Positions 1 through 64,000 of a stretch of 64,000 nt of DNA are shown one piece after another. A program made the translations under genes and the position numbers. Below the pieces are notes generated by a model. That model had not been told where the DNA came from, did not search any database, and saw only the letters and a list, made by a program, of their open reading frames with translations. Each line of letters opens with the position of its first letter. The first letter of the stretch is position 1. Source of the stretch: Heliomarina baculiformis (lineage in GTDB: Bacteria; Pseudomonadota; Alphaproteobacteria; Rhodobacterales; Rhodobacteraceae); the NCBI RefSeq assembly GCF_019966545.1, contig NZ_JAIMIC010000010.1, positions 1 through 64,000 on the forward strand. Direction: 5' to 3'.

Positions 1-76
1 ACTCTATGATCCAACCGAATGCTGGAACTACTTCAAGGCTGCCGGGTATGCCTCAAGTTAATTTAGAAACGCTTTA
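1..76 (+). mobile_element. Right-hand end of an IS630-type insertion sequence (partial)
   Basis: The window opens inside an insertion sequence. Its transposase reading frame stops at 59-61, and about 15 bases later the sequence changes abruptly to the coding sequence of an MBL-fold gene read on the other strand. The likely element boundary is the TA at 75-76, since IS630/Tc1-type elements insert at and duplicate TA. The other end lies outside the window, so terminal inverted repeats could not be compared. The family call comes only from the transposase tail. Confidence 0.6.
2..61 (+). CDS. C-terminal tail of IS630-family transposase (partial)
   Basis: Only the last 19 codons are inside the window. 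The tail reads LYDPTECWNYFKAAGYASS and then stops. The pattern of an acidic residue and Cys followed by NYF, two or three residues and AGY is the usual end of IS630-family (DDE superfamily) transposases. The catalytic residues lie upstream of the window. The gene points toward the interrupted MBL-fold gene. Confidence 0.6.
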   Translation, partial: LYDPTECWNYFKAAGYASS

Positions 77-317
77 GAATTCCGGCCGGGTTGCCTCCCA
101 GATTCTCGACAATTGCTTCGAAATGTGCACTGTCTTCTGCTGCACCCGGATCGAGAATGAACCGACCGTCAGGTGTATCAATGATGTCGCTGTTCGTCCC
201 GTGATAGGTCATCTTCCCTGGATTGCTCGCAACGATCCTCAGGATTCCCTCGGCCACCTGTTCTGCACGCGCGCGACACGGTTCCGGCTCTGTGTGAAAC
301 ATGCTGCGTTTTGTCAT
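63..317 (-). pseudogene. MBL-fold metallo-hydrolase, truncated by the IS630-type element
   Basis: The 84-residue product matches the N-terminal part of metallo-beta-lactamase-fold hydrolases: a first strand, the NPGKMTYHGTNS segment, a DTPDG..ILDPG strand-turn and a helix ending in GGNPAGIL. In the family the next residues are the zinc-binding HxHxDH motif. Here the frame instead runs KRF and stops in the insertion-sequence end at 63-74, so no metal site can be made. The start at 317 (MTKRSMF) fits the usual N-terminus better than the in-frame start at 446. I infer loss of function by transposon insertion; the missing 3' part would lie beyond the element. Confidence 0.7.
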
Positions 318-407
318 TGAATACGACCACTTTCTGACAGTGAAAAGTCTGGGACTTGCAAAGCCGCCGTTTGCTTTTGCATAGCTTTGGAAGCCTCGGG
401 CTGGCGT

Positions 408-433
408 CCAGCGCCGGTCAGAACCGGCGCTGG
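408..433 (-). terminator. Strong hairpin downstream of bioY
   Basis: A perfect 11-bp inverted repeat (408-418 with 423-433) encloses a 4-base loop (CAGA). It begins 24 bases past the bioY stop codon on the minus strand, where a transcript end is expected. There is no run of T after it on either strand, so it may be an RNA-stabilising hairpin or a Rho-dependent end instead of a classical intrinsic terminator. Confidence 0.5.
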
Positions 434-456
434 AACAAGGCAACAAAGCCCAGCAG

Positions 457-1023
457 TCAAGCGTGACCCCGATTATGGAAACCTGTATACAGCACTACAG
501 CAATTGCTGCCTTCGTCAGGTCTCCAAGCAGGAACGGGTAAAGCCCGGCGTTCAGCAATTTTTCGCCATAGCCGACAAAGCCACCCAACCAGAATAGCCC
601 TGCGCAATACATAAGTATCGAACCGGAGAGGACCGCTACAGATGCTCTGATTGAAGGCGGAAGCCCTGCCAGCTTTTGAACCATCCATCCTGCAGCCGCC
701 GCCGCGAGCGCAAACCCAATCAAGAATCCGCCAGTGGGACCCGCAAAATAGGCCAGACCCGCCGGTGCGGGAGGCGTGCCAGCAAAAACCGGCAGGCCAA
801 ACAGACCTTCCAGAAGGTATGCAACAACAACTAGACTACTGCGCACCGGCCCCAGGAAAAGGCCGAGACCCAACACCACCAGGGTTTGTGTTGACATCGG
901 TACCGGGTAGAACGGCACCGCGATTTTGGCGGATAGTGTCAGAAGTATTGTGCCGATGAGTATTATTGAGATCTCTCGGGTCAGTCTTGCGAATGGTTGG
1001 CGTTGAGTGGCTTCCAAATTCAT
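457..1023 (-). CDS. bioY: BioY biotin transporter (S component)
   Basis: The 188-residue membrane protein is the substrate-binding component of a biotin ECF-type importer; alphaproteobacterial BioY proteins can work with BioMN or alone. Visible features are about six hydrophobic segments, the family motif VPMSTQTL in the first loop, YLLEGLFGLPVFA and the GPTGGFLIGF signature. The start at 1023 (MNLEATQ) is preferred over the in-frame start at 1161, which would lie inside the preceding gene; an AGGA lies upstream. No bioM or bioN is seen nearby. The gene follows the acyl-CoA dehydrogenase stop by 49 bases on the same strand, so it is probably the last gene of the carboxylase operon, supplying the cofactor for the biotin enzymes here. 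Confidence 0.9.
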   Translation of the reverse strand: MNLEATQRQPFARLTREISIILIGTILLTLSAKIAVPFYPVPMSTQTLVVLGLGLFLGPVRSSLVVVAYLLEGLFGLPVFAGTPPAPAGLAYFAGPTGGFLIGFALAAAAAGWMVQKLAGLPPSIRASVAVLSGSILMYCAGLFWLGGFVGYGEKLLNAGLYPFLLGDLTKAAIAVVLYTGFHNRGHA

Positions 1024-1072
1024 CTGTTTCGTCCTTGTTTCTGTAGATCGTCGATTTGCCGGATGGGTAAGC

Positions 1073-2239
1073 TCACATGCGCTTGGCGACTTCTTCCAAC
1101 ATGACCTCGCTCGCCCCGCCGCCGATGGCCTGTACACGGGCATCGCGCGACATGCGTTCAACCGGGGTTTCGCGCATATAGCCCATGCCGCCGTGAAACT
1201 GGACGCAGTCGTAGAGCACGCGGTTTACCAGTTCGCCGCAATAGGCCTTGACCATCGAGACCTCCTTCACGCAATCGTGGCCCGCCGCGTCCAGACCTGC
1301 GGCATGATAGACCAGCTGCCGTCCCGCCGCGATCCTCGTCTGGCAGTCTGCCAGCCGCTGGCGCACCACCTGCTTTTCCCATAGAACACCGCCAAAGGCC
1401 TTGCGCTGCTTGACGTATTCCACTGTCATGTCCAGCGCGGATTGCGCTTCGGCACAGGCCATCGCACCCAGCACGATGCGTTCGTTCTGGAAGTTCTTCA
1501 TCACCGAATAGAAGCCGCGGTTGACCTCGCCCAAAACGTTTTCGGCCGGGATGCGGACATCTTCGAAGATCAGCTCGGCAGTGTCCGAGCACAGCCAGCC
1601 GGTCTTGTTCAGCGCCCGACCGACCGAAAAGCCCGGCGTACCCTTTTCGATCGCGAACATGGTGATCCCGCGGGAACCCTTTGCATCGGGATCGGTCTTG
1701 GCACCGACAAAGTAGAGGTCGCCATGCACGCCGTTTGTGATGAACATCTTGGTGCCGTTCAGCACCCAGTCCGACCCGTCCTGCACCGCGCGGGTACGCA
1801 TGCCAGCCACGTCCGATCCTGCGCCCGGTTCAGTCACGGCCACGGCGGTGATCTTTTCGCCCGATACGATCGATGGCATCCAGCGCGCCTTCTGTTCCGG
1901 CGTGCCGGCATTTTCCAGATGCGGCGAGGCCATATCGGTATGGACCAGTACCGTGGCCGAGAACCCGCCGAAGGTAGACCGCCCAACCTCTTCGGCCAGT
2001 ACCACGCTGGACACCACGTCCAGCCCCGCACCCCCATATTGTTTGTCATAGCGCATCCCCAGCACGCCGAGATCGCCCATCCGGCGCAGCACGTCACGGG
2101 GCACCATGCCCTCCTCTTCCCAGGGCTCCGCCTTAGCGGTCACTTCGGTTTCAATGAACCGGCGCAGCTGGTCGCGGATCATGTTGAGGTCTTCGTTGAA
2201 CGGGCCGGTGGCCGCGGTGATGGTGTCTTGTCTGGTCAT
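1073..2239 (-). CDS. Acyl-CoA dehydrogenase (long/branched-chain type)
   Basis: This 388-residue FAD enzyme should introduce the 2,3 double bond into an acyl-CoA. It shows the flavin/substrate motif TEPGAGSD at about 136-143, NGTKMFITNG, and a C-terminal MGYMRETPVERMSRDAR stretch. The usual catalytic Glu of the YEGT motif is replaced (IGGGASEV). A Glu in FQNERIVLG (about residue 253) matches the base position used by long-chain and isovaleryl-CoA dehydrogenases. The ATG at 2239 overlaps the stop of the carboxylase alpha gene (ATGA) and has GGAGG upstream. In this operon it plausibly makes the 2-enoyl-CoA that the carboxylase uses. Confidence 0.87.
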   Translation of the reverse strand: MTRQDTITAATGPFNEDLNMIRDQLRRFIETEVTAKAEPWEEEGMVPRDVLRRMGDLGVLGMRYDKQYGGAGLDVVSSVVLAEEVGRSTFGGFSATVLVHTDMASPHLENAGTPEQKARWMPSIVSGEKITAVAVTEPGAGSDVAGMRTRAVQDGSDWVLNGTKMFITNGVHGDLYFVGAKTDPDAKGSRGITMFAIEKGTPGFSVGRALNKTGWLCSDTAELIFEDVRIPAENVLGEVNRGFYSVMKNFQNERIVLGAMACAEAQSALDMTVEYVKQRKAFGGVLWEKQVVRQRLADCQTRIAAGRQLVYHAAGLDAAGHDCVKEVSMVKAYCGELVNRVLYDCVQFHGGMGYMRETPVERMSRDARVQAIGGGASEVMLEEVAKRM

Positions 2240-4251
2240 GTGTTTTCCTCCGGGTCGAGTTTGATAAGTGGGGCGTGCCCGGCGACCGTATCGCCTGGTG
2301 CACAATAGATTTCTGTCACCACGCCCGCGACCGGCGCGGGCAGGCTTTGCAAGAGCTTCATGGCCTCCAGCACCACCAGCGTGTCACCGGCTTCGACGCG
2401 GTCGCCGAGCGCGACACGTACCTCGGCAACGGCGCCGGGCATGGGCGCCGACAACATGTCAGCGCCGCCAGATCCGCCGGTGGCACGTTGCAGATGCTGA
2501 TCTTCCAGCGTACGCAGGTCTGTCGCAGTCATTCCGGCAGGGGTTTGCAGGTGCACCCGCCAGTGACCCGGCGCGCGCACGACATGGGCGATGCGCGAAA
2601 ACGGAACGCCGTCGATGCGTCCGCTCAGACGGTCTCCGGTCAAGGTGACTGTTTCGGTTGTGATGTTCTGGCCGTCTGGCAATTTGGCGGTTAGCCCCGC
2701 TCCGGCTTGGGTCACGCGGATCGGATCTTCCTCGGATGCGCTCCAATAGAACGCAGCGCCGGGCAGTCCCGCAGGGGCCGTGAGCCGCCAAGATCCAAGG
2801 CTGTCCCAAGGCGATGCGCCTGCCGGAGTGAGGTGCAGATGCAGCGCCATGGCGGCGAGGCCCGCGTCCTCGGCTTTGGGCGTCGGTTCTGCCCAGCCAT
2901 CCGGGAACAACTCGGCAAGGCCCGAGGTATGATGCTGGAAGGCATGAAAATCAGGATGGTTCAACAGCGCCCGCTGATAAGACAGGTTCAACCCGACGCC
3001 GCCCACCACAAAGGCATCAATCGCAGCAATGGCCTGACGGATTGCCCCCGCCCTGTCCGGCGCATGGGTGATCAATTTGGCCAACATCGAATCGTAATGG
3101 TGGCTGACGATTGACCCAGCCGCGACGCCGCTATCGAGCCGCATGCCAGCAGGCGGCGCCCAAAGGGTGATCTTGCCGGTTTCGGGGCGGAAATTCTCGG
3201 CGGGGTTCTCGGCGGCGATGCGCACTTCGATGGCGTGGCCGTTAAACTGCACATCCGATTGCGCCAATGTCAGGGTCTCGCCCCGCGCGATACGCAACTG
3301 CCATTCGACCAGATCAATGCCGGTGATGGCCTCGGTCACCGGATGTTCCACCTGAAGGCGGGTGTTCATCTCAAGGAAGTAATACTCGCAGCGCTCGGAG
3401 TCATAAAGATACTCAACCGTCCCAGCGGACCGATAACCTATCGCCTGCGCCAGTCGCACAGATGCTGCGCGCATTTCGTCGCGAAGGGCCTCGGGAAGAT
3501 CGGCAGCAGGGGCTTCTTCGATCAGCTTCTGATGATTGCGTTGAAGCGAACAGTCGCGGTCACCGAGGTGCAGGACATTGCCATGGCTGTCGCCGAACAC
3601 TTGCACTTCGACATGCCGCGCACGAGGCGCGTAGCGCTCAAGGAACACTGCGGGATCGCCGAAGGCACCTTGCGCTTCGGCCCGGGCAGATGCGATTGCT
3701 TCAGACGCGCCGCTCAGATCAGAAACAAGCCGCATGCCGCGCCCGCCCCCACCGGCGCTGGCCTTAACCAGAAACGGGGTGCCAAGCATGCGCGCCTCTT
3801 CCAGCAATCGTGCGTCGGACTGATCTTCGCCGCGATAGCCGGGCAGCACAGGAACTCCCGCATCCTCGGCGGCGGCCTTGGCTTCGATCTTGCTTCCCAT
3901 CCGTGCGATTGCAGCGGCAGAAGGCCCGATGAACACAAGGCCCGCCGCCTCGACCGCTGCGGCGAAACCGGAATTTTCCGACAAGAAGCCATAGCCCGGA
4001 TGCACTGCCCCTGAGCCGGTCGCGCGCGCGGCGTCCAGAATGGCCTCGACGTTCAGGTAGCTGTCCGCAGGCGCGGCCCCGCCGATACAGACGGCGTGAT
4101 CGGCCTCCGCCACGAAGGGCGCTTCGCGGTCTGCATCCGAAAACACTGCCACGCTTTCCAATCCCAGCTTGCGGCACCCGCGCTGGATGCGCCGGGCAAT
4201 CTCGCCCCGGTTGGCGATCAGAACGCGGGCGAAGCTCATTTCACCCGCCAT
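2236..4251 (-). CDS. Acyl-CoA carboxylase alpha subunit (biotin carboxylase plus biotin carrier)
   Basis: This 671-residue protein carboxylates its own biotin with ATP and bicarbonate and hands the group to the beta subunit. The N-terminal LIANRGEIARR, the ATP-grasp loop AGGGGRGM (about 165-175), EMNTRLQVEHPVTE and the C-terminal VLEAMKL biotinylation site (Lys about 632) are all intact. Length and order match MccA/LiuD-, AtuF- and PccA-type alpha subunits. ATG 4251 has AAGGA at good spacing; an alternative ATG at 4239 forms an ATGA overlap with the hydratase stop. Substrate specificity resides in the beta subunit, so the substrate is not decided by this gene. Confidence 0.93.
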   Translation of the reverse strand: MAGEMSFARVLIANRGEIARRIQRGCRKLGLESVAVFSDADREAPFVAEADHAVCIGGAAPADSYLNVEAILDAARATGSGAVHPGYGFLSENSGFAAAVEAAGLVFIGPSAAAIARMGSKIEAKAAAEDAGVPVLPGYRGEDQSDARLLEEARMLGTPFLVKASAGGGGRGMRLVSDLSGASEAIASARAEAQGAFGDPAVFLERYAPRARHVEVQVFGDSHGNVLHLGDRDCSLQRNHQKLIEEAPAADLPEALRDEMRAASVRLAQAIGYRSAGTVEYLYDSERCEYYFLEMNTRLQVEHPVTEAITGIDLVEWQLRIARGETLTLAQSDVQFNGHAIEVRIAAENPAENFRPETGKITLWAPPAGMRLDSGVAAGSIVSHHYDSMLAKLITHAPDRAGAIRQAIAAIDAFVVGGVGLNLSYQRALLNHPDFHAFQHHTSGLAELFPDGWAEPTPKAEDAGLAAMALHLHLTPAGASPWDSLGSWRLTAPAGLPGAAFYWSASEEDPIRVTQAGAGLTAKLPDGQNITTETVTLTGDRLSGRIDGVPFSRIAHVVRAPGHWRVHLQTPAGMTATDLRTLEDQHLQRATGGSGGADMLSAPMPGAVAEVRVALGDRVEAGDTLVVLEAMKLLQSLPAPVAGVVTEIYCAPGDTVAGHAPLIKLDPEENT

Positions 4252-5030
4252 GACGGAATGTCCTTGTCAATGAAGCTATTGATGCCCTCGATACCTTCCT
4301 CAGTCTCCCACGCATCGGCTAGCCGGTCGGCGGTGTAGATCATATTGGTCTCCAGATCGTGCGATGCGACATAGGCGATCAGCGCCTTGGTATCGGCCAC
4401 TGCACCCGGCGCAGCCTGAAGGTGATCGTGCACCACACGGTCCACCACGGCGTCCAGACCGTCGGGCGCGACAACTTCCGTCAATAGTCCAATCCTCTCG
4501 GCGCGGGCCGTGTCGAACAACGCGCCCGACAGCATGGTTTCACGCGAATGCACCTTGCCGATGCGGGCCACCACGTAAGGCGATATATTCGCGGGCAGCA
4601 GGCCCAGTTTGACCTCGGTTAGACCGAAGCGCGCGCCTTCGGCACCGACGGTGTAGTCGCAGACGGAGATCATACCGACACCGCCACCATAGGCTGGGCC
4701 GTTGATCCGCCCGATCAAGGGCTTGGGCAGCGTGTCAAGACGGCGCAAAAGCCGTGCCAAGGTAGCGCTTTGTTCGACCCGCTCGGCGCGGCTTTTCTCG
4801 ACATTCGAAGCGAACCAGTTGAAATCGCCGCCTGCACAGAAGCTTTTTCCTATGCCGGTCAGGACCACGATCCGCACACTTTCATCCGCGGCCAACTTCT
4901 GGGCCGCGTCGTAAAGCTCGGCGATCAGCGTGCCGTTCAGCGCGTTGTGCTTGTCCGGGCGGTTGAGCGCGACAGTGGCAACTCCTCGCGCATCGGTTTC
5001 GACAAGGATGGTTTGATAAGTGGTCGACAT
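4236..5030 (-). CDS. LiuC-like enoyl-CoA hydratase (3-methylglutaconyl-CoA hydratase type)
   Basis: This 264-residue crotonase probably hydrates the carboxylated 3-methylglutaconyl-type product of the neighbouring carboxylase. It has the oxyanion motif CAGGD (65-69) and GGGVG (115-119). The first catalytic Glu of classical hydratases is Gly here, and the second is kept in LTEVKLGLLPANISPYV (Glu 139). That combination with the ISPYV sequence is typical of LiuC-type and related hydratases. The gene sits between the carboxylase beta and alpha genes, as in liu operons, which supports the role. The exact chain on the substrate is unknown. Confidence 0.85.
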   Translation of the reverse strand: MSTTYQTILVETDARGVATVALNRPDKHNALNGTLIAELYDAAQKLAADESVRIVVLTGIGKSFCAGGDFNWFASNVEKSRAERVEQSATLARLLRRLDTLPKPLIGRINGPAYGGGVGMISVCDYTVGAEGARFGLTEVKLGLLPANISPYVVARIGKVHSRETMLSGALFDTARAERIGLLTEVVAPDGLDAVVDRVVHDHLQAAPGAVADTKALIAYVASHDLETNMIYTADRLADAWETEEGIEGINSFIDKDIPSWRVK

Positions 5031-5040
5031 GGCGTCGGCC

Positions 5041-6639
5041 TCACATTCTGAAAACAGGCGTATGACGACCGACTTCGGGCACCGACGTCACAATGGCCAG
5101 ACACAGGCCAAGGATATCGCGGGTTTGCGCGGGTTCGATCAGCCCGTCATCCCAAAGCCGCGAGGTGGCATAATAGGGATCGGATTGTTCACCATACTGG
5201 GCGCGCACCTGCTCTTCGATCAGCTTCATGTCGGCCTCCATTTTGTCTGGGTCACCCCCCTTCTGGCGGCGCAGTTCCAGCATCACATTGGTGGCGATGT
5301 CGGCGGACATGGTAGCCAATTCTGCCGTTGGCCAGGCAAAGAGAAAATTCGGAGCGAAACCCCGTCCACACATGCCGTAATTTCCCGCCCCGTATGAGCC
5401 CCCCAGCAAAACCGACAGGCGCGGCACCTTGGCCACCGACATGGCATAGACCAGCTTGGCACTGTCTTTGGCGATACCACCGCGTTCGGCGTCGGTGCCG
5501 ACCATGAAACCGGAAATGTTGTGCAGGAAAACAAGCGGGATGTTCCGCTGATCGCACATGGATACGAATTGCGCGCCCTTGAGCGAGCTTTCGGACAGAA
5601 GCGCCCCGTTGTTGGCCAGAATACCCACGCGATAGCCGTGGATCCGTGCCGTGCCGCAAACCAATGTTTCACCCCATCCGGGCTTGAACTCGCGGAATTC
5701 GCCGGCGTCGATCATGCGCAGCAGAACCTCGCGCATGTCGTAGGGCTCCTTGCGGTCGGCGCTGATGACGCCAAGCAGCTCGGACGGATCACGCGCAGGC
5801 GGCTGGGGCACCTCGTCTGCCTGAATCGGGCGCGACTGACCAAGCTCGGCCACAATGTCGCGCATCAGTGCGAGCGCGTGGTGCTCGTCCTCGGCCAGGT
5901 GGTCGGATACGCCGGAGACACGCGAATGCATCTCGGCCCCGCCCAGCGTTTCGCCATCGACCTCTTCGTTGATCGCCACCTTGACAATCGACGGCCCGCC
6001 CAGATGGATGCGCGCGTTGCCGCGCACCATGATGACCTCGTCCGACAGGGCGGGAATATAGGCCCCGCCCGCCGTGCAGCCGCCGAACACGGCCGAGATC
6101 TGCGGAAGACCGCTGGCCGACATGTTGGTCTGGCGATAGAAGGAATTGCCGAAATGGCGAGCATCGGGGAAGACCCTGTCCTGTTCAGGCAGATAGGCCC
6201 CGCCGCAGTCCACCAGATAGAGGCAGGGCAACCGGTTTTCCGCCGCGATTTCCTGGGCGCGAATGTGTTTCTGCACGGTTTCGTGATAGAAAGAACCACC
6301 CTTCACTGTCGGATCGTTGGCGATCACAACGCAGGGCAGCCCGTGGACGATCCCAATACCGGTCACGATCCCCGCACCGGGCACCTCGCCTCCGTATTGA
6401 CCGTAGGCGGCAAGCGACGACAGCTCAAGAAACGCAGTGCCCGGATCCACCAGCAGGTTGATCCGTTCGCGAACCAACAGCTTGCTGCGCTTGCGATGCC
6501 GCGCGACCATGTCGGGACGGCCGCCAGCCGTTGCTTCGGCGATCCGCGCGCGCAGCGTTTCGACGCGCTCGCTTTGTGCGGCGTGGTTGAGGGTGTAGGT
6601 CTCTGATGCGGTCAGCACCGCTGTTTCAAGACGTGCCAT
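5041..6639 (-). CDS. Acyl-CoA carboxylase beta subunit (carboxyltransferase), first copy
   Basis: This 532-residue carboxyltransferase moves CO2 from carboxybiotin to an acyl-CoA. It has both crotonase-fold halves, with the acyl-CoA-side motif GGAYIPALSDE, the LGGAEMHSRVSGVSDH segment and the biotin-side GSYGAGNYGMCGRGF. It resembles methylcrotonyl-CoA carboxylase beta (MccB/LiuB) more than propionyl-CoA carboxylase beta. ATG 6639 is chosen because the in-frame start at 6708 would run into the tetR gene; tetR ends four bases upstream. Because three such genes lie in this window, I do not assign it firmly to leucine catabolism. Confidence 0.9.
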   Translation of the reverse strand: MARLETAVLTASETYTLNHAAQSERVETLRARIAEATAGGRPDMVARHRKRSKLLVRERINLLVDPGTAFLELSSLAAYGQYGGEVPGAGIVTGIGIVHGLPCVVIANDPTVKGGSFYHETVQKHIRAQEIAAENRLPCLYLVDCGGAYLPEQDRVFPDARHFGNSFYRQTNMSASGLPQISAVFGGCTAGGAYIPALSDEVIMVRGNARIHLGGPSIVKVAINEEVDGETLGGAEMHSRVSGVSDHLAEDEHHALALMRDIVAELGQSRPIQADEVPQPPARDPSELLGVISADRKEPYDMREVLLRMIDAGEFREFKPGWGETLVCGTARIHGYRVGILANNGALLSESSLKGAQFVSMCDQRNIPLVFLHNISGFMVGTDAERGGIAKDSAKLVYAMSVAKVPRLSVLLGGSYGAGNYGMCGRGFAPNFLFAWPTAELATMSADIATNVMLELRRQKGGDPDKMEADMKLIEEQVRAQYGEQSDPYYATSRLWDDGLIEPAQTRDILGLCLAIVTSVPEVGRHTPVFRM

Positions 6640-6643
6640 GAAG

Positions 6644-7273
6644 TCAGGTATCCTGTCTTTGGAGTATCCCGTTGAGGAACACATCGGCATAGGTGTGTGA
6701 CAACGCATCGGCGCTACCGCGGTCCGGGTCGAACCAATCGAGCGTGGCGTTCAATGTACCGATCAGCATCAGGCGCAGGCGGCGGATATCGACGTCTTGC
6801 TTCAGCGTGCCGTCTTTCTTAAGCTGGGACAGAAGACTGTCCCACTCGGCCTCATAGGCCCGTCGCGTGGGCAAGTTGGCATCCCGCACGGATTGCGGCA
6901 CCTGCCCGAAAATACGCACATTCGCCGACGTATAATCGCTCACATCAAGAAGCGCGCGCAGATGCGCCCGGATCGCGGCGCGCAGTACCGTTTCGCCGTC
7001 GGTATCGGCTGGCAGATCGGTGATGGCGTCTCTCATGCTCGCGTGAACGACTCGAATCCCTGCATCAAGAACGGCCACGACGATCTCGTCCTTGGAACCG
7101 AAATGATAGTATATGCTACCCGCCTTGATCCCGGCGGCCTCGGCAATTTTTCGGAGCGAAACGGACCCGTAGCCTTGTTCGCGGAAAAGCCGCGCGGCAA
7201 TGTCGAGCACCCCGTCCCGTCCGACTGCGCTGCGCGATGTCTCGTTGACTTTGCTTGCCGTGTTTTGTGCCAT
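6644..7273 (-). CDS. TetR-family repressor
   Basis: This 209-residue one-component regulator has an N-terminal helix-turn-helix with the recognition region KAGSIYYHFGSKDEIV. Its ligand domain contains SDYTSANVR and LNATLDWFDP. Those signatures recur in both halves of the tandem TetR protein at 21828-23159, so the two proteins form one subfamily, plausibly sensing related acyl-CoA ligands. It is the first gene of the carboxylase/bioY operon, with only four bases to the next gene. A palindrome of the window-wide operator type lies 26-43 bases upstream of its start, so it is probably autoregulated. Confidence 0.87.
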   Translation of the reverse strand: MAQNTASKVNETSRSAVGRDGVLDIAARLFREQGYGSVSLRKIAEAAGIKAGSIYYHFGSKDEIVVAVLDAGIRVVHASMRDAITDLPADTDGETVLRAAIRAHLRALLDVSDYTSANVRIFGQVPQSVRDANLPTRRAYEAEWDSLLSQLKKDGTLKQDVDIRRLRLMLIGTLNATLDWFDPDRGSADALSHTYADVFLNGILQRQDT

Positions 7274-7298
7274 AGATCTTCGTTTCGCCCCAACGTCT

Positions 7299-7316
7299 AA
7301 CTAACGACCGTTAGGT
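7299..7316 (-). promoter_or_regulatory. Variant TetR operator at the tetR-carboxylase-bioY promoter
   Basis: The core CTAACG-AC-CGTTAG (7301-7314) is a perfect 6+6 inverted repeat with the same half-site and 2-base spacing as the TCTAACA-N2-TGTTAGA sites elsewhere, but with G/C instead of A/T next to the centre. On the minus strand TTGCGT (7322-7327) and TTAGTT (7299-7304), 17 bases apart, could be the -35 and -10 boxes, so the palindrome would lie between them. Confidence 0.6.
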
Positions 7317-7417
7317 GAATAACGCAAGTGAGTCAATCGTCGTGATCGTGCCAGATTAGAGTTTGCGTGAAATTCCGCATGGGCGACCGCCATGAGGCCG
7401 CCCAGACATTAATGTGC

Positions 7418-7448
7418 TTGCCTGGACCCCGTCATCGGGTCCGGGCAA
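7418..7448 (-). terminator. Hairpin downstream of the thiolase-SDR operon
   Basis: GGACCC (7424-7429) pairs with GGGTCC (7437-7442), and the stem extends outward through TTGCC/GGCAA with one unpaired position, leaving a 7-base loop. It lies just beyond the SDR stop codon on the minus strand. No T tract follows. I see no gene between it and the upstream tetR promoter. Confidence 0.5.
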
Positions 7449-7453
7449 ATGCC

Positions 7454-8284
7454 TTAGATCACGAAGCCGCCACCGCAGATGATGTGCTGGCCCGAGATGA
7501 AGTTCGATTCGGGTGAGCAGAACAGATAGACAGCACCAGCAGCCTCTTCTGGAGTACCGACCCGACCCAGCGGGATCATGCGCTCCATCTGGGACAGAAG
7601 ATCAGGGTTGACGCCGACCTTGATCTCTTTTTCCTCGACCTTGATCGTGCTGTCACCGTCCGCGCTGCCCTCCGTCAGACGGGTGCGGATCGGGCCGAAG
7701 GCCACGGCATTGACGTTGACCTTGTAGCGGCCCCATTCCTTGGCCATCGTCCGGGTGACACCCAGTATGCCGGCCTTGGCGGCGGAATAGTTGATCTGCC
7801 CCGCGTTACCGCCAGTGCCGGCGATAGACGAAATGTTCACCACTTTGCGGAACACTTCCTTTCCGGCGGCGGCCTCTTCCTTGGCCTTGGCGCTGATTAC
7901 CGGCTGGGCGGCGCGCAGGATCTTGAAGGGCGCGGTCATGTGAACGTCGATGATCGCCTGCCACTGCTCGTCGGTCATCTTCTGAACGACGCTGTCCCAG
8001 GTGTAGCCGGCGTTGTTCACGATGATGTCGAGTCCTCCGAAGCTGTCGACGCCCGTCTTGATGAACCGTTCGGCAAAACCGTCTTCGGTCACGCTGCCGG
8101 CGCAGACCACCGCTTCGCCGCCAGCGGCGCGGATAGCTTCAGCGGCTTCATTGGCCGGGTCGGCGTCCAGATCGTTGACCACTACCCGGGCCCCTTCCGA
8201 GGCCAGTTTGAGTGCGATTTCGCGGCCAATGCCTCGGCCCGAACCCGAGACCAGGGCAACACGCCCGTCGAGTTTTCCAGTCAT
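7454..8284 (-). CDS. Short-chain dehydrogenase (3-hydroxyacyl-CoA dehydrogenase-like)
   Basis: This 276-residue classical SDR has the nucleotide motif GSGRGIG (14-20), NNAG (90-93), catalytic Ser at about 152, Tyr 166 and Lys 170 in YSAAK. Asp in VVNDLD after the second strand suggests NAD(H). It carries a longer insert before strand 5 than FabG-type enzymes, as in the SDR domain of peroxisomal multifunctional enzyme 2 relatives. Paired with the upstream thiolase, it most likely oxidises a 3-hydroxyacyl-CoA to the 3-keto form for thiolysis. The start has a good GGGAGG site. The substrate is not known. Confidence 0.82.
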   Translation of the reverse strand: MTGKLDGRVALVSGSGRGIGREIALKLASEGARVVVNDLDADPANEAAEAIRAAGGEAVVCAGSVTEDGFAERFIKTGVDSFGGLDIIVNNAGYTWDSVVQKMTDEQWQAIIDVHMTAPFKILRAAQPVISAKAKEEAAAGKEVFRKVVNISSIAGTGGNAGQINYSAAKAGILGVTRTMAKEWGRYKVNVNAVAFGPIRTRLTEGSADGDSTIKVEEKEIKVGVNPDLLSQMERMIPLGRVGTPEEAAGAVYLFCSPESNFISGQHIICGGGFVI

Positions 8285-8308
8285 ATTAATTCCTCCCGAA
8301 AGGCGCTA

Positions 8309-9493
8309 TCAGGCTTTCTCATAAAGTGTGGTGACACAGGCCCCACCGAGGCCCAGATTGTGCTGAAGTGCCAGGCGCGCGCCATCGACCTGGCGCGCAT
8401 CAGCCTGCCCGCGCAACTGCTGGACAAGCTCGGTACATTGCGCAAGGCCGGTCGCCCCAAGAGGATGACCTTTGGACAACAAACCGCCCGACGGGTTGGT
8501 CACGTATTTTCCGCCATAGGTGTTGTCACCATCATCAACAAACTTCGCAGCTTCACCTCGGCCGCAAAGGCCAAGCGCCTCATAGGTGATGAGTTCGTTG
8601 TGGGCGAAACAGTCGTGCAGTTCGACCACATCCACGTCTTCGGGCCCGATGCCCGCAGCCTCGTAGACCTGATCGGCGGCGCGCTTGGCCATCGAAAAGC
8701 CGACCACCTCGCGCATATCATGGGCTTCGAAGGTTTCCGGACCGTCCGTTGTCATGGCCTGCGCCGCGATCCGAACCGAACTGTCCAGTCCGTGCTTGTC
8801 GGCGAATTCCTTGGAACAGATGATCGCGGCGGCTGCGCCACAGGTTGGCGGACAGGCCATAAGCTTGGTCATGACGCCGGGCCAGACCACCTGCGCAGCC
8901 ATGACGTCTTCCGCCGTCACTTCCTGACGGAATAGGGCCACCGGATTCTTGGCCGCATGGCGGCTGGCCTTGGCGCGGATCTTGGCGAAGGTCTCAAGAG
9001 GCGTGCCGAACTCGTCCATATGCGCCTTGCCCGCACCGCCGAAGTACCGCAGTGCCAGTGGGATCTCCGAACTGCCAACCAGATCGTCGGTTTCTTCGTC
9101 GAAAGCCGCAAACGGGCTGACCCGATCATGATACATCGCGCCGATTGCGCCGGGTTGCATTTGTTCGAACCCAAGCGCCAGAGCACATTCCACCGCCCCG
9201 CTTTCCACGGCCTGACGCGCCAGGAACAGGGCAGACGACCCGGTCGAGCAATTGTTGTTCACATTCACAACTGGGATGCCGGTCATTCCGACATGGTACA
9301 AGGCGCGCTGTCCACAGGTGCTGTCGCCATAGACATAGCCCACATAGGCCTGTTGGACTTTTTCGTAGTCCAGACCCGCGTCGGCCAGAGCGGATCGGGT
9401 CGCCGCGGTTGCCATCACATCGTAGCTCTCGGATTTTCCCGGCTTCTGGAACGGGACCATCCCGACGCCGACGACATAGGCTTTGCCTGTCAT
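8309..9493 (-). CDS. SCP-X-type thiolase
   Basis: This 394-residue protein belongs to the lipid-transfer (SCP-X/DitF-like) thiolase group that cleaves 3-ketoacyl-CoAs, often with branched or bulky side chains. The nucleophile Cys is in NNNCSTGS (about 82), with His residues in HDCFAHNE and SKGHPLGATG and a C-terminal GLGGACVTTLYE. ATG 9493 (MTGKAY) is preferred over 9508 because GGGAGAGAG lies at the right distance. It is followed by the SDR 24 bases later. Many thiolases of this group work with an OB-fold DUF35 partner; none is visible in the window. Two operators lie upstream. Confidence 0.85.
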   Translation of the reverse strand: MTGKAYVVGVGMVPFQKPGKSESYDVMATAATRSALADAGLDYEKVQQAYVGYVYGDSTCGQRALYHVGMTGIPVVNVNNNCSTGSSALFLARQAVESGAVECALALGFEQMQPGAIGAMYHDRVSPFAAFDEETDDLVGSSEIPLALRYFGGAGKAHMDEFGTPLETFAKIRAKASRHAAKNPVALFRQEVTAEDVMAAQVVWPGVMTKLMACPPTCGAAAAIICSKEFADKHGLDSSVRIAAQAMTTDGPETFEAHDMREVVGFSMAKRAADQVYEAAGIGPEDVDVVELHDCFAHNELITYEALGLCGRGEAAKFVDDGDNTYGGKYVTNPSGGLLSKGHPLGATGLAQCTELVQQLRGQADARQVDGARLALQHNLGLGGACVTTLYEKA

Positions 9494-9546
9494 TTCTCTC
9501 TCTCCCATGTTTCGTCCGGCTATTCTGAACGCGCTGCCAAACCAAT

Positions 9547-9564
9547 TTCTACCATTTGTTAGAA
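9547..9564. promoter_or_regulatory. TetR-type operator between thiolase and PaaY-like genes, site 1
   Basis: TTCTACCA-TT-TGTTAGAA matches the window consensus TTCTAACA-N2-TGTTAGAA at 15 of the 16 defined positions. It lies 54 bases upstream of the thiolase start in the divergent 9494-9771 spacer, a position suited to controlling the minus-strand operon. Confidence 0.65.
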
Positions 9565-9628
9565 TTTAGATCCTAACCTTGGGAACTGTCAACATCTTCA
9601 CGCCGTGACGTCGGGTGCTTGCGTTGGA

Positions 9629-9646
9629 TTCTAACGTATGTTAGTT
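9629..9646. promoter_or_regulatory. TetR-type operator between thiolase and PaaY-like genes, site 2
   Basis: TTCTAACG-TA-TGTTAGTT keeps both CTAAC/GTTAG cores of the window consensus. On the plus strand it lies between TTGCGT (9619-9624) and TTAGTT (9641-9646), which are 16 bases apart and could be -35 and -10 boxes for the PaaY-like gene. Confidence 0.6.
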
Positions 9647-9771
9647 TTTCTTGACTGCGGGTTCTGGAAATCAATACATTTTAGGCCTTTGAATTCCGGC
9701 AAGACGGACGATGAACGTTTGTTGCTTGTTTCCTGAAACCAGCGACACCCAGACTACGAAAGGGAAAGAGA

Positions 9772-10383
9772 ATGGCGTATTGTTATGAATTCAAGGGGTT
9801 TATACCTGTTGTTCCCGAGGATACGTATGTCCATCCTCAGGCCGTTCTGATCGGAAATGTCATCCTGGGTGATGGATGCTACATCGGACCCGGAGCAAGC
9901 CTGCGGGGCGATTTCGGCAGGATCGTGATCGGTGATGGCGCCAATGTGCAGGACAACTGCATCATCCATTCTTTTCCCGGCCGCGACGCAGTGGTGGAAA
10001 CCGACGGTCATATCGGTCACGGCGCGATCCTGCACGGTTGCACTGTGGGCCGGAATGCTCTGGTCGGTATGAACGCCGTCATCATGGATGGCGTTGAGCT
10101 TGGGGCGGAATCAATCGTTGGCGCGCAGGCTTTTGTGCGAGGCGAAACCGTCATTCCGCCCCGTTCGATGGTGGTCGGATCTCCGGCAAAGGTGATCCGC
10201 GAGGTCAGCGAGAAAGAAGTCGCTTGGAAGACTCGCGGCACGGCGGAATACCGGCAACTCGCGCGTGACTGTCTGGTCGGATTGATGCCCGTCGAGCCGC
10301 TGAAGGTGGTCGAGGCCGACCGGCCCGAGATCGCCGCCTCTGACGTCGTCTCCATTCAGGAGGCGCGGCGGACGTCGTCCTGA
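9772..10383 (+). CDS. PaaY/CaiE-like hexapeptide-repeat protein (gamma carbonic anhydrase fold)
   Basis: The 203-residue product is a left-handed beta-helix protein with repeated I/V-G-N/D hexapeptides over about residues 15-140. Histidines in NCIIHSF and [11 protein letters not shown] fit the metal site of gamma-class carbonic-anhydrase-like proteins. PaaY and CaiE belong here; PaaY has been described as a thioesterase that rescues dead-end CoA intermediates in phenylacetate catabolism. A similar housekeeping role is an inference. The C-terminal tail ([15 protein letters not shown]) matches the extended tail of this subgroup. The gene stands alone, divergent from the thiolase, with AAGGGAAAGAGA as ribosome site. 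Confidence 0.82.
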
Positions 10384-10450
10384 CCTGTCCGGTCTCGGGA
10401 CGGATTTCTTCGGATTCCGAAAGCGCCAGATCGTAACGCCTTGATAGGGT

Positions 10451-10477
10451 ACGGCACTCCGTAGCTCGGTGTGCCGT
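10451..10477. terminator. Hairpin between convergent genes
   Basis: ACGGCAC (10451-10457) and GTGCCGT (10471-10477) form a 7-bp stem with a 13-base loop. It lies between the ends of the convergent PaaY-like gene and the second carboxyltransferase gene and could end transcription from either side. No T tract is present, so confidence is low. Confidence 0.4.
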
Positions 10478-10488
10478 CCCTCGTACAG

Positions 10489-12096
10489 TTACAGCCGGAA
10501 GATCCCGTAGTGCGGATCATCGATCGGCGCGTTCAGCGAGGCGGAAATCGACATGCCAAGCGCATTGCGTGTGTCCGCCGGGTCAAGGATGCCATCGTCC
10601 CACAATTCCGAGGTCGAGGTATAGGCTTCGACATCTCGGCGGAATTTCTCCAGCACGGGATCACGGATCGCGGCGATTTCTTCCTCGCTCAGTTCTTTGC
10701 CTTCGCGCTGAAGCTGCCGGATCTTGACGTCGGCCATGGTATTGGCAGCCTGATCCGCACCCATCACGCCGATTTCGGCCTGCGGCCACATGAACAGCGT
10801 GCGTGCATCCCAGGCCCGTCCGCACATGCCGTAATTGCCTGCCCCGTAAGAGGCATTGGCGATCACGGTAAACTTCGGCACGACCGAGCCGCCCTGCGCC
10901 ATCAGCATCTTGGCGCCGTCCTTGGCGATGCCGCGTTCTTCGTATTCGCGGCCCACCATATAGCCGGTGATGTTCTGGAAAAAGACCAGAGGCGTACGGT
11001 TCTGGTTGCACAGCTGAATGAAATGCGCCGCCTTGAGCGAGCTGTCGTTGAACAGCACCCCGTTGTTGGCAAGGATGCCGACCTTGTAGCCCCAGATATG
11101 GGCATAACCGCAAATCATCGTGGTGCCGTAGTCGGGCTGGTATTCGTGAAAGCGCGAACCGTCCACGACCCGGGCCAGAACCTCGCGCATGTCGAATTGG
11201 GTTTTCCGGTCCTTGGGAATGATCCCGTAAAGCTCCTTCGGCTCGTAGTAAGGCTCTTCATAGGAAGCAGTTTCGATGATCGTTTTCGGTGTGCGTTTCC
11301 ATTGGCTGACAATCTCGCGCGCCAGTGAAAAGGCGTGCTGTTCGGTCGCGGCACGATAATCGCCGGTGCCCGAAACCGAGGTATGCATAACCGCCCCACC
11401 AAGTTCCTGAACACCGACCTCTTCGCCGGTGGCCGCCTTGACCAGCGGGGGACCGCCAAGGAAAATCGCCCCAGTGCCTTCGATGATGATGTTGTAATCG
11501 CTCAGCGTAGGTACATAGGCACCGCCTGCGGTGCAATGCCCGCCGACCACAGCAATCTGCGGGATATTGGCCTGACTCAGCTTGACCTGGTTGCGAAACA
11601 CCCGCCCGCCCAGATAGCGGTCGGGAAAGACGCCATGTTGCAGCGGCAGGAAACCGCCGGCGCTGTCGCAGATATGGACGACCGGCAACCGGTTCTCCAG
11701 CGCGACATCCAGAAGGCGCACGACCTTTTTCACGGTATGCGGATACCAGGCACCGCCCTTGACGCTGGCGTCATTGGCATGAATAGCGACCTCGCGGCCC
11801 TGCACGATGCCAATGCCCGTAACCACGGCGGCACCCGGCACTGTTCCGTCATATTCGCGACAGGCTGCGAGGGTGGAGAATTCCAGAAACGGTGTGCCGG
11901 GGTCCAGCAGCAGTTTTAGCCGTTCGCGCACGCCCAGCTTGTTTTGCCGCTCAAGGCGGTCAATGTCGCGTTGCGGGCGTTCGAAACGCGCCGCGTGCTG
12001 GCGGGCGTGAAATTCCTTCAGCCGCTCGGACATGGCGGCATAATTTGCCTTGTAGTCGGCGGCGTTGGTATCGATCAGACTTTCAATCCTGCGCAT
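10489..12096 (-). CDS. Acyl-CoA carboxylase beta subunit (carboxyltransferase), second copy, AtuC-like
   Basis: This 535-residue carboxyltransferase has FLGGPPLVKAATGEEV, GGAYVPTLSDYN and the biotin-side SYGAGNYGMCGRAW motifs shared by methylcrotonyl- and geranyl-CoA carboxylases. Its company (separate biotin carrier, biotin carboxylase, AtuA and crotonase) makes a geranyl-CoA-carboxylase-like role the best guess, but AtuC and LiuB cannot be separated with certainty by eye. ATG 12096 is favoured over GTG 12102, because GGAGGAG lies at better distance from the ATG. It starts two bases after the carrier gene ends and is the last gene of its operon. Confidence 0.9.
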   Translation of the reverse strand: MRRIESLIDTNAADYKANYAAMSERLKEFHARQHAARFERPQRDIDRLERQNKLGVRERLKLLLDPGTPFLEFSTLAACREYDGTVPGAAVVTGIGIVQGREVAIHANDASVKGGAWYPHTVKKVVRLLDVALENRLPVVHICDSAGGFLPLQHGVFPDRYLGGRVFRNQVKLSQANIPQIAVVGGHCTAGGAYVPTLSDYNIIIEGTGAIFLGGPPLVKAATGEEVGVQELGGAVMHTSVSGTGDYRAATEQHAFSLAREIVSQWKRTPKTIIETASYEEPYYEPKELYGIIPKDRKTQFDMREVLARVVDGSRFHEYQPDYGTTMICGYAHIWGYKVGILANNGVLFNDSSLKAAHFIQLCNQNRTPLVFFQNITGYMVGREYEERGIAKDGAKMLMAQGGSVVPKFTVIANASYGAGNYGMCGRAWDARTLFMWPQAEIGVMGADQAANTMADVKIRQLQREGKELSEEEIAAIRDPVLEKFRRDVEAYTSTSELWDDGILDPADTRNALGMSISASLNAPIDDPHYGIFRL

Positions 12097-12098
12097 TC

Positions 12099-12602
12099 TC
12101 ACTTCTCCTCCGGGGCCAATTGGGCCAGGATATCTTTCAGCCCAAAACTGTCGCCTTCGGCGAATGGCATTTCGGCAACGACCCCGTCGCGTGGCGCCGT
12201 CAGTGTGGTTTCCAGCTTCATGCTTTCGATAACCAAAAGCGGCTGGCCTTCTTCAACTGTATCGCCGGGTTTGACCGCGACCGACACCACGACTCCGGGC
12301 ATAGGCGCGACCAACCGATCATCGCTTGTGCCACCATCGCTTCCAGCCAGGCGCTCGGCGGGATCAACCCGCCCGACTTCGTAGGTGCGGCCGTTCATGT
12401 GCACAAAAGTTGCTTCCGGCCCCACGGCCAGTCGCAATTCGCGGACAACACCCTTAGCCCGCAACGTATAACCGCCCGGCAGGCCCGTCGGGTCCAATTG
12501 GCAGGCAACAGTACCATTGGGGGTATTAAGTACGAACCGGCTGCCATCATGGCCCAACCAACATTCAGTCTCTTCTCCGTCGATCTGAAAGATCCGTTGC
12601 AT
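12099..12602 (-). CDS. Stand-alone biotin carboxyl carrier subunit of the second carboxylase
   Basis: The 167-residue protein carries the biotin shuttled between carboxylase and carboxyltransferase. Its C-terminal 75 residues are a biotinyl domain with APMPG and the target VIESMKLE (Lys about 129). The first 90 residues are a beta-rich region like the BT (alpha-beta contact) domain found between carboxylase and carrier in one-chain alpha subunits. Together with the upstream gene it therefore equals one alpha subunit cut in two. The start forms a TGATG junction with the biotin carboxylase stop, with GGAG upstream, so production of the two parts is coupled. Confidence 0.88.
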   Translation of the reverse strand: MQRIFQIDGEETECWLGHDGSRFVLNTPNGTVACQLDPTGLPGGYTLRAKGVVRELRLAVGPEATFVHMNGRTYEVGRVDPAERLAGSDGGTSDDRLVAPMPGVVVSVAVKPGDTVEEGQPLLVIESMKLETTLTAPRDGVVAEMPFAEGDSFGLKDILAQLAPEEK

Positions 12603-14071
12603 CAGTTTCTCCACCCGCCCATCTTGCGGTGCATTTCCGGTATTTGCATTACGTCGCTCACCAGCCGTTCGTCTGACAGGGCCGCCGCCGCCATCAGCAG
12701 GTCAGAGATATCTTCCCCCGGTGCAGTCAGCGTTTCGGATTGTTCAGCTAGGAAGCCGGTTGAAACATCGCCCGAGGCAAAATCTGGATGTGCAAGGATT
12801 GCATCTAGGTATCCGGTGTTGGTCGTCACCCCGAGAACCACATAGTTTTGCACCGCTTGCCGCGCACGGGCGATGGCCTCCACGCGGTCGCGGCCATGCA
12901 CGATCAGCTTAGACAGCATCGGGTCGAAATCGGTGGTCACCTTGCCGCCGTCCAGAATGCCGCTGTCCACGCGCACGCCGGGGCCGGAGGGTTCATCCAG
13001 CAGCAGGAGATCCCCGATCGAGGGGCGGAAATCGGCCGTCGCGTCCTCGGCACAGATGCGTAGTTCGATTGAATGGCCAGTCTGCGGAATATTCGCCTGC
13101 GTCGCGCTCAGCCCCTCGCCTGCAGCGATGCGCAGTTGCTCGGCGACCAGATCGAAGCCAGTCACCAGTTCGGTCACCGGATGTTCGACCTGAAGGCGGG
13201 TGTTCATTTCGAGGAAGTAAAAGGCCCCGTCCTGCGCATAAATGAATTCGACGGTCCCTGCCCCGCGGTATTTGACGGCGCGGGCAATCCCCGCAGCGGT
13301 TTCACATATCTCGTCCCGCTGTTCTGGGGTCAGCGCCGGTGACGGCGTTTCTTCGATAATCTTCTGGAACCGGCGCTGGATCGAACATTCGCGTTCCCAG
13401 AAATGGACCACGTTGCCCTGCCCGTCACCCATCACCTGCACCTCGATATGGCGCGGACGTTCGATATAGCATTCGACGAACAGACGACCGTCGCCGAAAT
13501 ACCGCTGGCCTTCGCGGCGCGCGGTTGCGATTTCGGTCTCCAACGTGCTATCCTCGCGCACGACGCGCATGCCCTTCCCGCCGCCTCCGGCCGAGGGTTT
13601 GATGAGCAGCGGATAGCCAACGGCGCGGGCGCGTTCGACAAAACTCGCCGGATCGTCATCCTCGATCGCCGAGGGGGCAACCGGGAAGCCGTGCTCCTCG
13701 ACAAAGGCGCGCGCACGGACCTTGTCGCCCATCAGGTCGATGGTCTCGGACGTCGGGCCGACAAATGTCACACCGGCCTCTTCCAGCGCCGCGACGAAGG
13801 CCGCATTCTCGGACAAAAAGCCATAGCCGGGATGCACCGCGTCGGCGCCGATTTTCTTTGCAGCCTCGACAATCTGCGGAATATCGAGATAGGCGGCCAC
13901 AGGCGTTGGCCCTTCGATCATCACAATCTCGTCTGCGATCAGGTGGGCCGGCCCCTCTTGTTCAGCGACGTGGCTCAACACAGCCGTCGCAAGGCCGCGG
14001 GCCTTGGCGGTGCGTAACACGCGCGCCGCGATTTCACCCCGATTGGCGACCAGGAGTTTTGAAATGGTCAT
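12602..14071 (-). CDS. Biotin carboxylase subunit of the second carboxylase
   Basis: This 489-residue ATP-grasp enzyme has LVANRGEIAARV at the N-terminus, the HPGYGFLSENA segment, the glycine-rich loop AGGGGKGM and EMNTRLQVEHPVTE. It ends after the biotin carboxylase domain, unlike the alpha subunits at 2236 and 37953, which continue for about 180 residues into BT and carrier domains; those are encoded by the next gene. The C-terminus is about 40 residues longer than AccC-type carboxylases. It belongs to the AtuA/AtuC-like operon and would serve the carboxyltransferase at 10489-12096. Confidence 0.9.
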   Translation of the reverse strand: MTISKLLVANRGEIAARVLRTAKARGLATAVLSHVAEQEGPAHLIADEIVMIEGPTPVAAYLDIPQIVEAAKKIGADAVHPGYGFLSENAAFVAALEEAGVTFVGPTSETIDLMGDKVRARAFVEEHGFPVAPSAIEDDDPASFVERARAVGYPLLIKPSAGGGGKGMRVVREDSTLETEIATARREGQRYFGDGRLFVECYIERPRHIEVQVMGDGQGNVVHFWERECSIQRRFQKIIEETPSPALTPEQRDEICETAAGIARAVKYRGAGTVEFIYAQDGAFYFLEMNTRLQVEHPVTELVTGFDLVAEQLRIAAGEGLSATQANIPQTGHSIELRICAEDATADFRPSIGDLLLLDEPSGPGVRVDSGILDGGKVTTDFDPMLSKLIVHGRDRVEAIARARQAVQNYVVLGVTTNTGYLDAILAHPDFASGDVSTGFLAEQSETLTAPGEDISDLLMAAAALSDERLVSDVMQIPEMHRKMGGWRN

Positions 14072-14083
14072 GGTATTGTCCTT

Positions 14084-15883
14084 TTAGTTCCGGTCCGAGG
14101 CGTTCAGCCCGTCGCGCGCGGCCAGATCGACCGGCACAGGAATTTCAATATCAAGCAGCATCTGCGCAAACCCTTTGCCTTGCGGATCGATGCGGACCGA
14201 GGCGATGCCGCCCCCGCCCAGCGATTCATGCAGCAGGAAGTTCAGCGAATGGCTTCCGGGCAGGTCGAACCGCTCGACCTTGCCTTCGCAGACATGGGAG
14301 AAATAGTCTTTCACCACCTCTTCGCTGAGAGCCGAGCGGATATATGGCAGGTAGTCCGGCTTGCGCGCAAGGATGCCGATATTGGCGATATCCCCCTTGT
14401 CGCCTGAGCGTCCCCAAGCCAGATCGACGAGGCGCACCTTGATCGCGTCCGGACCGGGCGCGCGGCTATCTGCCGGCGGCGCGGCAGGCGGATCAAGGTG
14501 GACTGGACTGGTGGCCACGGCGACGGGCACATCCTTGCCGTCGACCTCGACTGCGACGGGGGTGTCGGCCTTGTTCTGCAGGAAGGAGAACAGACGGACC
14601 ACCGGCTGTACCTTTGGCCGTCCGACGAAGAACCCGGTCAGACCCTGCGCGGTCGAAATCGCCATGGGCGCGATTTCTCCGGCAAAGATGTTCAGCGCGG
14701 TGCGATCGTCATGGACCGCGCCGATCTTGAGCACCACTTCGCGGGTCTGGGCGCGCGCATTTGCGCCATAAGTGGACTCGGCGCCCAGCACTTCGACGCT
14801 GACCTGCCGGAAATCGCCCATGTTGCGATCGCGGAAAATCCGGCGACAGCGGGTCAGGATCGCCTCGGCCACGCGTTCGGCCTTGGCGGGTGCATCAATC
14901 GCGGCCAGTGTCAGGGTAGAGACCGCGCGCCAGCCATCTGCATGGGTCGCCGACACCTTGTAGCTGTCGGTGCGCCCGAGACCCTTGCCGCCCTTGACCA
15001 GCACCCGATCGGGTCCGACCTGTTCCAGGTTGACCCCGGACCAGTCGCAGATCACGTCGGGCAACAGGTAAGCGCGCGGATCACCGATTTCATAGAGCAT
15101 CTGCTCTCCGACCGATCCGGGCACGACCAGCCCGCCGGTGTCAGGCGTCTTGGTCATGACGAAACTGCCGTCTTCCGACACCTCGACGATGGGCATCCCC
15201 ATATTGTCCCAACCCGGCACGTCCTGCCAGTCGGTAAAGTTGCCGCCCGTTCCCTGGGGGCCGCATTCGATCAGGTGACCCGCCAGCGATCCCTGGCTCA
15301 GCTTGTCCCAGTCGTCATCGCCCCAGCCGTATTCGTGCATCAGGGGGCCAAGCGCGACCGCGCTGTCGGCGCAGCGCCCCGTGATTACGATGTCGGCCCC
15401 GGCATCCAGCGCGGCCGCGATGGGGCGGGCACCCAGATAGGCGTTCATGCTCCAGATGTCGCCCGGAAACTCGACACCCGAGAACATTTCCGTCTGACCG
15501 CTTTTGCGAATTTCGTCGGCCTTCGGCAACAGGTCATCGCCCAGCACGACTCCGATGGACAAATCGATCCCGGCTTCGGCAGCGGCCTTGGCAAGCGCGT
15601 CGCGGCAGCCGCGCGGGTTCACGCCCCCGGCATTGGCAACGACCTTGATCCCCTTGGCCTTGATGTCCGGCAACCAGGGTGCCAGCGCCTTGACGAAATC
15701 CGGCGCATAGCCCGACTCGGGTGTCTTGGCGCGGGCACGCGCCATCAGCGACATTGTCACCTCGGCCAGATAGTCGAACACTAGATAGTTGATCTCGCCC
15801 TTAGAGACCAGTTGACCGATCGCTTCAGGCGTATCGCCCCAAAATCCCGATGCGCATCCAATGCGCAGTTTTCGATCTGACAT
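14084..15883 (-). CDS. atuA: AtuA-family acyclic terpene utilization protein
   Basis: This 599-residue protein belongs to the AtuA family (formerly DUF1446). Recognisable parts are the start RIGCASGFWGDTPEA, YLVFDYLAEVTM, ANAGGVNP and GADIVITGRCADSAVALGP, and near 490 the LAWGRSGDKGDIANIGI segment that begins the C-terminal domain. In Pseudomonas, atuA belongs to the citronellol/geraniol gene cluster and is needed for growth on acyclic terpenes; its reaction is unknown. Here it sits between a biotin carboxylase and a crotonase, a typical setting. Homologues also occur with other acyl-CoA carboxylases, so a terpene substrate is suggested, not proven. A GGGGAGGAG site precedes the ATG. Confidence 0.88.
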   Translation of the reverse strand: MSDRKLRIGCASGFWGDTPEAIGQLVSKGEINYLVFDYLAEVTMSLMARARAKTPESGYAPDFVKALAPWLPDIKAKGIKVVANAGGVNPRGCRDALAKAAAEAGIDLSIGVVLGDDLLPKADEIRKSGQTEMFSGVEFPGDIWSMNAYLGARPIAAALDAGADIVITGRCADSAVALGPLMHEYGWGDDDWDKLSQGSLAGHLIECGPQGTGGNFTDWQDVPGWDNMGMPIVEVSEDGSFVMTKTPDTGGLVVPGSVGEQMLYEIGDPRAYLLPDVICDWSGVNLEQVGPDRVLVKGGKGLGRTDSYKVSATHADGWRAVSTLTLAAIDAPAKAERVAEAILTRCRRIFRDRNMGDFRQVSVEVLGAESTYGANARAQTREVVLKIGAVHDDRTALNIFAGEIAPMAISTAQGLTGFFVGRPKVQPVVRLFSFLQNKADTPVAVEVDGKDVPVAVATSPVHLDPPAAPPADSRAPGPDAIKVRLVDLAWGRSGDKGDIANIGILARKPDYLPYIRSALSEEVVKDYFSHVCEGKVERFDLPGSHSLNFLLHESLGGGGIASVRIDPQGKGFAQMLLDIEIPVPVDLAARDGLNASDRN

Positions 15884-15904
15884 ATGCTTCTCCTCCCCGC
15901 TTGA

Positions 15905-16690
15905 TCAGCGGCCTGTCCATTCAGGTTTGCGTTTCGCAATGAAGGCATCAAAGCCCTCGCGCGCATCTTCTGTCTGTGCAACGCGGGGCAATAGCGTTTC
16001 TGCAAACCGCATTTGCTGCGGATAGGTCATGTCCTCCATCGCATGACAGGCGTATTTTCCCAGCCGGATCGCGCTCGGCGACTGCGCAGCAATCTGGGCA
16101 ACCAGTTCTGCAACTTTGTCGTCCAACCCCGCGGCATCGGTCACATAGTTGACCAGATTGAATTGCAGGGCTTCCTCGGCCGTCAGAGGGACGCCGGTGA
16201 TGAACATCTCCATCAACCTGCGTCGGGGGAGCACGCGCATCATGGGTGGTACGATCGTCATGGGAAACAAACCCACCTTCACTTCCGGCGTTCCGATGCG
16301 GGCGTGGTCCGCCATCACAGCCAGATCGCAGGCACAGATAATGCCCGCCCCTGCCCCCATCGCGACGCCGTTGACACGCGCGATCGTCGGCTTTCGGCAG
16401 GCCTGTATCGTTTCGAACAACCTTCCGGCGAAATGATCAGGATCGGCCGGATCCTGAACGAACGGACCACCGTCCGCACCCGCCTTGATGTCGCCGCCGG
16501 CGCAGAAGGCGCGATCTCCCTCGCCGGTCAGAACGATCACACGGCAATCGCTGTCCTTCTCGGCAGCATATATGGCGGCCATGATCCCGTCTGCGACTTC
16601 ACGGTTTAGGGCATTTCGATTCTCAGGACGTCGAATCGTGATACGAACTTCGTCGCCACGCATCTGCGATTGAACAACGCTCTCACCCAT
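15905..16690 (-). CDS. Enoyl-CoA hydratase family protein (AtuE-like position)
   Basis: This 261-residue crotonase has CAGGD (63-67) and a glycine-rich GAGAG loop. The first catalytic Glu of classical hydratases is Gly, while the second remains in TPEVKVGLFPM. This pattern parallels the LiuC/AtuE hydratases that act on glutaconyl-type CoA esters. It is the first gene of the AtuA/carboxylase operon, so hydration of the carboxylated product is the likely job. The ribosome site is GGGGGAG. It is divergent from the acyl-CoA dehydrogenase at 16825 across a spacer with an operator. Confidence 0.82.
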   Translation of the reverse strand: MGESVVQSQMRGDEVRITIRRPENRNALNREVADGIMAAIYAAEKDSDCRVIVLTGEGDRAFCAGGDIKAGADGGPFVQDPADPDHFAGRLFETIQACRKPTIARVNGVAMGAGAGIICACDLAVMADHARIGTPEVKVGLFPMTIVPPMMRVLPRRRLMEMFITGVPLTAEEALQFNLVNYVTDAAGLDDKVAELVAQIAAQSPSAIRLGKYACHAMEDMTYPQQMRFAETLLPRVAQTEDAREGFDAFIAKRKPEWTGR

Positions 16691-16766
16691 TTCCGAAGCT
16701 CCCCCAAAATAGTTTGTGCGCCGTGCCTTCTAACGTCAGGTCGCAAAAAGCTTGGCTTGATCTATT

Positions 16767-16784
16767 TTCTAACATGTGTTTGAT
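16767..16784 (+). promoter_or_regulatory. TetR-type operator and promoter of the dehydrogenase operon
   Basis: TTCTAACA-TG-TGTTTGAT matches the window consensus at 14 of 16 defined positions. TTGATC (16757-16762) and TTTGAT (16779-16784), 16 bases apart, may be the -35 and -10 boxes, so a bound repressor would block the promoter. A further half-site (TTCTAACG, 16728-16735) lies toward the divergent crotonase gene. Confidence 0.65.
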
Positions 16785-16824
16785 TTTGGTCAACGCCACA
16801 AACGACATTTCTCGGGAGGATGAT

Positions 16825-18039
16825 ATGACGACTCAAAGTGAGGCTATCGCGGCTGACCTGGAAGCCATCAGGGCAAACTATTCGTTGACCGACGAGCAAC
16901 GCCAGATTGTCGATCACGTGGATCGTGTGTCGCGCGAGGTACTGCACCCGTTGCAGGCGCGCATGGACGAGGAAGAATGGTGGCCCGAAGACCTGTTCAA
17001 GCAAATGGGTGAGCTGGGCCTGCTGGGAATCACCGCTCCCGAGGAGCTGGGCGGATCGGGACAAGATGAATTCACCCAGGCGCTGGTGTCCGAGGTGATC
17101 TCGAAATGGAACCCGGCTGTGGGGTTGTCGCATGGCGCGCATGACAACCTGTGCCTGAACAACCTGCTGCGCAACGGGTCCGAAGAGCAGGTAAAGAAAT
17201 ACGTACCGGGCCTTTGCTCGGGCGAGCTTGTCGGTGCTCTGGGTCTGACCGAACCGGGTGCGGGATCCGATGCGCTTGGGTCCATGGCGACCACCGCGCG
17301 CCGTGACGGTGATGACTACGTCATCAACGGCTCGAAGATCTACATCACCAACGGCCCGATTGCCGACGTGATTCTGCTTTACGCAAAGACCGACAAATCG
17401 AAGGGCGCCAAGGGCATTTCCGCCTTCATCATTGAGACCGACAATCCCGGCTTCAAGGTGGCGCAAAAGCTCGATAAAATGGGCTTCCGAGGCTCTCCGA
17501 CCGGAGAGTTGGTGTTCGAAGATTGCCGCGTGCCCGCATCCGCCATGGTGGGTGAGGAAAACACCGGCGTTTCGGTGGTAATGAGCGGGCTGGATCTGGA
17601 GCGTGCTATGGTTGCCTCAGTCTGCGTTGGCATGGCCGAACGCGCGCTGGAACTGGGTCTGGAATACGCCAAAATTCGCGAACAGTTCGGCAAGCCGATC
17701 GCAAGTTTCCAGATGATGCAGTCGAAACTGGCCGAGATCTACATCGAGGTCGAGACGGCGCGCGCCTTCGGGTATCGAGCGCTGGCCGCCTGTACGGGCC
17801 TGCCAAAAGGGGCCGGAGGCCGCGGCGAAATTCACAAACTGACTGCGGCGGCCTGTCTGTACGCCGGCGAGGCATTCAACAAGGCGGTGACCGAAGCCTG
17901 CCATATCCATGGTGGCTCTGGCTACATGCAGGACACCGAGATCAACCGGTTGTTCCGCGCCAACAAGTTGTTGGAAATCGGCGCGGGCACAAGCGAAGTC
18001 CGCAAGATCATCATTGCCGAAGAACTTCTGCGCGCCTGA
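16825..18039 (+). CDS. Isovaleryl-CoA-dehydrogenase-like acyl-CoA dehydrogenase, copy 1
   Basis: This 404-residue flavoenzyme has TEPGAGSDALGSM, NGSKIYITNGP and IHGGSGYMQDTEINR. The catalytic base is likely the Glu in SGLDLERAM, the position used by isovaleryl-CoA dehydrogenase; the YEGT position is IGAGTSEV, as in that enzyme. A 3-methyl-branched substrate is therefore likely (isovaleryl- or citronellyl-CoA type). ATG 16825 is preferred over 16714 because CGGGAGGATG stands directly before it and the operator lies upstream of it. The next gene is a close relative, 15 bases on. Confidence 0.88.
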   Translation: MTTQSEAIAADLEAIRANYSLTDEQRQIVDHVDRVSREVLHPLQARMDEEEWWPEDLFKQMGELGLLGITAPEELGGSGQDEFTQALVSEVISKWNPAVGLSHGAHDNLCLNNLLRNGSEEQVKKYVPGLCSGELVGALGLTEPGAGSDALGSMATTARRDGDDYVINGSKIYITNGPIADVILLYAKTDKSKGAKGISAFIIETDNPGFKVAQKLDKMGFRGSPTGELVFEDCRVPASAMVGEENTGVSVVMSGLDLERAMVASVCVGMAERALELGLEYAKIREQFGKPIASFQMMQSKLAEIYIEVETARAFGYRALAACTGLPKGAGGRGEIHKLTAAACLYAGEAFNKAVTEACHIHGGSGYMQDTEINRLFRANKLLEIGAGTSEVRKIIIAEELLRA

Positions 18040-18054
18040 GGGGGGGACGAAACC

Positions 18055-19254
18055 ATGAACAAGCAACTTCGCAACGACACCGCTTTGCCAACACATTTCA
18101 TGACGGAGGAGCAACAGGCTCTGGCCGATCAGGCCGGCAAGTTCTTCATGTCCGAGTTTCACCATCTGAATGCGGAAATGGACGACACTGATGACCTGCC
18201 GCCTTCGGTCTTTCCCAAGCTTGGCGAGATGGGCTATCTGGGCCTGAACGTGCCGCCTGAATTCGGCGGTGCGGGGCTGGATTTTACCTCGGCCTGTATC
18301 ATCACCGAACAGCTTTCGCGGTCCTCTGCCGCCATCGGGCTAACCCATGTGGCCCACGACAACTTGTGCGTCAACAACATCTATCGCAACGCCAGTGACG
18401 ACCTGCGCCGCAAGTATCTGCCGGGCCTTTGCGACGGCACGCTGATCGGCGCCCTGGGTCTGACCGAACCCGGCGCGGGGTCTGACGCGCTCGGTTCGAT
18501 GCGGACCACGGCCAAAAAGGATGGAGACGACTACATCCTGAACGGTTCCAAGATCTACATCACCAACGGACCGATTGCCGATCTGGTCCTGGTCTATGCC
18601 AAGACCTCGCCGGAAAAAGGGGCCAAGGGAATTTCCGCCTTCATCGTTGAAACCGACACGCCAGGTTTCAAGGTTGCCCAGAAGCTCAACAAGATGGGCT
18701 TCCGTGGCTCGCCCACCGGGGAACTGGTGTTCGAAGATTGCCGCGTTCCGGCCAAGAATATGGTCGGCAAACTGGATGGCGGCGTTGCCGTGACGATGTC
18801 CGGGCTGGATCTGGAACGTGCCATCGTCTGCTTCAACGCAATGGGCATTGCGCAGCGGGCGCTGGATATTTCCATCGACTACGCCAAGACACGGCAGCAA
18901 TTCGGCAAGCCGATCGCCAGTTTCCAGATGGTGCAGGCGATGCTGGCCGACATGTACACCCAGATCGAGGCGGCGCGCAGCCTGTCCTTGCGTACCGCGG
19001 CCATGTGTGAGGGCCTTGAAGAGGGCGAAGGCGGGCGTGGCGAGATCCACAAGCTCACCGCTGCGGCAATCTACAAGGCCGCCGAGGCGACATCCTTCGT
19101 GCTGGACAAGGCCGTCCAGATTCACGGCGGTTCGGGCTATATGCGCGATACCGAAGTGAACCGGCTCTACCGTACCGGTCGCGTGCTCGAGGTCGGCGCG
19201 GGCACCCAGGAGGTGCGCAAGCTCATCATCTCTGGCGAACTTCTGAAAAACTAA
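18055..19254 (+). CDS. Isovaleryl-CoA-dehydrogenase-like acyl-CoA dehydrogenase, copy 2
   Basis: This 399-residue enzyme is clearly paralogous to the preceding gene: both share TEPGAGSDALGSM, KIYITNGPIAD, KMGFRGSPTGELVFEDCRVP and SGLDLERA. Again Glu in LDLER is the predicted base and the C-terminal motif is VGAGTQEVRKLI. A tandem pair may cover two chain lengths of the same branched series, or form a mixed tetramer; both ideas are inference. The ribosome site is GGGGGGGACG, and the gene is in the middle of a tight operon. Confidence 0.87.
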   Translation: MNKQLRNDTALPTHFMTEEQQALADQAGKFFMSEFHHLNAEMDDTDDLPPSVFPKLGEMGYLGLNVPPEFGGAGLDFTSACIITEQLSRSSAAIGLTHVAHDNLCVNNIYRNASDDLRRKYLPGLCDGTLIGALGLTEPGAGSDALGSMRTTAKKDGDDYILNGSKIYITNGPIADLVLVYAKTSPEKGAKGISAFIVETDTPGFKVAQKLNKMGFRGSPTGELVFEDCRVPAKNMVGKLDGGVAVTMSGLDLERAIVCFNAMGIAQRALDISIDYAKTRQQFGKPIASFQMVQAMLADMYTQIEAARSLSLRTAAMCEGLEEGEGGRGEIHKLTAAAIYKAAEATSFVLDKAVQIHGGSGYMRDTEVNRLYRTGRVLEVGAGTQEVRKLIISGELLKN

Positions 19255-19265
19255 GGGGTCGAAAC

Positions 19266-20120
19266 ATGAGCGAAGAAAAATCAAGGCGCTACGCGCCGGA
19301 TCTCATGGCGGGACAGGTTGCCCTGGTCACGGGATCCGGATCAGGTATGGGCCGGGCGACAGCGCTTGAAATGGCCTCCTGCGGGGCCAGACTTGCGCTG
19401 TTTGCACGCCGGGAAGAGCCGCTGGAGGAAACCGCCGAGATGATCCGGGCAGCGGGGGGCGAGGCGTTTGTCGTGCCCGGCGATACCCGTGACGAGGACA
19501 GCATCGAAACCGCGATGGAACGGATCAAGGACCATTACGGTCAGCTCGATGTTCTGGTGAACAATGCGGGCGGCCAGTACATCGCTGCCGCCCGCGATAT
19601 CACCAACAAGGGCTTCGAGGCCGTGATCCGCAACAACCTGATCGGGTCATGGCAGATGACCCGCGCCGTTGCCGATCACTTCATGTATGACAACGGCGGA
19701 TCGGTCGTGTTTGTCACCGCCATTTCAGCGCGCACCGCACTCACCGGCTTTACGCACACCGTCGCCGCCCGCGCTGGCGTGACCGGCATGATGAAGACAC
19801 TGGCCGCCGAATGGGGCGAATACGGGATCCGTCTGAACTGTGTTGCGCCGGGCACGATCAAGACCGATGCGCTTGGCCGCTACCCCATTTCACCGGAACA
19901 GTGGAAGAAGCTTAACCGCTCGGTCCTGAACCGGATGGGTATGGCCGAGGACATTGCCGGGACAATCATCTTCCTGGCGTCCGATCTGGGGAATTTCATC
20001 ACCGGCGAAGATATCTATGTGGACGGTGGGGAAACCCTGCATATGGGCCACGATGCCCGCGACATGATCAATCCCGACATGTTCGAAAAACGCGAACGCG
20101 GAGATGGAAAGAATGAGTAA
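19266..20120 (+). CDS. SDR-family oxidoreductase with altered active site (dienoyl-CoA-reductase-like)
   Basis: The 284-residue protein has a good nucleotide site (TGSGSGMGR) and VNNAGGQ, but where SDRs carry Tyr-x-x-x-Lys it reads HTVAARAG: His for Tyr and Arg for Lys. Ser is kept in TAISAR. Loss of the Tyr also occurs in 2,4-dienoyl-CoA reductase relatives such as mammalian DECR1, so an NADPH-dependent reduction of an unsaturated acyl-CoA is possible. The Lys loss is more unusual and may mean a changed mechanism. In Pseudomonas atu clusters SDRs of unknown role (AtuB, AtuG) are present too. The gene overlaps the next by eight bases. Confidence 0.75.
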   Translation: MSEEKSRRYAPDLMAGQVALVTGSGSGMGRATALEMASCGARLALFARREEPLEETAEMIRAAGGEAFVVPGDTRDEDSIETAMERIKDHYGQLDVLVNNAGGQYIAAARDITNKGFEAVIRNNLIGSWQMTRAVADHFMYDNGGSVVFVTAISARTALTGFTHTVAARAGVTGMMKTLAAEWGEYGIRLNCVAPGTIKTDALGRYPISPEQWKKLNRSVLNRMGMAEDIAGTIIFLASDLGNFITGEDIYVDGGETLHMGHDARDMINPDMFEKRERGDGKNE

Positions 20121-20916
20121 GCAACCCGTCCTTTTGGACATTTGCGACAGGATCGCCACGGTCACGCTGAACGATCCCGAGCGTCGCAACCCGATCACCG
20201 GTAATGAAATGATCGCCGCCCTTCTGGACACATTCGCCAAGGTGCAGGCAGACCCGCAGGTCAGCGTCATGATCCTGACCGGCGCCGACCCGGCCTTTTG
20301 TGCCGGCGGCGACATCAAGGAGATGAACGACCCCGACAGCATCTTTCGCAAGGAGCCGCTTGCGGCGGCGCAGAGCTATGTCGATGGGGTGCAGCGCCTG
20401 CCACAGGCGCTCTATAACCTGGATGTTCCGACGATCGCCGCGGTCAACGGACCCGCGGTCGGCGCGGGGTGCGACCTGACCATGATGTGCGACATGCGCA
20501 TCGCATCGGAGAAAGCAAAGTTCGGCGAGGTATTTCTGAATCTCGGGATTATTCCGGGCGATGCAGGCAGCTGGTTCCTGTTGCGTCGTCTGGGCCACCA
20601 GAAGGCCGCCGATCTGACCTTCTCGGGGCGCATGGTCGAGGCCGAAGAGGCACTGGAGCTTGGCATGGTGCTTGAACTTGTGCCCCATGAAAAATTGATG
20701 GAACGGGCCCGCGAACGGGCCGCCGTGATCGCCGCGAAACCACCGCGCGCGGTGCGAATCGCCAAGCGTCTGATGCGCAATGCCGAACGAATGGATCTAC
20801 CAGATTTCCTGAATTCCGCGGCGGCCTATCAGGCACTCATGCATCAGACCGAAGACCACCACGAGGCGGTTGCTGCTTTCATCGAGAAACGAAAACCCAA
20901 CTTCACTGGGCGTTAA
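20113..20916 (+). CDS. Enoyl-CoA hydratase/isomerase family protein
   Basis: This 267-residue crotonase has FCAGGDIKEM for the oxyanion hole and GAGCDLTMMCDMRIAS. The first catalytic Glu position is Asp, and the second position reads FGEVFLNLGIIPGDAG, with Glu shifted two residues. It may thus be an isomerase or other crotonase instead of a plain hydratase. ATG 20113 is chosen over 20104 for spacing from GGAGATGG. It follows the SDR with an overlap and precedes two thioesterases. Confidence 0.8.
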   Translation: MSKQPVLLDICDRIATVTLNDPERRNPITGNEMIAALLDTFAKVQADPQVSVMILTGADPAFCAGGDIKEMNDPDSIFRKEPLAAAQSYVDGVQRLPQALYNLDVPTIAAVNGPAVGAGCDLTMMCDMRIASEKAKFGEVFLNLGIIPGDAGSWFLLRRLGHQKAADLTFSGRMVEAEEALELGMVLELVPHEKLMERARERAAVIAAKPPRAVRIAKRLMRNAERMDLPDFLNSAAAYQALMHQTEDHHEAVAAFIEKRKPNFTGR

Positions 20917-20928
20917 AGGAAAGATCGC

Positions 20929-21411
20929 ATGTCTGACATCACCAAAAAGAAGATGGAGGAAATCGCGCAAATGTGGAATGCGCGCGGCAAGGGTCTGATT
21001 ACGCATATGGCGCTTGAGATCGAAGAGGTTTCGAGCGAAGGTGTTCGGGTTCGGATGCCGTTTAATCCGGATTTTTGCGTCGATGCGGACCAGACCCTGC
21101 TTCATGGCGGTATCCTGACGGCTCTCCTGGACAGTGTCTTCGGACTGGCAAACTTTGTGGCAATCGATGGCGTCAGCACCATGGCCACTCTCGACCTCAG
21201 AGTTGATTACCTGCGCCCCGCCTATTCGCGCGCGGATGTCATCGTTCGCGCGCATTGTTTTCGGAAGACCCGCCATATTGCCTTCAATTCCGGCAGCGTC
21301 TGGTTCGAGGGCCATGAGGATGCTGAAATTGCCCGTGGAACCGCCTCGTTTGCTTTGACGCGCGGCGGCACTGACCTGTTTGATGCGATGACTAAAGGAA
21401 AAACCTCGTGA
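20929..21411 (+). CDS. PaaI-like hotdog thioesterase, first of a pair
   Basis: The 160-residue protein has the hotdog-fold signature LHGGILTALLDSVFGLA followed by TLDLRVDYLRPA, typical of PaaI-family acyl-CoA thioesterases. Asp in the helix (LLDS) is in the place of the catalytic acid. In acyl-CoA operons such proteins release CoA from stalled or toxic intermediates; the substrate here is unknown. It is directly followed by a second hotdog gene with a TGATG junction. Confidence 0.8.
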   Translation: MSDITKKKMEEIAQMWNARGKGLITHMALEIEEVSSEGVRVRMPFNPDFCVDADQTLLHGGILTALLDSVFGLANFVAIDGVSTMATLDLRVDYLRPAYSRADVIVRAHCFRKTRHIAFNSGSVWFEGHEDAEIARGTASFALTRGGTDLFDAMTKGKTS

Positions 21412-21812
21412 TGGATGTGCAAACTGCCAATGCCAATGTATCCAGGGTGCCGTTCTTCCGATTTCTCAATTTTGAGATCCGAAGCTTGGACAACCTTCAT
21501 GCCGAGGCTGAAATGACCTTTGATGACCGCCATATCGGTAACCCTGTCATGGAGTACTACCATGGCGGAATCATCGCGAGTTTCATGGAAGCCACGGCCG
21601 CGATCGCGGTACAGCCCGACTTCGCGGATGTCCCGGCCAAGCCGATTAACCTGACCGTCGATTACCTCCGACCTGGCGTGAAGGGGCCGCTTTTTGCCCG
21701 CGCCAATGTGACGCGCAAGGGCAAGCGGATGGCGAGCGTCAGCGTGATCACCTGGCAGACGGACCGGGAAAAGGCGGTTGCGGAAGGGCTGTATCACTTC
21801 CTTCTGGTCTGA
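21411..21812 (+). CDS. PaaI-like hotdog thioesterase, second of a pair
   Basis: The 133-residue hotdog protein has YHGGIIASFMEATAAIA and NLTVDYLRPG. The acid in the helix is Glu (FMEA) where the upstream paralogue has Asp. It could act as a hetero-oligomer with the upstream protein; this is inference from the coupled arrangement. The start is either ATG 21411, overlapping the upstream stop (TGATG), or GTG 21408, which is better spaced from AAAGGA. It is the last gene of the operon and converges on the tandem tetR gene. Confidence 0.78.
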   Translation: MDVQTANANVSRVPFFRFLNFEIRSLDNLHAEAEMTFDDRHIGNPVMEYYHGGIIASFMEATAAIAVQPDFADVPAKPINLTVDYLRPGVKGPLFARANVTRKGKRMASVSVITWQTDREKAVAEGLYHFLLV

Positions 21813-21827
21813 CCACTGCGACTGCTT

Positions 21828-23159
21828 TCAGGGCGTGCCTTGTCCTGTAGACGGGGCGGTTTCCCGGTTGCAAATTCCTTCCAGCAGAAGCTTGATGAGC
21901 ATACCGGAGAACTCAGGCAGTGAGAGATACCCTTCCACTCCTGCCTTGTTCGGGTCGAACCACTCTACCGTCCAGTTCAAGGCACCCAACATCACCTGGC
22001 GCAAAGGAACGATCTTGATATCCGACCTTATCGCACCGTCTTGCTGCGCTTCGCGAAGGATCATGTCCCAAAGTCGCCCGTAGTCGTGGCGAATGCCTCG
22101 GTGCCTTTCCCGAAAGTGGTTGGGCAGCATCCCATAACTTCTGATGTTCGCTGAGGTGAACTCGCTTGCCTTAAAGAGAAAATCCAGATGCGTCCAGATT
22201 GCGGTTGCTATTCTGGTGTGATGATCGCATGGGGAATCGAACTTCTGAACGGCTGCACTGACACCGGATAGCAGATCGCTTAACCCTTCGTTGAGTACCT
22301 CGTCCACGATCGCTTCCTTGGATTTGAAATGGTAGTAGACGCTACCCGCCTTCATGTCCGCTTCGTCAGCGATCTTCCGCAGCGTTGTCGCCTTGTAGCC
22401 ATTGTCCCTCAGAACGCGCGCCGCCACTCGCAGGATCTCTGCGCGGGTCTTCGCGGCCTTGCCGTTGGTATCAAGGATATTGACGGGAGCGGCGGGGGTC
22501 AGCTTCAGACCTTCTGTTTCAGCTCTGCGATCCAAACACATACCGTCAAGTATCAGCTTGCTCATACGTTCAGCGAGGATGTGCACCGGATACTTTTCGA
22601 CATCGTACCATTCCACGGTCCAGTTCATGGCACTCAGGATGAACTGGCGGATCACAGTAATGGATATGTCACTTCGAAGGTGACCGTTACGTTTTGCTTC
22701 ATTCAGGAAACTGCCCCAGGCCCCTGCATAAGAGGCACGCAACTCACGGTGAGGCGCGCGGGTTTCATCCGACAACATCGGATAGTTCCGGATATTGGCC
22801 GAGGTGAAATCGCTCTCAGTCAACAGGTAGGTCAGGTGTGTTTCGATCAGCAATGCGAAGGTCTTGCGGAAATCCTCCGGGTTCTTCTTTGCAACCCGAA
22901 CAATTTCTCGGACCTCCTCGTAGAGCTGACGGACACCAAGTTCGAGAACCTCGCTCAGAATCTGGTCCTTGGATTGAAAATGGTAGTATATGCTGCCGGC
23001 CTCAACGCCTGCTTCCTGCGCGATGTCGCGCATCGTCGTCGCGTAATAGCTTTCGTACCGAAAAAGTCGAGCGGCCGCCGAGAGAATGGCTTCACGTGTC
23101 CTCTCTGACTTGCTCAGATCTTCATTCACTGTGTTGGTTGCGTCAGTTCTTATTGCCAT
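21828..23159 (-). CDS. Tandem (double) TetR-family regulator
   Basis: The 443-residue product is two complete TetR proteins in one chain. Half one has a helix-turn-helix at about 20-66 (EAGSIYYHFQSKDQIL) and a ligand domain to about 210 with SDFTSANIR. A short linker (about 211-236) joins half two, with its own helix-turn-helix at 237-285 (KAGSVYYHFKSKEAIV) and a domain with SEFTSANIR and LNWTVEWFDP. Ordinary TetR proteins are about 200 residues and dimerise; this one could bind a palindrome as a single chain or pair up to four DNA heads. No frameshift or stop separates the halves. Its promoter has an almost perfect operator, implying autoregulation. No clear Shine-Dalgarno precedes ATG 23159. 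Confidence 0.9.
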   Translation of the reverse strand: MAIRTDATNTVNEDLSKSERTREAILSAAARLFRYESYYATTMRDIAQEAGVEAGSIYYHFQSKDQILSEVLELGVRQLYEEVREIVRVAKKNPEDFRKTFALLIETHLTYLLTESDFTSANIRNYPMLSDETRAPHRELRASYAGAWGSFLNEAKRNGHLRSDISITVIRQFILSAMNWTVEWYDVEKYPVHILAERMSKLILDGMCLDRRAETEGLKLTPAAPVNILDTNGKAAKTRAEILRVAARVLRDNGYKATTLRKIADEADMKAGSVYYHFKSKEAIVDEVLNEGLSDLLSGVSAAVQKFDSPCDHHTRIATAIWTHLDFLFKASEFTSANIRSYGMLPNHFRERHRGIRHDYGRLWDMILREAQQDGAIRSDIKIVPLRQVMLGALNWTVEWFDPNKAGVEGYLSLPEFSGMLIKLLLEGICNRETAPSTGQGTP

Positions 23160-23203
23160 TCAATGTCGATACTCGTTGGCCACAAAGCTGTCCATTGCAT
23201 TAA

Positions 23204-23221
23204 ATCTAACAAATGTTAGAA
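23204..23221. promoter_or_regulatory. Perfect-core TetR operator between tandem tetR and BadH-like gene
   Basis: TCTAACA-AA-TGTTAGA (23205-23220) is an exact 7+7 palindrome. It lies 45 bases upstream of the tandem-TetR start and 65 bases upstream of the SDR start, in a divergent promoter. TTGCAT (23195-23200) and TAGAAT (23217-23222), 16 bases apart, may be the plus-strand promoter. Confidence 0.75.
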
Positions 23222-23285
23222 TGCACCAAAGAACGTCTCGAATCAAGTTCTTTACCAAGGTATAGCGGAAGAGGAGGACCTCCAT

Positions 23286-24047
23286 ATGCGAGGGTTGAGT
23301 GGGAAACGGGTCATCGTGACCGGCGGCGGCAGCGGCATCGGTCGCGCGGTTTGTGGACGGTTCGGCGAAGAAGGTGCCGAAGTCGCCGTTTTCGATCTGA
23401 ACAAGGATGGGGCGGAAGAAACTGTCCGACTGATCGCCGAGGCTGGCGGAAAGGCGCAGGCCTTCAAGGTAGACATCACCGACCGCACCCAGATCGACAC
23501 GGCGGTGACCGAGTTCGAGGCCGGAGGTCCGATCGACGTGCTGGTGAACAACGCCGGCTGGGACGAAAGTAGGCTGTTCCTCGACACCGATGCCGAACTT
23601 TGGAAGAAGGTCATCGACATCAACCTCTATGGCCCGCTGAACATGCACCACGCGGTGCTGCCGGGCATGGTAAAGAACGGCGGCGGCCGTGTGGTGAATA
23701 TCGCGTCCGACGCGGGTCGTGTCGGATCATCGGGCGAGGCCGTCTATTCGGCCTGCAAGGGCGGCATCATTTCCTTTACAAAGACCGTAGCTCGAGAACT
23801 AGCGCGCAAGGGGGTTCAGTTGAACGCTGTCGCGCCCGGCCCCACGGACACACCTTTGTTCGCCGAATTCGCGCAAGGTGAAGCTGGCGAAAAGATTGCC
23901 GAGGGTCTCAAGCGGGCGATCCCGATGAAGCGCCTGGGGCAACCTTCCGACTATCCCGGCATCATCTGTTTTCTTTCATCCGACGACGCAGGGTTCATCA
24001 CAGGCCAAGTAATTTCGGTTTCAGGCGGCTTGTCGATGCACGGCTAG
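23286..24047 (+). CDS. BadH-like short-chain dehydrogenase (2-hydroxycyclohexanecarboxyl-CoA dehydrogenase type)
   Basis: This 253-residue SDR has TGGGSGIGR (12-20), LVNNAGWD (87-93), Ser 141 and YSACK (Tyr 154, Lys 158), with Asp in FDLNKD for NAD. The stretches NNAGWD and NIASDAGRVGSSGE, and the AVYSACKGG core, closely recall BadH of alicyclic-acid degradation, which oxidises a 2-hydroxyacyl-CoA (beta-hydroxy) ring. That suggests a cyclic or alpha-branched 3-hydroxyacyl-CoA substrate; other 3-hydroxyacyl-CoAs are possible. The gene faces the tandem tetR across an operator and is followed by a hairpin with a T run. Confidence 0.8.
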   Translation: MRGLSGKRVIVTGGGSGIGRAVCGRFGEEGAEVAVFDLNKDGAEETVRLIAEAGGKAQAFKVDITDRTQIDTAVTEFEAGGPIDVLVNNAGWDESRLFLDTDAELWKKVIDINLYGPLNMHHAVLPGMVKNGGGRVVNIASDAGRVGSSGEAVYSACKGGIISFTKTVARELARKGVQLNAVAPGPTDTPLFAEFAQGEAGEKIAEGLKRAIPMKRLGQPSDYPGIICFLSSDDAGFITGQVISVSGGLSMHG

Positions 24048-24103
24048 TCGTTGGTCGCAGCCCTTGTCACAGGGCGCTGCTGCCAAGAGATACCTCCCCT
24101 ACT

Positions 24104-24130
24104 GGCCGCGCCTTATGTGCGGCCCTTTTT
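24104..24130 (+). terminator. Intrinsic terminator-like hairpin
   Basis: GGCCGC (24104-24109) pairs with GCGGCC (24119-24124) around a 9-base loop and is followed by CTTTTT. It stands 56 bases after the SDR stop and only 19 bases before the next start codon. Either the ligase operon begins at a promoter inside or before this hairpin, or it is read through at partial efficiency. Confidence 0.7.
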
Positions 24131-24149
24131 CATTGTAGAAAGGTGAAGA

Positions 24150-26087
24150 ATGTTTCGGCCAGACTCTGACATTCAACGTTCGAGCACGCTGACCGCTTTT
24201 CTGAAGGACTGCGGTATCGACAGCTACAAGGATCTCGCCCGCCGCGCCAATGAGGAGCCGGACCGGTTCTGGAGTCGGATCATTGACCATGCTGGTATTC
24301 GGTTCAGCAAGCCGCACACGGTGCTGCGGGATATTTCCGACGGGCCTGAATCGATCAAATGGGCCGTCGGAGGCACTTTGAATCTTACGGAAACCTGTCT
24401 TGATGCCCGAATTGCCGATGGCCGAGGCGAAAAGGTCGCGATCGACTGGGTCGGTGAAGACGGAAGTCGCCGCCGCTGGACCTATTCCGAACTTGCTGCC
24501 GAAGCCTCCCGCGTCGCCTCTGCCCTTGCCGTCCGCGGGGTGCGGCCGGGTCAGGCGGTGGGCATCTATATGCCGATGATCCCCGAAATCGAGGCCGCGC
24601 TTTTGGGTATTGCCCGACTGGGCGCGGTCGCGGTACCGCTGTTTTCCGGCTTTGCGCCCCATGCCATCATCTCGCGCCTAAACGATTCCGGTGCCGTGGC
24701 GGTGCTGACAGCGGATGCCACACCCCGGCGAGGCAAGCCGGTCTGGATGGAGGCGGCGCTTGCCGAAGCCCTGACCGAGGTGCCTTCGGTGCACACCGTG
24801 GTCAGCCTGCGACGGTTCGGCGGCGCGGCGGCCGATCCGGCCCGCGATCTCGACTGGACCGAAACCGTGGGCCCCGCCAGTCCGGAGTTTACCGCCGTTC
24901 CGGTCAAGGTCGAAGATCCCTTCCTTATCGCCTATACATCGGGCACCACCGGGCGGCCAAAAGGCGTCGTGCATACCCATTTGGGGGTGCAGGCCAAGGC
25001 CACGGCCGATTTCCTGCTTTGCCTAGACATGAAACAGGATGACCGGCACCTGTGGATGACCGACATGGGATGGGTCATGGGACCGCTCACCCTTTTGTCG
25101 GTGCTGCTATCGGGTTCAACGCTGGTGCTCGCGGAGGGCGCACCTTCGATGCCCGGCGATCCGTTCAGACTTTTGCGTCTTGCGTCCGAGATGGAGGTCA
25201 CGCATCTCGGCGTGGCTCCGACCCTGGTACGGCAGTTCATGACGCAGGAGGCCGGTCCTCTGTCTAACTACGACTTGTCGCCTGTGCGCATCGTCGCCTC
25301 GACCGGTGAACCCTGGACCGACGACGCCTGGCTCTGGCAACTGGACCACATCTGCTGCCGCCGCGCGGTGCCGCTGAACATTTCGGGCGGGACCGAGTTG
25401 TTCGGCGCGATCCTGACCTCGACCGTGCTGCATGAAATCAAGCCCGGCGGATTTTCCGCCCAGGCATTGGGTGTCGGGGCCAAGGTGCTGCGCGAGGACG
25501 GCAGCGAAGCCGCGCCGGGCGAAGTGGGCGAACTGGTCGTTACCCAGCCGCCTCTGGGGCTGACCCCGGCCATTTGGGGCGACCGGGATCGCTATCTTGA
25601 GACCTATTGGTCCACCTACCCCGGCCTCTGGCGGCACGGTGACTGGGTGCGCTGCGATCCGGACGGGACATGGTTTATCCTGGGCCGGTCGGACGACACG
25701 CTGAACCTCGCCGGTAAACGGATCGGCCCGCCCGAGATCGAGGCGGCCCTGACTGAGAGCGGAGAGGTGGTGGATGCCGCCGCCATCGCGGCACCTGACG
25801 ACATCAAGGGTGTGGCCGTCGTCTGCGTCTGTGTGGCGGCACCGGATGTGTCGCCGGACGCGGACCTCGTGGACCGGCTCAAGGATCGGGTCGGAGAGAT
25901 CGTCTCGAAACCCTTCCGCCCGCGCGAGATCCACTTCGTCGAGGCGCTGCCCAAGACGCGTAGCATGAAAACCATGCGCCGGATAGTGCGCGCCGCCTTT
26001 CTCGGTGAAGATCCGGGCGATCTGTCGTCGATCAGCAACCCGGAAACCATTCAACCCATCGCAGACCTGCAAAAGGAAAAGCCATGA
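24150..26087 (+). CDS. Acetyl/acyl-CoA synthetase-like AMP-forming ligase
   Basis: This 645-residue adenylate-forming enzyme activates a carboxylate to its CoA ester using ATP. Motifs are AYTSGTTGRPKG (P-loop), GGTELFGA, GDWVRCDPDG, GRSDDTLNLAGKRIGP and a C-terminal KTRSMKTMRR in which the lysine corresponds to the adenylation lysine. Length and the LPKTRS ending resemble acetyl/propionyl/acetoacetyl-CoA synthetases more than long-chain ligases. It overlaps the following gene by four bases (ATGA) and starts after GAAAGGTGAAG. The acid substrate is not readable from sequence. Confidence 0.85.
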   Translation: MFRPDSDIQRSSTLTAFLKDCGIDSYKDLARRANEEPDRFWSRIIDHAGIRFSKPHTVLRDISDGPESIKWAVGGTLNLTETCLDARIADGRGEKVAIDWVGEDGSRRRWTYSELAAEASRVASALAVRGVRPGQAVGIYMPMIPEIEAALLGIARLGAVAVPLFSGFAPHAIISRLNDSGAVAVLTADATPRRGKPVWMEAALAEALTEVPSVHTVVSLRRFGGAAADPARDLDWTETVGPASPEFTAVPVKVEDPFLIAYTSGTTGRPKGVVHTHLGVQAKATADFLLCLDMKQDDRHLWMTDMGWVMGPLTLLSVLLSGSTLVLAEGAPSMPGDPFRLLRLASEMEVTHLGVAPTLVRQFMTQEAGPLSNYDLSPVRIVASTGEPWTDDAWLWQLDHICCRRAVPLNISGGTELFGAILTSTVLHEIKPGGFSAQALGVGAKVLREDGSEAAPGEVGELVVTQPPLGLTPAIWGDRDRYLETYWSTYPGLWRHGDWVRCDPDGTWFILGRSDDTLNLAGKRIGPPEIEAALTESGEVVDAAAIAAPDDIKGVAVVCVCVAAPDVSPDADLVDRLKDRVGEIVSKPFRPREIHFVEALPKTRSMKTMRRIVRAAFLGEDPGDLSSISNPETIQPIADLQKEKP

Positions 26088-26938
26088 TCACTGTTTTCGG
26101 AGCCACGGGCACCACCGGCGCGCCTCTTGTCGATACGCTTTTGGCAAAGGGCGCAACCGTGCGCACTGTCACCAGCGACCCCTCCAAGCTCGACGCGCTC
26201 AAGGCCAAGGGATGCGATGCGGTCGCCGCGGATTTCACCGATCCCGCCGTGCTGGCGCGGGCCTGTGACGGGGCAGAAAAGATATACCTGGTCACGCCTG
26301 CCCATCTGGACATGCGCCAGTGGAAGGCGAACGTGATCAAGGCAGCCAAGGCGGCGGGCGTGCGCCATGTTGTCGTGGCGACCGGGCTTGGCGCCTCGCC
26401 CAAGGCGGGGCTGACCTTCGGCAAATGGCATTCCGAAACCCAGGAACTCTTGAAGCAAAGCGGCCTTGACTGGACCTTCGTTCAGCCGACCTATTTCATG
26501 CAGAACCTGCTGTGGCAGGCCGGCAACATTGCGAAGGACGCGGTGTACTACGATGATCTGGGCGGCCCCGTGGCCTGGATCGACGCCCGCGACATCGCGG
26601 ATGTCGCCGCCGAGGCGCTGACCGCTCCGGGGTACGAAGGCAAGGCTCTTGGTTTGACCGGGCCCGAAGCCCTTGCCGCAGAAGATATTGCCGCCCTCCT
26701 GTCCGAGGTGGCAGGCCGGACTGTCACCTGTGCCCCCCTGTCGGCCGAGGATGCGAAAGCGGGCATGGTGGCCGGTGGGATGCAGGATGAGGTCGCCGGA
26801 GCCATGGTCGAACTGGCCTCCCTCGCGCCCAAGGGCTACCTTGCCGGCATCGAGACAACGGTCAGCGACGTGTTGGGCCGCCCGGCCCGTCGATTTGCTG
26901 GTTTCGTCGCCGAGAACCGGGATGCATTCGTGCAGTGA
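26084..26938 (+). CDS. NmrA-like NAD(P)-binding reductase
   Basis: The 284-residue protein has the extended-SDR nucleotide motif VFGATGTTGAPLV at the N-terminus and VATGLGAS, LDWTFVQPTYFMQN and DARDIADVAAEAL. These are typical of the NmrA/QOR2-like atypical SDR group, which includes NADPH-dependent quinone reductases and regulators. No Tyr-x-x-x-Lys site is apparent. It is translationally coupled to the CoA ligase (ATGA). Its role in acyl-CoA breakdown is unclear; redox sensing or detoxification is possible. Confidence 0.78.
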   Translation: MITVFGATGTTGAPLVDTLLAKGATVRTVTSDPSKLDALKAKGCDAVAADFTDPAVLARACDGAEKIYLVTPAHLDMRQWKANVIKAAKAAGVRHVVVATGLGASPKAGLTFGKWHSETQELLKQSGLDWTFVQPTYFMQNLLWQAGNIAKDAVYYDDLGGPVAWIDARDIADVAAEALTAPGYEGKALGLTGPEALAAEDIAALLSEVAGRTVTCAPLSAEDAKAGMVAGGMQDEVAGAMVELASLAPKGYLAGIETTVSDVLGRPARRFAGFVAENRDAFVQ

Positions 26939-27647
26939 CCTAGCGGCGCCGCCGCTCTATCTCGAGCTGGTGCCGCCTCTGGAAGCGGTCACACAGATCG
27001 ATCACCTTTTCATGTTCCGCGATGCCGGTGTGCTTAGCCGTCGTGGAAGCGGGCGGTTCGCAACTGACCTCTTTACCCTTTCGATAACCTGCGACGACAG
27101 CGACGGGGCACGCGTTTCGCTGGCAGAACCGCGCCCTTGTTTCACGCCCCGCCCAAGGCCATTCCAGGGTGTCGTGGCCGGGCTGCGACTGTCGTCACGA
27201 CCGCAGCGATTGACGGACTGCAAAGTGCTGGACATGCTGGCCTTGGAACTGGGCCGCGTACAGACCGAGGAGGATGACCTGCCTGCGCTTGTCGCGGTGC
27301 TTGACGGCCTCGCGAAAGGCCTGCGCTTTGCCGCGCCACCCGGAGCGTACAGCGACCGGACCGAACGTCGAAAGGTGCGGGCGGAAACCGGCGTGTCGCG
27401 GCGGAGGCTTGCGGCCTCGCGACGCTTTCGTCAGGCTCTCGGGCAGCTTGCGTCACAGACCCTGCCGCTGAGCGATCTGGCGCTGGACGCCGGATATTAC
27501 GATCAATCTCATTTGTCCGCCGCTTGCCGGACCTTTGCCGGCAAACCGCCCGGCGCGTTGCGCGCTCAGTCCGCAACGATTCGATTTGGCCTTTCGCTAC
27601 AAGATGCGCGCCTCAAAGACCGTCTAAGAGTGGTCATCAATGAATGA
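26922..27647 (+). CDS. AraC-family transcriptional regulator
   Basis: The 241-residue product ends in an AraC-type double helix-turn-helix (about 150-225), visible as ETGVSRRRLAASRRFRQAL and LALDAGYYDQSHLSAACRTFAGKPPG. The N-terminal part (PPLYLELVPPLEAVTQIDHLFMF) resembles the small sensor domain common in short AraC proteins. The chosen ATG at 26922 overlaps the end of the reductase gene by 17 bases; there is no strong ribosome site, so translation may be coupled. Regulator and reductase adjacency suggests local control. The ligand is unknown. Confidence 0.75.
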   Translation: MHSCSDLAAPPLYLELVPPLEAVTQIDHLFMFRDAGVLSRRGSGRFATDLFTLSITCDDSDGARVSLAEPRPCFTPRPRPFQGVVAGLRLSSRPQRLTDCKVLDMLALELGRVQTEEDDLPALVAVLDGLAKGLRFAAPPGAYSDRTERRKVRAETGVSRRRLAASRRFRQALGQLASQTLPLSDLALDAGYYDQSHLSAACRTFAGKPPGALRAQSATIRFGLSLQDARLKDRLRVVINE

Positions 27648-27668
27648 AATCGAAGAGGAAGACCCGCC

Positions 27669-28097
27669 ATGACGCGATTCGAACCGAAAAACGCCGACTA
27701 TGACGCAAGCGTGCATGACAGTTTCAACCGCCAGCACGTGATGCATACTTTGGGGATCAGCATTGCCGAGTTGTCGCCCGGCCGCATTGTTCTGGAAATG
27801 GCACATCAGGATACGCTGACCCAGCAGCATGGTTTTTTACATGCCGGAATCGTTTCGACCGCGCTCGACAGCGCCTGCGGATACGCGGCCGTTTTGACAG
27901 CCGAATTCAAGATCAATCTGCTCAACCCGGCGGACGGCGAACAGTTTCGCTTCGTCGCTGACGTGGTGAAGCCGGGAAGGACTCTGACCATCTGCGAAGC
28001 GCGTGCCTATGCCGTGAAGGGCGAGGATGAGAAGCTGGTCGCAACGATGACCGGAACGCTTATGGCGCTTGTGGGACGAACCGGCGTGATGGGCTGA
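27669..28097 (+). CDS. PaaI-like hotdog thioesterase
   Basis: The 142-residue protein shows QQHGFLHAGIVSTALDSACGYAA, then INLLNPADGEQF and VVKPGRTLTICEARAYA, all typical of PaaI/YigI-type acyl-CoA thioesterases, with Asp in the helix as the likely acid. It is preceded by GAGGAAG. It is the last plus-strand gene before a convergent CoA ligase and could hydrolyse aberrant CoA esters. Unrelated in detail to the pair at 20929-21812. Confidence 0.82.
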   Translation: MTRFEPKNADYDASVHDSFNRQHVMHTLGISIAELSPGRIVLEMAHQDTLTQQHGFLHAGIVSTALDSACGYAAVLTAEFKINLLNPADGEQFRFVADVVKPGRTLTICEARAYAVKGEDEKLVATMTGTLMALVGRTGVMG

Positions 28098-28117
28098 CGA
28101 CCGGGCTGGGGCGCAAA

Positions 28118-29638
28118 TCAATCCGCGAGCCGGGCTTCTAGGACATGCCGCTGGACCTTTCCGCTGGTCGATCTGGGAAAATCCTCGAACGCGATAAAAA
28201 GAAACTCGCGCGGCCGTTTGTAGCCTGTAAGGTTGTCACGGCACAAATTCATCAGCGCTTCGGCATCCGGCCCGTCCTTGCTGCAGGCGACAAAGGCCAC
28301 CGGACTTTCGCCCCATTTCACGTCGAATGCCCGTACTACCGCGGCATCAACCACACCGGGATGAGATAGAAGGACACGCTCGATCTCCGCAGGATAGACG
28401 TTCTCGCCGCCGGTCTTAATCAAGTATTTGGCCCGGTCCACAAAATCGATGGTGCGGTCCGCATTGCGCCGGAACAAGTCACCCATGTGGAAAAAGCCGT
28501 TGCGAAAGTCGCGGGCGTTGGCGTCGTCGGCGTTCCAGTACCCTGAAAACATTGTCGGACCCCGCACAGCCATTTCGCCCGGCGTCCCATCCGGCACTAC
28601 GTGGTCGTCGGGATCGACCAGCCGAACCTCGCAAAATGCGCTGATGCGCTTGGAAAGCCGGTCCGGGGTAACACCCGGCGCAATCAGATCGGCGGTCCCC
28701 GGCGGCAGGCCGGTTTCAGTTGCGCCGAAAGAATTCAGATAGGGCGTGTCCAGAAGGGCTGTCAGTTCCGCGATCTGATGCGGCGGCACCAGATCGGCCA
28801 TGGCGCCGCAAACCTTGATCCCCTTCACGGGCAAAGGGTTGGCGCGTCGTTCTGCGATAAAGGCGTCCAGCGCACCGGGCATCATCACGAACCAGCCGAT
28901 CCGGTAGCGCGACAACGCTTCGTTGATCACTGCAGGCTGCAATCCGTCCACCATCACCACGGTCCCGCCCCGCAAGATCGTTGCCAGCGCATGATCGGTG
29001 GAGGCCATGTGGAACATCGGTGCCCAGGCGATGAACCCGTCACCGGGATCCAGCGCCAGTTGTGCCGCAAATGCCATGGATCGGGCGATATGCGCGCGGT
29101 GGCTGATGAGCGCCCCCTTGGGCAGGCCCGTAGTCCCCGAGGTATAAAGAATCGTCAGACCGGCCTCTGGATCGTCGACTATGGTTCCGATGCGCGGGTC
29201 CGGCTGGACCCCGGCAATGGCCGTTTCCAGGTCTGGCCCGACGGTCAGACAGGGTGTCGCCGCGACGGCCCGATACGCTTCTGAAAGATCCGGTTCGACA
29301 ACCGCGAGCACCGGCGCGACCAGATCGATGCAGTGCCGCAGTTCATCGCGGGCGAGCCGCCAGTTCAGGCAAGCGACAATCGCGCCGATTCCTGCCGCTG
29401 CCAGTTCGACCTCCAGGTATTCTGAGCGGTTGTGCGACAGGATCGCGATCCTGTCGCCGGGCGCCACGCCTCGTGCCAGAAAGACAGCCGCCAGACGATC
29501 GACCCGCCCCAGCAATTCGCCGTAGGTCAGTCTCTTGCTGCCGTCCTCGATGGCCAGATCACCCGCGCAGTCCTGTGCGCGGGTTCGAAAGATCGAATAC
29601 AGATCAGCGCGCCCTGCACGGACGACGTCGGTCAGCAT
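28118..29638 (-). CDS. AMP-forming acyl-CoA ligase
   Basis: This 506-residue ligase has LYTSGTTGLPKGALISH, SFGATETGLPPG, YNFM-like GYWNADD, the GFFHMGDLFRRNADRTIDFVDR block, KTGGENVYPAEIE and the terminal STSGKVQRH with the catalytic Lys. Length fits medium-chain or aryl/alicyclic acid ligases. It follows the dienoyl-CoA-reductase-like gene on the minus strand, 27 bases on, so both probably share the promoter and operator at 31736. Its acid substrate is unknown. Confidence 0.85.
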   Translation of the reverse strand: MLTDVVRAGRADLYSIFRTRAQDCAGDLAIEDGSKRLTYGELLGRVDRLAAVFLARGVAPGDRIAILSHNRSEYLEVELAAAGIGAIVACLNWRLARDELRHCIDLVAPVLAVVEPDLSEAYRAVAATPCLTVGPDLETAIAGVQPDPRIGTIVDDPEAGLTILYTSGTTGLPKGALISHRAHIARSMAFAAQLALDPGDGFIAWAPMFHMASTDHALATILRGGTVVMVDGLQPAVINEALSRYRIGWFVMMPGALDAFIAERRANPLPVKGIKVCGAMADLVPPHQIAELTALLDTPYLNSFGATETGLPPGTADLIAPGVTPDRLSKRISAFCEVRLVDPDDHVVPDGTPGEMAVRGPTMFSGYWNADDANARDFRNGFFHMGDLFRRNADRTIDFVDRAKYLIKTGGENVYPAEIERVLLSHPGVVDAAVVRAFDVKWGESPVAFVACSKDGPDAEALMNLCRDNLTGYKRPREFLFIAFEDFPRSTSGKVQRHVLEARLAD

Positions 29639-29665
29639 GGTATCCTCACTTGCCAGGGTTTCGGT

Positions 29666-31699
29666 TCAGAGACTTTGCGCCAGACGCACCCCTTCATCAA
29701 TGGCGCGCAGAGCATCAAGTTCGGCGGCCTCCTTTGCCCCGCCGATCATCGTAACCGTGACGCCGCGCGCGGCAAGCTCTTCTGCCAGGGCGCGTTCCGG
29801 CTCCTGGCCGGTGCATAGCACAATCGTATCGGCCGAGATGATCATTGGGCTTTCGTCCGTGAGGATATGCAGCCCCGCGTCGTCGATGCGGTCATAGGTC
29901 ACCCCGCCCATCGCCTCGACCCCGTGTTTGCGCAGCGCGTTGCGCAGGATCCACCCTGTTGAAACTCCAAGCCCCGCGCCGGGTTTTGCTGCCTTGCGCT
30001 GAAGCATAACGACTTTGCGTCGCGACGGTTTCGGTGCCAATGGATCGCCAGCCAGGGCGCCCGGGGTGGCAAACTCGGGGTCCACGCCCCATGTTTCGCA
30101 AAAGGCGTCTGTGTTGGCGGCCTCGGCGGGTTCGGTCACCAGGAACTCGGCCACATCATGGCCAATGCCCCCTGCCCCCATCACCACGACACGGTCGCCC
30201 GCCTCGCGGTCACCGGACAGGATTTCCGCATAAGTCGCGACACTGGGATGGTCGATACCCGGCAGGTCGGGAACGCGGGGCGTGACCCCCGTGGCGATGA
30301 CCACATGGTCGAAGCCGTCAAGATCGCTCATGTCTGCCCGCTGCCCCAGCCGCTGTTTGACCCCGTGCTTCTTCAGCAGACCGGCATAATACCGCAGGGT
30401 TTCGTCGAATTCGTCCTTGCCCGGCGCCGCGCGGGCCAGATTCAGCTGACCGCCCAGCTTGCCTTGCGCTTCGAACAGCGTGACATCGTGGCCCAGCCGC
30501 GCGGCCTCGGCCGCCGTGGCCAGGCCTGCCGCGCCACCGCCGACGACAGCCACTTTCTTTGGCGCGTCGGTTAGCGTGTCCCGGAATTCCGTTTCACGCC
30601 CAGCCCTTGGATTAACCAGGCATCCGACAGGCCGGTCCGAAAAGATGAAATCCAGACAGGCCTGGTTGCAGGCGATGCAGGTGTTGATTTCGTCAGCGCG
30701 GCCCTCGCGCGCCTTTTTCACGAAATGCGAATCGGCCAGAAACGGGCGCGCCATCGAGATCATGTCTGCATCGCCAGAGGCAAGGATGTCTTCGGCAAGC
30801 TCGGGTGTGTTGATTCGGTTCGAGGCGACCACCGGAATCGATACCGCCGCTTTCACGTTGGCCGCTGCCTTGCGCCAAGCACCGCGCGGCACCGGATAGG
30901 CAATCGTCGGCACGCGGGCCTCGTGCCAACCGATGCCGGTGTTCAGAATATCCGCGCCTGCGGTCTCGATCTTGCAGGCCAGTGCGGCAATTTCATCGGC
31001 TGGCGCGCCGCCTTCGACCAGATCGGCCGCCGAAATCCGATAGATGACAAGGAACTCCGGCCCGCAGCGTTCACGCACCGCGCGCACAATCTCGACCGGA
31101 AAACGGTGTCGGTTCTCGGCGCTTCCGCCCCAGTCGTCTTCACGTTTGTTGGTATGGGTCACGGTAAATTCGTTAATCAGGTATCCCTCGGACCCCATGA
31201 TTTCGACGCCATCGAAGCCCGCAGCCTGCGCATTGGCGGCGGCCGCAGCAAAATCCTCGATGGTACGGAGAATATCGGCTTCGGTCATTTGACGCGGAAC
31301 GAAACGGTTGATCGGAGCACGGATCGGCGAAGGGGCCACACAACCTTCGATTTTTGCATAGCGCCCGGCGTGGAGGAGTTGCGCGCAGATCAGGCTGCCT
31401 TCGGCCTGCACCGCCTCGCAGATCGGGCGCAGGCTGCGCGCCTCTTCCGGGTCGTCGATTCGCGGACCTTCGGGATCGAATATGCCCTCGGCATTGGGGG
31501 AAAACCCGCCGGTCACCAGAATCGCCGCCTCCCCCCGCGCCCGCTCAGAGTAAAAAGCGATCTGTTTGGCTATGCCGTCAGGCTCGGTTTCCAACCGCGT
31601 GTGCATCGACCCCATGATGACACGGTTTCGCAATGTATGCTGGCCTGCGCGGATCGGCGAGAGCATGGTCCCGAAGCTCTCCGTTGGCATATTTTCCAT
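29666..31699 (-). CDS. FadH-like 2,4-dienoyl-CoA reductase / NADH:flavin oxidoreductase
   Basis: This 677-residue enzyme has three parts: an old-yellow-enzyme FMN barrel (about 1-340), an iron-sulfur cysteine cluster (CIACNQACLD, with a fourth Cys in GCLVNP) and FAD/NAD domains with VAVVGGGAAGLATAAEA and VVVMGAGGIGHDVAEF. That layout and length match E. coli FadH, which reduces 2,4-dienoyl-CoAs so that unsaturated chains can be beta-oxidised. Such an enzyme suits polyunsaturated terpenoid chains, though related flavin reductases act on other enoates. ATG 31699 is chosen because GAGGAGG lies nine bases upstream; at 31708 it would touch the start codon. Confidence 0.85.
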   Translation of the reverse strand: MENMPTESFGTMLSPIRAGQHTLRNRVIMGSMHTRLETEPDGIAKQIAFYSERARGEAAILVTGGFSPNAEGIFDPEGPRIDDPEEARSLRPICEAVQAEGSLICAQLLHAGRYAKIEGCVAPSPIRAPINRFVPRQMTEADILRTIEDFAAAAANAQAAGFDGVEIMGSEGYLINEFTVTHTNKREDDWGGSAENRHRFPVEIVRAVRERCGPEFLVIYRISAADLVEGGAPADEIAALACKIETAGADILNTGIGWHEARVPTIAYPVPRGAWRKAAANVKAAVSIPVVASNRINTPELAEDILASGDADMISMARPFLADSHFVKKAREGRADEINTCIACNQACLDFIFSDRPVGCLVNPRAGRETEFRDTLTDAPKKVAVVGGGAAGLATAAEAARLGHDVTLFEAQGKLGGQLNLARAAPGKDEFDETLRYYAGLLKKHGVKQRLGQRADMSDLDGFDHVVIATGVTPRVPDLPGIDHPSVATYAEILSGDREAGDRVVVMGAGGIGHDVAEFLVTEPAEAANTDAFCETWGVDPEFATPGALAGDPLAPKPSRRKVVMLQRKAAKPGAGLGVSTGWILRNALRKHGVEAMGGVTYDRIDDAGLHILTDESPMIISADTIVLCTGQEPERALAEELAARGVTVTMIGGAKEAAELDALRAIDEGVRLAQSL

Positions 31700-31735
31700 T
31701 GTGGGCATCCTCCTCAAAACTATACTTGATCTGTA

Positions 31736-31753
31736 TTCTAACATTTGTTAGAT
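31736..31753. promoter_or_regulatory. TetR-type operator between reductase and eleven-gene operon
   Basis: TTCTAACA-TT-TGTTAGAT matches 15 of 16 defined consensus positions and contains a perfect 7+7 palindrome (31737-31752). It is 36 bases before the reductase start and 39 before the dehydrogenase start. TTGATC (31726-31731) and TTAGAT (31748-31753), 16 bases apart, form a possible plus-strand promoter around it. Confidence 0.75.
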
Positions 31754-31792
31754 TTTTGGAAAGAAGATTTTCGCTCATGGGGAGGAGCACCG

Positions 31793-32974
31793 ATGCAATT
31801 CCAGCCTACAGACGAACAAAAAGCGTTTCGCGAAACCGCGAACCGCTTCGCAACTGAAAAGCTTGCGCCCACATATCAGGAGCGCGCAAGCGGCCATACC
31901 TTCGATCGTGCGCTAATCAGGGAGATGGGCGCACTGGGCCTGATTGGGGCCGATCTGCCCGAAGAATTCGGCGGACTGGGTGAAAGCTCTGTCACGTCAG
32001 GGATGATCGTCGAAGAGATCGCCTATGCCGATTTCAATGCAAGTTACGTGCAGCTTCTGGGCTCTCTCATGGGCGGAATGGTGGCCAAACACGCCTCCCG
32101 CGACATCGCGTCGGAATGGGTGCCCAAGGTTGTTTCGGGTGATGCCGTCATTGGTCTGGGTCTGACAGAGCCGCGCGGCGGATCGGACGCGGCGAACCTG
32201 ATCCTCAAGGCCGAGAAATCCGGAAACGGTTGGCGGCTGAACGGTGAAAAGACATCCATGAGTTTTGCCAGTCAGGCCGATGCGGCGGTCGTCTTTGCCC
32301 GCACCGGCGATCCTAACGGTGGCTCACGCGGGGTCAGCGCCTTTTTTGTCGATCTGAACCAGGACGGCATCAAGCGCACGCATTTTGACGACATCGGCAC
32401 CAAGCCCGTCGGGCGTGGGTCGGTGTTCTTTGACGACGTCTTCGTGCCGGCCGAAAACATGATGGCCGAACAGGATCGCGCCTTCGGAACGATCATGGCC
32501 GGGTTTGATTATTCGCGCGCACTGATCGGGCTGGAGTGCCTGGGTGCCGCGCAAGCGTCTGTGAATGAAACCTGGGCCTACGTTCAGGAACGCGAAGCCT
32601 TCGGGGCCCCGATCGTGCAGTATCAGGGCGTCAGTTTCCCGCTGGCCGAAGCTGAGACCCAACTGACCATGATGCGCCAGCTTTGCTATTACACGCTGGA
32701 CCTGCGTGACCGCGGCCTGCCGCATACGTCCGAGGCGGCGATGTGCAAGTGGTACCTGCCCAAAACCGCCTGCGAGATCCTGCACCAGTGCCTGATCCTG
32801 CACGGGCATTACGGCTATACGACCGACCTGCCTCACCACCAGCGCTACAACGATGTGCTCGGCCTGCAGATCGGTGACGGCACAGCGCAAATCCAGAAGC
32901 TGGTGATTGCCCGCGAGAAGGTCGGACGGATGGCGCTGCAGTATGACAAGAAGGCGACGGGAGCACAGAAATGA
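31793..32974 (+). CDS. Acyl-CoA dehydrogenase with Asp at the usual base position
   Basis: The 393-residue enzyme has LTEPRGGSDAANL, LNGEKTSMSFASQAD and ends with LQIGDGTAQIQKLVIAREK. The catalytic Glu of the EGT motif is Asp, and the alternative helix position reads FDYSRALIG without Glu. Some alicyclic acyl-CoA dehydrogenases use other acidic residues, so a cyclohexanecarboxyl-CoA-type or alpha-branched substrate is conceivable. The start at 31793 has GGGGAGGAG before it. It is the first of eleven closely packed genes. Confidence 0.85.
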   Translation: MQFQPTDEQKAFRETANRFATEKLAPTYQERASGHTFDRALIREMGALGLIGADLPEEFGGLGESSVTSGMIVEEIAYADFNASYVQLLGSLMGGMVAKHASRDIASEWVPKVVSGDAVIGLGLTEPRGGSDAANLILKAEKSGNGWRLNGEKTSMSFASQADAAVVFARTGDPNGGSRGVSAFFVDLNQDGIKRTHFDDIGTKPVGRGSVFFDDVFVPAENMMAEQDRAFGTIMAGFDYSRALIGLECLGAAQASVNETWAYVQEREAFGAPIVQYQGVSFPLAEAETQLTMMRQLCYYTLDLRDRGLPHTSEAAMCKWYLPKTACEILHQCLILHGHYGYTTDLPHHQRYNDVLGLQIGDGTAQIQKLVIAREKVGRMALQYDKKATGAQK

Positions 32975-33750
32975 ACGATCCCATCATCGTCACGACCGAG
33001 GGCAACACCGGCATCATCGAGCTGGCCCGCCCCGAGAAATTCAATTGCCTATCACTTGACGTGCATGAGCGCATATCTGCCGCGCGTTCGGAATTCGAGG
33101 CGAACCCGGATATCCGGGCGATCCTCATCCGGGCGCGGGGCAAGCACTTTTGCACAGGCGCCGATCTGGTGGAAGTGAAAGGTAAATTGAACGATCCCGC
33201 CGCGCTGGATCACTTCATCGCCTTTGGCATGGACAACCTGCGTGCGCTCGAAACCTCCTCCCTCCCTGTCGTGGTGGCAGTGCAGGGGTTGTGTCTGGCC
33301 GGCGGGATCGAACTGATGTTGGCATGCGATGTGTGTTTCGCCGCCGAAACCGCTCAGTTCGGCGATCAGCATGCGCAATTCGGACTGATTCCCGGTTGGG
33401 GCGGCTCACAACGGCTAACGCGGTTGATGGGGCAGCGCCGGGCGCTCGACCTGATGTTCTCAGCCCGCTGGCTTGCGGCAGGAGAGGCCAAAGATGCCGG
33501 TCTGGTCAACTATATCGTGCCGGATGCGGAGTTGCATCAGACCGCGTTGGAATACTGTCAGAAAATCGCCACCCGCTCGCGTCCGGGTATCGCCGAGATG
33601 AAGCGACTTGCGCGGGAAGGCGCGGACCTGGGCATCGACCAGCAGATGCGGCTTGAGCTGGATGCCGCCGTACGCGCGTTGCCCGGTGATGACGTCACCG
33701 AAGGGCTCGACGCGTTCGAGAACCGGCGCACCCCTGAATTCAAGGCTTGA
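32971..33750 (+). CDS. Enoyl-CoA hydratase family protein with His in place of one catalytic Glu
   Basis: This 259-residue crotonase has HFCTGADLVEV and LAGGIELMLACD, keeping the first catalytic Glu. The second catalytic Glu (FGxPE in classical hydratases) is His in FGDQHAQFGLIPGWGG. The crotonase at 53781 has the same change, so this seems a defined subgroup and not an inactivated enzyme. Activity could be hydration, isomerisation or ring/C-C hydrolysis. It is coupled to the dehydrogenase by an ATGA overlap. Confidence 0.82.
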   Translation: MNDPIIVTTEGNTGIIELARPEKFNCLSLDVHERISAARSEFEANPDIRAILIRARGKHFCTGADLVEVKGKLNDPAALDHFIAFGMDNLRALETSSLPVVVAVQGLCLAGGIELMLACDVCFAAETAQFGDQHAQFGLIPGWGGSQRLTRLMGQRRALDLMFSARWLAAGEAKDAGLVNYIVPDAELHQTALEYCQKIATRSRPGIAEMKRLAREGADLGIDQQMRLELDAAVRALPGDDVTEGLDAFENRRTPEFKA

Positions 33751-33759
33751 GGACGAAAC

Positions 33760-34920
33760 ATGGAATTCACTTTGAACGACGAACAGCGCCAGATTTACGA
33801 ATACGGCGGCCAGTTGGCGCAGAAATACGACAATGCATATTGGCTGGACCACGCCCGCAAGCATGAATTCCCGCAGGAGATGTTCAAACAGATTGCTGAT
33901 GACGGCTTTCTGGGCATCATGGTGCCCGAGGAATACGGCGGCGCCGGCCTTGGCATGACCGAAATGGCCCTGTTCATGGAAGGCACCGCCAATCACGGCA
34001 TTCCGCTTCTGATGATGGTGGTCGGGCCGACCATGTCGCTGGCCCACATCGCCAGCCACGGGAGCGAATTCCACAAGAAGGAACTGCTGCCGGCCGCCTG
34101 CCGTGGTGATATCCAGTTCTGTTTCGCGATCACCGAACCGGGGGCCGGATCCAACACGATGAAGGCCACCACGCTGGCCAAGCGCCGGGGCAACCGGTTC
34201 AGCCTGTCGGGCGAAAAGACCTTTATCACCGGCGCCGAGGTATCGGACTATTGTCTGGTGGTAGCACGCACCAAGCCCCACACCGAAGTCAGCCGCAAGA
34301 CCGACGGCTTCACGCTCTTTGCGGTGGACCTGAAGAAAAAGGGTGTCGACAAGCAGCGGGTGAAGATCTCGATCCCCCTGCCCGAAGAACAGTGGACCCT
34401 GTTCTTTGACGAGGTCGATCTGGGCCCCGAGGACGTTGTCGGCGAGGTTGACGAAGGGTTCTCGATTCTGTTCGACAGTCTCAACCCCGAACGCATCATC
34501 CTGGCCGCTTTGTGCTGCGGCATCGGCCGCTTCGCGCTGAACAAGGGGGTGGCCTATGCCTCCGAGCGCAATGTCTTCGATCAGCCCATCGGCGCGCATC
34601 AGGGCGTGCAGCACCCGATGGCCAAGGCGCACACAGCGGTCGAGATGGCCAGCCTGATGACCCGACGCGCGGCCTGGGAATTCGACAACAAGCTGCCCGC
34701 GGGGGCCTCGTCGAATATGGCCAAGTATGCCGCCGCCGAAGCCGGGATCGAGGCCGTGGATGCCGCGCTGCAGGCGCATGGCGGATCGGGCTTTACCGAG
34801 GATACGGGACTATACGAGATGTATCCGCTTGTACGCCTGCTGCGCACGGCACCCGTGAATCGCGAACTGTGCCTCAGCTTCATCGGCGAAAAGGTCATGG
34901 GTCTGCCGCGGTCTTATTGA
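33760..34920 (+). CDS. Acyl-CoA dehydrogenase, LNxER type
   Basis: The 386-residue enzyme has TEPGAGSNTMKATT, SGEKTFITGAEVSD and LNPERIILAALCCG, where the Glu is at the base position used by isovaleryl- and long-chain dehydrogenases. The C-terminus lacks an EGT motif and ends in FIGEKVMGLPRSY. That ending and the LNxER motif are shared with the dehydrogenases at 42648 and 60751, which are its paralogues. A branched-chain acyl-CoA substrate is likely. It begins nine bases after the crotonase with GAGGACG as ribosome site. Confidence 0.86.
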   Translation: MEFTLNDEQRQIYEYGGQLAQKYDNAYWLDHARKHEFPQEMFKQIADDGFLGIMVPEEYGGAGLGMTEMALFMEGTANHGIPLLMMVVGPTMSLAHIASHGSEFHKKELLPAACRGDIQFCFAITEPGAGSNTMKATTLAKRRGNRFSLSGEKTFITGAEVSDYCLVVARTKPHTEVSRKTDGFTLFAVDLKKKGVDKQRVKISIPLPEEQWTLFFDEVDLGPEDVVGEVDEGFSILFDSLNPERIILAALCCGIGRFALNKGVAYASERNVFDQPIGAHQGVQHPMAKAHTAVEMASLMTRRAAWEFDNKLPAGASSNMAKYAAAEAGIEAVDAALQAHGGSGFTEDTGLYEMYPLVRLLRTAPVNRELCLSFIGEKVMGLPRSY

Positions 34921-34946
34921 TCGCGCTGGCCGACAGGGAGGACGAC

Positions 34947-36338
34947 ATGCAATTTGGAATGCGCTTCCGGCGGGAGGATGCCGCCGACAAGGTAAACGAT
35001 CGTTTCTGGCACGAAATCGAGGGCACGGCGCTCGAAGAGGTGCGCCGCATTCAGGAAGAGCGACTGCGTGCGCAGATGGCCTATCTCAAGACGAACTCCA
35101 CCTTCTATCAGGAGAAGTTCGCCGAGGCCGGCGTGGAGTTCGACGATATTCGCACCATCGAAGACCTACAGAAGCTGCCCTATACCTACAAGACCGAGAT
35201 CCGCGAAAGCCTGTCCGCCGAGCCGCCGTTCGGCAAACACCGCGCCGCGCCGATGGCGGACATCATTCAGATGCAAGCCTCATCGGGGACAACCGGCAGT
35301 CCGTCCTATGTGGCGCTGACCGAAGCGGATACCGAAATGTGGCACGAGATGACAGCGCGATGCTTCTTTGCCAATGGCGTGCGTCCCGGCGACATGGTGC
35401 TGCACGCGTTTTCGCTGGCCAAGGGCTTTGTCGGCGGCATCCCCGTGATGCAGGGATTGCAATACATGGGCACGATCGATGTGCCGGTGGGCGCGGATGG
35501 CGGTGCGGAACGGCTGCTGCGCGCTTGCGCCGACACGCGTCCGCGCTGCATCGTCGGCGCACCGAATTTCGTTCTGCACCTGGCTGAAAAAGCGCCAGAG
35601 GTGCTGGGATGCAAGGCCAGTGAGCTGGGCGTGGAACAGGTGATCGTCGGCGGAGAGCCCGGTGGTGGCATCCCGGCAATTCGCGCCAAGATCGAAGCGG
35701 CCTGGGGTGCAAAATGCACTGAAATGCTGGGCGGCACCGATCTGGGTGTGACCTACTGGGCCGAATGCGACGCCCAGTCGGGGATGCATATGGTCAACAT
35801 GGACTATATCATCACCGAGCTGCTGGATCCCGAAAGCGGAGAAATCATCCCTTGGGAAAAAGGCGCCGAAGGCGAGATGATCTATACCGCGCTCGGCCGT
35901 CAGGCTAGCCCGGTGGTGCGGTTCCGGTCAGGTGATTATATTGAGGTCATCGACACCGAATGCTCCTGCGGGCGGACCGGCCCCAAGATCCGGTGCACAG
36001 GCCGGACCGACGACATGCTGATCGTGCGCGGTGCCAATGTTTTCCCGTCGGCCATCAACAGCGTCATCACCGAAATGGTGCCGGACACCAACGGCGTCAT
36101 GCGCATCGTGGCCGATTTCAAAGGCCATACCACGCAGGGCGCGCTGACGGTGATCGTCGAGCGCGGTCCCGGTCGCGACGCTGCGGATGACGACGCCCTC
36201 AAGAAGAAAATCGAACAGCGGCTGCGCGACGCGCTCGTCTTCAAGGCCGACGTCCATCTGGTGGCGGCTGACACTTTTGAAAAACCCGGCGCCGCCAAGG
36301 TTGCCTTTGTTCTGAGAGAATACCCCGAGCTGCCATGA
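34947..36338 (+). CDS. PaaK-like CoA ligase (phenylacetate-CoA ligase family)
   Basis: The 463-residue protein belongs to the PaaK branch of adenylate-forming enzymes: SSGTTGSPSYVALT replaces the classical P-loop, GGTDLGVTYWAE follows, and the C-terminal CSCGRTGPKIRCTGRTDDMLIVRGANVFPS is diagnostic, including paired cysteines. Family members activate aryl-acetic and some other carboxylic acids. ATG 34947 has GGGAGGACG before it; longer in-frame starts lie inside the dehydrogenase gene. Within this operon it would charge the acid whose CoA ester the carboxylase later uses; the acid is unknown. Confidence 0.85.
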   Translation: MQFGMRFRREDAADKVNDRFWHEIEGTALEEVRRIQEERLRAQMAYLKTNSTFYQEKFAEAGVEFDDIRTIEDLQKLPYTYKTEIRESLSAEPPFGKHRAAPMADIIQMQASSGTTGSPSYVALTEADTEMWHEMTARCFFANGVRPGDMVLHAFSLAKGFVGGIPVMQGLQYMGTIDVPVGADGGAERLLRACADTRPRCIVGAPNFVLHLAEKAPEVLGCKASELGVEQVIVGGEPGGGIPAIRAKIEAAWGAKCTEMLGGTDLGVTYWAECDAQSGMHMVNMDYIITELLDPESGEIIPWEKGAEGEMIYTALGRQASPVVRFRSGDYIEVIDTECSCGRTGPKIRCTGRTDDMLIVRGANVFPSAINSVITEMVPDTNGVMRIVADFKGHTTQGALTVIVERGPGRDAADDDALKKKIEQRLRDALVFKADVHLVAADTFEKPGAAKVAFVLREYPELP

Positions 36339-37942
36339 CAAAAATGAAATCCCTACTCGATACCGGGTCCGATGACTTCCGGCAAAACGATACACAGTAT
36401 CGCGACAAAGTCGGCGAGCTGCATACCCTTCGGCTTCTGCAACGCATTGGCGGTCCCGAAAAGGCACGGGACCGACACGTGAAGAAGGGCAAGATCCTGC
36501 CGCGGGAACGGATCGAGCGGCTGATCGACCCGGGCACCCCCTTTCTGGAAGTCGGGGAGCTTGCCGGGCTGAACAAATATGATGGCGTGCCACCGGGTGG
36601 CGGCATCATCACCGGCATCGGTGTGATCGAGGGCCGCCAGTGCATGATCATCGCCAATGACGCTACCGTTAAGGGCGGCACCTATTTCGGCATGACCTCG
36701 CGCAAGCACGTGCGCGCCCAGAAGATTGCCTGGAAGAACCGTCTTCCGGTTATCACGCTGGTGGATTCCGGCGGTGCCTTCCTGCCGGATCAGGAAAACA
36801 TTTTCCCCGATGAGGGGCAGTTCGGATCGATCTTTCACCAGCAGATCGGCATGTCCGGTGACGGGGTGCCGCAGATCGCTGTCGTCATGGGGCCTTGCAC
36901 CGCTGGCGGTGCCTATATCCCGGCGCTCTGCGATGAGGTGGTGATCGTGCGTGGCCAGGGCTTCATGTATCTTGGCGGGCCGGAACTGACCTTTGCTGCC
37001 ACCGGCGAAAAGGTGGATGCCGAAGAACTGGGCGGCGGCAAGATGCACTCGTCCGTGTCGGGTGTGACCGACCATCTTGCCGAGGATGACGCCCACGCGC
37101 TGGCCATCACCCGCGAGATCGTCAGCCATCTGGGCGAAAAACCCCTGCCCCGCAAGACGCCCAAGACGCCGCGCGCGCCCGCCTATCCGGTCGAGGAAAT
37201 CTACGGCATCGTCAGCCGCGACCCCAAGGTGCCAACCGACAACCGCGAGATTGTCGCACGGCTTGTGGATGACAGCGATTTCCACGAGTTCAAGCCGCTT
37301 TACGGCGACACGATCATGACCGGCTGGGGCCGCATCCACGGCCACGAAGTGGGCATTCTCGCCAATACCGGCGTGCTGTTCGTCGAGGCCGCGTTGAAGG
37401 CGACGCATTTCATCAACCTCTGCGTCCAGCGCGATATTCCGCTGCTGTTTCTGGCGGATGTGAACGGCTTCATGGTTGGCCGCGAGGTCGAACAGATGGG
37501 CATCGCCAAGGCGGGTGCCAAGATGATCACGGCCATGTCTTCGGCCCGGGTGCCAAAGTTTACCATCATCACCGGCGGCTCTTACGGGGCGGGATACCTG
37601 GCAATGCTGGGCCGCCCATTCCAGCCGGACGCAATGTTCGCCTGGCCAACAGGACGGTCCGCAATCATGGGGCCGGAACAGGCCGCCAGCGTGCTCGCGC
37701 AGGTCCGCGCACAGATCAACGAACGCGAAGGCAAAAGCTGGACCCCCGAAGAGGAGGAAGCCTTCAAGGCGCCCATCCGCAAGGAATACGAGGATTTTCA
37801 AGGTGCTTACAATTTTGCCTCTAACCTCTGGATCGACAGCGTGATCGAGCCTTGTGAAACCCGCGATGTCATGGCGCTCATGCTGGATGTGACCTCGCGC
37901 AGACCCAAGGCCGAAACCAATTTCGGCGTGTTCAGGATGTGA
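36335..37942 (+). CDS. Acyl-CoA carboxylase beta subunit (carboxyltransferase), third copy
   Basis: This 535-residue carboxyltransferase has GGAYIPALCDEVV, LGGGKMHSSVSGVTDHLAEDDAHAL and a biotin-side GSYGAGYLAMLGRPF. In that last motif the other two copies in this window read GNYGMCGR, so the active-site wall differs and a different acyl-CoA is likely. The gene is fused to the ligase gene by an ATGA overlap and is followed by its alpha subunit. It resembles MccB/AtuC-type enzymes overall. Confidence 0.9.
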   Translation: MTKMKSLLDTGSDDFRQNDTQYRDKVGELHTLRLLQRIGGPEKARDRHVKKGKILPRERIERLIDPGTPFLEVGELAGLNKYDGVPPGGGIITGIGVIEGRQCMIIANDATVKGGTYFGMTSRKHVRAQKIAWKNRLPVITLVDSGGAFLPDQENIFPDEGQFGSIFHQQIGMSGDGVPQIAVVMGPCTAGGAYIPALCDEVVIVRGQGFMYLGGPELTFAATGEKVDAEELGGGKMHSSVSGVTDHLAEDDAHALAITREIVSHLGEKPLPRKTPKTPRAPAYPVEEIYGIVSRDPKVPTDNREIVARLVDDSDFHEFKPLYGDTIMTGWGRIHGHEVGILANTGVLFVEAALKATHFINLCVQRDIPLLFLADVNGFMVGREVEQMGIAKAGAKMITAMSSARVPKFTIITGGSYGAGYLAMLGRPFQPDAMFAWPTGRSAIMGPEQAASVLAQVRAQINEREGKSWTPEEEEAFKAPIRKEYEDFQGAYNFASNLWIDSVIEPCETRDVMALMLDVTSRRPKAETNFGVFRM

Positions 37943-37952
37943 GGAGCGTATC

Positions 37953-39959
37953 ATGAAAATCAAGACGCTTCTGATCGCCAATCGCGGCGAAATTGCCTGC
38001 CGGATCGCGCGTACCGCGCGGGGCAGCGGTATCACCCCTGTTGGCGTGCATTCCGAAGCCGACGCCAATGCCCTGCACGTCCGCGAGATCGGGCAATCAG
38101 TCTGCATCGGCGCCGGACCGGCGTCCGAGAGCTATCTGAAGATCGACGCGGTGGTTGCCGCCGCGAAATCGGTCGGCGCGGATGCGATCCACCCCGGTTA
38201 TGGCTTTCTGGCCGAGAACTCCGATTTTGCCCGTGCGGTCGAGGCCGCCGGCATGATCTTCATGGGGCCAACGCCGGACACGCTTGACCGTTTCGGCGAC
38301 AAGGCCAGCGCCAAGGAGGCCGCCGTGACCGCCAGCGTTCCGGTTATTTCGGGCGCTGAAGGCGCGCGGTCCGATCCCCAAGAGATCGCCGATGAAGTCC
38401 GCGCAATGGGCCTGCCCGTTCTGCTCAAGGCCGTCGGCGGCGGTGGCGGGCGCGGCCAGCGGCTTGTCACCGATGAGGCCACGCTTGTGGAAGACATCGA
38501 AGGCGCCCTTCGCGAGGCGAAATCCACCTTTGGCTCCGAAGGGCTGTTGCTGGAACGTTTCCTGCCAGAAGCGCGCCATGTCGAAGTGCAGATCGCGGGT
38601 GATGGCAAGGGGCACGTGGTGCACCTGTTCGAACGTGATTGCACGCTTCAGCGCCGTCACCAGAAGGTCATCGAAGAAGCTCCGGCTTGGGGACTGCCGC
38701 GCACGCTTCTGGACGACATCGCGCATGACGCGGTGCGCCTGGGTGAAACGCTTGACTATCGCGGCCTCGGCACGGTGGAGTTTCTGGTTGCAGGGGACGA
38801 GTATTTCTTTCTCGAGGTGAACCCCCGCATTCAGGTGGAGCACCCCGTCACCGAGGCGATCACCGGGCTGGACCTTGTTGCGCTTCACCTGCGCATTGCA
38901 GAAGGCGCGGGCCTTGGCCTGATGCAAGATGACCTCAAGATCAATGGCCACGCGGTCGAGGCGCGGCTTTACGCCGAAGACCCGGCGATGCAGTTCGCCC
39001 CCTCAACCGGCACCTTGACCACGCTCAGCCTGCCGGAAGGTTTGCGCATCGACAGCGGTGTCGAAGAAGGCGACGCAGTGACGCCCTTCTATGATCCGAT
39101 GATCGCCAAACTGATTGTGCATGCGCCGGACCGGGAAACCGCCTTGGCGCGGCTGGCGACAGCCTTGGATCACGTCGCAGTTGAGGGTGTGCAAACCAAC
39201 CGCGCCTTTTTGAAAGCACTGGCGCGCAATCCCGAATTCGAACAGATGCAGGTTCATACGCGCTGGATCGACGGCAGGCTTGACGCACTGACGTCCCCCC
39301 CCGCCCTTGCGCGCCCCGAGTTGTGGAAAGCGGCCGCTGCCGTTCTCTTCGTGGCGTCCGACCGGCGTGACCCATGCGCGGACCCTTGGACCAATCTTTC
39401 CACGTTCACTGGCTGGCGGCTTGGCCTGGGCGGTGACCCGCTTGAAGCGGGACAGCGCGTAACATTGACCGACACGACCGGTGCATCCGAAGAACTGCGC
39501 GTCGGCCCTGTAAAATCCGGGGACCGATACGCCGTGATCGCAGAAGACGGCACCAGGATCATCCTCGCCGTGCGTGAAATTTCGCCCGGTAGCTGGCGCG
39601 TCGCGGAAGGTGAGTCCATCTTTGTGCTCGCCGCGCGCCGCCACGCTGGCGTGATCGAAATGGACACGCCCGAAGGCCGCCTTGTTTTCCGTCCAGCAGC
39701 CCCGCTTGACTTTGCGGGCGGCGATGCGGCGGCAGATCGGTCTGTGGCCTCGCCGCTGACCGGCATGATTGTCGAGGTCAAGGTTGCAGACGGGCAGACC
39801 GTGGCCGAAGGCGATGTGCTCGCGGTCATGGAATCCATGAAACTTGAAATCTCGATCCGCGCCACCGCAGCGGGGATCGCCAGCAACATATCCGTCTCGA
39901 ATGGGGACATGGTCGATCGCGGCCGGGTCATCGCCGAGATTCTACCATCCGAGGAGTGA
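37953..39959 (+). CDS. Acyl-CoA carboxylase alpha subunit, third carboxylase
   Basis: This 668-residue protein has LIANRGEIACRIA, the HPGYGFLAENSDF segment, AVGGGGGRGQRLV, EVNPRIQVEHPVTE and a C-terminal biotin site VMESMKLE near residue 630. The usual ATP-grasp GGGGxGM reads GGGGRGQ and EMNTRLQ reads EVNPRIQ, small departures from the copies at 2236 and 12602. Domain order is the normal single-chain alpha arrangement. GAGGAGCG precedes the ATG. It pairs with the carboxyltransferase directly upstream. Confidence 0.92.
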   Translation: MKIKTLLIANRGEIACRIARTARGSGITPVGVHSEADANALHVREIGQSVCIGAGPASESYLKIDAVVAAAKSVGADAIHPGYGFLAENSDFARAVEAAGMIFMGPTPDTLDRFGDKASAKEAAVTASVPVISGAEGARSDPQEIADEVRAMGLPVLLKAVGGGGGRGQRLVTDEATLVEDIEGALREAKSTFGSEGLLLERFLPEARHVEVQIAGDGKGHVVHLFERDCTLQRRHQKVIEEAPAWGLPRTLLDDIAHDAVRLGETLDYRGLGTVEFLVAGDEYFFLEVNPRIQVEHPVTEAITGLDLVALHLRIAEGAGLGLMQDDLKINGHAVEARLYAEDPAMQFAPSTGTLTTLSLPEGLRIDSGVEEGDAVTPFYDPMIAKLIVHAPDRETALARLATALDHVAVEGVQTNRAFLKALARNPEFEQMQVHTRWIDGRLDALTSPPALARPELWKAAAAVLFVASDRRDPCADPWTNLSTFTGWRLGLGGDPLEAGQRVTLTDTTGASEELRVGPVKSGDRYAVIAEDGTRIILAVREISPGSWRVAEGESIFVLAARRHAGVIEMDTPEGRLVFRPAAPLDFAGGDAAADRSVASPLTGMIVEVKVADGQTVAEGDVLAVMESMKLEISIRATAAGIASNISVSNGDMVDRGRVIAEILPSEE

Positions 39960-39963
39960 TGAA

Positions 39964-40923
39964 ATGAACGACTTTCCCAAATTTGTCGAATTTCGTGAAG
40001 AAGGCCCGCGTGAGGGATTTCAGATCGAAAAAAAGATCTATCCGATCGAAGAACGGATCGAACTGATCGACATGCTCAGCGAAACCGGTCTGAAGCGCAT
40101 TCAGGTCGGTAGCTTTGTCAGCCCGAAATATGTGCCGCAGATGGCAGACACCGGGGAGTTGTTCCAGCGTATCAAGCGCAAGCCGGGCGTGAATTACACG
40201 TCGCTGTGGCTGAACGACAAAGGGTTTCGCAAGGCCCTGACGGCGCATGAGGTCGATATCGACCCGCGTCTGCTGTTCTATCCATCCGAGGCATTTGCCC
40301 AATCGAACAACAATTGTTCGTCCGCAGACATGCGGGAAAAACAACGCGACTGGGTTCGTCTTTACACGGAAGAGGGATATACGGTCGACGCCGCCTATGT
40401 GATGACGGCCTTTGGCTGCAACCTCGAAGGCCCCATCCCGCAAGAACGCATTCTGGACGATTTCCGCTTCATTCTTCAGCTTTGCGAAGAAGAGGACATC
40501 CCTGTGCCAATCCTTGTGATCGCCGACACCATGGGCTGGGGGAATCCCGAGGCGGTCAAACGAATGGTCGGCGCACTGCGCGAAATGTCGCCCGAGGCGC
40601 GCATCGGCATGCACATCCACGACACGCGGGGGCTTGGGATCGCCAATCTGCATGCCGCCCTGTCGATGGGCGTGGACATGTTCGAAAGCTCGGTCGCCGG
40701 TCTTGGCGGCTGTCCTTTCGCGGGCCACGGCCACGCCCGCGCCGCAGGCAATGTCTGCACCGAGGATGCGGTGTTCCTGTGTCACGAGCTCGGCATCGAA
40801 ACCGGCATTGATCTGGACAAGCTGATTGCGGCGGCGGGTAAGGCGGAAGAGATCATCGGCGTACCGCTCATGGGCCGGGTCATGCATACCGGCGGCCTGG
40901 ACAAGTATCGCAAGGCAAGCTGA
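39964..40923 (+). CDS. HMG-CoA lyase-like enzyme
   Basis: The 319-residue DRE-TIM metallolyase should split a 3-hydroxy-3-alkylglutaryl-CoA into acetyl-CoA and a 3-keto acid. Visible are REEGPREGFQ (in place of RDGLQ), the metal-binding MHIHDTRGLGIAN and the catalytic-loop Cys in GLGGCPFAGHGHARAAGN. The GHGHARAAGN extension and the altered N-terminal motif depart from true HMG-CoA lyase (LiuE/HMGCL: GGCPYAxGASGN), so a larger or different substrate is likely. GAGGAGTG precedes the start. It follows the carboxylase alpha gene by four bases; it is the only such lyase in the window. Confidence 0.85.
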   Translation: MNDFPKFVEFREEGPREGFQIEKKIYPIEERIELIDMLSETGLKRIQVGSFVSPKYVPQMADTGELFQRIKRKPGVNYTSLWLNDKGFRKALTAHEVDIDPRLLFYPSEAFAQSNNNCSSADMREKQRDWVRLYTEEGYTVDAAYVMTAFGCNLEGPIPQERILDDFRFILQLCEEEDIPVPILVIADTMGWGNPEAVKRMVGALREMSPEARIGMHIHDTRGLGIANLHAALSMGVDMFESSVAGLGGCPFAGHGHARAAGNVCTEDAVFLCHELGIETGIDLDKLIAAAGKAEEIIGVPLMGRVMHTGGLDKYRKAS

Positions 40924-40935
40924 GGGAGAATGAAG

Positions 40936-41850
40936 ATGACAAAGGCACTTGATGGAAAGGTGGTTCTGGTCACCGGGGCCGGCGGTGGGATCGGGCGTGA
41001 TATCGCCTTGATGGCAGCCTCCGAAGGCGCTGCCGTTGTGGTCAATGATCTGGGCGCATCTCTGAAAGGCAAAGGCCAGACAGAAACCGCAGCGCAGAAG
41101 GTCGTCGAAGAAATCAAGGCCGCAGGGGGCAACGCGATCGCTGATGGCGGCAACGTCACCGATCCCGACGCCGCGCGCGCCATGATCGAGACCGGTGTCA
41201 AGGAATTCGGCCGTATCGACGCGGTGGTGAACAACGCCGGCATCCTGCGTGACGGGTTCTTCCACAAGATGACATACGAGGATTTCGACGCGGTGGTGAA
41301 GGTCCACCTGTACGGCGCCTTCAATACCAGCCGCGCGGCTGCCGACTATTTCCGAGAACAGGAGGGCGGCGCGCTGGTGCACATGACTTCGACCTCGGGG
41401 CTGATCGGCAACTTTGCCCAAGCGAATTACTCCGCCGCCAAGCTGGGCATCGCTGCCTTTTCGAAATCGGTCGCGCTGGATCTCAAGCGCTGGAACGTGC
41501 GTTCGAACTGCATCGCGCCCTTCGCCTGGAGCCGGATGATCTCGTCTATCAAGACAGACACCCCGGAACAGGTGGCGCGTGTCGAGAAGATCAAGGAAAT
41601 GACACCGGCCAAGGTCGCGCCAATGGCCTGTTTTCTGATGAGCGACCGCGCGGCTGACGTGTCCGGTCAAATCTTTGCGGTTCGCAAAAACGAGATCTTC
41701 CTGTTCAACCAGCCCCGCCCCGTGCGGTCGGTCCATTCCGGTGATGGCTGGACCGCCGATGAAATCGCCGAGCGCGCCATTCCCGCGCTCAAATCACAGT
41801 TCACGCCGCTCGAGGTTTCGGCGGATGTCTTTTCGTGGGATCCGGTCTAA
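40936..41850 (+). CDS. SDR similar to the multifunctional-enzyme-2 hydroxyacyl-CoA dehydrogenase domain
   Basis: The 304-residue SDR has LVTGAGGGIGRD (12-22), VVNDLGAS, VVNNAGILRD and ANYSAAKLG with Tyr and Lys intact; Ser is in MTSTSGL. The VNDLG motif, the NAGILRD sequence and the C-terminal extension are typical of the (3R)-hydroxyacyl-CoA dehydrogenase part of MFE-2 and its stand-alone bacterial homologues. It probably oxidises a 3-hydroxyacyl-CoA with NAD. ATG 40936 has better spacing from GGGAG than ATG 40930. The stop overlaps the next start (TAATG). Confidence 0.84.
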   Translation: MTKALDGKVVLVTGAGGGIGRDIALMAASEGAAVVVNDLGASLKGKGQTETAAQKVVEEIKAAGGNAIADGGNVTDPDAARAMIETGVKEFGRIDAVVNNAGILRDGFFHKMTYEDFDAVVKVHLYGAFNTSRAAADYFREQEGGALVHMTSTSGLIGNFAQANYSAAKLGIAAFSKSVALDLKRWNVRSNCIAPFAWSRMISSIKTDTPEQVARVEKIKEMTPAKVAPMACFLMSDRAADVSGQIFAVRKNEIFLFNQPRPVRSVHSGDGWTADEIAERAIPALKSQFTPLEVSADVFSWDPV

Positions 41851-42644
41851 TGGGAAAACGCAAAGAAAAAATAAGCTCCGATATTGCCTGGAGCACCTCT
41901 GACAAGATCAGCGTGCGTGGCCTCGACCTGCCGAACGAGATCCTCGGGCACATGAACCTCGGCGATCTGGCGTTCCTGCAGTTGACGGGACGGAAAGCCA
42001 CGCCCGAGGAAAGCCGGGTGTTCAACGCCATCGTCATTACCCTTGTCGAACATGGCATCACGCCTTCGGCTCTGGCGGCGCGGATGACTTACATGGGTGC
42101 GCCGGAATCGCTTCAGGCGGCCGTTGCGGCCGGGCTGTGTGGGCTTGGCACCGTCTTTGTCGGTTCGATGGAGGGTGCCTCGAAATTGCTTTACGAGGCG
42201 CTGCCGCAGGAAAAACTCGGCACCGGCGTCGATCTGGATGCGCTTGCCGTCGAAACAGTTGAAAAATTCCGCGCCCGCAAGGCCATCGTGCCGGGGCTTG
42301 GCCATCCGGTGCACAAGCCTGTCGATCCGCGCACGCCGCGCCTGTTCCAGATCGCCGCCGAAAACGGAAAATCCGGTGAATACATCGCGTTGATCCAGAA
42401 AATTCAGGCCGTCGCCGAAGAAAAATCGGGCAAGATGCTGCCGATCAACGCCACCGGGGCGATCGGTGCAATCTGCTGTGAATTCGGCTTCCCCTGGAAG
42501 ATCGTGCGCGGCTTTGGCGTCATGGCGCGTGCCATCGGTCTGGTCGGTCATATCCTCGAAGAGAGCGAAAACCCGATTTCCTATGAGCTGTGGCAGCGCG
42601 CCGAACAGGAAATTCTTGAAACGTCGGGACCAGGAGCGAAGTAG
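41850..42644 (+). CDS. Citryl-CoA lyase / citrate-synthase-fold protein
   Basis: This 264-residue protein is a short citrate-synthase-fold enzyme of the citryl-CoA lyase group; recognisable are the histidine motif GLGHPVHKPVDPRTPRLFQIA, NATGAIGAICCEFGFPW and GHILEE near the end. Citryl-CoA lyase cleaves citryl-CoA to acetyl-CoA and oxaloacetate. Citryl-CoA is HMG-CoA with a carboxyl instead of the methyl, so this enzyme could perform the same retro-Claisen step as the neighbouring HMG-CoA-lyase-like protein on another carboxylated intermediate. That is an inference. It is start-stop coupled to the SDR upstream. Confidence 0.78.
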   Translation: MGKRKEKISSDIAWSTSDKISVRGLDLPNEILGHMNLGDLAFLQLTGRKATPEESRVFNAIVITLVEHGITPSALAARMTYMGAPESLQAAVAAGLCGLGTVFVGSMEGASKLLYEALPQEKLGTGVDLDALAVETVEKFRARKAIVPGLGHPVHKPVDPRTPRLFQIAAENGKSGEYIALIQKIQAVAEEKSGKMLPINATGAIGAICCEFGFPWKIVRGFGVMARAIGLVGHILEESENPISYELWQRAEQEILETSGPGAK

Positions 42645-42647
42645 CCA

Positions 42648-43811
42648 ATGCAGACGTCAGCCCCAGACACTCACACCGATCTGCGCGACGCCTTGCGCGC
42701 ACTTTGCGCGCAGTTTCCGCCAGAATATCATCGCAAGTTCGGCGAAAACGAAACCTACCCCGAGGAATTCGTCGATGCGCTGACCCGCGAGGGCTGGCTC
42801 GCGGCGATGATCCCCGAGGAATACGGTGGCTCGGGACTGGGGTTGACGGAAGCCTCGATCATCATGGAAGAGGTGAACCGCTGCGGTGGCAACGCGGGTC
42901 ATTGCCACGGGCAGATGTATAATATGGGCACGCTGCTGCGGCACGGTTCGGATGAGCAAAAGCAGAAATACCTGCCCAGTATTGCCAGCGGCGAGTTGCG
43001 CCTACAATCCATGGCCGTGACCGAACCGACAACCGGAACTGACACCACCAAACTGAAGACCACCGCGGTCAAGAAGGGTGACCAGTATGAGATCAATGGC
43101 CAGAAGGTCTGGATCAGCCGCATCCAGCATTCTGACCTGATGATCCTTCTGGCACGCACCACGCCTCTGAACGAGGTCAAGAAAAAGTCGCAGGGCCTGT
43201 CGATCTTTATGGTCGATCTGAAAGAGGCAATCGGCAACGGCATGGAGGTCCGCCCCATCGCCAATATGCCCGGCCACGAAACCAATGAAGTGTTTTTCGA
43301 CAACCTGGAAATCCCCGCTGAAAACCTGATCGGGACCGAAGGGCGCGGGTTTTACCATATTCTTGACGGGCTGAACGCCGAACGGACCCTGATTGCAGCG
43401 GAATGTATCGGTGATGGATACTGGTTCGTTGACAAGGCCCGCGCCTATGCCGGCGACCGCGTGGTCTTCGACCGTCCCATCGGCCAGAACCAGGGCGTGC
43501 AATTCCCCATTGCCAGGTCCTATGTGAACATCGAGGCCGCCAATCTGATGCGCTTTGAGGCCTGCAGACGTTTCGATGCCGGGCTGGATTGTGGGGCGCA
43601 GGCGAATATGGCCAAGCTGCTGGCTTCGGAAGCCAGCTGGGAAGCGGCCAATGCCTGCATCCAGACCCATGGCGGCTTCGGTTTCGCGCGGGAATACGAT
43701 GTCGAGCGCAAGTTCCGCGAGGCCCGACTGTATCAGGTCGCTCCGATCTCGACCAACCTGATCCTGTCCTATGTCGGTGAGCATATCCTGGGTATGCCGC
43801 GATCCTTCTGA
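42648..43811 (+). CDS. Acyl-CoA dehydrogenase, LNxER type
   Basis: The 387-residue enzyme has TEPTTGTDTTKLKT, NGQKVWISRIQHSD, GLNAERTLIAAECIG with the predicted base Glu, and DRPIGQNQGVQFPIA. It ends LSYVGEHILGMPRSF without an EGT motif. It is most like the enzyme at 60751 (TEPTTGLDTTKLKT, IGQNQGVQHPLA) and less like 33760. Substrate likely a branched or functionalised acyl-CoA. GGAGCGAAG precedes the start. It is the tenth gene of the operon. Confidence 0.86.
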   Translation: MQTSAPDTHTDLRDALRALCAQFPPEYHRKFGENETYPEEFVDALTREGWLAAMIPEEYGGSGLGLTEASIIMEEVNRCGGNAGHCHGQMYNMGTLLRHGSDEQKQKYLPSIASGELRLQSMAVTEPTTGTDTTKLKTTAVKKGDQYEINGQKVWISRIQHSDLMILLARTTPLNEVKKKSQGLSIFMVDLKEAIGNGMEVRPIANMPGHETNEVFFDNLEIPAENLIGTEGRGFYHILDGLNAERTLIAAECIGDGYWFVDKARAYAGDRVVFDRPIGQNQGVQFPIARSYVNIEAANLMRFEACRRFDAGLDCGAQANMAKLLASEASWEAANACIQTHGGFGFAREYDVERKFREARLYQVAPISTNLILSYVGEHILGMPRSF

Positions 43812-43821
43812 GGCCGCGACC

Positions 43822-44661
43822 ATGAGAGAGATCGACCTAGACGCGCTGGCGCCCTGGCTGGGACGCACCGAAACCAGGAAAGATGTTCTGACGCAGGGGC
43901 TGATCAACAAATTCCGTGCCACGTTTGGCCCACATCTTTGGGAGGGAGCGGGCGATGTGCCGCTGGGCATCCACTGGTGCTTGACGCTTGATACCGCGCC
44001 GAAGACCTCTCTGTCAGAAGATGGCCATGCCGCAAGGGGCGGGTTTCTTCCGCCTGTTCCCCTACCGGCCCGCATGTGGGCTGGTGGCGATGTTACGCAT
44101 GTTGCGCCGCTGACGATCGGTGAAACCTTCACCCGCCGCTCAGTGATCGGGGATATATCGGCCAAGCAGGGCCGCAGCGGAGCGTTGGTCTTTGTGACCG
44201 TCGAACACGAGTATTTCAGCGGCAACCGGCTTTGTATCCGGGAACAGCAGTCGATTGTCTTTCGTGAGATCGCCGCGCCGCGCCCGGTGAAGAGGGCACT
44301 CGCAGCGGCCGACCCCGCCACGCTCAGATCGAGCCTTACACCGGATCCGGTGCTGCTGTTTCGCTATTCCGCGCTGACGTTCAACGCCCATCGCATTCAC
44401 TATGACCACATCTACACGACCGAAACCGAAGCCTATCCCGGGCTCGTTGTGCATGGCCCTTTACAGGCAACGCTGCTTCTGAACCTGGCGGCGGATGCGT
44501 TGAATACGTCCCCCCACCGGTTTTCTTTCCGCGGACTCGCACCGCTGACCCTGCCCTGCGAATTGCAATTGCACAATGAAGGGACCGAAACCTCCGGGAC
44601 AGTCTGGTGTCAGGATCAAAACGGTCTACGCAGTTTTTCTGCCAAGTATTCCGAGATCTGA
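43822..44661 (+). CDS. MaoC/FAS1-like dehydratase-hydratase (mesaconyl-C4-CoA hydratase-like)
   Basis: The 279-residue protein has two hotdog-like halves. The N-terminal half matches FAS1-like dehydratase domains, and the C-terminal half has FNAHRIHYDHIYTTETEAYPGLVVHGPLQA, the hydratase-2-like motif with Asp and His in place. Homologues include mesaconyl-C4-CoA hydratase and fungal/mitochondrial HTD2-type dehydratases. Here it may hydrate or dehydrate a branched dicarboxylyl- or 2-enoyl-CoA of (R)-stereochemistry. There is no strong ribosome site; the upstream start in frame lies inside the dehydrogenase gene. It is the last gene of the operon. Confidence 0.8.
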   Translation: MREIDLDALAPWLGRTETRKDVLTQGLINKFRATFGPHLWEGAGDVPLGIHWCLTLDTAPKTSLSEDGHAARGGFLPPVPLPARMWAGGDVTHVAPLTIGETFTRRSVIGDISAKQGRSGALVFVTVEHEYFSGNRLCIREQQSIVFREIAAPRPVKRALAAADPATLRSSLTPDPVLLFRYSALTFNAHRIHYDHIYTTETEAYPGLVVHGPLQATLLLNLAADALNTSPHRFSFRGLAPLTLPCELQLHNEGTETSGTVWCQDQNGLRSFSAKYSEI

Positions 44662-44702
44662 ATAGTTCTGTAGGGGAAATGGATTCCGGTGTTGATATAG
44701 TT

Positions 44703-44720
44703 TTCTAACATATGTTAGAT
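44703..44720 (+). promoter_or_regulatory. TetR-type operator and promoter of the importer operon
   Basis: TTCTAACA-TA-TGTTAGAT contains a perfect 7+7 palindrome (44704-44719). TTGATA (44692-44697) and TTAGAT (44715-44720), 17 bases apart, look like -35 and -10 boxes, so the operator fills the spacer and overlaps the -10. It lies 154 bases upstream of the ABC ATPase start and is the cleanest promoter-operator in the window. Confidence 0.75.
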
Positions 44721-44784
44721 TGTGTGGGGAGATTTGGTAGATAGACCAGGCAAACCTTTGAATAAAGAGGTGGGTGGAGAAACG

Positions 44785-44877
44785 ATGCGAGGAAAACTCG
44801 TTCTCAACGGACAACCGTACGGTCAGGCTGTGCGCGACTCCATGACGTGTCGGGAAAAGGCACGGGCTGCATCATGA
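44785..44877 (+). CDS. Possible 30-residue leader ORF coupled to the importer operon
   Basis: A short frame (MRGKLVLNGQPYGQAVRDSM and ten more residues) begins after GGTGGAGAAACG, a better ribosome site than that of the following ATPase gene. It ends with an ATGA overlap on the ATPase start at 44874. It starts 65 bases after the promoter-overlapping operator. The product has no recognisable domain. It could be a real small protein, a leader that couples translation, or chance; comparison with related genomes would decide. Confidence 0.4.
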   Translation: MRGKLVLNGQPYGQAVRDSMTCREKARAAS

Positions 44878-45653
44878 CTACGAATGGCGGGATCGTCTCA
44901 TCGCCGCTTGCGGTGCGTGGTGCAACTTTGAAATTTGGCGGTGTGACGGCGCTCGACGATGTGAGCATCTCTGTAAACGACGATGAATTGCTTGCGATCA
45001 TCGGCCCGAACGGTGCCGGAAAAACATCACTTCTGAACGTTACTGCGGGCTTCTACCGTCCACAGAAAGGCCGTGTCGAATTGTCTGGTCAGGACGTAAC
45101 CGGCCTGCGTGTTGACCAGATCGCCCGGCGCGGTTTGGCGCGGACGTTTCAGGGCACCCATCTTTTTGCCGGGCAGACCGTGGTGGAAAACATCATGATC
45201 GGCCGTCACATGCTGATGAAATCGAATGTGATCCAGGCTTTTTTCCAATTCGGTCCCGTGATGCGCGAGGAATCGGAACATCGCGAAGCCGCCGAAGAGA
45301 TCATCGACTTTCTGGAGATCGAGGCAATCCGCAATCGGCCCGTGGGCACGTTGGGGTACGGACTGCGAAAGCGTGTCGATCTGGGCCGTGCATTGGCGCA
45401 GGAACCGTCGATCCTGCTGATGGATGAACCGATGGCAGGCATGAACTCGGAAGAGAAAGAAGACCTCGCGCGCTTCATTCTCGATGTGCGCGAAGCGCGC
45501 AAGATCCCAGTGGTTCTGGTCGAGCACGACATGGGCGTGGTTATGGACCTTGCCGACCGGATTGTGGTGTTGGATTTCGGGCGGGTGATCGCCGAAGGCA
45601 CCCCGGAAGAAATCCAGAAGGACCCGGCTGTGATCAAGGCATATCTAGGGTAG
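44874..45653 (+). CDS. Liv-type ABC importer ATPase (LivG-like)
   Basis: The 259-residue ATPase has Walker A GPNGAGKTS (44-52), the AxTFQGTHLF segment (ARTFQGTHLFAG), a degenerate signature LGYGLRKRVDLGRA, Walker B SILLMDEPMAGM and the switch His in LVEHDMG. It energises uptake with the second ATPase at 50940. The signature normally reads LSYGxQR in LivG; the change is worth noting but the family placement is secure. ATG 44874 is preferred over the in-frame GTG 44847. The neighbours suggest a carboxylic acid substrate instead of branched-chain amino acids. Confidence 0.88.
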   Translation: MTTNGGIVSSPLAVRGATLKFGGVTALDDVSISVNDDELLAIIGPNGAGKTSLLNVTAGFYRPQKGRVELSGQDVTGLRVDQIARRGLARTFQGTHLFAGQTVVENIMIGRHMLMKSNVIQAFFQFGPVMREESEHREAAEEIIDFLEIEAIRNRPVGTLGYGLRKRVDLGRALAQEPSILLMDEPMAGMNSEEKEDLARFILDVREARKIPVVLVEHDMGVVMDLADRIVVLDFGRVIAEGTPEEIQKDPAVIKAYLG

Positions 45654-45657
45654 CGGG

Positions 45658-47655
45658 ATGGTCAAACAAAGAACAGCAATGGTCTATTCAGATCCGGCAG
45701 TGACACATAGCGAAACCTTGCCACAGGTGTTGCTCGCGCGTGCAACCTCCTCGCCGAACGACCTCGCCGAACGCCACAAGCGCCTTGGCATCTGGCGTGA
45801 ATTCACCTGGGCCGATGTGCTTGACAGGGTCCGCGCCCTGGCGCTTGGGTTGGAGAACCTGGGCCTGTCGGCGGGCGAATCCGTCATGATGATCGGCGAA
45901 AACGAACCCGAACATTTCTGGGCTGAATACGCCGTCCAGTCATTGGGCGGCAAAGTCCTGTCCGTCTATCCGGATCAGAACGCCGAAGAGATTCTGTATC
46001 TGGCCGAAGATTCGCAAACGCGGATTTTTCTGGCGCAGGATCAGGAGCAGGTCGATAAATGCATCGAGATCGCGGGCAAGTATTCAGGGGCCCTGGCGAT
46101 CGTTTACTGGGATGATTCCGGCCTCTGGGGCTATGATCATCCTCTGTTGCATTCCTTTGAAAGTGTGAGCGTGGCAGGATGTCAGATCCACGCCAAGGAG
46201 CCTGCCAGATTTGAAGAACACGTCAAACGCGGGCGGGCGGACGATACCGTCTTGCTGTCCTATACCTCCGGGACCACAGGAAAACCCAAGGGCGTTGTCA
46301 TCAGCCATCGCTACCTGTTCGACAACTGCTCGCGGGTGATGGGGGCAATCGAAATCGCGCCAGGCACGGAATACCTGACCTACATTTCCCCCGCCTGGGT
46401 CACGGAACAGATTTTCGGTCTGTCGATCGGTTTGATCGCGCCCATGGTCGTAAATTTCCCCGAAGGCCCCGAAGACGTGCTGACCAACATTCGCGAACTG
46501 GCGGTTGACGCGCTGGTGTTCAGCCCGCGCCAGTGGGAGAACCTCGCTTCTATCGTCCAGGCCCGGATGTTGGGTGCGGGCAAGTTCCGCAATGCGATGT
46601 ACAATTGGGGTATGAAAGTCGGTCGCAACGTTTATGTCGAGCTGCTGGAAGGGCGCAGCCCCAGCCTTGCCGCACGCCTGCAGCTTCCCTTTGCCGAGGC
46701 GCTGGTGCTGCATCACCTGCGCGACAATCTTGGCCTTGGTAAGGCCAAAAACGCAATGAGCGGCGGCGCCCTGATGGCACCTGACGTCTTTCGCATGTTC
46801 CACGCAATGGGCGTCAAACTGCGCAACGTCTATGGCGCGACCGAAATCGGCCTTCTGACTGCGCATGTCGGCGAAAGCTATCAGCTGGAAACCAGCGGCA
46901 GCTGGATGCAAAGCAACACGAACTACGGCGAACCGCTGGACTACAGAGTCTCGGACGAAAGCGAGCTTCAGGTGCGGGGCGGATCGGGCTTCGGCGGCTA
47001 TCACGGCAAGCCCGAAAAGACCGCAGAGGAGCTGACCGAAGACGGTTGGTACAAGACCGGTGACGCGGTGTCCATGACCGACGACGGCGAGCTTTTGTTC
47101 TTTGATCGTGTCAAGGACATGCGCCGCCTGGCAAACGGGCACAGCTATCCGCCGCAGTTCATCGAAACGCGGTTGCGCTACAGCCCCTTCATCAAGGATC
47201 TCATGACCCTGGGCGACGAAAGCCGTGACTTCGTCAGCGCGCTTATCAATATCGATATGGAAGTTCTGGGTCGTTGGGCGGAAGAGAACAAGATCAGCTT
47301 CTCGACATACACCGATCTGTCGCAGAAACCCGAAATTCTGGAGCTTATCAAAGGCGAAGTGGCGCGCATCAATGGCCTTCTACCCCAAGGCTCGCGCATC
47401 GCGCGGTTTGCGAATTTCCCTAAAGAGCTCGACCCGGATGAAGGCGAGTTGACCCGCAGCCGGAAACTCCGGCGGGCCTTTCTGGAGGAACGATATGCAA
47501 AGCTTGTCGAAGCGATCTATGGCGGCGATGACAAGACCGATCTTGAAATCGCCGTGACCTATCAGGATGGCCGTCAAGGCGTTCTCAAGGCCACGGTTCG
47601 CGTATCAGATGTCGAAAACGCATCGAAGGCTGCCAAGCGGCAGTCCAAAACCTAA
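45658..47655 (+). CDS. Long-chain-type acyl-CoA synthetase (AMP-forming), embedded in importer operon
   Basis: The 665-residue ligase has LSYTSGTTGKPKGVVISH, VYGATEIGLLTAH, the GWYKTGDAVSMTDDGELLFFDR block and TRSRKLRRAFLEERY near the end. Size and motifs match the long-chain (FadD15/ACSL-like) synthetases. Its place between LivG- and LivH-like genes, with gaps of 4 and 15 bases, suggests the imported acid is converted to its CoA ester as it arrives (vectorial acylation); this is inference from context. Start at 45658 is uncertain, with another ATG at 45679. Confidence 0.86.
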   Translation: MVKQRTAMVYSDPAVTHSETLPQVLLARATSSPNDLAERHKRLGIWREFTWADVLDRVRALALGLENLGLSAGESVMMIGENEPEHFWAEYAVQSLGGKVLSVYPDQNAEEILYLAEDSQTRIFLAQDQEQVDKCIEIAGKYSGALAIVYWDDSGLWGYDHPLLHSFESVSVAGCQIHAKEPARFEEHVKRGRADDTVLLSYTSGTTGKPKGVVISHRYLFDNCSRVMGAIEIAPGTEYLTYISPAWVTEQIFGLSIGLIAPMVVNFPEGPEDVLTNIRELAVDALVFSPRQWENLASIVQARMLGAGKFRNAMYNWGMKVGRNVYVELLEGRSPSLAARLQLPFAEALVLHHLRDNLGLGKAKNAMSGGALMAPDVFRMFHAMGVKLRNVYGATEIGLLTAHVGESYQLETSGSWMQSNTNYGEPLDYRVSDESELQVRGGSGFGGYHGKPEKTAEELTEDGWYKTGDAVSMTDDGELLFFDRVKDMRRLANGHSYPPQFIETRLRYSPFIKDLMTLGDESRDFVSALINIDMEVLGRWAEENKISFSTYTDLSQKPEILELIKGEVARINGLLPQGSRIARFANFPKELDPDEGELTRSRKLRRAFLEERYAKLVEAIYGGDDKTDLEIAVTYQDGRQGVLKATVRVSDVENASKAAKRQSKT

Positions 47656-47670
47656 AGGAGGTCGGCGAAA

Positions 47671-48555
47671 ATGGTTTATTTCATCAATGACATCATAACC
47701 GGGGCTTTGATCGGCCTACTGTATTCGCTGGTGGCCATGGGCTTTGTCGTGATTTACCGCGCCAGCAAGGTATTCAACTTCGCGCAGGGCGAACTTGTGA
47801 TCATCGGCGGGTTCATCGTCTGGTTCACGACGATGCAAGCGGGGCTTAGCCTTTGGTTGTCGATACCGCTTTCGCTGGTTCTGGCTGGCTTGGTCGGCTA
47901 CGCAATCGAACGGATTTTTCTGACAAAGCTGATCGGTGAATCGGTTTTTTCGATGGTCATGGTCACTGTCGGCCTGCTGATCCTGTTGCGCGGGCTGGTG
48001 CTGCTTGTGTTCGGTCCCGCCGTGCGGCCCTTCCCGATCATTTTCCCGCTGAAACCGTTGTTCCTCGGTGATATGTTGATCCCGATGAACCTCCTTATGG
48101 GCGGGATCATCACCATTGTCGCCGCCGTCGGGCTGTCGTGGTTCTTCAACCGGACCCGGTCGGGCCTGCGGATGACCGCAGTGGCAGAAGATCACGTCGT
48201 GGCATCTTCGATGGGGATTTCAGTGAAGGGCTCGATTGCCTTTGCCTGGGTGCTTGGGGCAATCCTGTCCACGATCGGTGCAATGATCTTTCTCAGCGGC
48301 AAATCGCTGACCTTCCTGGCCTCGGATATCGGGTTCGCGGCCCTGCCGGTGGCGCTGTTTGCCGGGCTTGAGTCCATCGGCGGGCTTATTCTGGCAGGAA
48401 TAATCATCGGAATCGCCCAGAGCCTGACCACCAACTACCTTGATCCGTTGATCGGTGGCTCGCTCGGCAGTGTCGTGCCATACATCATCATGCTTGCCAT
48501 TCTGCTGATCCGGCCGACCGGCCTGTTCGGCTGGCGCACAATCGAGCGGGTGTAA
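47671..48555 (+). CDS. Liv-type ABC importer permease (LivH-like)
   Basis: This 294-residue inner-membrane protein has about eight hydrophobic segments and the LivH hallmarks GLLYSLVAMGFVVIYRASKVFNFAQGE at the N-terminus (residues 14-40), MTAVAEDHVVASSMGISV in the cytoplasmic coupling loop and the C-terminal RPTGLFG. It forms the channel with the LivM-like protein. A near-consensus AAAGGAGGT lies before the start. It is three bases from the next permease gene. Confidence 0.92.
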   Translation: MVYFINDIITGALIGLLYSLVAMGFVVIYRASKVFNFAQGELVIIGGFIVWFTTMQAGLSLWLSIPLSLVLAGLVGYAIERIFLTKLIGESVFSMVMVTVGLLILLRGLVLLVFGPAVRPFPIIFPLKPLFLGDMLIPMNLLMGGIITIVAAVGLSWFFNRTRSGLRMTAVAEDHVVASSMGISVKGSIAFAWVLGAILSTIGAMIFLSGKSLTFLASDIGFAALPVALFAGLESIGGLILAGIIIGIAQSLTTNYLDPLIGGSLGSVVPYIIMLAILLIRPTGLFGWRTIERV

Positions 48556-48558
48556 TCC

Positions 48559-49611
48559 ATGGATCCCTCCGGTATTTTCCCGACAAGCTATCGCAGTGAT
48601 AGACGTATTATCCGAACGCGCTGGCAGGTGCTTGCCCTCGTCTTGTTCATGGCTTTACTGTTGTTAGCGCCTTATCTGGTAAGCGGGCGTATCATCGCTA
48701 TCCTGAACATGATGATGATCAGCGCCGTCATTGCCGTAGGGCTTCAGATCTGCACCGGCTATGCGGGCCAGATCAACCTGGGTCAGGCGGCTTTCATGGG
48801 GGTCGGGGCCTATACGGCCTCGATACTGGCCTCGAAGACCGGCCTTACATTCTTGTTGACGATTCCTCTGGCCGGCCTCTCGGCTGCGCTATTCGGCTTT
48901 CTCTTTGGTTTGACCGCGGCGCGGATCAAGGGGTTTTATCTGGCTCTGACCACGATTGCGGCACAGTTCCTGTTCCACTTTGCCGTATTAAACCTGCCGT
49001 CAACCTGGATGGGTGGATCAAACGGCATCACCGTGCCGCCCGCAGAACTTTTCGGGCTGCGCTTCGTTGGCGAAACTGCGCAGTTCTACATGAATTTTGC
49101 GGTCACCGCGATCATGGTCGCGGGTGCGTTCGGGATCGTGCGATCACGCTTTGGCCGTGCCTTCGTGGCAGTCAGGGATGATGACGTGGCCGCAGGTATC
49201 ATGGGGATCAATGTCGCGGCCACCAAGGCGAATGCCTTCCTGATCGGCGCTTTCTATGCTGGTGTCGGCGGGGCGCTGTGGGCCTATCTGATCCGCTTCG
49301 TGGGGGTGGACCAGTTCACCTTGTTTCACTCGATCTTCTTTGTCGCGATGATCATCGTCGGCGGGATGGGATCAATCGTCGGAGCCCTGGTCGGTGTCTT
49401 CATTATCCGCATCATCCAGGAAATCATCGCGACTGTCGGCCCCAATATCGCCGAATCTGTATCATTTCTTGGCGGTGACATCGTGTTCGCCGGCATGAAT
49501 GTCGTTCTTGGCGGCGTGATCGCATTGTTCATGATCCTCGAACCCAAGGGGCTGATGCACCGCTGGAACATAATGAAATCATCTTATCGTATCTGGCCGT
49601 TTCCCTACTGA
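48559..49611 (+). CDS. Liv-type ABC importer permease (LivM-like)
   Basis: The 350-residue permease has a short cytoplasmic N-terminus, about nine hydrophobic segments, GYAGQINLGQAAFMGVGAY (residues 72-90), the coupling loop FVAVRDDDVAAGIMGIN and the SIFFVAMIIVGGMGSIVGALVG segment, all typical of LivM. It pairs with the LivH-like permease. No separate promoter is evident; the substrate-binding protein follows after 35 bases. Confidence 0.92.
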   Translation: MDPSGIFPTSYRSDRRIIRTRWQVLALVLFMALLLLAPYLVSGRIIAILNMMMISAVIAVGLQICTGYAGQINLGQAAFMGVGAYTASILASKTGLTFLLTIPLAGLSAALFGFLFGLTAARIKGFYLALTTIAAQFLFHFAVLNLPSTWMGGSNGITVPPAELFGLRFVGETAQFYMNFAVTAIMVAGAFGIVRSRFGRAFVAVRDDDVAAGIMGINVAATKANAFLIGAFYAGVGGALWAYLIRFVGVDQFTLFHSIFFVAMIIVGGMGSIVGALVGVFIIRIIQEIIATVGPNIAESVSFLGGDIVFAGMNVVLGGVIALFMILEPKGLMHRWNIMKSSYRIWPFPY

Positions 49612-49646
49612 AAAAATAGAGCGGCTCTTAACCTGGGAGGAAGAAT

Positions 49647-50885
49647 ATGACTTACCAAACGAAACGAGGTCTTCGCGGCTTGCTGGCGGCGTGTGCCATT
49701 GCTGTTGCGGCATCTATGCCTTTGAAAGCGCAGGCAGAGACAACCTATAATCTCGCCCTGCTGTCGGACTTTTCCGGCCCCTATGCTGACATCATGCCCG
49801 TTCTGGCGGGCGGACGCGAGGCTGTGTTTACCTGGTGGAATGAAACCCGAGGCAAGGAACTCGGCGTCAAGCTGAACTACAAGAACTACGAAACCCGCTA
49901 TGACGCGGCACAGGTGGCAAGCCTCTGGCCCGGGATCAAATCGGAACTGGATCCGATTGCGGTCGTCGGCCTTGGCGGGCCTGACGTTGCCGCACTTTCC
50001 GAACGCCTGCCGGAAGACAAGATTCCGATGTTCATGGCCACGGCCAGCTACGGTTTTGCCTGGAAACCGGATTCCTGGATTTTCAACCCGCGTCCGACCT
50101 ATTCGCACGAGAGTGCCGGCTTTCTGAACTGGATGCGTGAACAGCGAGGCGGAGACGGTCCGCTTAAGGTCGCGATCCTCGCCTCTGAGGCCTCGCCTGC
50201 CTATGTCGATATGGCAAAGGGCCTCGAACTCTATGCCGAAGAGAATCCTGAAGAGATCAATCTCGTCGAGGTCATCTATACCGAAGTGCAACCGACCGAC
50301 CTGACGGGGCAAATGCGCCGCGTCGTGCGAGCCGGGGCCGAGGCGCTGATCATCCAGACGAACACTTCTATCGTGGTTGCGGCGAAACGTGGACTGCAGG
50401 CCAACGGTTCGAACATCCCGATCATGATGAGTTCGCATAACGGGCTTCCGGCCTCGGGCGGCGCGCTTGGCGGGCTTGATCAACTGGAGGGCGACTTTGA
50501 AGCCTACGGCATGGCGATCGCAGCCGATGAGGACACTCCCGCGCGGCAGTTCTATGAAACACTGGTTGCGGATCATGGGCTCAAGGCGCCCTGGAACGTC
50601 GTGACCGCAATGGGCGTGTCTCAGGGCCTCTTTGTCGCGACCGTGATCGATCACGCGATCGAGGCGAACGGTGCCGAGGGCCTGACCGGAGAGATGGTAC
50701 GCGAGGCGCTTTTTGCCGGGCCGATCACCACCGAAGAAACCCACGGCTTTCTTCCATCCCTCACGTTCACTCCCGAAGCGCCTTTCCCTTTGGAAGGTCT
50801 CAAGGTGAATGTGGGTACTGTCAAAGATGGCAAGATCACCATCGAAGCGATCGGCGTAGACGTTCCTGACGTTCAGAAGTGGTGA
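49647..50885 (+). CDS. Periplasmic substrate-binding protein of the Liv-type importer
   Basis: This 412-residue protein begins with a signal peptide (basic start, hydrophobic core LLAACAIAVAA) with probable cleavage after AQA at residue 30. The mature part is a two-lobed type I binding protein (Peripla_BP_6): NLALLSDFSGPYADIMPVL, a DPIAVVGLGGPDVAAL segment and RPTYSHESAGFLNWM. It captures the substrate outside the membrane; relatives bind amino acids, aromatic acids, amides or other carboxylates. Ligand identity is unknown. A strong GGGAGGAAG site and the following hairpin fit the high expression expected of binding proteins. Confidence 0.9.
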   Translation: MTYQTKRGLRGLLAACAIAVAASMPLKAQAETTYNLALLSDFSGPYADIMPVLAGGREAVFTWWNETRGKELGVKLNYKNYETRYDAAQVASLWPGIKSELDPIAVVGLGGPDVAALSERLPEDKIPMFMATASYGFAWKPDSWIFNPRPTYSHESAGFLNWMREQRGGDGPLKVAILASEASPAYVDMAKGLELYAEENPEEINLVEVIYTEVQPTDLTGQMRRVVRAGAEALIIQTNTSIVVAAKRGLQANGSNIPIMMSSHNGLPASGGALGGLDQLEGDFEAYGMAIAADEDTPARQFYETLVADHGLKAPWNVVTAMGVSQGLFVATVIDHAIEANGAEGLTGEMVREALFAGPITTEETHGFLPSLTFTPEAPFPLEGLKVNVGTVKDGKITIEAIGVDVPDVQKW

Positions 50886-50892
50886 AATAATC

Positions 50893-50916
50893 CGGGCGCC
50901 GCAGTCGCGGCGCCCG
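50893..50916 (+). terminator. Hairpin between binding-protein and LivF-like genes
   Basis: A perfect 10-bp stem (50893-50902 with 50907-50916) closes a 4-base loop, eight bases past the binding-protein stop. It is followed by TCCTGATCTTT, not a solid T run. In binding-protein operons such hairpins often protect the upstream mRNA or reduce read-through, giving more binding protein than ATPase. Confidence 0.6.
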
Positions 50917-50939
50917 TCCTGATCTTTAGCCCGGGCAAT

Positions 50940-51737
50940 ATGACCATGCTGGAACTCAACAATGTAGAAGTGACCTATTCCGACGTCATCCTGGCGCTTA
51001 AAGGCGTGTCTATGACAGTCAGTGAAGGTCAATGTATTGCTCTGCTCGGTGGCAATGGGGCGGGCAAAAGCACGACACTCAAGGCCATCTCGGGAACGCT
51101 CAAATCCGAGGATGGAACCGTTTCGGCAGGGTCCATCGTTCTGGACGGAACCCCCGTTCAGAACATGGAAGCCTCGGAAGTCGTGAAGAATGGCCTGATC
51201 CACGTGATGGAAGGCCGGCGCGTGTTGCGGCATCTGACGTCAGAGCAAAACCTGATCGTCGGCGGACACATGGTGCCCAACTCCGCCGAGCTAAAAAACC
51301 GTCTGGATCATGTCTATACTCTGATGCCGCGGCTTGCGGACCTGCGCAACCGCACGTCCGGTTTCATGTCCGGTGGGGAACAACAACTGCTGCTGATTGG
51401 CCGGGCCATGATGGCCAAGCCCAAGATCATCGCGATTGACGAGCCGTCCCTGGGTCTGGCCCCGATGATGATCCGGGATGTCTTCGAGGTGCTCAAGCAA
51501 CTCAAATCAGAAGGCACGACCTTTTTCCTGGTCGAACAGAACAGCGCTGCTGCACTGTCGATCGCCGACTACGCCTATGTGATGGAAAATGGCCGTATCG
51601 TGATGGATGGCCCGGCAGACAAGCTCGCTGACAATGAGGACATCAAGGAATTTTATCTCGGTGTCACCGCCTCGGGCGAGCGCAAAAGTTATCGCGACAT
51701 CAAACATTATCGCCGCCGCAAAAGATGGCTGGGATAG
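50940..51737 (+). CDS. Liv-type ABC importer ATPase (LivF-like)
   Basis: The 265-residue ATPase has Walker A GGNGAGKST (37-45), LIHVMEGRRVLRHLTSEQNL where LivF usually has VPEGRxxFxxxTVxENL, the signature MSGGEQQLL, Walker B KIIAIDEPSLGLAP and FLVEQN. It completes the importer. Its C-terminus is about 25 residues longer than usual (basic tail ending RRRKRWLG). Two in-frame ATGs (50940, 50946) exist and neither has a strong ribosome site. Confidence 0.9.
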   Translation: MTMLELNNVEVTYSDVILALKGVSMTVSEGQCIALLGGNGAGKSTTLKAISGTLKSEDGTVSAGSIVLDGTPVQNMEASEVVKNGLIHVMEGRRVLRHLTSEQNLIVGGHMVPNSAELKNRLDHVYTLMPRLADLRNRTSGFMSGGEQQLLLIGRAMMAKPKIIAIDEPSLGLAPMMIRDVFEVLKQLKSEGTTFFLVEQNSAAALSIADYAYVMENGRIVMDGPADKLADNEDIKEFYLGVTASGERKSYRDIKHYRRRKRWLG

Positions 51738-51750
51738 GAAAGGAACGACA

Positions 51751-52539
51751 ATGAGTGAACTGCTATCCATCAAGGGGCGTACCGCATTTGTAACCGGAGC
51801 GGGTCAGGGCGTGGGCCGGCAAGTCGCGCTTTATCTGGCTGAACACGGGGCCGGTGCCGTCGTCGTCAACGATTTTCACGCCGAACGGGCCGAAAGCGTT
51901 GCCGCGGAAGTGGAGGCAGCCGGTGCAAAGGCGCTGCCGCTCGCGTTCGATGTGTCGGATTTCGACGCGGTCGGCGCGGCGTTTGCCGAGGCTCAGAACG
52001 CCTTCGGCGGCGTGGATATTCTGGTGAACAATGCAGGCAACGCCGGGCCGACATCGCGTCTTGACGATCTTGTCCCGTTTTGGGAGTCGGATCCCACCGA
52101 ATGGCGCCGCTGGATGGCGACCAATTTCGATGGGGTTCTGAACTGCACCCGACACGCCATGCCCTTGATGGTCAAAGGTGACTATGGGCGCATCGTGACC
52201 GTCATTTCCGACGCCGGTCGCGTCGGCGAGCCGCATCTGGCGGTTTATTCCGGAGCCAAGGCCGGTGCGGCAGGCTTCATGCGGGCCATCGCCAAGGCGG
52301 GTGGCCGGTTCGGGATCACCGCGAATTGCGTCGCCCTGGGGGGAACGAGAACGCCGGCTGTTGCCGACCTGATCCCGGATGCAGAGACCGAGAAGCGGGC
52401 ATTGTCGCAATATGTGATCCGCCGTCTGGGTGAGCCGGAAGATCCCGCCGGAATGATCCTGTTTCTCTGCTCGGATGCCGCCAGCTGGATCACCGGACAG
52501 ACCTATCCGGTGAATGGCGGGTATTCCTTTGCCTGCTAA
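51751..52539 (+). CDS. Short-chain dehydrogenase (3-hydroxyacyl-CoA dehydrogenase-like)
   Basis: This 262-residue SDR has VTGAGQGVGRQ near residue 15, VNDFHAE (Asp for NAD), LVNNAGNAG, Ser in VISDAGRVGE and VYSGAKAG with Tyr and Lys. The SDAGRVG stretch is shared with the BadH-like SDR at 23286, hinting at related substrates. The aggaAAGGA ribosome site and 13-base gap put it at the end of the importer operon. Reaction assignment is by family only. Confidence 0.82.
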   Translation: MSELLSIKGRTAFVTGAGQGVGRQVALYLAEHGAGAVVVNDFHAERAESVAAEVEAAGAKALPLAFDVSDFDAVGAAFAEAQNAFGGVDILVNNAGNAGPTSRLDDLVPFWESDPTEWRRWMATNFDGVLNCTRHAMPLMVKGDYGRIVTVISDAGRVGEPHLAVYSGAKAGAAGFMRAIAKAGGRFGITANCVALGGTRTPAVADLIPDAETEKRALSQYVIRRLGEPEDPAGMILFLCSDAASWITGQTYPVNGGYSFAC

Positions 52540-52564
52540 AGCCGACATCGGACGGAAGCCGCCT

Positions 52565-53668
52565 CTAGCTGGCGCTGTCCGAAAGAACGCTGTCATTGTC
52601 TGCGCCAAGCTCTGGTGGCAGGTCAGGGGCTGCGGTCTCGAAACCATCGAACTTCAGAGGCTGGATAACGAACGTCTCGGTCCTGCCGCTGTCATGCGCG
52701 ATCGTGCGCAGCAACTGTCGCGCACGCACATGGGGGTCGTCCAGCGTTTCGACCAAGGAATTGACCGGACCCCAAGGCACGCCCGCCTTGTCCAGAAGAT
52801 CGCCCCATTCGGCGCGCGTCTTGCCGACCAGAACCGCCGCGATCTCTTCGCGGAGCGTGTCCTTGCGGGCGACACGGTCGCGGCCTGTCAACGGCGCAAG
52901 ATCCGCTCTGTCGATCACATCGCAGAACGGTTGCCAGAACCAGTCCTCATGCGCGATGGACAAGGTCATGAGCTTGCCGTCCTTGCAGGTGAACACGCCG
53001 TAGCCCGGTTCGGCGATGAACTCGCCCAGCGGTGTGCCGTTGGCCGCCGGAACAAGGAATGCCGTCAACATCGAAACCACAGCGTCCGACATGGACACGT
53101 CCACGAAACGCCCCTGTCCCGTCCGCTGGCACGATACGACCGCCGACAGGATTGCGATCGCCGCGAACAACGCCGCGCCCACATCCGCGAGGGGGATCGC
53201 CGGAACAGGGCCCGGTTGCCCCGCATCGGCCTGATCGGCCAGCAGGCCGCCAACGCCTTCGTAGCTCAGGTCGTGGCCGGCACGGTCACGATAGGGGCCG
53301 TCCTGCCCGTAACCCGAAATCGACACGTAGACCAGCCGCGGGTTGACGCCACGCAAGTCCTCGAACCCGGCGCCCAAGGCTGCGAGCTTTCCAGGGCGGA
53401 ACCCTTCGACGATAACATCCGAAACCTTGGCCAGTTCGCGAAACCGTGCCAGCCCCTCGGCCGATTTCAGATCCAGCGCGACGCTGCGCTTGCCCCGGTT
53501 CAGAGCCCGGAACAACGGCGGAAACTGCCGGGCCGGATCACCGATGCCCGGACGTTCGATCATGATCACCTCGGCCCCCATGTCGGACAACAGCATTGTC
53601 GCATAGGGACCGGGAAATTGTTCGGCAAGGCTGAGAATCCTCAGACCGGTCAGGGGTGCATTGCTCAT
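52565..53668 (-). CDS. CaiB/BaiF-type (family III) CoA-transferase
   Basis: The 367-residue protein has GLRILSLAEQFPGPYATMLLSDMGAEVIMIERP (8-40) and the catalytic Asp in GQGRFVDVSMSDAV. Family III enzymes move CoA between acyl groups without ATP, so this could charge the substrate acid from an available CoA ester. ATG 53668 has GGAGACTG at the right distance; the longer in-frame start at 53740 is not supported. It is convergent with the SDR and divergent from the crotonase at 53781. Confidence 0.87.
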   Translation of the reverse strand: MSNAPLTGLRILSLAEQFPGPYATMLLSDMGAEVIMIERPGIGDPARQFPPLFRALNRGKRSVALDLKSAEGLARFRELAKVSDVIVEGFRPGKLAALGAGFEDLRGVNPRLVYVSISGYGQDGPYRDRAGHDLSYEGVGGLLADQADAGQPGPVPAIPLADVGAALFAAIAILSAVVSCQRTGQGRFVDVSMSDAVVSMLTAFLVPAANGTPLGEFIAEPGYGVFTCKDGKLMTLSIAHEDWFWQPFCDVIDRADLAPLTGRDRVARKDTLREEIAAVLVGKTRAEWGDLLDKAGVPWGPVNSLVETLDDPHVRARQLLRTIAHDSGRTETFVIQPLKFDGFETAAPDLPPELGADNDSVLSDSAS

Positions 53669-53780
53669 ATCAGTCTCCAGCTCTTGTTTTGTCCGCGTGC
53701 GGGTCCGCGCCAGTGCAGCGCAGATGGCCGCAAAAGGCAAGGCGAAAAACCAAAATTCCTCTATTAATCAGGAGCTTGTA

Positions 53781-54569
53781 ATGATTGAAGCAAGGCAGAC
53801 GCTATTTGTTGAGCGGGTAGCAAAAACTGAATGGATTACCTTTCAGCGCACCGAACAGCTCAACGCGATGTCAACGCAGATGTTGCGAGAGATCGCGGCC
53901 GCGCTGGAGGCCGCTCTGGCCGACGATGCGGTTCGCACAATTGTCCTGACCGGTTCGGGGCGAGCGTTCTGCGCCGGTGCCGATCTGAAAGAAGTTGCTG
54001 GCGCCAAACATGCACCGGGCGAGCCAGATCTGCTTGATCTTGTCGATCACACGTTTGGACTGATGCGACATGGCCCTAAACCCGTGATCGCCGCCGTGAA
54101 CGGGCTGGCCATGGCGGGCGGTCTGGAAATGGTGATGGCCTGCGATCTGGTCTTTGCCGCCGAAAGCGCCCAGTTGGGCGACGCACACTCCAATTTCGGG
54201 GTCTTTCCCGGAGCAGGCGGTGCGGCGATCCTGCCGCGCAGGATTGGCCTGAACCGCGCGAAATACCTGCTGTTCTCGGGCGAGAACGTTTCGGCGCGGG
54301 ACATGATGGACTGGGGGCTGGTCAACAAGGTCGTCGCGGACGAAGACCTGCGCGACGCGGTGCAGACCTTTACCAACAGACTGGCAGACAAAAGCCCGGC
54401 GGTCTTGCGCCGCATGAAGAGGGTCGCCAACCGATCAATGGACGTGGATGAAACCGCCGCCCTGGCCGAAGAGATGCTGAATCTGCGCGCGCACATGCGG
54501 TCCTGGGACATGCACGAGGGCCTGTCGGCGTTCAATGAAAAACGAAAACCGCAGTTTCGCGGATACTAG
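53781..54569 (+). CDS. Enoyl-CoA hydratase family protein with His in place of one catalytic Glu
   Basis: The 262-residue crotonase has AFCAGADLKEV and MAGGLEMVMACD with the first catalytic Glu, but LGDAHSNFGVFPGAGG where the second Glu is replaced by His. The crotonase at 32971 shows the same pattern (GDQHAQFG). It is the first gene of a thiolase/dehydrogenase cluster and would act between dehydrogenation and thiolysis. An AGGAG site precedes the start. A plain hydratase role is likely but not assured. Confidence 0.82.
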   Translation: MIEARQTLFVERVAKTEWITFQRTEQLNAMSTQMLREIAAALEAALADDAVRTIVLTGSGRAFCAGADLKEVAGAKHAPGEPDLLDLVDHTFGLMRHGPKPVIAAVNGLAMAGGLEMVMACDLVFAAESAQLGDAHSNFGVFPGAGGAAILPRRIGLNRAKYLLFSGENVSARDMMDWGLVNKVVADEDLRDAVQTFTNRLADKSPAVLRRMKRVANRSMDVDETAALAEEMLNLRAHMRSWDMHEGLSAFNEKRKPQFRGY

Positions 54570-54585
54570 ATCAGGAGGACAAACG

Positions 54586-55824
54586 ATGCAGGACATTTAC
54601 GTCGTTGGCGTCGGGATGACGCCGTTCGGAAAATTCCGGGACAGAACCATCAAGGCCATGACCGGCGAGGCCGTCGCCGCCGCCCTTTCAGACGCCGGAG
54701 TTACGGCTGATCGCATCGACGGCGCGTTCTTCTCGAACGCGGTGCAGGGCCACATGGAAGGCCAGCACATGATACGGGGCGAGATCGCGCTACGCGAGAT
54801 GGGCATTCAGGGTATTCCGGTGGTGAATGTCGAAAACGCCTGTGCCAGCGCCTCGACCGGGTTCAAACTGGCGGTGGATTTTCTCAAGGCGGGCAATGGC
54901 GATTGCTGCCTCGCCGTAGGCGCCGAAAAGATGTATTCCGACGACCGCGCGTTGATGTTTTCGGCCTTCGACAGCGGCTGGGACGTCAGCAACGGCGACG
55001 AGGTCGCGCAACGGCTGGCCGATCTGGGTGCCGGAGTCGAGGAACCCGAAGGATCGAAATCGCCCAAGCCCTACAGCGTGTTCATGGATGTCTACGCAGG
55101 CTTCGCGCGGTTGCACATGAAAACCTTTGGCACCACGCAGGAACAGTTCGCCGCCGTCGCCGCCAAGAACCACGCACATTCCGCACATAACCCGCTGGCG
55201 CAGTACCGCGATGTAATGAGTGTCGATCAGGTTCTGGCCGCCCCGCCCATCACCTATCCGCTAACGCTGCCGATGTGCGCCCCGATCTCGGACGGTGCCG
55301 CGGCGGCGGTGCTTTGTACGGACGAGGGCCTCAAACGGCTGGGGCTCGATCCCGCTCGCGCGATCAAGGTCAAGGCCGCGATCTTGCGCTCGGGCACCGA
55401 CCGTCCGCCGGAAGATTACAAGAACCACCTGACCCGGCTGGCCGCGCTTCAGGCATATGAACAGGCCGGGCTCGGCCCCGAGGATATGTCGGTGGCCGAA
55501 GTGCATGACGCCACGGCCGTCGGTGAAGTGATCCAGATCGAGAACCTCGGGTTTGTCGAATTCGGTGAGGGCGGCCCGGCCAGCTTGCGCGGCGACACAA
55601 AGATCGGCGGACGCATTCCGGTGAACCCCTCGGGCGGATTGGAATCCAAGGGCCACCCGGTCGGGGCCACCGGTATCGGGCAGGTCTTTGAACTGGTCAC
55701 GCAACTGCGCGGCGAAGCCGGCGCGCGTCAAGTCGAAGGGGCGCAGAACGCCATCGCCGAAAACGGTGGGGGCTTGCACGGGGTAGAAGAAGCTGCCGCC
55801 TGTGTCACCATTCTCGGCTGCTGA
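54586..55824 (+). CDS. SCP-X-type thiolase
   Basis: The 412-residue thiolase begins YVVGVGMTPFGKF and has the nucleophile Cys in VENACASASTG, His in EVHDATAVGE and in SKGHPVGATGIGQ, and a terminal AAACVTILGC. It belongs to the same non-decarboxylating SCP-X group as the thiolase at 8309 but is only distantly similar. It should release acetyl- or propionyl-CoA from a 3-ketoacyl-CoA. No DUF35 partner is adjacent. AGGAGGACA precedes the start. Confidence 0.86.
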   Translation: MQDIYVVGVGMTPFGKFRDRTIKAMTGEAVAAALSDAGVTADRIDGAFFSNAVQGHMEGQHMIRGEIALREMGIQGIPVVNVENACASASTGFKLAVDFLKAGNGDCCLAVGAEKMYSDDRALMFSAFDSGWDVSNGDEVAQRLADLGAGVEEPEGSKSPKPYSVFMDVYAGFARLHMKTFGTTQEQFAAVAAKNHAHSAHNPLAQYRDVMSVDQVLAAPPITYPLTLPMCAPISDGAAAAVLCTDEGLKRLGLDPARAIKVKAAILRSGTDRPPEDYKNHLTRLAALQAYEQAGLGPEDMSVAEVHDATAVGEVIQIENLGFVEFGEGGPASLRGDTKIGGRIPVNPSGGLESKGHPVGATGIGQVFELVTQLRGEAGARQVEGAQNAIAENGGGLHGVEEAAACVTILGC

Positions 55825-55840
55825 AACAAGGAAAAGAATT

Positions 55841-57007
55841 ATGGAAAACGTGATCGCCGCCGCTCAGGCAATCTATACAGACGAGCAACGCATGTTGCTG
55901 GAGAACTTCCGCAAGATGGCCGAGGCAGAGTTCGCTCCGCTGGCCGAGAAATACGAAGACCTCGGACACCCGCCCGATGCGAAAACGCTGAAGTCCCTGT
56001 TCGCCAAGGTCGAGGAATTCGGGCTGATCAGCGGCCTGATCCCCGAGAAAGACGGCGGTGCCGGAATCGACCGCATGACCTATGGCATCCTTTACGAGGA
56101 ACTGGCCCGGATATGGGCAGATCTGGCAATTGCGGTCCTGATCCAAGGCCACGCCGTGTTTGCGGTCAACCTTCTGGGAAATCCGGCGCAGAAAGAGGCC
56201 TATCTGAAGCCGCTCCTGCGCAGCGAACGGATCTGTGCCACCTGTATTTCCGAACCAGAGGTCGGCTCGAACGTGCGCGAGGTCAAAACCCGCGCAGACC
56301 GCGAGGGCGACAAGATTTTAGTCACCGGCCAGAAGCTCTGGATTTCCAATGGGGCCCAGTCGGATTTCGCCATCGTTGTCTGCAATCTGGACGACGGTAT
56401 TTCCATGGTCATCGTCGACCGTGACACCGGCGGATACGAAAGCCGCGAATTGCGCAAGCTGGGGCTTGTCGGTGCTTCGACCTGCGAATTGTTTTTCGAC
56501 CGGGCCGAAACCACCGCCGAACATGTTCTCGGCAATGCAGGCGGGGGCCTGTTCCAGACTTTGAAGCTGTTTGAAAGCGCACGCGTGTTTGTCGGCCTGA
56601 CCAGCATTGGCATTGCCCAGGCCGCACTGGAATGTGCCGTCAAATATGCACAGGATCGCGAACAGCATGGCAAGCCGATCGGCGGGCACCAGTTGATTCA
56701 AGGCTATCTGGCCGATATGGCCACACACTTGGATGCCGCGCGCCTGTTGTGCCAGCGCGGGCTGCAACTTCTGGATCTGGGCGTGCGTTGCGACACCCAG
56801 ACCTCGATGGCGAAATGGTATGCGACGGAAATGGCTGTCGAAATCGCCGGCAAGGCCGTGCAGATACACGGCGGCAACGGCATCACAAAGGAGTTTCCCG
56901 TCGAACGGCACTTCCGCAATGCCAAGGTAATGCCAATCCCGGACGGAACGACCGAGATCCAGAAGCTGGTCATTGGGCGCAACCTGACGGGCCTGAATGC
57001 GTTCTGA
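55841..57007 (+). CDS. Acyl-CoA dehydrogenase with Asp at the usual base position
   Basis: The 388-residue enzyme has ISEPEVGSNVREVKT, GQKLWISNGAQSD, VQIHGGNGITKEFPVERHFRNAK and a C-terminal IPDGTTEIQKLVIGRN, with Asp where most family members have Glu. The alternative helix site reads FESARVFVG. The motif TEIQ and overall style resemble short-chain dehydrogenases. ATG 55841 has AAGGAAAAG. It ends the plus-strand cluster before a large inverted repeat. Confidence 0.85.
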   Translation: MENVIAAAQAIYTDEQRMLLENFRKMAEAEFAPLAEKYEDLGHPPDAKTLKSLFAKVEEFGLISGLIPEKDGGAGIDRMTYGILYEELARIWADLAIAVLIQGHAVFAVNLLGNPAQKEAYLKPLLRSERICATCISEPEVGSNVREVKTRADREGDKILVTGQKLWISNGAQSDFAIVVCNLDDGISMVIVDRDTGGYESRELRKLGLVGASTCELFFDRAETTAEHVLGNAGGGLFQTLKLFESARVFVGLTSIGIAQAALECAVKYAQDREQHGKPIGGHQLIQGYLADMATHLDAARLLCQRGLQLLDLGVRCDTQTSMAKWYATEMAVEIAGKAVQIHGGNGITKEFPVERHFRNAKVMPIPDGTTEIQKLVIGRNLTGLNAF

Positions 57008-57016
57008 AACACGCCC

Positions 57017-57065
57017 GGGCGGGAACGGCACAGACAATGCAGCCACTTCATGATCGTTCCCGCCC
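57017..57065. repeat. Perfect 11-bp inverted repeat with 27-base loop
   Basis: GGGCGGGAACG (57017-57027) is repeated inverted as CGTTCCCGCCC (57055-57065). It lies between convergent reading frames, after the dehydrogenase stop and before the broken dehydrogenase. It may be a bidirectional transcription end; no T tract is present. Confidence 0.5.
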
Positions 57066-57120
57066 AACGGCGTTACGCAGTTTGATCCAGGCTTTGCCTC
57101 GGGCCGGGGGGGCAAGGTAG

Positions 57121-57622
57121 TCAGCCCCGCAGGGCCGAGATGCCCAAAGCCCCCTGCGCCAGAAGCAGCGCCTGAAGCTGGTTGGTGCCTTCAGCAATCG
57201 TGAGATGTCGCACATCGCGATAGTAGCGTTCGACCGGGAAATCACGGGTGTAGCCCGCCCCGCCGTGCACCTGCAAGGCGGTCTCGCAAACCCGCAGTGC
57301 CGTGTCGGAATTGTGGCGCTTGGCCATGGAACAGGCCCGGCCGCGATCCGGCGCCCCACGATCCAGTGCGTCGGCGGTGCGGCAGGCCAGCAGCCGCGAG
57401 GTTTCCACGCCAGTCATCATTTCAGCGATCATCTGCTGTACCAGCTGAAACCCTCCGATCTTACGTCCGAACTGTTCTCGCTCGCCCGCATAGCGCAGCG
57501 CCGCCTCATAGGCTGCAATTGACAGGCCGAGACAGGTGAAGGAAACGAAACAGCGACCCACATTTAGGTAATGCTTGGCGATGGCGAACGCCTCGCCCTC
57601 GGCGCCGATCAGTCCCTCTTTT
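57121..57622 (-). pseudogene. C-terminal remnant of an acyl-CoA dehydrogenase
   Basis: The readable part matches only the C-terminal half of an acyl-CoA dehydrogenase: GAEGEAFAIAKHYLNVGRCF, REQFGRKIGGFQLVQQM, LQVHGGAGYTRDFPVERYYRD and IAEGTNQLQALLLAQ with the EGT Glu. The family-like frame runs back to about 57615 and then meets a stop (TAA) with no sign of the N-terminal domains, so roughly 230 residues are missing. There is no plausible start of its own except an internal GTG at 57561. I read it as a deletion or rearrangement scar next to the iclR gene. Confidence 0.8.
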
Positions 57623-57664
57623 TAGTGAAGTCGGACCATATTTCACGATTGCTGATTCAGACGT

Positions 57665-58468
57665 TCAGCAGGTCAGGGACCGTTGACTCATCTTTCTCAG
57701 ATTTCGAACGATTTCTTCGCGCATGATCCCTACGATCTTTTTCTCGGACCGCAAGATAACATCAGTTGGAGCACCAACCCCGACAGCGAAAAGCCGCGAA
57801 CTCAGGTGGTTAGGAAACGGCATGGAAATTAAGCCGCTCCCTTGAACCACCTGATCGGTTGACAGGTAGTAGCCTCTGGCTCGAGTTTCTGCCAGCGAGG
57901 CAACGAAGGCCTTCACGTCCACTGCCGGTTTGTCGGGCGCGCGATAGGCGTTGATCTTGCGGAACAGACTACACACTTCTTCGTCGCTGAAACGGCTCAT
58001 CAGAACGCGCCCAACACCCGAATTCCCCAGCGGACGACGCGTCCCGAGTGATATGTGGTGGATCGGCGATTCTTTCGGACGGATAACTTGAACGTATTCG
58101 GCTTCGTCCCCGTTCTTAGTTGCCAAAACCACCACATGCTGTGTGCGTTCCGAAATTGTCCTTAGCAGCCGGTGGATCGTGCCTTCGCCGAACAGATCTG
58201 GATTCATCCACGAACCCAAAAGCGGAACGCGCTCGGTGGGAAAGTAACTCTTCCTCCGGGCGTCGTGCGAGAGAAATCCAAGCTTGACCAAGCTTTTAAG
58301 CAGCGCCGAGGTGCTCGACTGTGGGTACCCCAGTTCCTTGGCCACTTCAACGACCGACAGCGGACGGCGAACTTCATCGAAGTACACCAAAGTTTGACAG
58401 GTGCGCGCCACCGATTTCACGATGTGATCGCCGCCTGTCTTTACCAAGGCCTGGTGCGCGTTTTCCAT
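57665..58468 (-). CDS. IclR-family transcriptional regulator
   Basis: The 267-residue protein has a winged helix-turn-helix near the N-terminus (LSVVEVAKELGYPQSSTSALLKSL, residues about 37-60, within KSVARTCQTL...FLS) and an IclR ligand domain with SLGTRRPLGNSGVGRVLMS and GYYLSTDQVVQGSGLISMPF. IclR proteins sense small metabolites and control catabolic operons. It is downstream of an ADP-forming CoA-ligase operon on the same strand, separated by a 143-base spacer with several palindromes. AGGGGAGGGG precedes the start. The target genes are probably the flanking CoA-ligase/CoA-transferase operons. Confidence 0.87.
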   Translation of the reverse strand: MENAHQALVKTGGDHIVKSVARTCQTLVYFDEVRRPLSVVEVAKELGYPQSSTSALLKSLVKLGFLSHDARRKSYFPTERVPLLGSWMNPDLFGEGTIHRLLRTISERTQHVVVLATKNGDEAEYVQVIRPKESPIHHISLGTRRPLGNSGVGRVLMSRFSDEEVCSLFRKINAYRAPDKPAVDVKAFVASLAETRARGYYLSTDQVVQGSGLISMPFPNHLSSRLFAVGVGAPTDVILRSEKKIVGIMREEIVRNLRKMSQRSLTC

Positions 58469-58503
58469 GTTCCCCTCCCCTGCGTGCGATTATGTGCACA
58501 GCG

Positions 58504-58518
58504 TTCTGTAAAGCAGAA
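58504..58518. promoter_or_regulatory. Possible IclR operator upstream of iclR
   Basis: TTCTG-TAAAG-CAGAA is a 5+5 inverted repeat 36-50 bases upstream of the iclR start. A second palindrome, CAGATTCTG, is at 58531-58539. Similar TTCTG and CAGAA arms occur at 63212-63242 in the divergent spacer before the partial gene at 63318. The assignment to IclR rests on location only. Confidence 0.35.
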
Positions 58519-58534
58519 TGATTGCGCATACAGA

Positions 58535-58552
58535 TTCTGTCAACTGTTAGAA
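58535..58552. promoter_or_regulatory. Degenerate TetR-type operator upstream of iclR
   Basis: TTCTGTCA-AC-TGTTAGAA matches the window consensus TTCTAACA-N2-TGTTAGAA at 14 of 16 defined positions, with an intact right half. On the minus strand it contains TTGACA, a perfect -35 hexamer for iclR, though no good -10 follows. This could link iclR expression to the TetR regulon. Confidence 0.5.
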
Positions 58553-58611
58553 AATCGCAGGAGGCGCGCCACTCGCGGCTTGGATAGCAAGAGAGATTTC
58601 GGCCTCGGTTA

Positions 58612-60726
58612 TCAGTGGCCTCGTCGCTTGGTGGGTATGATCACACCGTCAGCGGCGACAGCGCCCTGCCCGCTGGCCCCGACGATCAATGGATTGACAT
58701 CAATGGTCTCAAGCGCTGCCCCGTGATGCACTGCAAAGGCAGACAGCCGCGCAAGAGCGTCGGCGAGCGCGTCGATGTCGCGTTCGGGCGCGCCCCGGAA
58801 TGCGTCCAGAAGTTTGCGGCTGCGGATTTCGTCAATCATGCGATGCGCTTCGGCCGGGCCGAACGGCGCAACACGGAACGACACGTCTTCGAGAGCCTCG
58901 ACAAACACGCCGCCCAGACCGAACATGACCACCGGCCCGAAAGCCGGGTCATGGGTCACGCCAAGAATGGCTTCCAGTCCGGGCGCTGCCTGTTCGGCGA
59001 CGACAAGCCCGTCGATCCGCGCGTCGGGTATTTTCTCGGATGCCAGCTTCAGGATCCGTGCCCCGGCGGCGCGGACATCTTCGACCGAACGCAGGTCCAG
59101 CGCAACGCCCCCGATGTCGGATTTGTGCAGGATGTCGGGCGAGGCAATCTTCAGCACAACTGGGAATCCCATTTCTTGCGCGGCCTGGGCTGCCGCTTCG
59201 GGGGTGGTGGCCAGGGTTTCGTGCACGATCCCGATGCCGGCCTCGGCAAGCAGGGCCTTGGCCTCGATCTCGTTCACCATTCCGTCCGGCAACGGCGACA
59301 GGTTAGACAGTTCGGGTATCGGATCATTTTCGCCTGCCCGCGCGAAGGATCGGGCGAAATAGCGCAACGCGGCCATCGCGCGGACGGCGCGGGTCGGTTC
59401 CTCGAACACGATGAACCCTGACTTTTCATATGCGGCACGACCCTCTGGCTCTGTCAGCGAACAGAACAGCATCGGCCGACCGGGATACTTCTCGCGAATC
59501 CGCTCCAGACCGCTTCGAATGGCTTCGTTCAGGTCGGCGACAAGACCGACCGTGGACATAAAGATAATGGCTCCGTCGATCTCGCCGTCGCCAAACAACA
59601 CATCCATGTTGGTCTCCAGCAGGTCGATCTGGTTGACCAGCTGCGCCGTCACATCGACCGGGTTGCGTACACCCGCGAAGGGCAGCACCTCTTTCAGCTT
59701 TTTCTGAGCGTGATCGGGAAGCGCAGGCACGTCCAGTTTCAGCTTTTCGGCTTCGTCGGCCATCAGCACCCCGACGCCGCCCGAGACCGTCACAAGGCCC
59801 AGCCGGTCGCCCTGCATCATCGAATCGGACTCCGCGCAAGCGTAAGTCACATCGAACAATTCATCGACCGATTGCGCCCGATAAACACCGTATTGCCGGA
59901 AAGCCGCGTCATAGACCGCGTCGGCCCCCGCCAACGAGGCGGTATGCGACTGCGCGGCCTCTGCTCCGACCGCGCTGCGCCCGACCTTCATCATGACCAC
60001 CGGCTTTTCCCGGGCGCGCGCCAGCTCCAGTGCCTCGACCAGCCTGTCGCGATCGGTTGCGCCTTCGAGATATCCCATGATGACGCGGGTATTATCATCT
60101 TGTGCGCAATAGGCCACGGCATCGGCAAAATCGACATCGCAGGAATTCCCCGTCGTCGCCCAGATGTTGACCCCAAGTCCGCGCATTCGAACAAGCGTCA
60201 TGCAATACGATCCGAAAGCGCCGCTCTGGCTGACGATCGACACGCCGCCGGGTTTTGGCAGGTGCTTTTCGACCCCAGGCGTGAATGTTGCATAGAGGTT
60301 GTGGCGAACATTGGCGATGCCAAGGCAGTTCGGCCCCACAAGTCGCATGCCGTCCTCGCGCGCAATGTCTACCATGCGCGCCTGCAGCGCGGCCCCTTCG
60401 GCATCGACCTCCGAGAACCCCGAACTGAAGATCACCGCCCCCCGCACACCGCGGGCCGCGCATTGTTCGACTGCCTGAACGGCCAGCGGCGCAGGCAGCG
60501 CGATCACAGCCAGGTCCGGTGTCGCGGGCGCCTCCGAGATCGACGGATACGCCGTCAGGCCCTGCACCTCGGGCGATCTCGGGTTGATAGGCAGGATCGG
60601 GCCGTCGAAGCCGTGCCGCTTGAGAAAGTCTACCGGCCTGCCGCCGATGCGCTTGGGGTCGCTTGAGGCGCCAATCACAGCCACTGATCGAGGGTTGAAA
60701 ATGGCATCCATTCCGTGAATTCGCAT
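58612..60726 (-). CDS. ADP-forming acyl-CoA synthetase (ACD/SucCD-like, fused)
   Basis: The 704-residue protein is a one-chain ADP-forming acetate-CoA-ligase-type enzyme: CoA-binding domain (IFNPRSVAVIGASSDPKRIGG), succinyl-CoA-ligase-like domains with GPNCLGI, SQSGAFG, TTGNSCDVD and the phosphohistidine region SHTASLAGAD, then a C-terminal ATP-grasp part (about 485-704) with KSDIGGVALDL and GLGGVFVE. It could interconvert an acyl-CoA and acid with ADP/ATP. AAAGGAAG precedes ATG 60726. It follows a dehydrogenase and a CoA-transferase in a three-gene operon. Confidence 0.87.
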   Translation of the reverse strand: MRIHGMDAIFNPRSVAVIGASSDPKRIGGRPVDFLKRHGFDGPILPINPRSPEVQGLTAYPSISEAPATPDLAVIALPAPLAVQAVEQCAARGVRGAVIFSSGFSEVDAEGAALQARMVDIAREDGMRLVGPNCLGIANVRHNLYATFTPGVEKHLPKPGGVSIVSQSGAFGSYCMTLVRMRGLGVNIWATTGNSCDVDFADAVAYCAQDDNTRVIMGYLEGATDRDRLVEALELARAREKPVVMMKVGRSAVGAEAAQSHTASLAGADAVYDAAFRQYGVYRAQSVDELFDVTYACAESDSMMQGDRLGLVTVSGGVGVLMADEAEKLKLDVPALPDHAQKKLKEVLPFAGVRNPVDVTAQLVNQIDLLETNMDVLFGDGEIDGAIIFMSTVGLVADLNEAIRSGLERIREKYPGRPMLFCSLTEPEGRAAYEKSGFIVFEEPTRAVRAMAALRYFARSFARAGENDPIPELSNLSPLPDGMVNEIEAKALLAEAGIGIVHETLATTPEAAAQAAQEMGFPVVLKIASPDILHKSDIGGVALDLRSVEDVRAAGARILKLASEKIPDARIDGLVVAEQAAPGLEAILGVTHDPAFGPVVMFGLGGVFVEALEDVSFRVAPFGPAEAHRMIDEIRSRKLLDAFRGAPERDIDALADALARLSAFAVHHGAALETIDVNPLIVGASGQGAVAADGVIIPTKRRGH

Positions 60727-60750
60727 GGGTCTTCCTTTGATTCTTTCGTA

Positions 60751-61917
60751 TTAGTAGGATTTTGGCAGGCCGAGCGCATGTTCCGCGATGAACGAAAGCA
60801 CCAGTTGCGGGGTCACCGGCGCGATGCGGAACAGAATGGCCTCCCGAACCAGGCGCTCGACATGGTATTCCTTGGCATATCCAAATCCGCCGAACGTCAG
60901 CTGCGCGGTCTGCGTCGCCTTCACCGCCGCCTCGGCGGCCAGATATTTGCTTGCGTTGGCTTCATTTCCGCAGGGCTTGCCAGCGTCGTAGAGCGCGCCT
61001 GCGTTCATCGCCATCAAGTTGGCCGCCTCCAGTTCCGCCCAGCTGACCGCCAAGGGGTGCTGTACACCCTGGTTCTGACCGATCGGCCTGCCAAAAACGA
61101 CACGCTCGTTGGCGTAATCCGCGGCGCGCCGAAGCGCATTGCGCCCGATTCCGACCGCTTCGGCGGCAACCAGAACCCGTTCGGGGTTCAGCCCGTGCAG
61201 GATCTGGCGAAATCCCTGGCCTTCTTCGCCGATCAGATCCTCGGCCGGGATCGGAAGCCCGTCGATGAACAACTCGTTCGAGTCGACGCACTTGCGGCCC
61301 ATCTTTTCGATCTCGCGCACGGTAACGAACGTGCGGTCCAGATCAGTGTAAAAAAGGCTTAAACCTTCGGTCGGTTTCTTGACGTCCTCAAGCGGGGTCG
61401 TGCGCGCCAGCAGCAGGATCTTGTCGGCCTCCTGGGCGGTCGAAATCCAGACTTTCTGGCCATGCACTACGTAACGGTCCCCCTGGCGCACGGCGCGTGT
61501 TTTCAGCTTTGTGGTGTCCAGGCCGGTTGTCGGTTCGGTCACCCCGAAACACGCACGCTCATCGCCGGCAACCAAAGGCGGAAGGTATTTCTTCTTCTGG
61601 TCATCGGTGCCAAATTTCACGACCGGGTTCAGGCCGAAGATGTTCATGTGGATCGCCGAGGCGGCGCTGTTGCCGCCGCCGGATTCTGCAATGGCCTGCA
61701 TCATGATCGCAGCATCGACGATGCCAAGACCGGCGCCACCGTATTCTTCGGGAATGGCAATCCCCAGCCAGCCATCGCGGGCGAGCTTTTGATGCAACTC
61801 TCGCGGGAAACCGCCTTCGCGATCGCGGGTTAGCCAGAATTCGTCATCGAATTCTTCGCAAATCCGCAGGACCGCATCGCGGATTCCCTGCTGCTCGGAT
61901 GTCATCTGATAAGTCAT
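60751..61917 (-). CDS. Acyl-CoA dehydrogenase, LNxER type
   Basis: The 388-residue enzyme has TEPTTGLDTTKLKT, GQKVWISTAQEAD, GLNPERVLVAAEAVG with the predicted base Glu, IGQNQGVQHPLAVSWAELEAAN and the end FIAEHALGLPKSY without an EGT motif. It is the third member of the paralogous group with 33760 and 42648. GAGGAGAAA precedes the start. Its neighbours (CoA-transferase, ADP-forming ligase) suggest a pathway entry module for a branched acid. Confidence 0.87.
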   Translation of the reverse strand: MTYQMTSEQQGIRDAVLRICEEFDDEFWLTRDREGGFPRELHQKLARDGWLGIAIPEEYGGAGLGIVDAAIMMQAIAESGGGNSAASAIHMNIFGLNPVVKFGTDDQKKKYLPPLVAGDERACFGVTEPTTGLDTTKLKTRAVRQGDRYVVHGQKVWISTAQEADKILLLARTTPLEDVKKPTEGLSLFYTDLDRTFVTVREIEKMGRKCVDSNELFIDGLPIPAEDLIGEEGQGFRQILHGLNPERVLVAAEAVGIGRNALRRAADYANERVVFGRPIGQNQGVQHPLAVSWAELEAANLMAMNAGALYDAGKPCGNEANASKYLAAEAAVKATQTAQLTFGGFGYAKEYHVERLVREAILFRIAPVTPQLVLSFIAEHALGLPKSY

Positions 61918-61947
61918 GAATTTCTCCTCAAGTCTTGCAGACCCGGC

Positions 61948-63162
61948 TCAGCGGCCCGGTTCGACCACAGTGCCTTTTTCGATAAGCTGGTCGATTTGCC
62001 CGATGTCGTACGCGAGCTCTTGTAAAATCGACCGGGTGTCGGCGCCCAGTTCGCCGCGCCCAAGCCAGCGCAGCCGCCCCGGCGTCTTGTCCAGCTTTGG
62101 CAACGGCCCTACGACCTTGGTGTCGTCGCCATCCACACCGACAATATTCCCCCGGGCTTCGATCTGAGGATCGGCCAGGATATCATCAACGTCATAGACC
62201 ATCGCTGCCACCGCATCGTGGGCGTCAAAGATGTCGATTGCCTCCTTCGCGTCATGCTCGGCAACGAATGCCCCGAGCCGGTCGACGATTTCGTCCATAT
62301 GCTCTGCAAAACCGTCGAGGCTCTGGAACTGCGGCTGTTCCGCCCATGTCTTGCCACCTGCCGCCTCCAGCAGGCGCCGCCCGGTTGCCGCACTGCCCGC
62401 GCTGACGGTGATCCATTTTCCGTCCCGGGCACGGAACACCCCCGCCGGGGCGTAGGAATTCGGGGCCTGAAGTCCATTTCGGTCAACCGGCAGTCCCGCG
62501 CCGGTGCGCGTGGGCACGTGGTAGTCGATCAAACGCAAGAGCGGCTCAAAAATGGCCAAGTCTACCACCTGTCCCCGGGCACTGCCGTTTCGCACCGCAT
62601 GCAGCGCCATCATCGTGCCGTAGGCCGCCATGAGACCGGTGGTCGAATCCGCCGCAGGGAAACCGGGATGCATCGGTGCATTGTCAGCAAAGCCCGTGAT
62701 GTGGGCCAGACCGCTCATGGCTTCACCGGCCCGACCGAAACCAGGCCAAGAGGCGCGCGGCCCCGTCTGGCCGTAACCCGAGATCCGCACGATCACCAGA
62801 TCGGGGTTCCAGTCATGCAAGACCTCTGGTGCCAACCCTGCTCTTTCCAGAACGCCGGGGCGAAAGTTCTCGATGAGTACATGGGCGTTTTCGACCAGTC
62901 GGCGCAGAATGGCGCGACCGTCTTCACTCTTCCAGTCCAGCGCCATCAGACGTTTGTTTCGTGCCAGGGTCTTCCACCAGACGCCCACGCCATCGCTGGC
63001 GCGCGCGCTCAGCACCCGTAGCATGTCACCCTGCCCCGGACGCTCGATCTTGACCACGTCGGCTCCAAAATCGGACAGCAATGCGCCGCACATCGGTGCA
63101 GCGATCACATGCCCCAGTTCAATCACCCTGACATCGCTCAGTGGTCCATTATCCATTTTCAC
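61948..63162 (-). CDS. CaiB/BaiF-type (family III) CoA-transferase
   Basis: The 404-residue protein has VRVIELGHVIAAPMCGALLSDFGADVVKIERP near the N-terminus, IENFRPGVLERAG, ISGYGQTGPRASWPGFGRAGEAMSG and the catalytic Asp in RGQVVDLAIFEPL. It transfers CoA between acids, for example in activation of the pathway substrate. GTG 63162 is well spaced from GAGG; ATG 63156 is the alternative. It is the first gene of the minus-strand operon and faces the partial gene at 63318. Confidence 0.87.
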   Translation of the reverse strand: MKMDNGPLSDVRVIELGHVIAAPMCGALLSDFGADVVKIERPGQGDMLRVLSARASDGVGVWWKTLARNKRLMALDWKSEDGRAILRRLVENAHVLIENFRPGVLERAGLAPEVLHDWNPDLVIVRISGYGQTGPRASWPGFGRAGEAMSGLAHITGFADNAPMHPGFPAADSTTGLMAAYGTMMALHAVRNGSARGQVVDLAIFEPLLRLIDYHVPTRTGAGLPVDRNGLQAPNSYAPAGVFRARDGKWITVSAGSAATGRRLLEAAGGKTWAEQPQFQSLDGFAEHMDEIVDRLGAFVAEHDAKEAIDIFDAHDAVAAMVYDVDDILADPQIEARGNIVGVDGDDTKVVGPLPKLDKTPGRLRWLGRGELGADTRSILQELAYDIGQIDQLIEKGTVVEPGR

Positions 63163-63317
63163 GCATCTGCCTCGTTTGCGAAAATTCTCTACGTCAAGCC
63201 CTAGTTTTCGGTTCTGACAGCCACAGTCTGGCCGGAACAGAAATCCATTGCGAGAATAATCGAACAGCCGTTAGATCGTCGAACGAGCCGACTTTTTTTT
63301 ACTTGACGGAGGAAAGT
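63163..63317. promoter_or_regulatory. Divergent promoter spacer between CoA-transferase and partial CoA-synthetase gene
   Basis: This 155-base spacer must hold start signals for both flanking operons. It contains TTCTG (63212-63216) and an inverted CAGAA (63238-63242), like arms near iclR, and a CGTT...AACG repeat near 63265-63281. There is no full copy of the TTCTAACA-N2-TGTTAGAA operator. A run of nine T follows at about 63293-63301. Confidence 0.4.
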
Positions 63318-64000
63318 ATGCCAGAGCCAAACACGAATCAAATGGCGGCAGGCCGGCCCACGGTTGCCGAAGCACTGGACGGGTTGTTCAATCCTCGCAC
63401 CATCGCGGTAGTGGGCGCGTCCCGCACCAAGGGCAAGTTGGGGCAGGCCGTGATGGCTCTGCTGAAGAGCAACGGTTACAGCGGCACGATTATCCCCGTG
63501 AACCCTTCGGGTGGCGAGATCGAAGGCCTTGCTGCCGTGCGCAGTCTGGAAGAGATCGACAGCCCGATCGACGTGGTTGTGCTGGCAACGCCGGTCGGGG
63601 TCGCACTCGGCGCTCTGGAAGCCTGCACTCGGCTCGATGTAAGGGTCGTGGTCGGGGTCACCTCGGGCTTTTCGGAAGCCGGGGAAGAAGGGCATGAGAA
63701 CGAGGAGCGATTGCGCCGGATCATGCAAGACGCGCCCTTTCGATTGGTGGGGCCGAACTGCGAAGGCGTGGTGCGCCCCGCGTCGGACCTGCAACTGACC
63801 TTCAGCCCGATGTTCAACGATCTTCACCCTGGTCCCGTGGCGATGATTTCCCAGTCCGGCGCGCTTGCAGGCCTTATGGCGTTGCGCTTGGGCGAACGCG
63901 GCGTGGGCATCAACGCCATCGTCTCCAGCGGCAACGAGACCGACCTAACCGCAGCGGATCTGCTCGATTATCTGGGCAACGACCCCCAGACGCGGGTGGT
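63318..64000 (+). CDS. ADP-forming acyl-CoA synthetase alpha region (partial, runs off the window)
   Basis: The open frame starts at ATG 63318 behind GGAGGAAAG and continues to the window end with no stop. Its 227 residues match the CoA-binding and first ligase domains of ADP-forming CoA synthetases: LFNPRTIAVVGASRTKGKLG, PVNPSGGEIEG, LVGPNCEGVVRP, SQSGALAGLMALRLG and SSGNETDLTAADLLDYL. It is a paralogue of the gene at 58612, divergent from the operon that contains it. The phosphohistidine and ATP-grasp parts lie outside the window. Confidence 0.85.
   Translation, partial: MPEPNTNQMAAGRPTVAEALDGLFNPRTIAVVGASRTKGKLGQAVMALLKSNGYSGTIIPVNPSGGEIEGLAAVRSLEEIDSPIDVVVLATPVGVALGALEACTRLDVRVVVGVTSGFSEAGEEGHENEERLRRIMQDAPFRLVGPNCEGVVRPASDLQLTFSPMFNDLHPGPVAMISQSGALAGLMALRLGERGVGINAIVSSGNETDLTAADLLDYLGNDPQTRV

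Follow-up and report, generated by a model that had tools for sequence, protein, structure and literature searches.

On the minus strand of the window, which denotes the whole 64,000-nucleotide stretch analyzed here, a gene at 21828-23159 with an ATG start codes for a regulator of 443 amino acids in which two TetR repressors seem to be joined end to end. This locus raises the question of whether such a tandem is genuine, how its two units are arranged towards each other, and which DNA sites and ligands they might recognize. The explanation which fits best, and which is considered probable though short of certain, is a one-chain TetR pseudo-dimer on a palindrome, which would repress an Atu/Liu-like acyl-CoA regulon, would be released by an acyl-CoA, and would go back to one duplication and fusion.

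Two TetR units in one conserved frame

The 443-codon frame, as read from the letters, contains no internal stop codon. Pfam assigned to its product two TetR_N domains (E 2.8e-35) and two TetR_C_24 domains (E 9.5e-27), i.e. the TetR/AcrR hallmark of a TetR_N helix-turn-helix (HTH) followed by an all-helical ligand/dimer domain is present twice per chain, and the polypeptide comprises two full TetR units in the manner of a double TFR. The N-terminal unit (residues 14-209; 22533-23120, minus strand) carries an HTH with the recognition helix EAGSIYYHF and a TetR_C_24 ligand/dimer domain; the C-terminal unit (residues 233-430; 21870-22463, minus strand) carries an HTH with MKAGSVYYHF and a second TetR_C_24; the linker between them (residues 210-232; 22464-22532, minus strand) is weakly conserved and has mostly low pLDDT. 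GS[IV]YYHFxSK and TSANIR occur in the N half and the C half alike, and the description in an earlier note, made from the letters alone, of two complete TetR proteins in one 443-residue chain, each with its own HTH signature and TSANIR, is borne out. The two halves of the window protein are 44% identical. In most members of the family the N-half recognition helix reads xEAGSIYYHF and its C-half equivalent x[KQE]AGSVYYHF, with E53 fixed in the former and its counterpart being E, K or Q in the latter; as the window protein pairs E53 with K270, some asymmetry of DNA reading is possible. The protein also scores 153.1 bits against the profile NF041196 (ScbR autoregulator-binding factor; cut-off 150), a sum over two units, where TetR1, the single-domain TetR of the first operon, alone gives 68.9; the pass is probably an artefact of adding two units, and the name ScbR may mislead.

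The homologue set comprised 80 loci from other genomes, with one genome per species. A single open frame of at least 430 codons is present in 78 of them; the other two are L058, for which the anchor used was out of frame, and L083, which is cut by a contig end. With the same open frame in 78 of the 80 loci, the fusion is no error: the search for the same architecture in related genomes which the earlier note had proposed found it, and a missed stop or frameshift between the halves, which that note had named as what would overturn its reading, is ruled out. Among 29 dereplicated sequences, the mean pairwise identity of both HTHs and both ligand domains is 0.76/0.68/0.76/0.71, and that of the freely varying linker 0.21, which indicates that both halves are under selection. 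A decaying second half is likewise rejected, as both the HTH and the ligand domain of the C-terminal unit are conserved; this speaks against the lack of a functional DNA-binding domain there, which the note had also considered.

Relatives are also coded on many Roseobacter plasmids. Here 147 plasmid records cover at least 80% of the query, a figure which is no count of double TetRs, because its low-identity rows include single TetRs (from Rhodococcus, Burkholderia, Mycobacterium avium, Aminobacter and Acinetobacter) matched by both halves. An apparent triple TetR in L096-L100 (1950-base matches) turned out to be two genes, the tandem gene and, behind it, a distinct TetR gene.

In a maximum-likelihood tree of N halves, C halves and single TetRs, all N halves form one clade (support 100/98) and all C halves another (100/99), and these two clades are sisters (100/96.9). 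Because each half has the other as its nearest relative, the tandem family goes back to a single event of internal duplication and fusion; the sister relation rules out a fusion of unrelated TetRs and agrees with the suggestion that the duplication is old rather than recent. A single-domain TetR would have been duplicated in tandem once and the copies fused, with the palindromic operator being kept, and such an event, before the gene spread across Rhodobacterales, Rhizobiales and Acidocella, would explain the pattern. The nearest unfused relatives in the tree are two Bradyrhizobium single TetRs (98/90). One of the Bradyrhizobium singles (L141, 6707-7462) also has in its vicinity a homologue of the SDR gene which, in the window, is transcribed divergently from the tandem gene.

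Predicted pairing within the chain

AlphaFold2 provided a model of the window protein with a mean pLDDT of 85.6 and a pTM of 0.85, which aligns with DNA-bound Mce3R from Mycobacterium tuberculosis (9b7y) over 368 residues (Z 28.1, 4.4 Å, 16% identity). A second model, of the L098 protein (52% identical to the window protein), reached a pTM of 0.81 and aligns with the same structure over 367 residues (Z 29.3). The next-best chains after 9b7y were single TetRs, with Z 20.2 for the window model (about 190 residues) and 15.8 for L098. Both models are single-chain predictions, with a scope confined to arrangements within one chain. In 9b7y, one chain builds the whole omega-shaped repressor; the four-helix bundle is formed within the chain, the two HTHs are placed ≈ 32 Å apart in major grooves, and the pseudo-dimers pair into a homodimer gripping two DNA duplexes (PMC11667970). 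Because both models match 9b7y along the whole chain, the predicted half-to-half arrangement is the same as in Mce3R, i.e. the model alignments have the units paired within the chain to give one omega-shaped repressor. Intramolecular pairing is thus supported by the models, and the monomer prediction called for in the earlier note speaks for its proposal of a single-chain pseudo-dimer that could read one palindrome, as do the conserved palindrome described below and the like recognition helices. The N and C units would join up via their ligand/dimer domains, whereby one polypeptide would show two nearly equivalent HTHs spaced for a single palindrome TCTAACANNTGTTAGA.

The palindrome and the genes behind it

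Between the tandem gene and the divergent SDR gene, a perfect palindromic operator, TCTAACA-AA-TGTTAGA (TCTAACAAATGTTAGA), is located at 23205-23220. Of the 78 loci, 77 have a near-perfect 16-bp counterpart of it ahead of the tandem gene, mostly 60-65 bp from the gene start and kept down to 52% protein identity; in the exception, L094, a perfect copy is found 2.4 kb upstream, before other same-strand genes. In an unbiased inverted-repeat scan this palindrome ranks first in most sequences. Its two half-sites agree in the bases they prefer and in the changes they tolerate, and such equivalence agrees with the near-alike recognition helices of the N and C halves; the kind of recognition known from Mce3R, with a non-palindromic operator and dissimilar HTHs, is not what the tandem family displays.

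The operator, designated class I, is spread over the gene cluster: eight sites within three mismatches were counted in the window, against 0.41 expected in shuffled sequence, and six of the eight stand at cluster promoters (9548, 9630, 16768, 23205, 31737 and 44704) and span 35 kb. Perfect copies are located at 31737-31752, between the divergent operons of an old-yellow-enzyme-type reductase and an acyl-CoA dehydrogenase, and at 44704-44719, upstream of a Liv-type ABC transporter/acyl-CoA ligase operon. Consequently, of the claim that the tandem gene sits on the most perfect operator of the window, the perfect palindrome stands and the superlative does not. The operator at 31737 overlaps the program-made ORF starts at 31744 (minus strand) and 31745 (plus strand), and the true starts of both flanking genes are therefore probably further in. 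One mismatch each is found at 16768-16783, between the AtuA operon and an acyl-CoA dehydrogenase operon, and at 9548-9563, upstream of the thiolase-like/SDR/TetR1/carboxylase operon; a class I-like site with two mismatches follows at 9630-9645, 82 bp from the former. Such paired operators about 82 bp apart are kept in L142, L143, L144, L147 and L148. At 16768-16783 the deviation is one-sided (TGTTTGA half) and kept across genera (L081, L088, G063-G065, G070-G073); it may stem from reading that differs between the halves or from an overlapping promoter element.

Along the whole genome (5.33 Mb), all nine sites with 0-1 mismatch reside on contigs C1 and C14, which make up 141 kb or 2.7% of the bases. 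In a comparison of 61 genomes, exact matches to the core pattern number seven and five in the two with the tandem gene and two in total across the other 59, in which a full-length close homologue of the tandem protein was not found. On C14, perfect core palindromes (G000:C14:13208 and 15666) accompany a second acyl-CoA/Liv-type operon (L139), and on C1 two more (G000:C1:104366 and 108027) accompany further acyl-CoA genes (L138); with perfect palindromes before acyl-CoA catabolic genes outside the window, the regulon exceeds the window cluster. The genes behind the sites code for an AtuA family protein, three biotin-dependent carboxylases, acyl-CoA dehydrogenases, enoyl-CoA hydratases, HMG-CoA-lyase-like and citryl-CoA-lyase-like enzymes, thiolase-like proteins, PaaI thioesterases, CoA ligases and a Liv-type ABC transporter. 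We infer that the cluster serves an Atu/Liu-like pathway for a branched or isoprenoid-like acid; a literature search on AtuA clusters in Roseobacters did not yield a paper on it. The divergent SDR oxidoreductase gene (23286-24047, plus strand), which is the same neighbor in most related loci examined, is a probable target. Bound at these putative operators, the tandem protein would repress its own gene, the SDR gene and the other acyl-CoA catabolic operons of the cluster; it may also act as an activator.

In this context one has to consider TetR1 (6644-7273, minus strand), a separate regulator in the first operon, which is 33% and 37% identical to the tandem halves, in keeping with the likeness remarked upon earlier, and which forms with its orthologues a separate clade in the tree of halves and single TetRs. 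A class II operator, CCTAACGGTCGTTAGT when read in the direction of the gene, stands immediately upstream of TetR1 at 7300-7315, and TetR1 orthologues have the related site CCTAACANNTGTTAG[T/G] directly upstream as well (L142-L155). It might be supposed that the palindrome belongs to TetR1, and that the tandem protein works elsewhere or merely modulates the site of TetR1, a relative of the tandem halves with a very similar site at its own promoter. The class I and class II sites differ in their outermost bases alone (TetR1 site CCTAAC..GTTAG[T/G]): 22 of the 24 distinct sites at tandem promoters carry an outer T..A pair, but none of the 11 distinct sites at TetR1 promoters does (Fisher 1.9e-7, for loci that are not independent and uncorrected for relatedness). 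Furthermore, the T..A palindrome persists in L095, L101 and L080, MAGs (which may be incomplete) where no TetR1 orthologue was found. On these two grounds the class I site is assigned to the tandem protein, and ownership by TetR1 is regarded as very improbable. Since TetR1 belongs to this cluster too and its operator is very much alike, the holder of each site is not provable from sequence, and cross-binding of the two proteins to each other's sites is likely.

Ligands, rival arrangements and known double repressors

In the ligand domain a set of invariant residues is common to the two halves, namely TSANxR, H137/H353, R141/R357, W148/W364, W184/W400, N179-W180-T181/N395-W396-T397, and a Y, which suggests the same or a similar ligand for both pockets; only three positions (L/F, D/E, Y/F) are invariant per half and differ between the halves. 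In its fold the tandem model matches KstR2 and AibR, two repressors known to bind CoA thioesters (the entry titles of the structure matches agree for AibR). Together with the acyl-CoA gene neighbors, this match makes an acyl-CoA the likely inducer, by analogy: a pathway acyl-CoA would occupy the pockets, and the tandem protein would leave the DNA.

These residues also bear on the proposal, put forward in the earlier note, that two pockets sense two different acyl-CoA ligands as a logic gate, with induction by both or either. The halves have diverged to 44% identity and many ligand-domain positions differ, as such a gate would have it, but the shared invariant residues and the mere three half-specific ones make it unlikely. 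One may also think of a symmetric assembly of two chains, in which N would pair with N' and C with C' to give two joined TetR dimers with four HTHs, two kinds of ligand site and two palindromes. Full dimer and ligand domains with shared invariant residues in both halves, a symmetric operator of the kind homodimers read, and the operators 82 bp apart at one promoter (9548, 9630) would suit this assembly. On the other hand, both AlphaFold2 models show the fold of 9b7y, with its pseudo-dimer formed inside one chain, most promoters have one palindrome and not two, and the solved double TetR, tested on this very point, pairs within the chain (PMC11667970). The two-chain assembly is thus considered improbable.

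Compatible with the favored single-chain pseudo-dimer is a higher-order bridge, akin to the four-headed dimer suggested in the earlier note, in which pseudo-dimers would pair again, hold two distant operators and loop the DNA of the cluster. The Mce3R homodimer of pseudo-dimers on two DNA duplexes provides the precedent (PMC11667970), the six class I operators would offer the anchoring points, and helix 4 of the C half, which corresponds to the contact helix of Mce3R, shows good conservation; this conservation may, however, stem from other causes, and bridging is put forward only tentatively, as less likely than not. A further reading, a palindrome-reading pseudo-dimer whose halves are starting to split DNA-reading and ligand-binding roles (E53 fixed vs E/K/Q) and which perhaps bridges operators, is conceivable but less likely than not.

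The double-TetR architecture as such is already known from Mce3R, which resembles the tandem protein in having two TetR units per chain, in the whole-chain structural match, and in its lipid-metabolism genes and divergent gene arrangement; in the literature searched for other tandem TetRs, Mce3R was the only case, apart from 204 double TFRs predicted in Actinomycetes that are mentioned along with it. The halves of Mce3R come from distinct TetR subgroups, and it combines two non-identical HTHs with a non-palindromic operator (PMC11667970), whereas the tandem family, only 16-18% identical to it, has sister halves, almost the same recognition helix twice and a palindromic operator. By sequence, Mce3R is not the closest relative of the window protein (16% identity), as single TetRs score higher (4mxm 105.2 bits vs 62.9 bits for 9b7y), and the two fusions are therefore probably independent. 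KstR2, AibR, PfmR and B. subtilis FadR share with the tandem protein the fold of each half, a palindromic operator, control of acyl-CoA catabolic genes and a probable CoA-thioester inducer; they are dimers of separate chains, in contrast to the tandem protein with both units in one chain. AtuR from Pseudomonas aeruginosa, the single-domain TetR repressor of the acyclic terpene utilization genes, is likewise found beside an AtuA-containing cluster. In the engineered single-chain Tet repressor (scTetR), of which the literature searched held passing mentions only, two linker-joined TetR units read one palindrome; it is man-made from copies of one protein, and the tandem protein would be its natural counterpart.

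While the solved double TetR reads a non-palindromic site, the tandem family represents the other outcome, covalently joined sister TetR units with a palindrome that is conserved from Rhodobacterales to Bradyrhizobium. The close unfused relatives and TetR1 allow one to ask why bacteria fuse repressor dimers; possible gains are the lack of a dimerization step, the avoidance of mixed dimers with TetR1, and the freedom of one half to drift. If the halves are indeed starting to split their roles, the route from a homodimeric repressor to a covalent heterodimer could be traced via the unfused relatives from Bradyrhizobium and TetR1. The family also offers a ready regulon for an uncharacterized, often plasmid-borne acyl-CoA pathway in marine Roseobacters. 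Two other alphaproteobacterial double TetRs, L016 (468 aa) and L018 (427 aa), are ≈ 23% identical, with two HTHs that are very unlike, and probably represent independent fusions.
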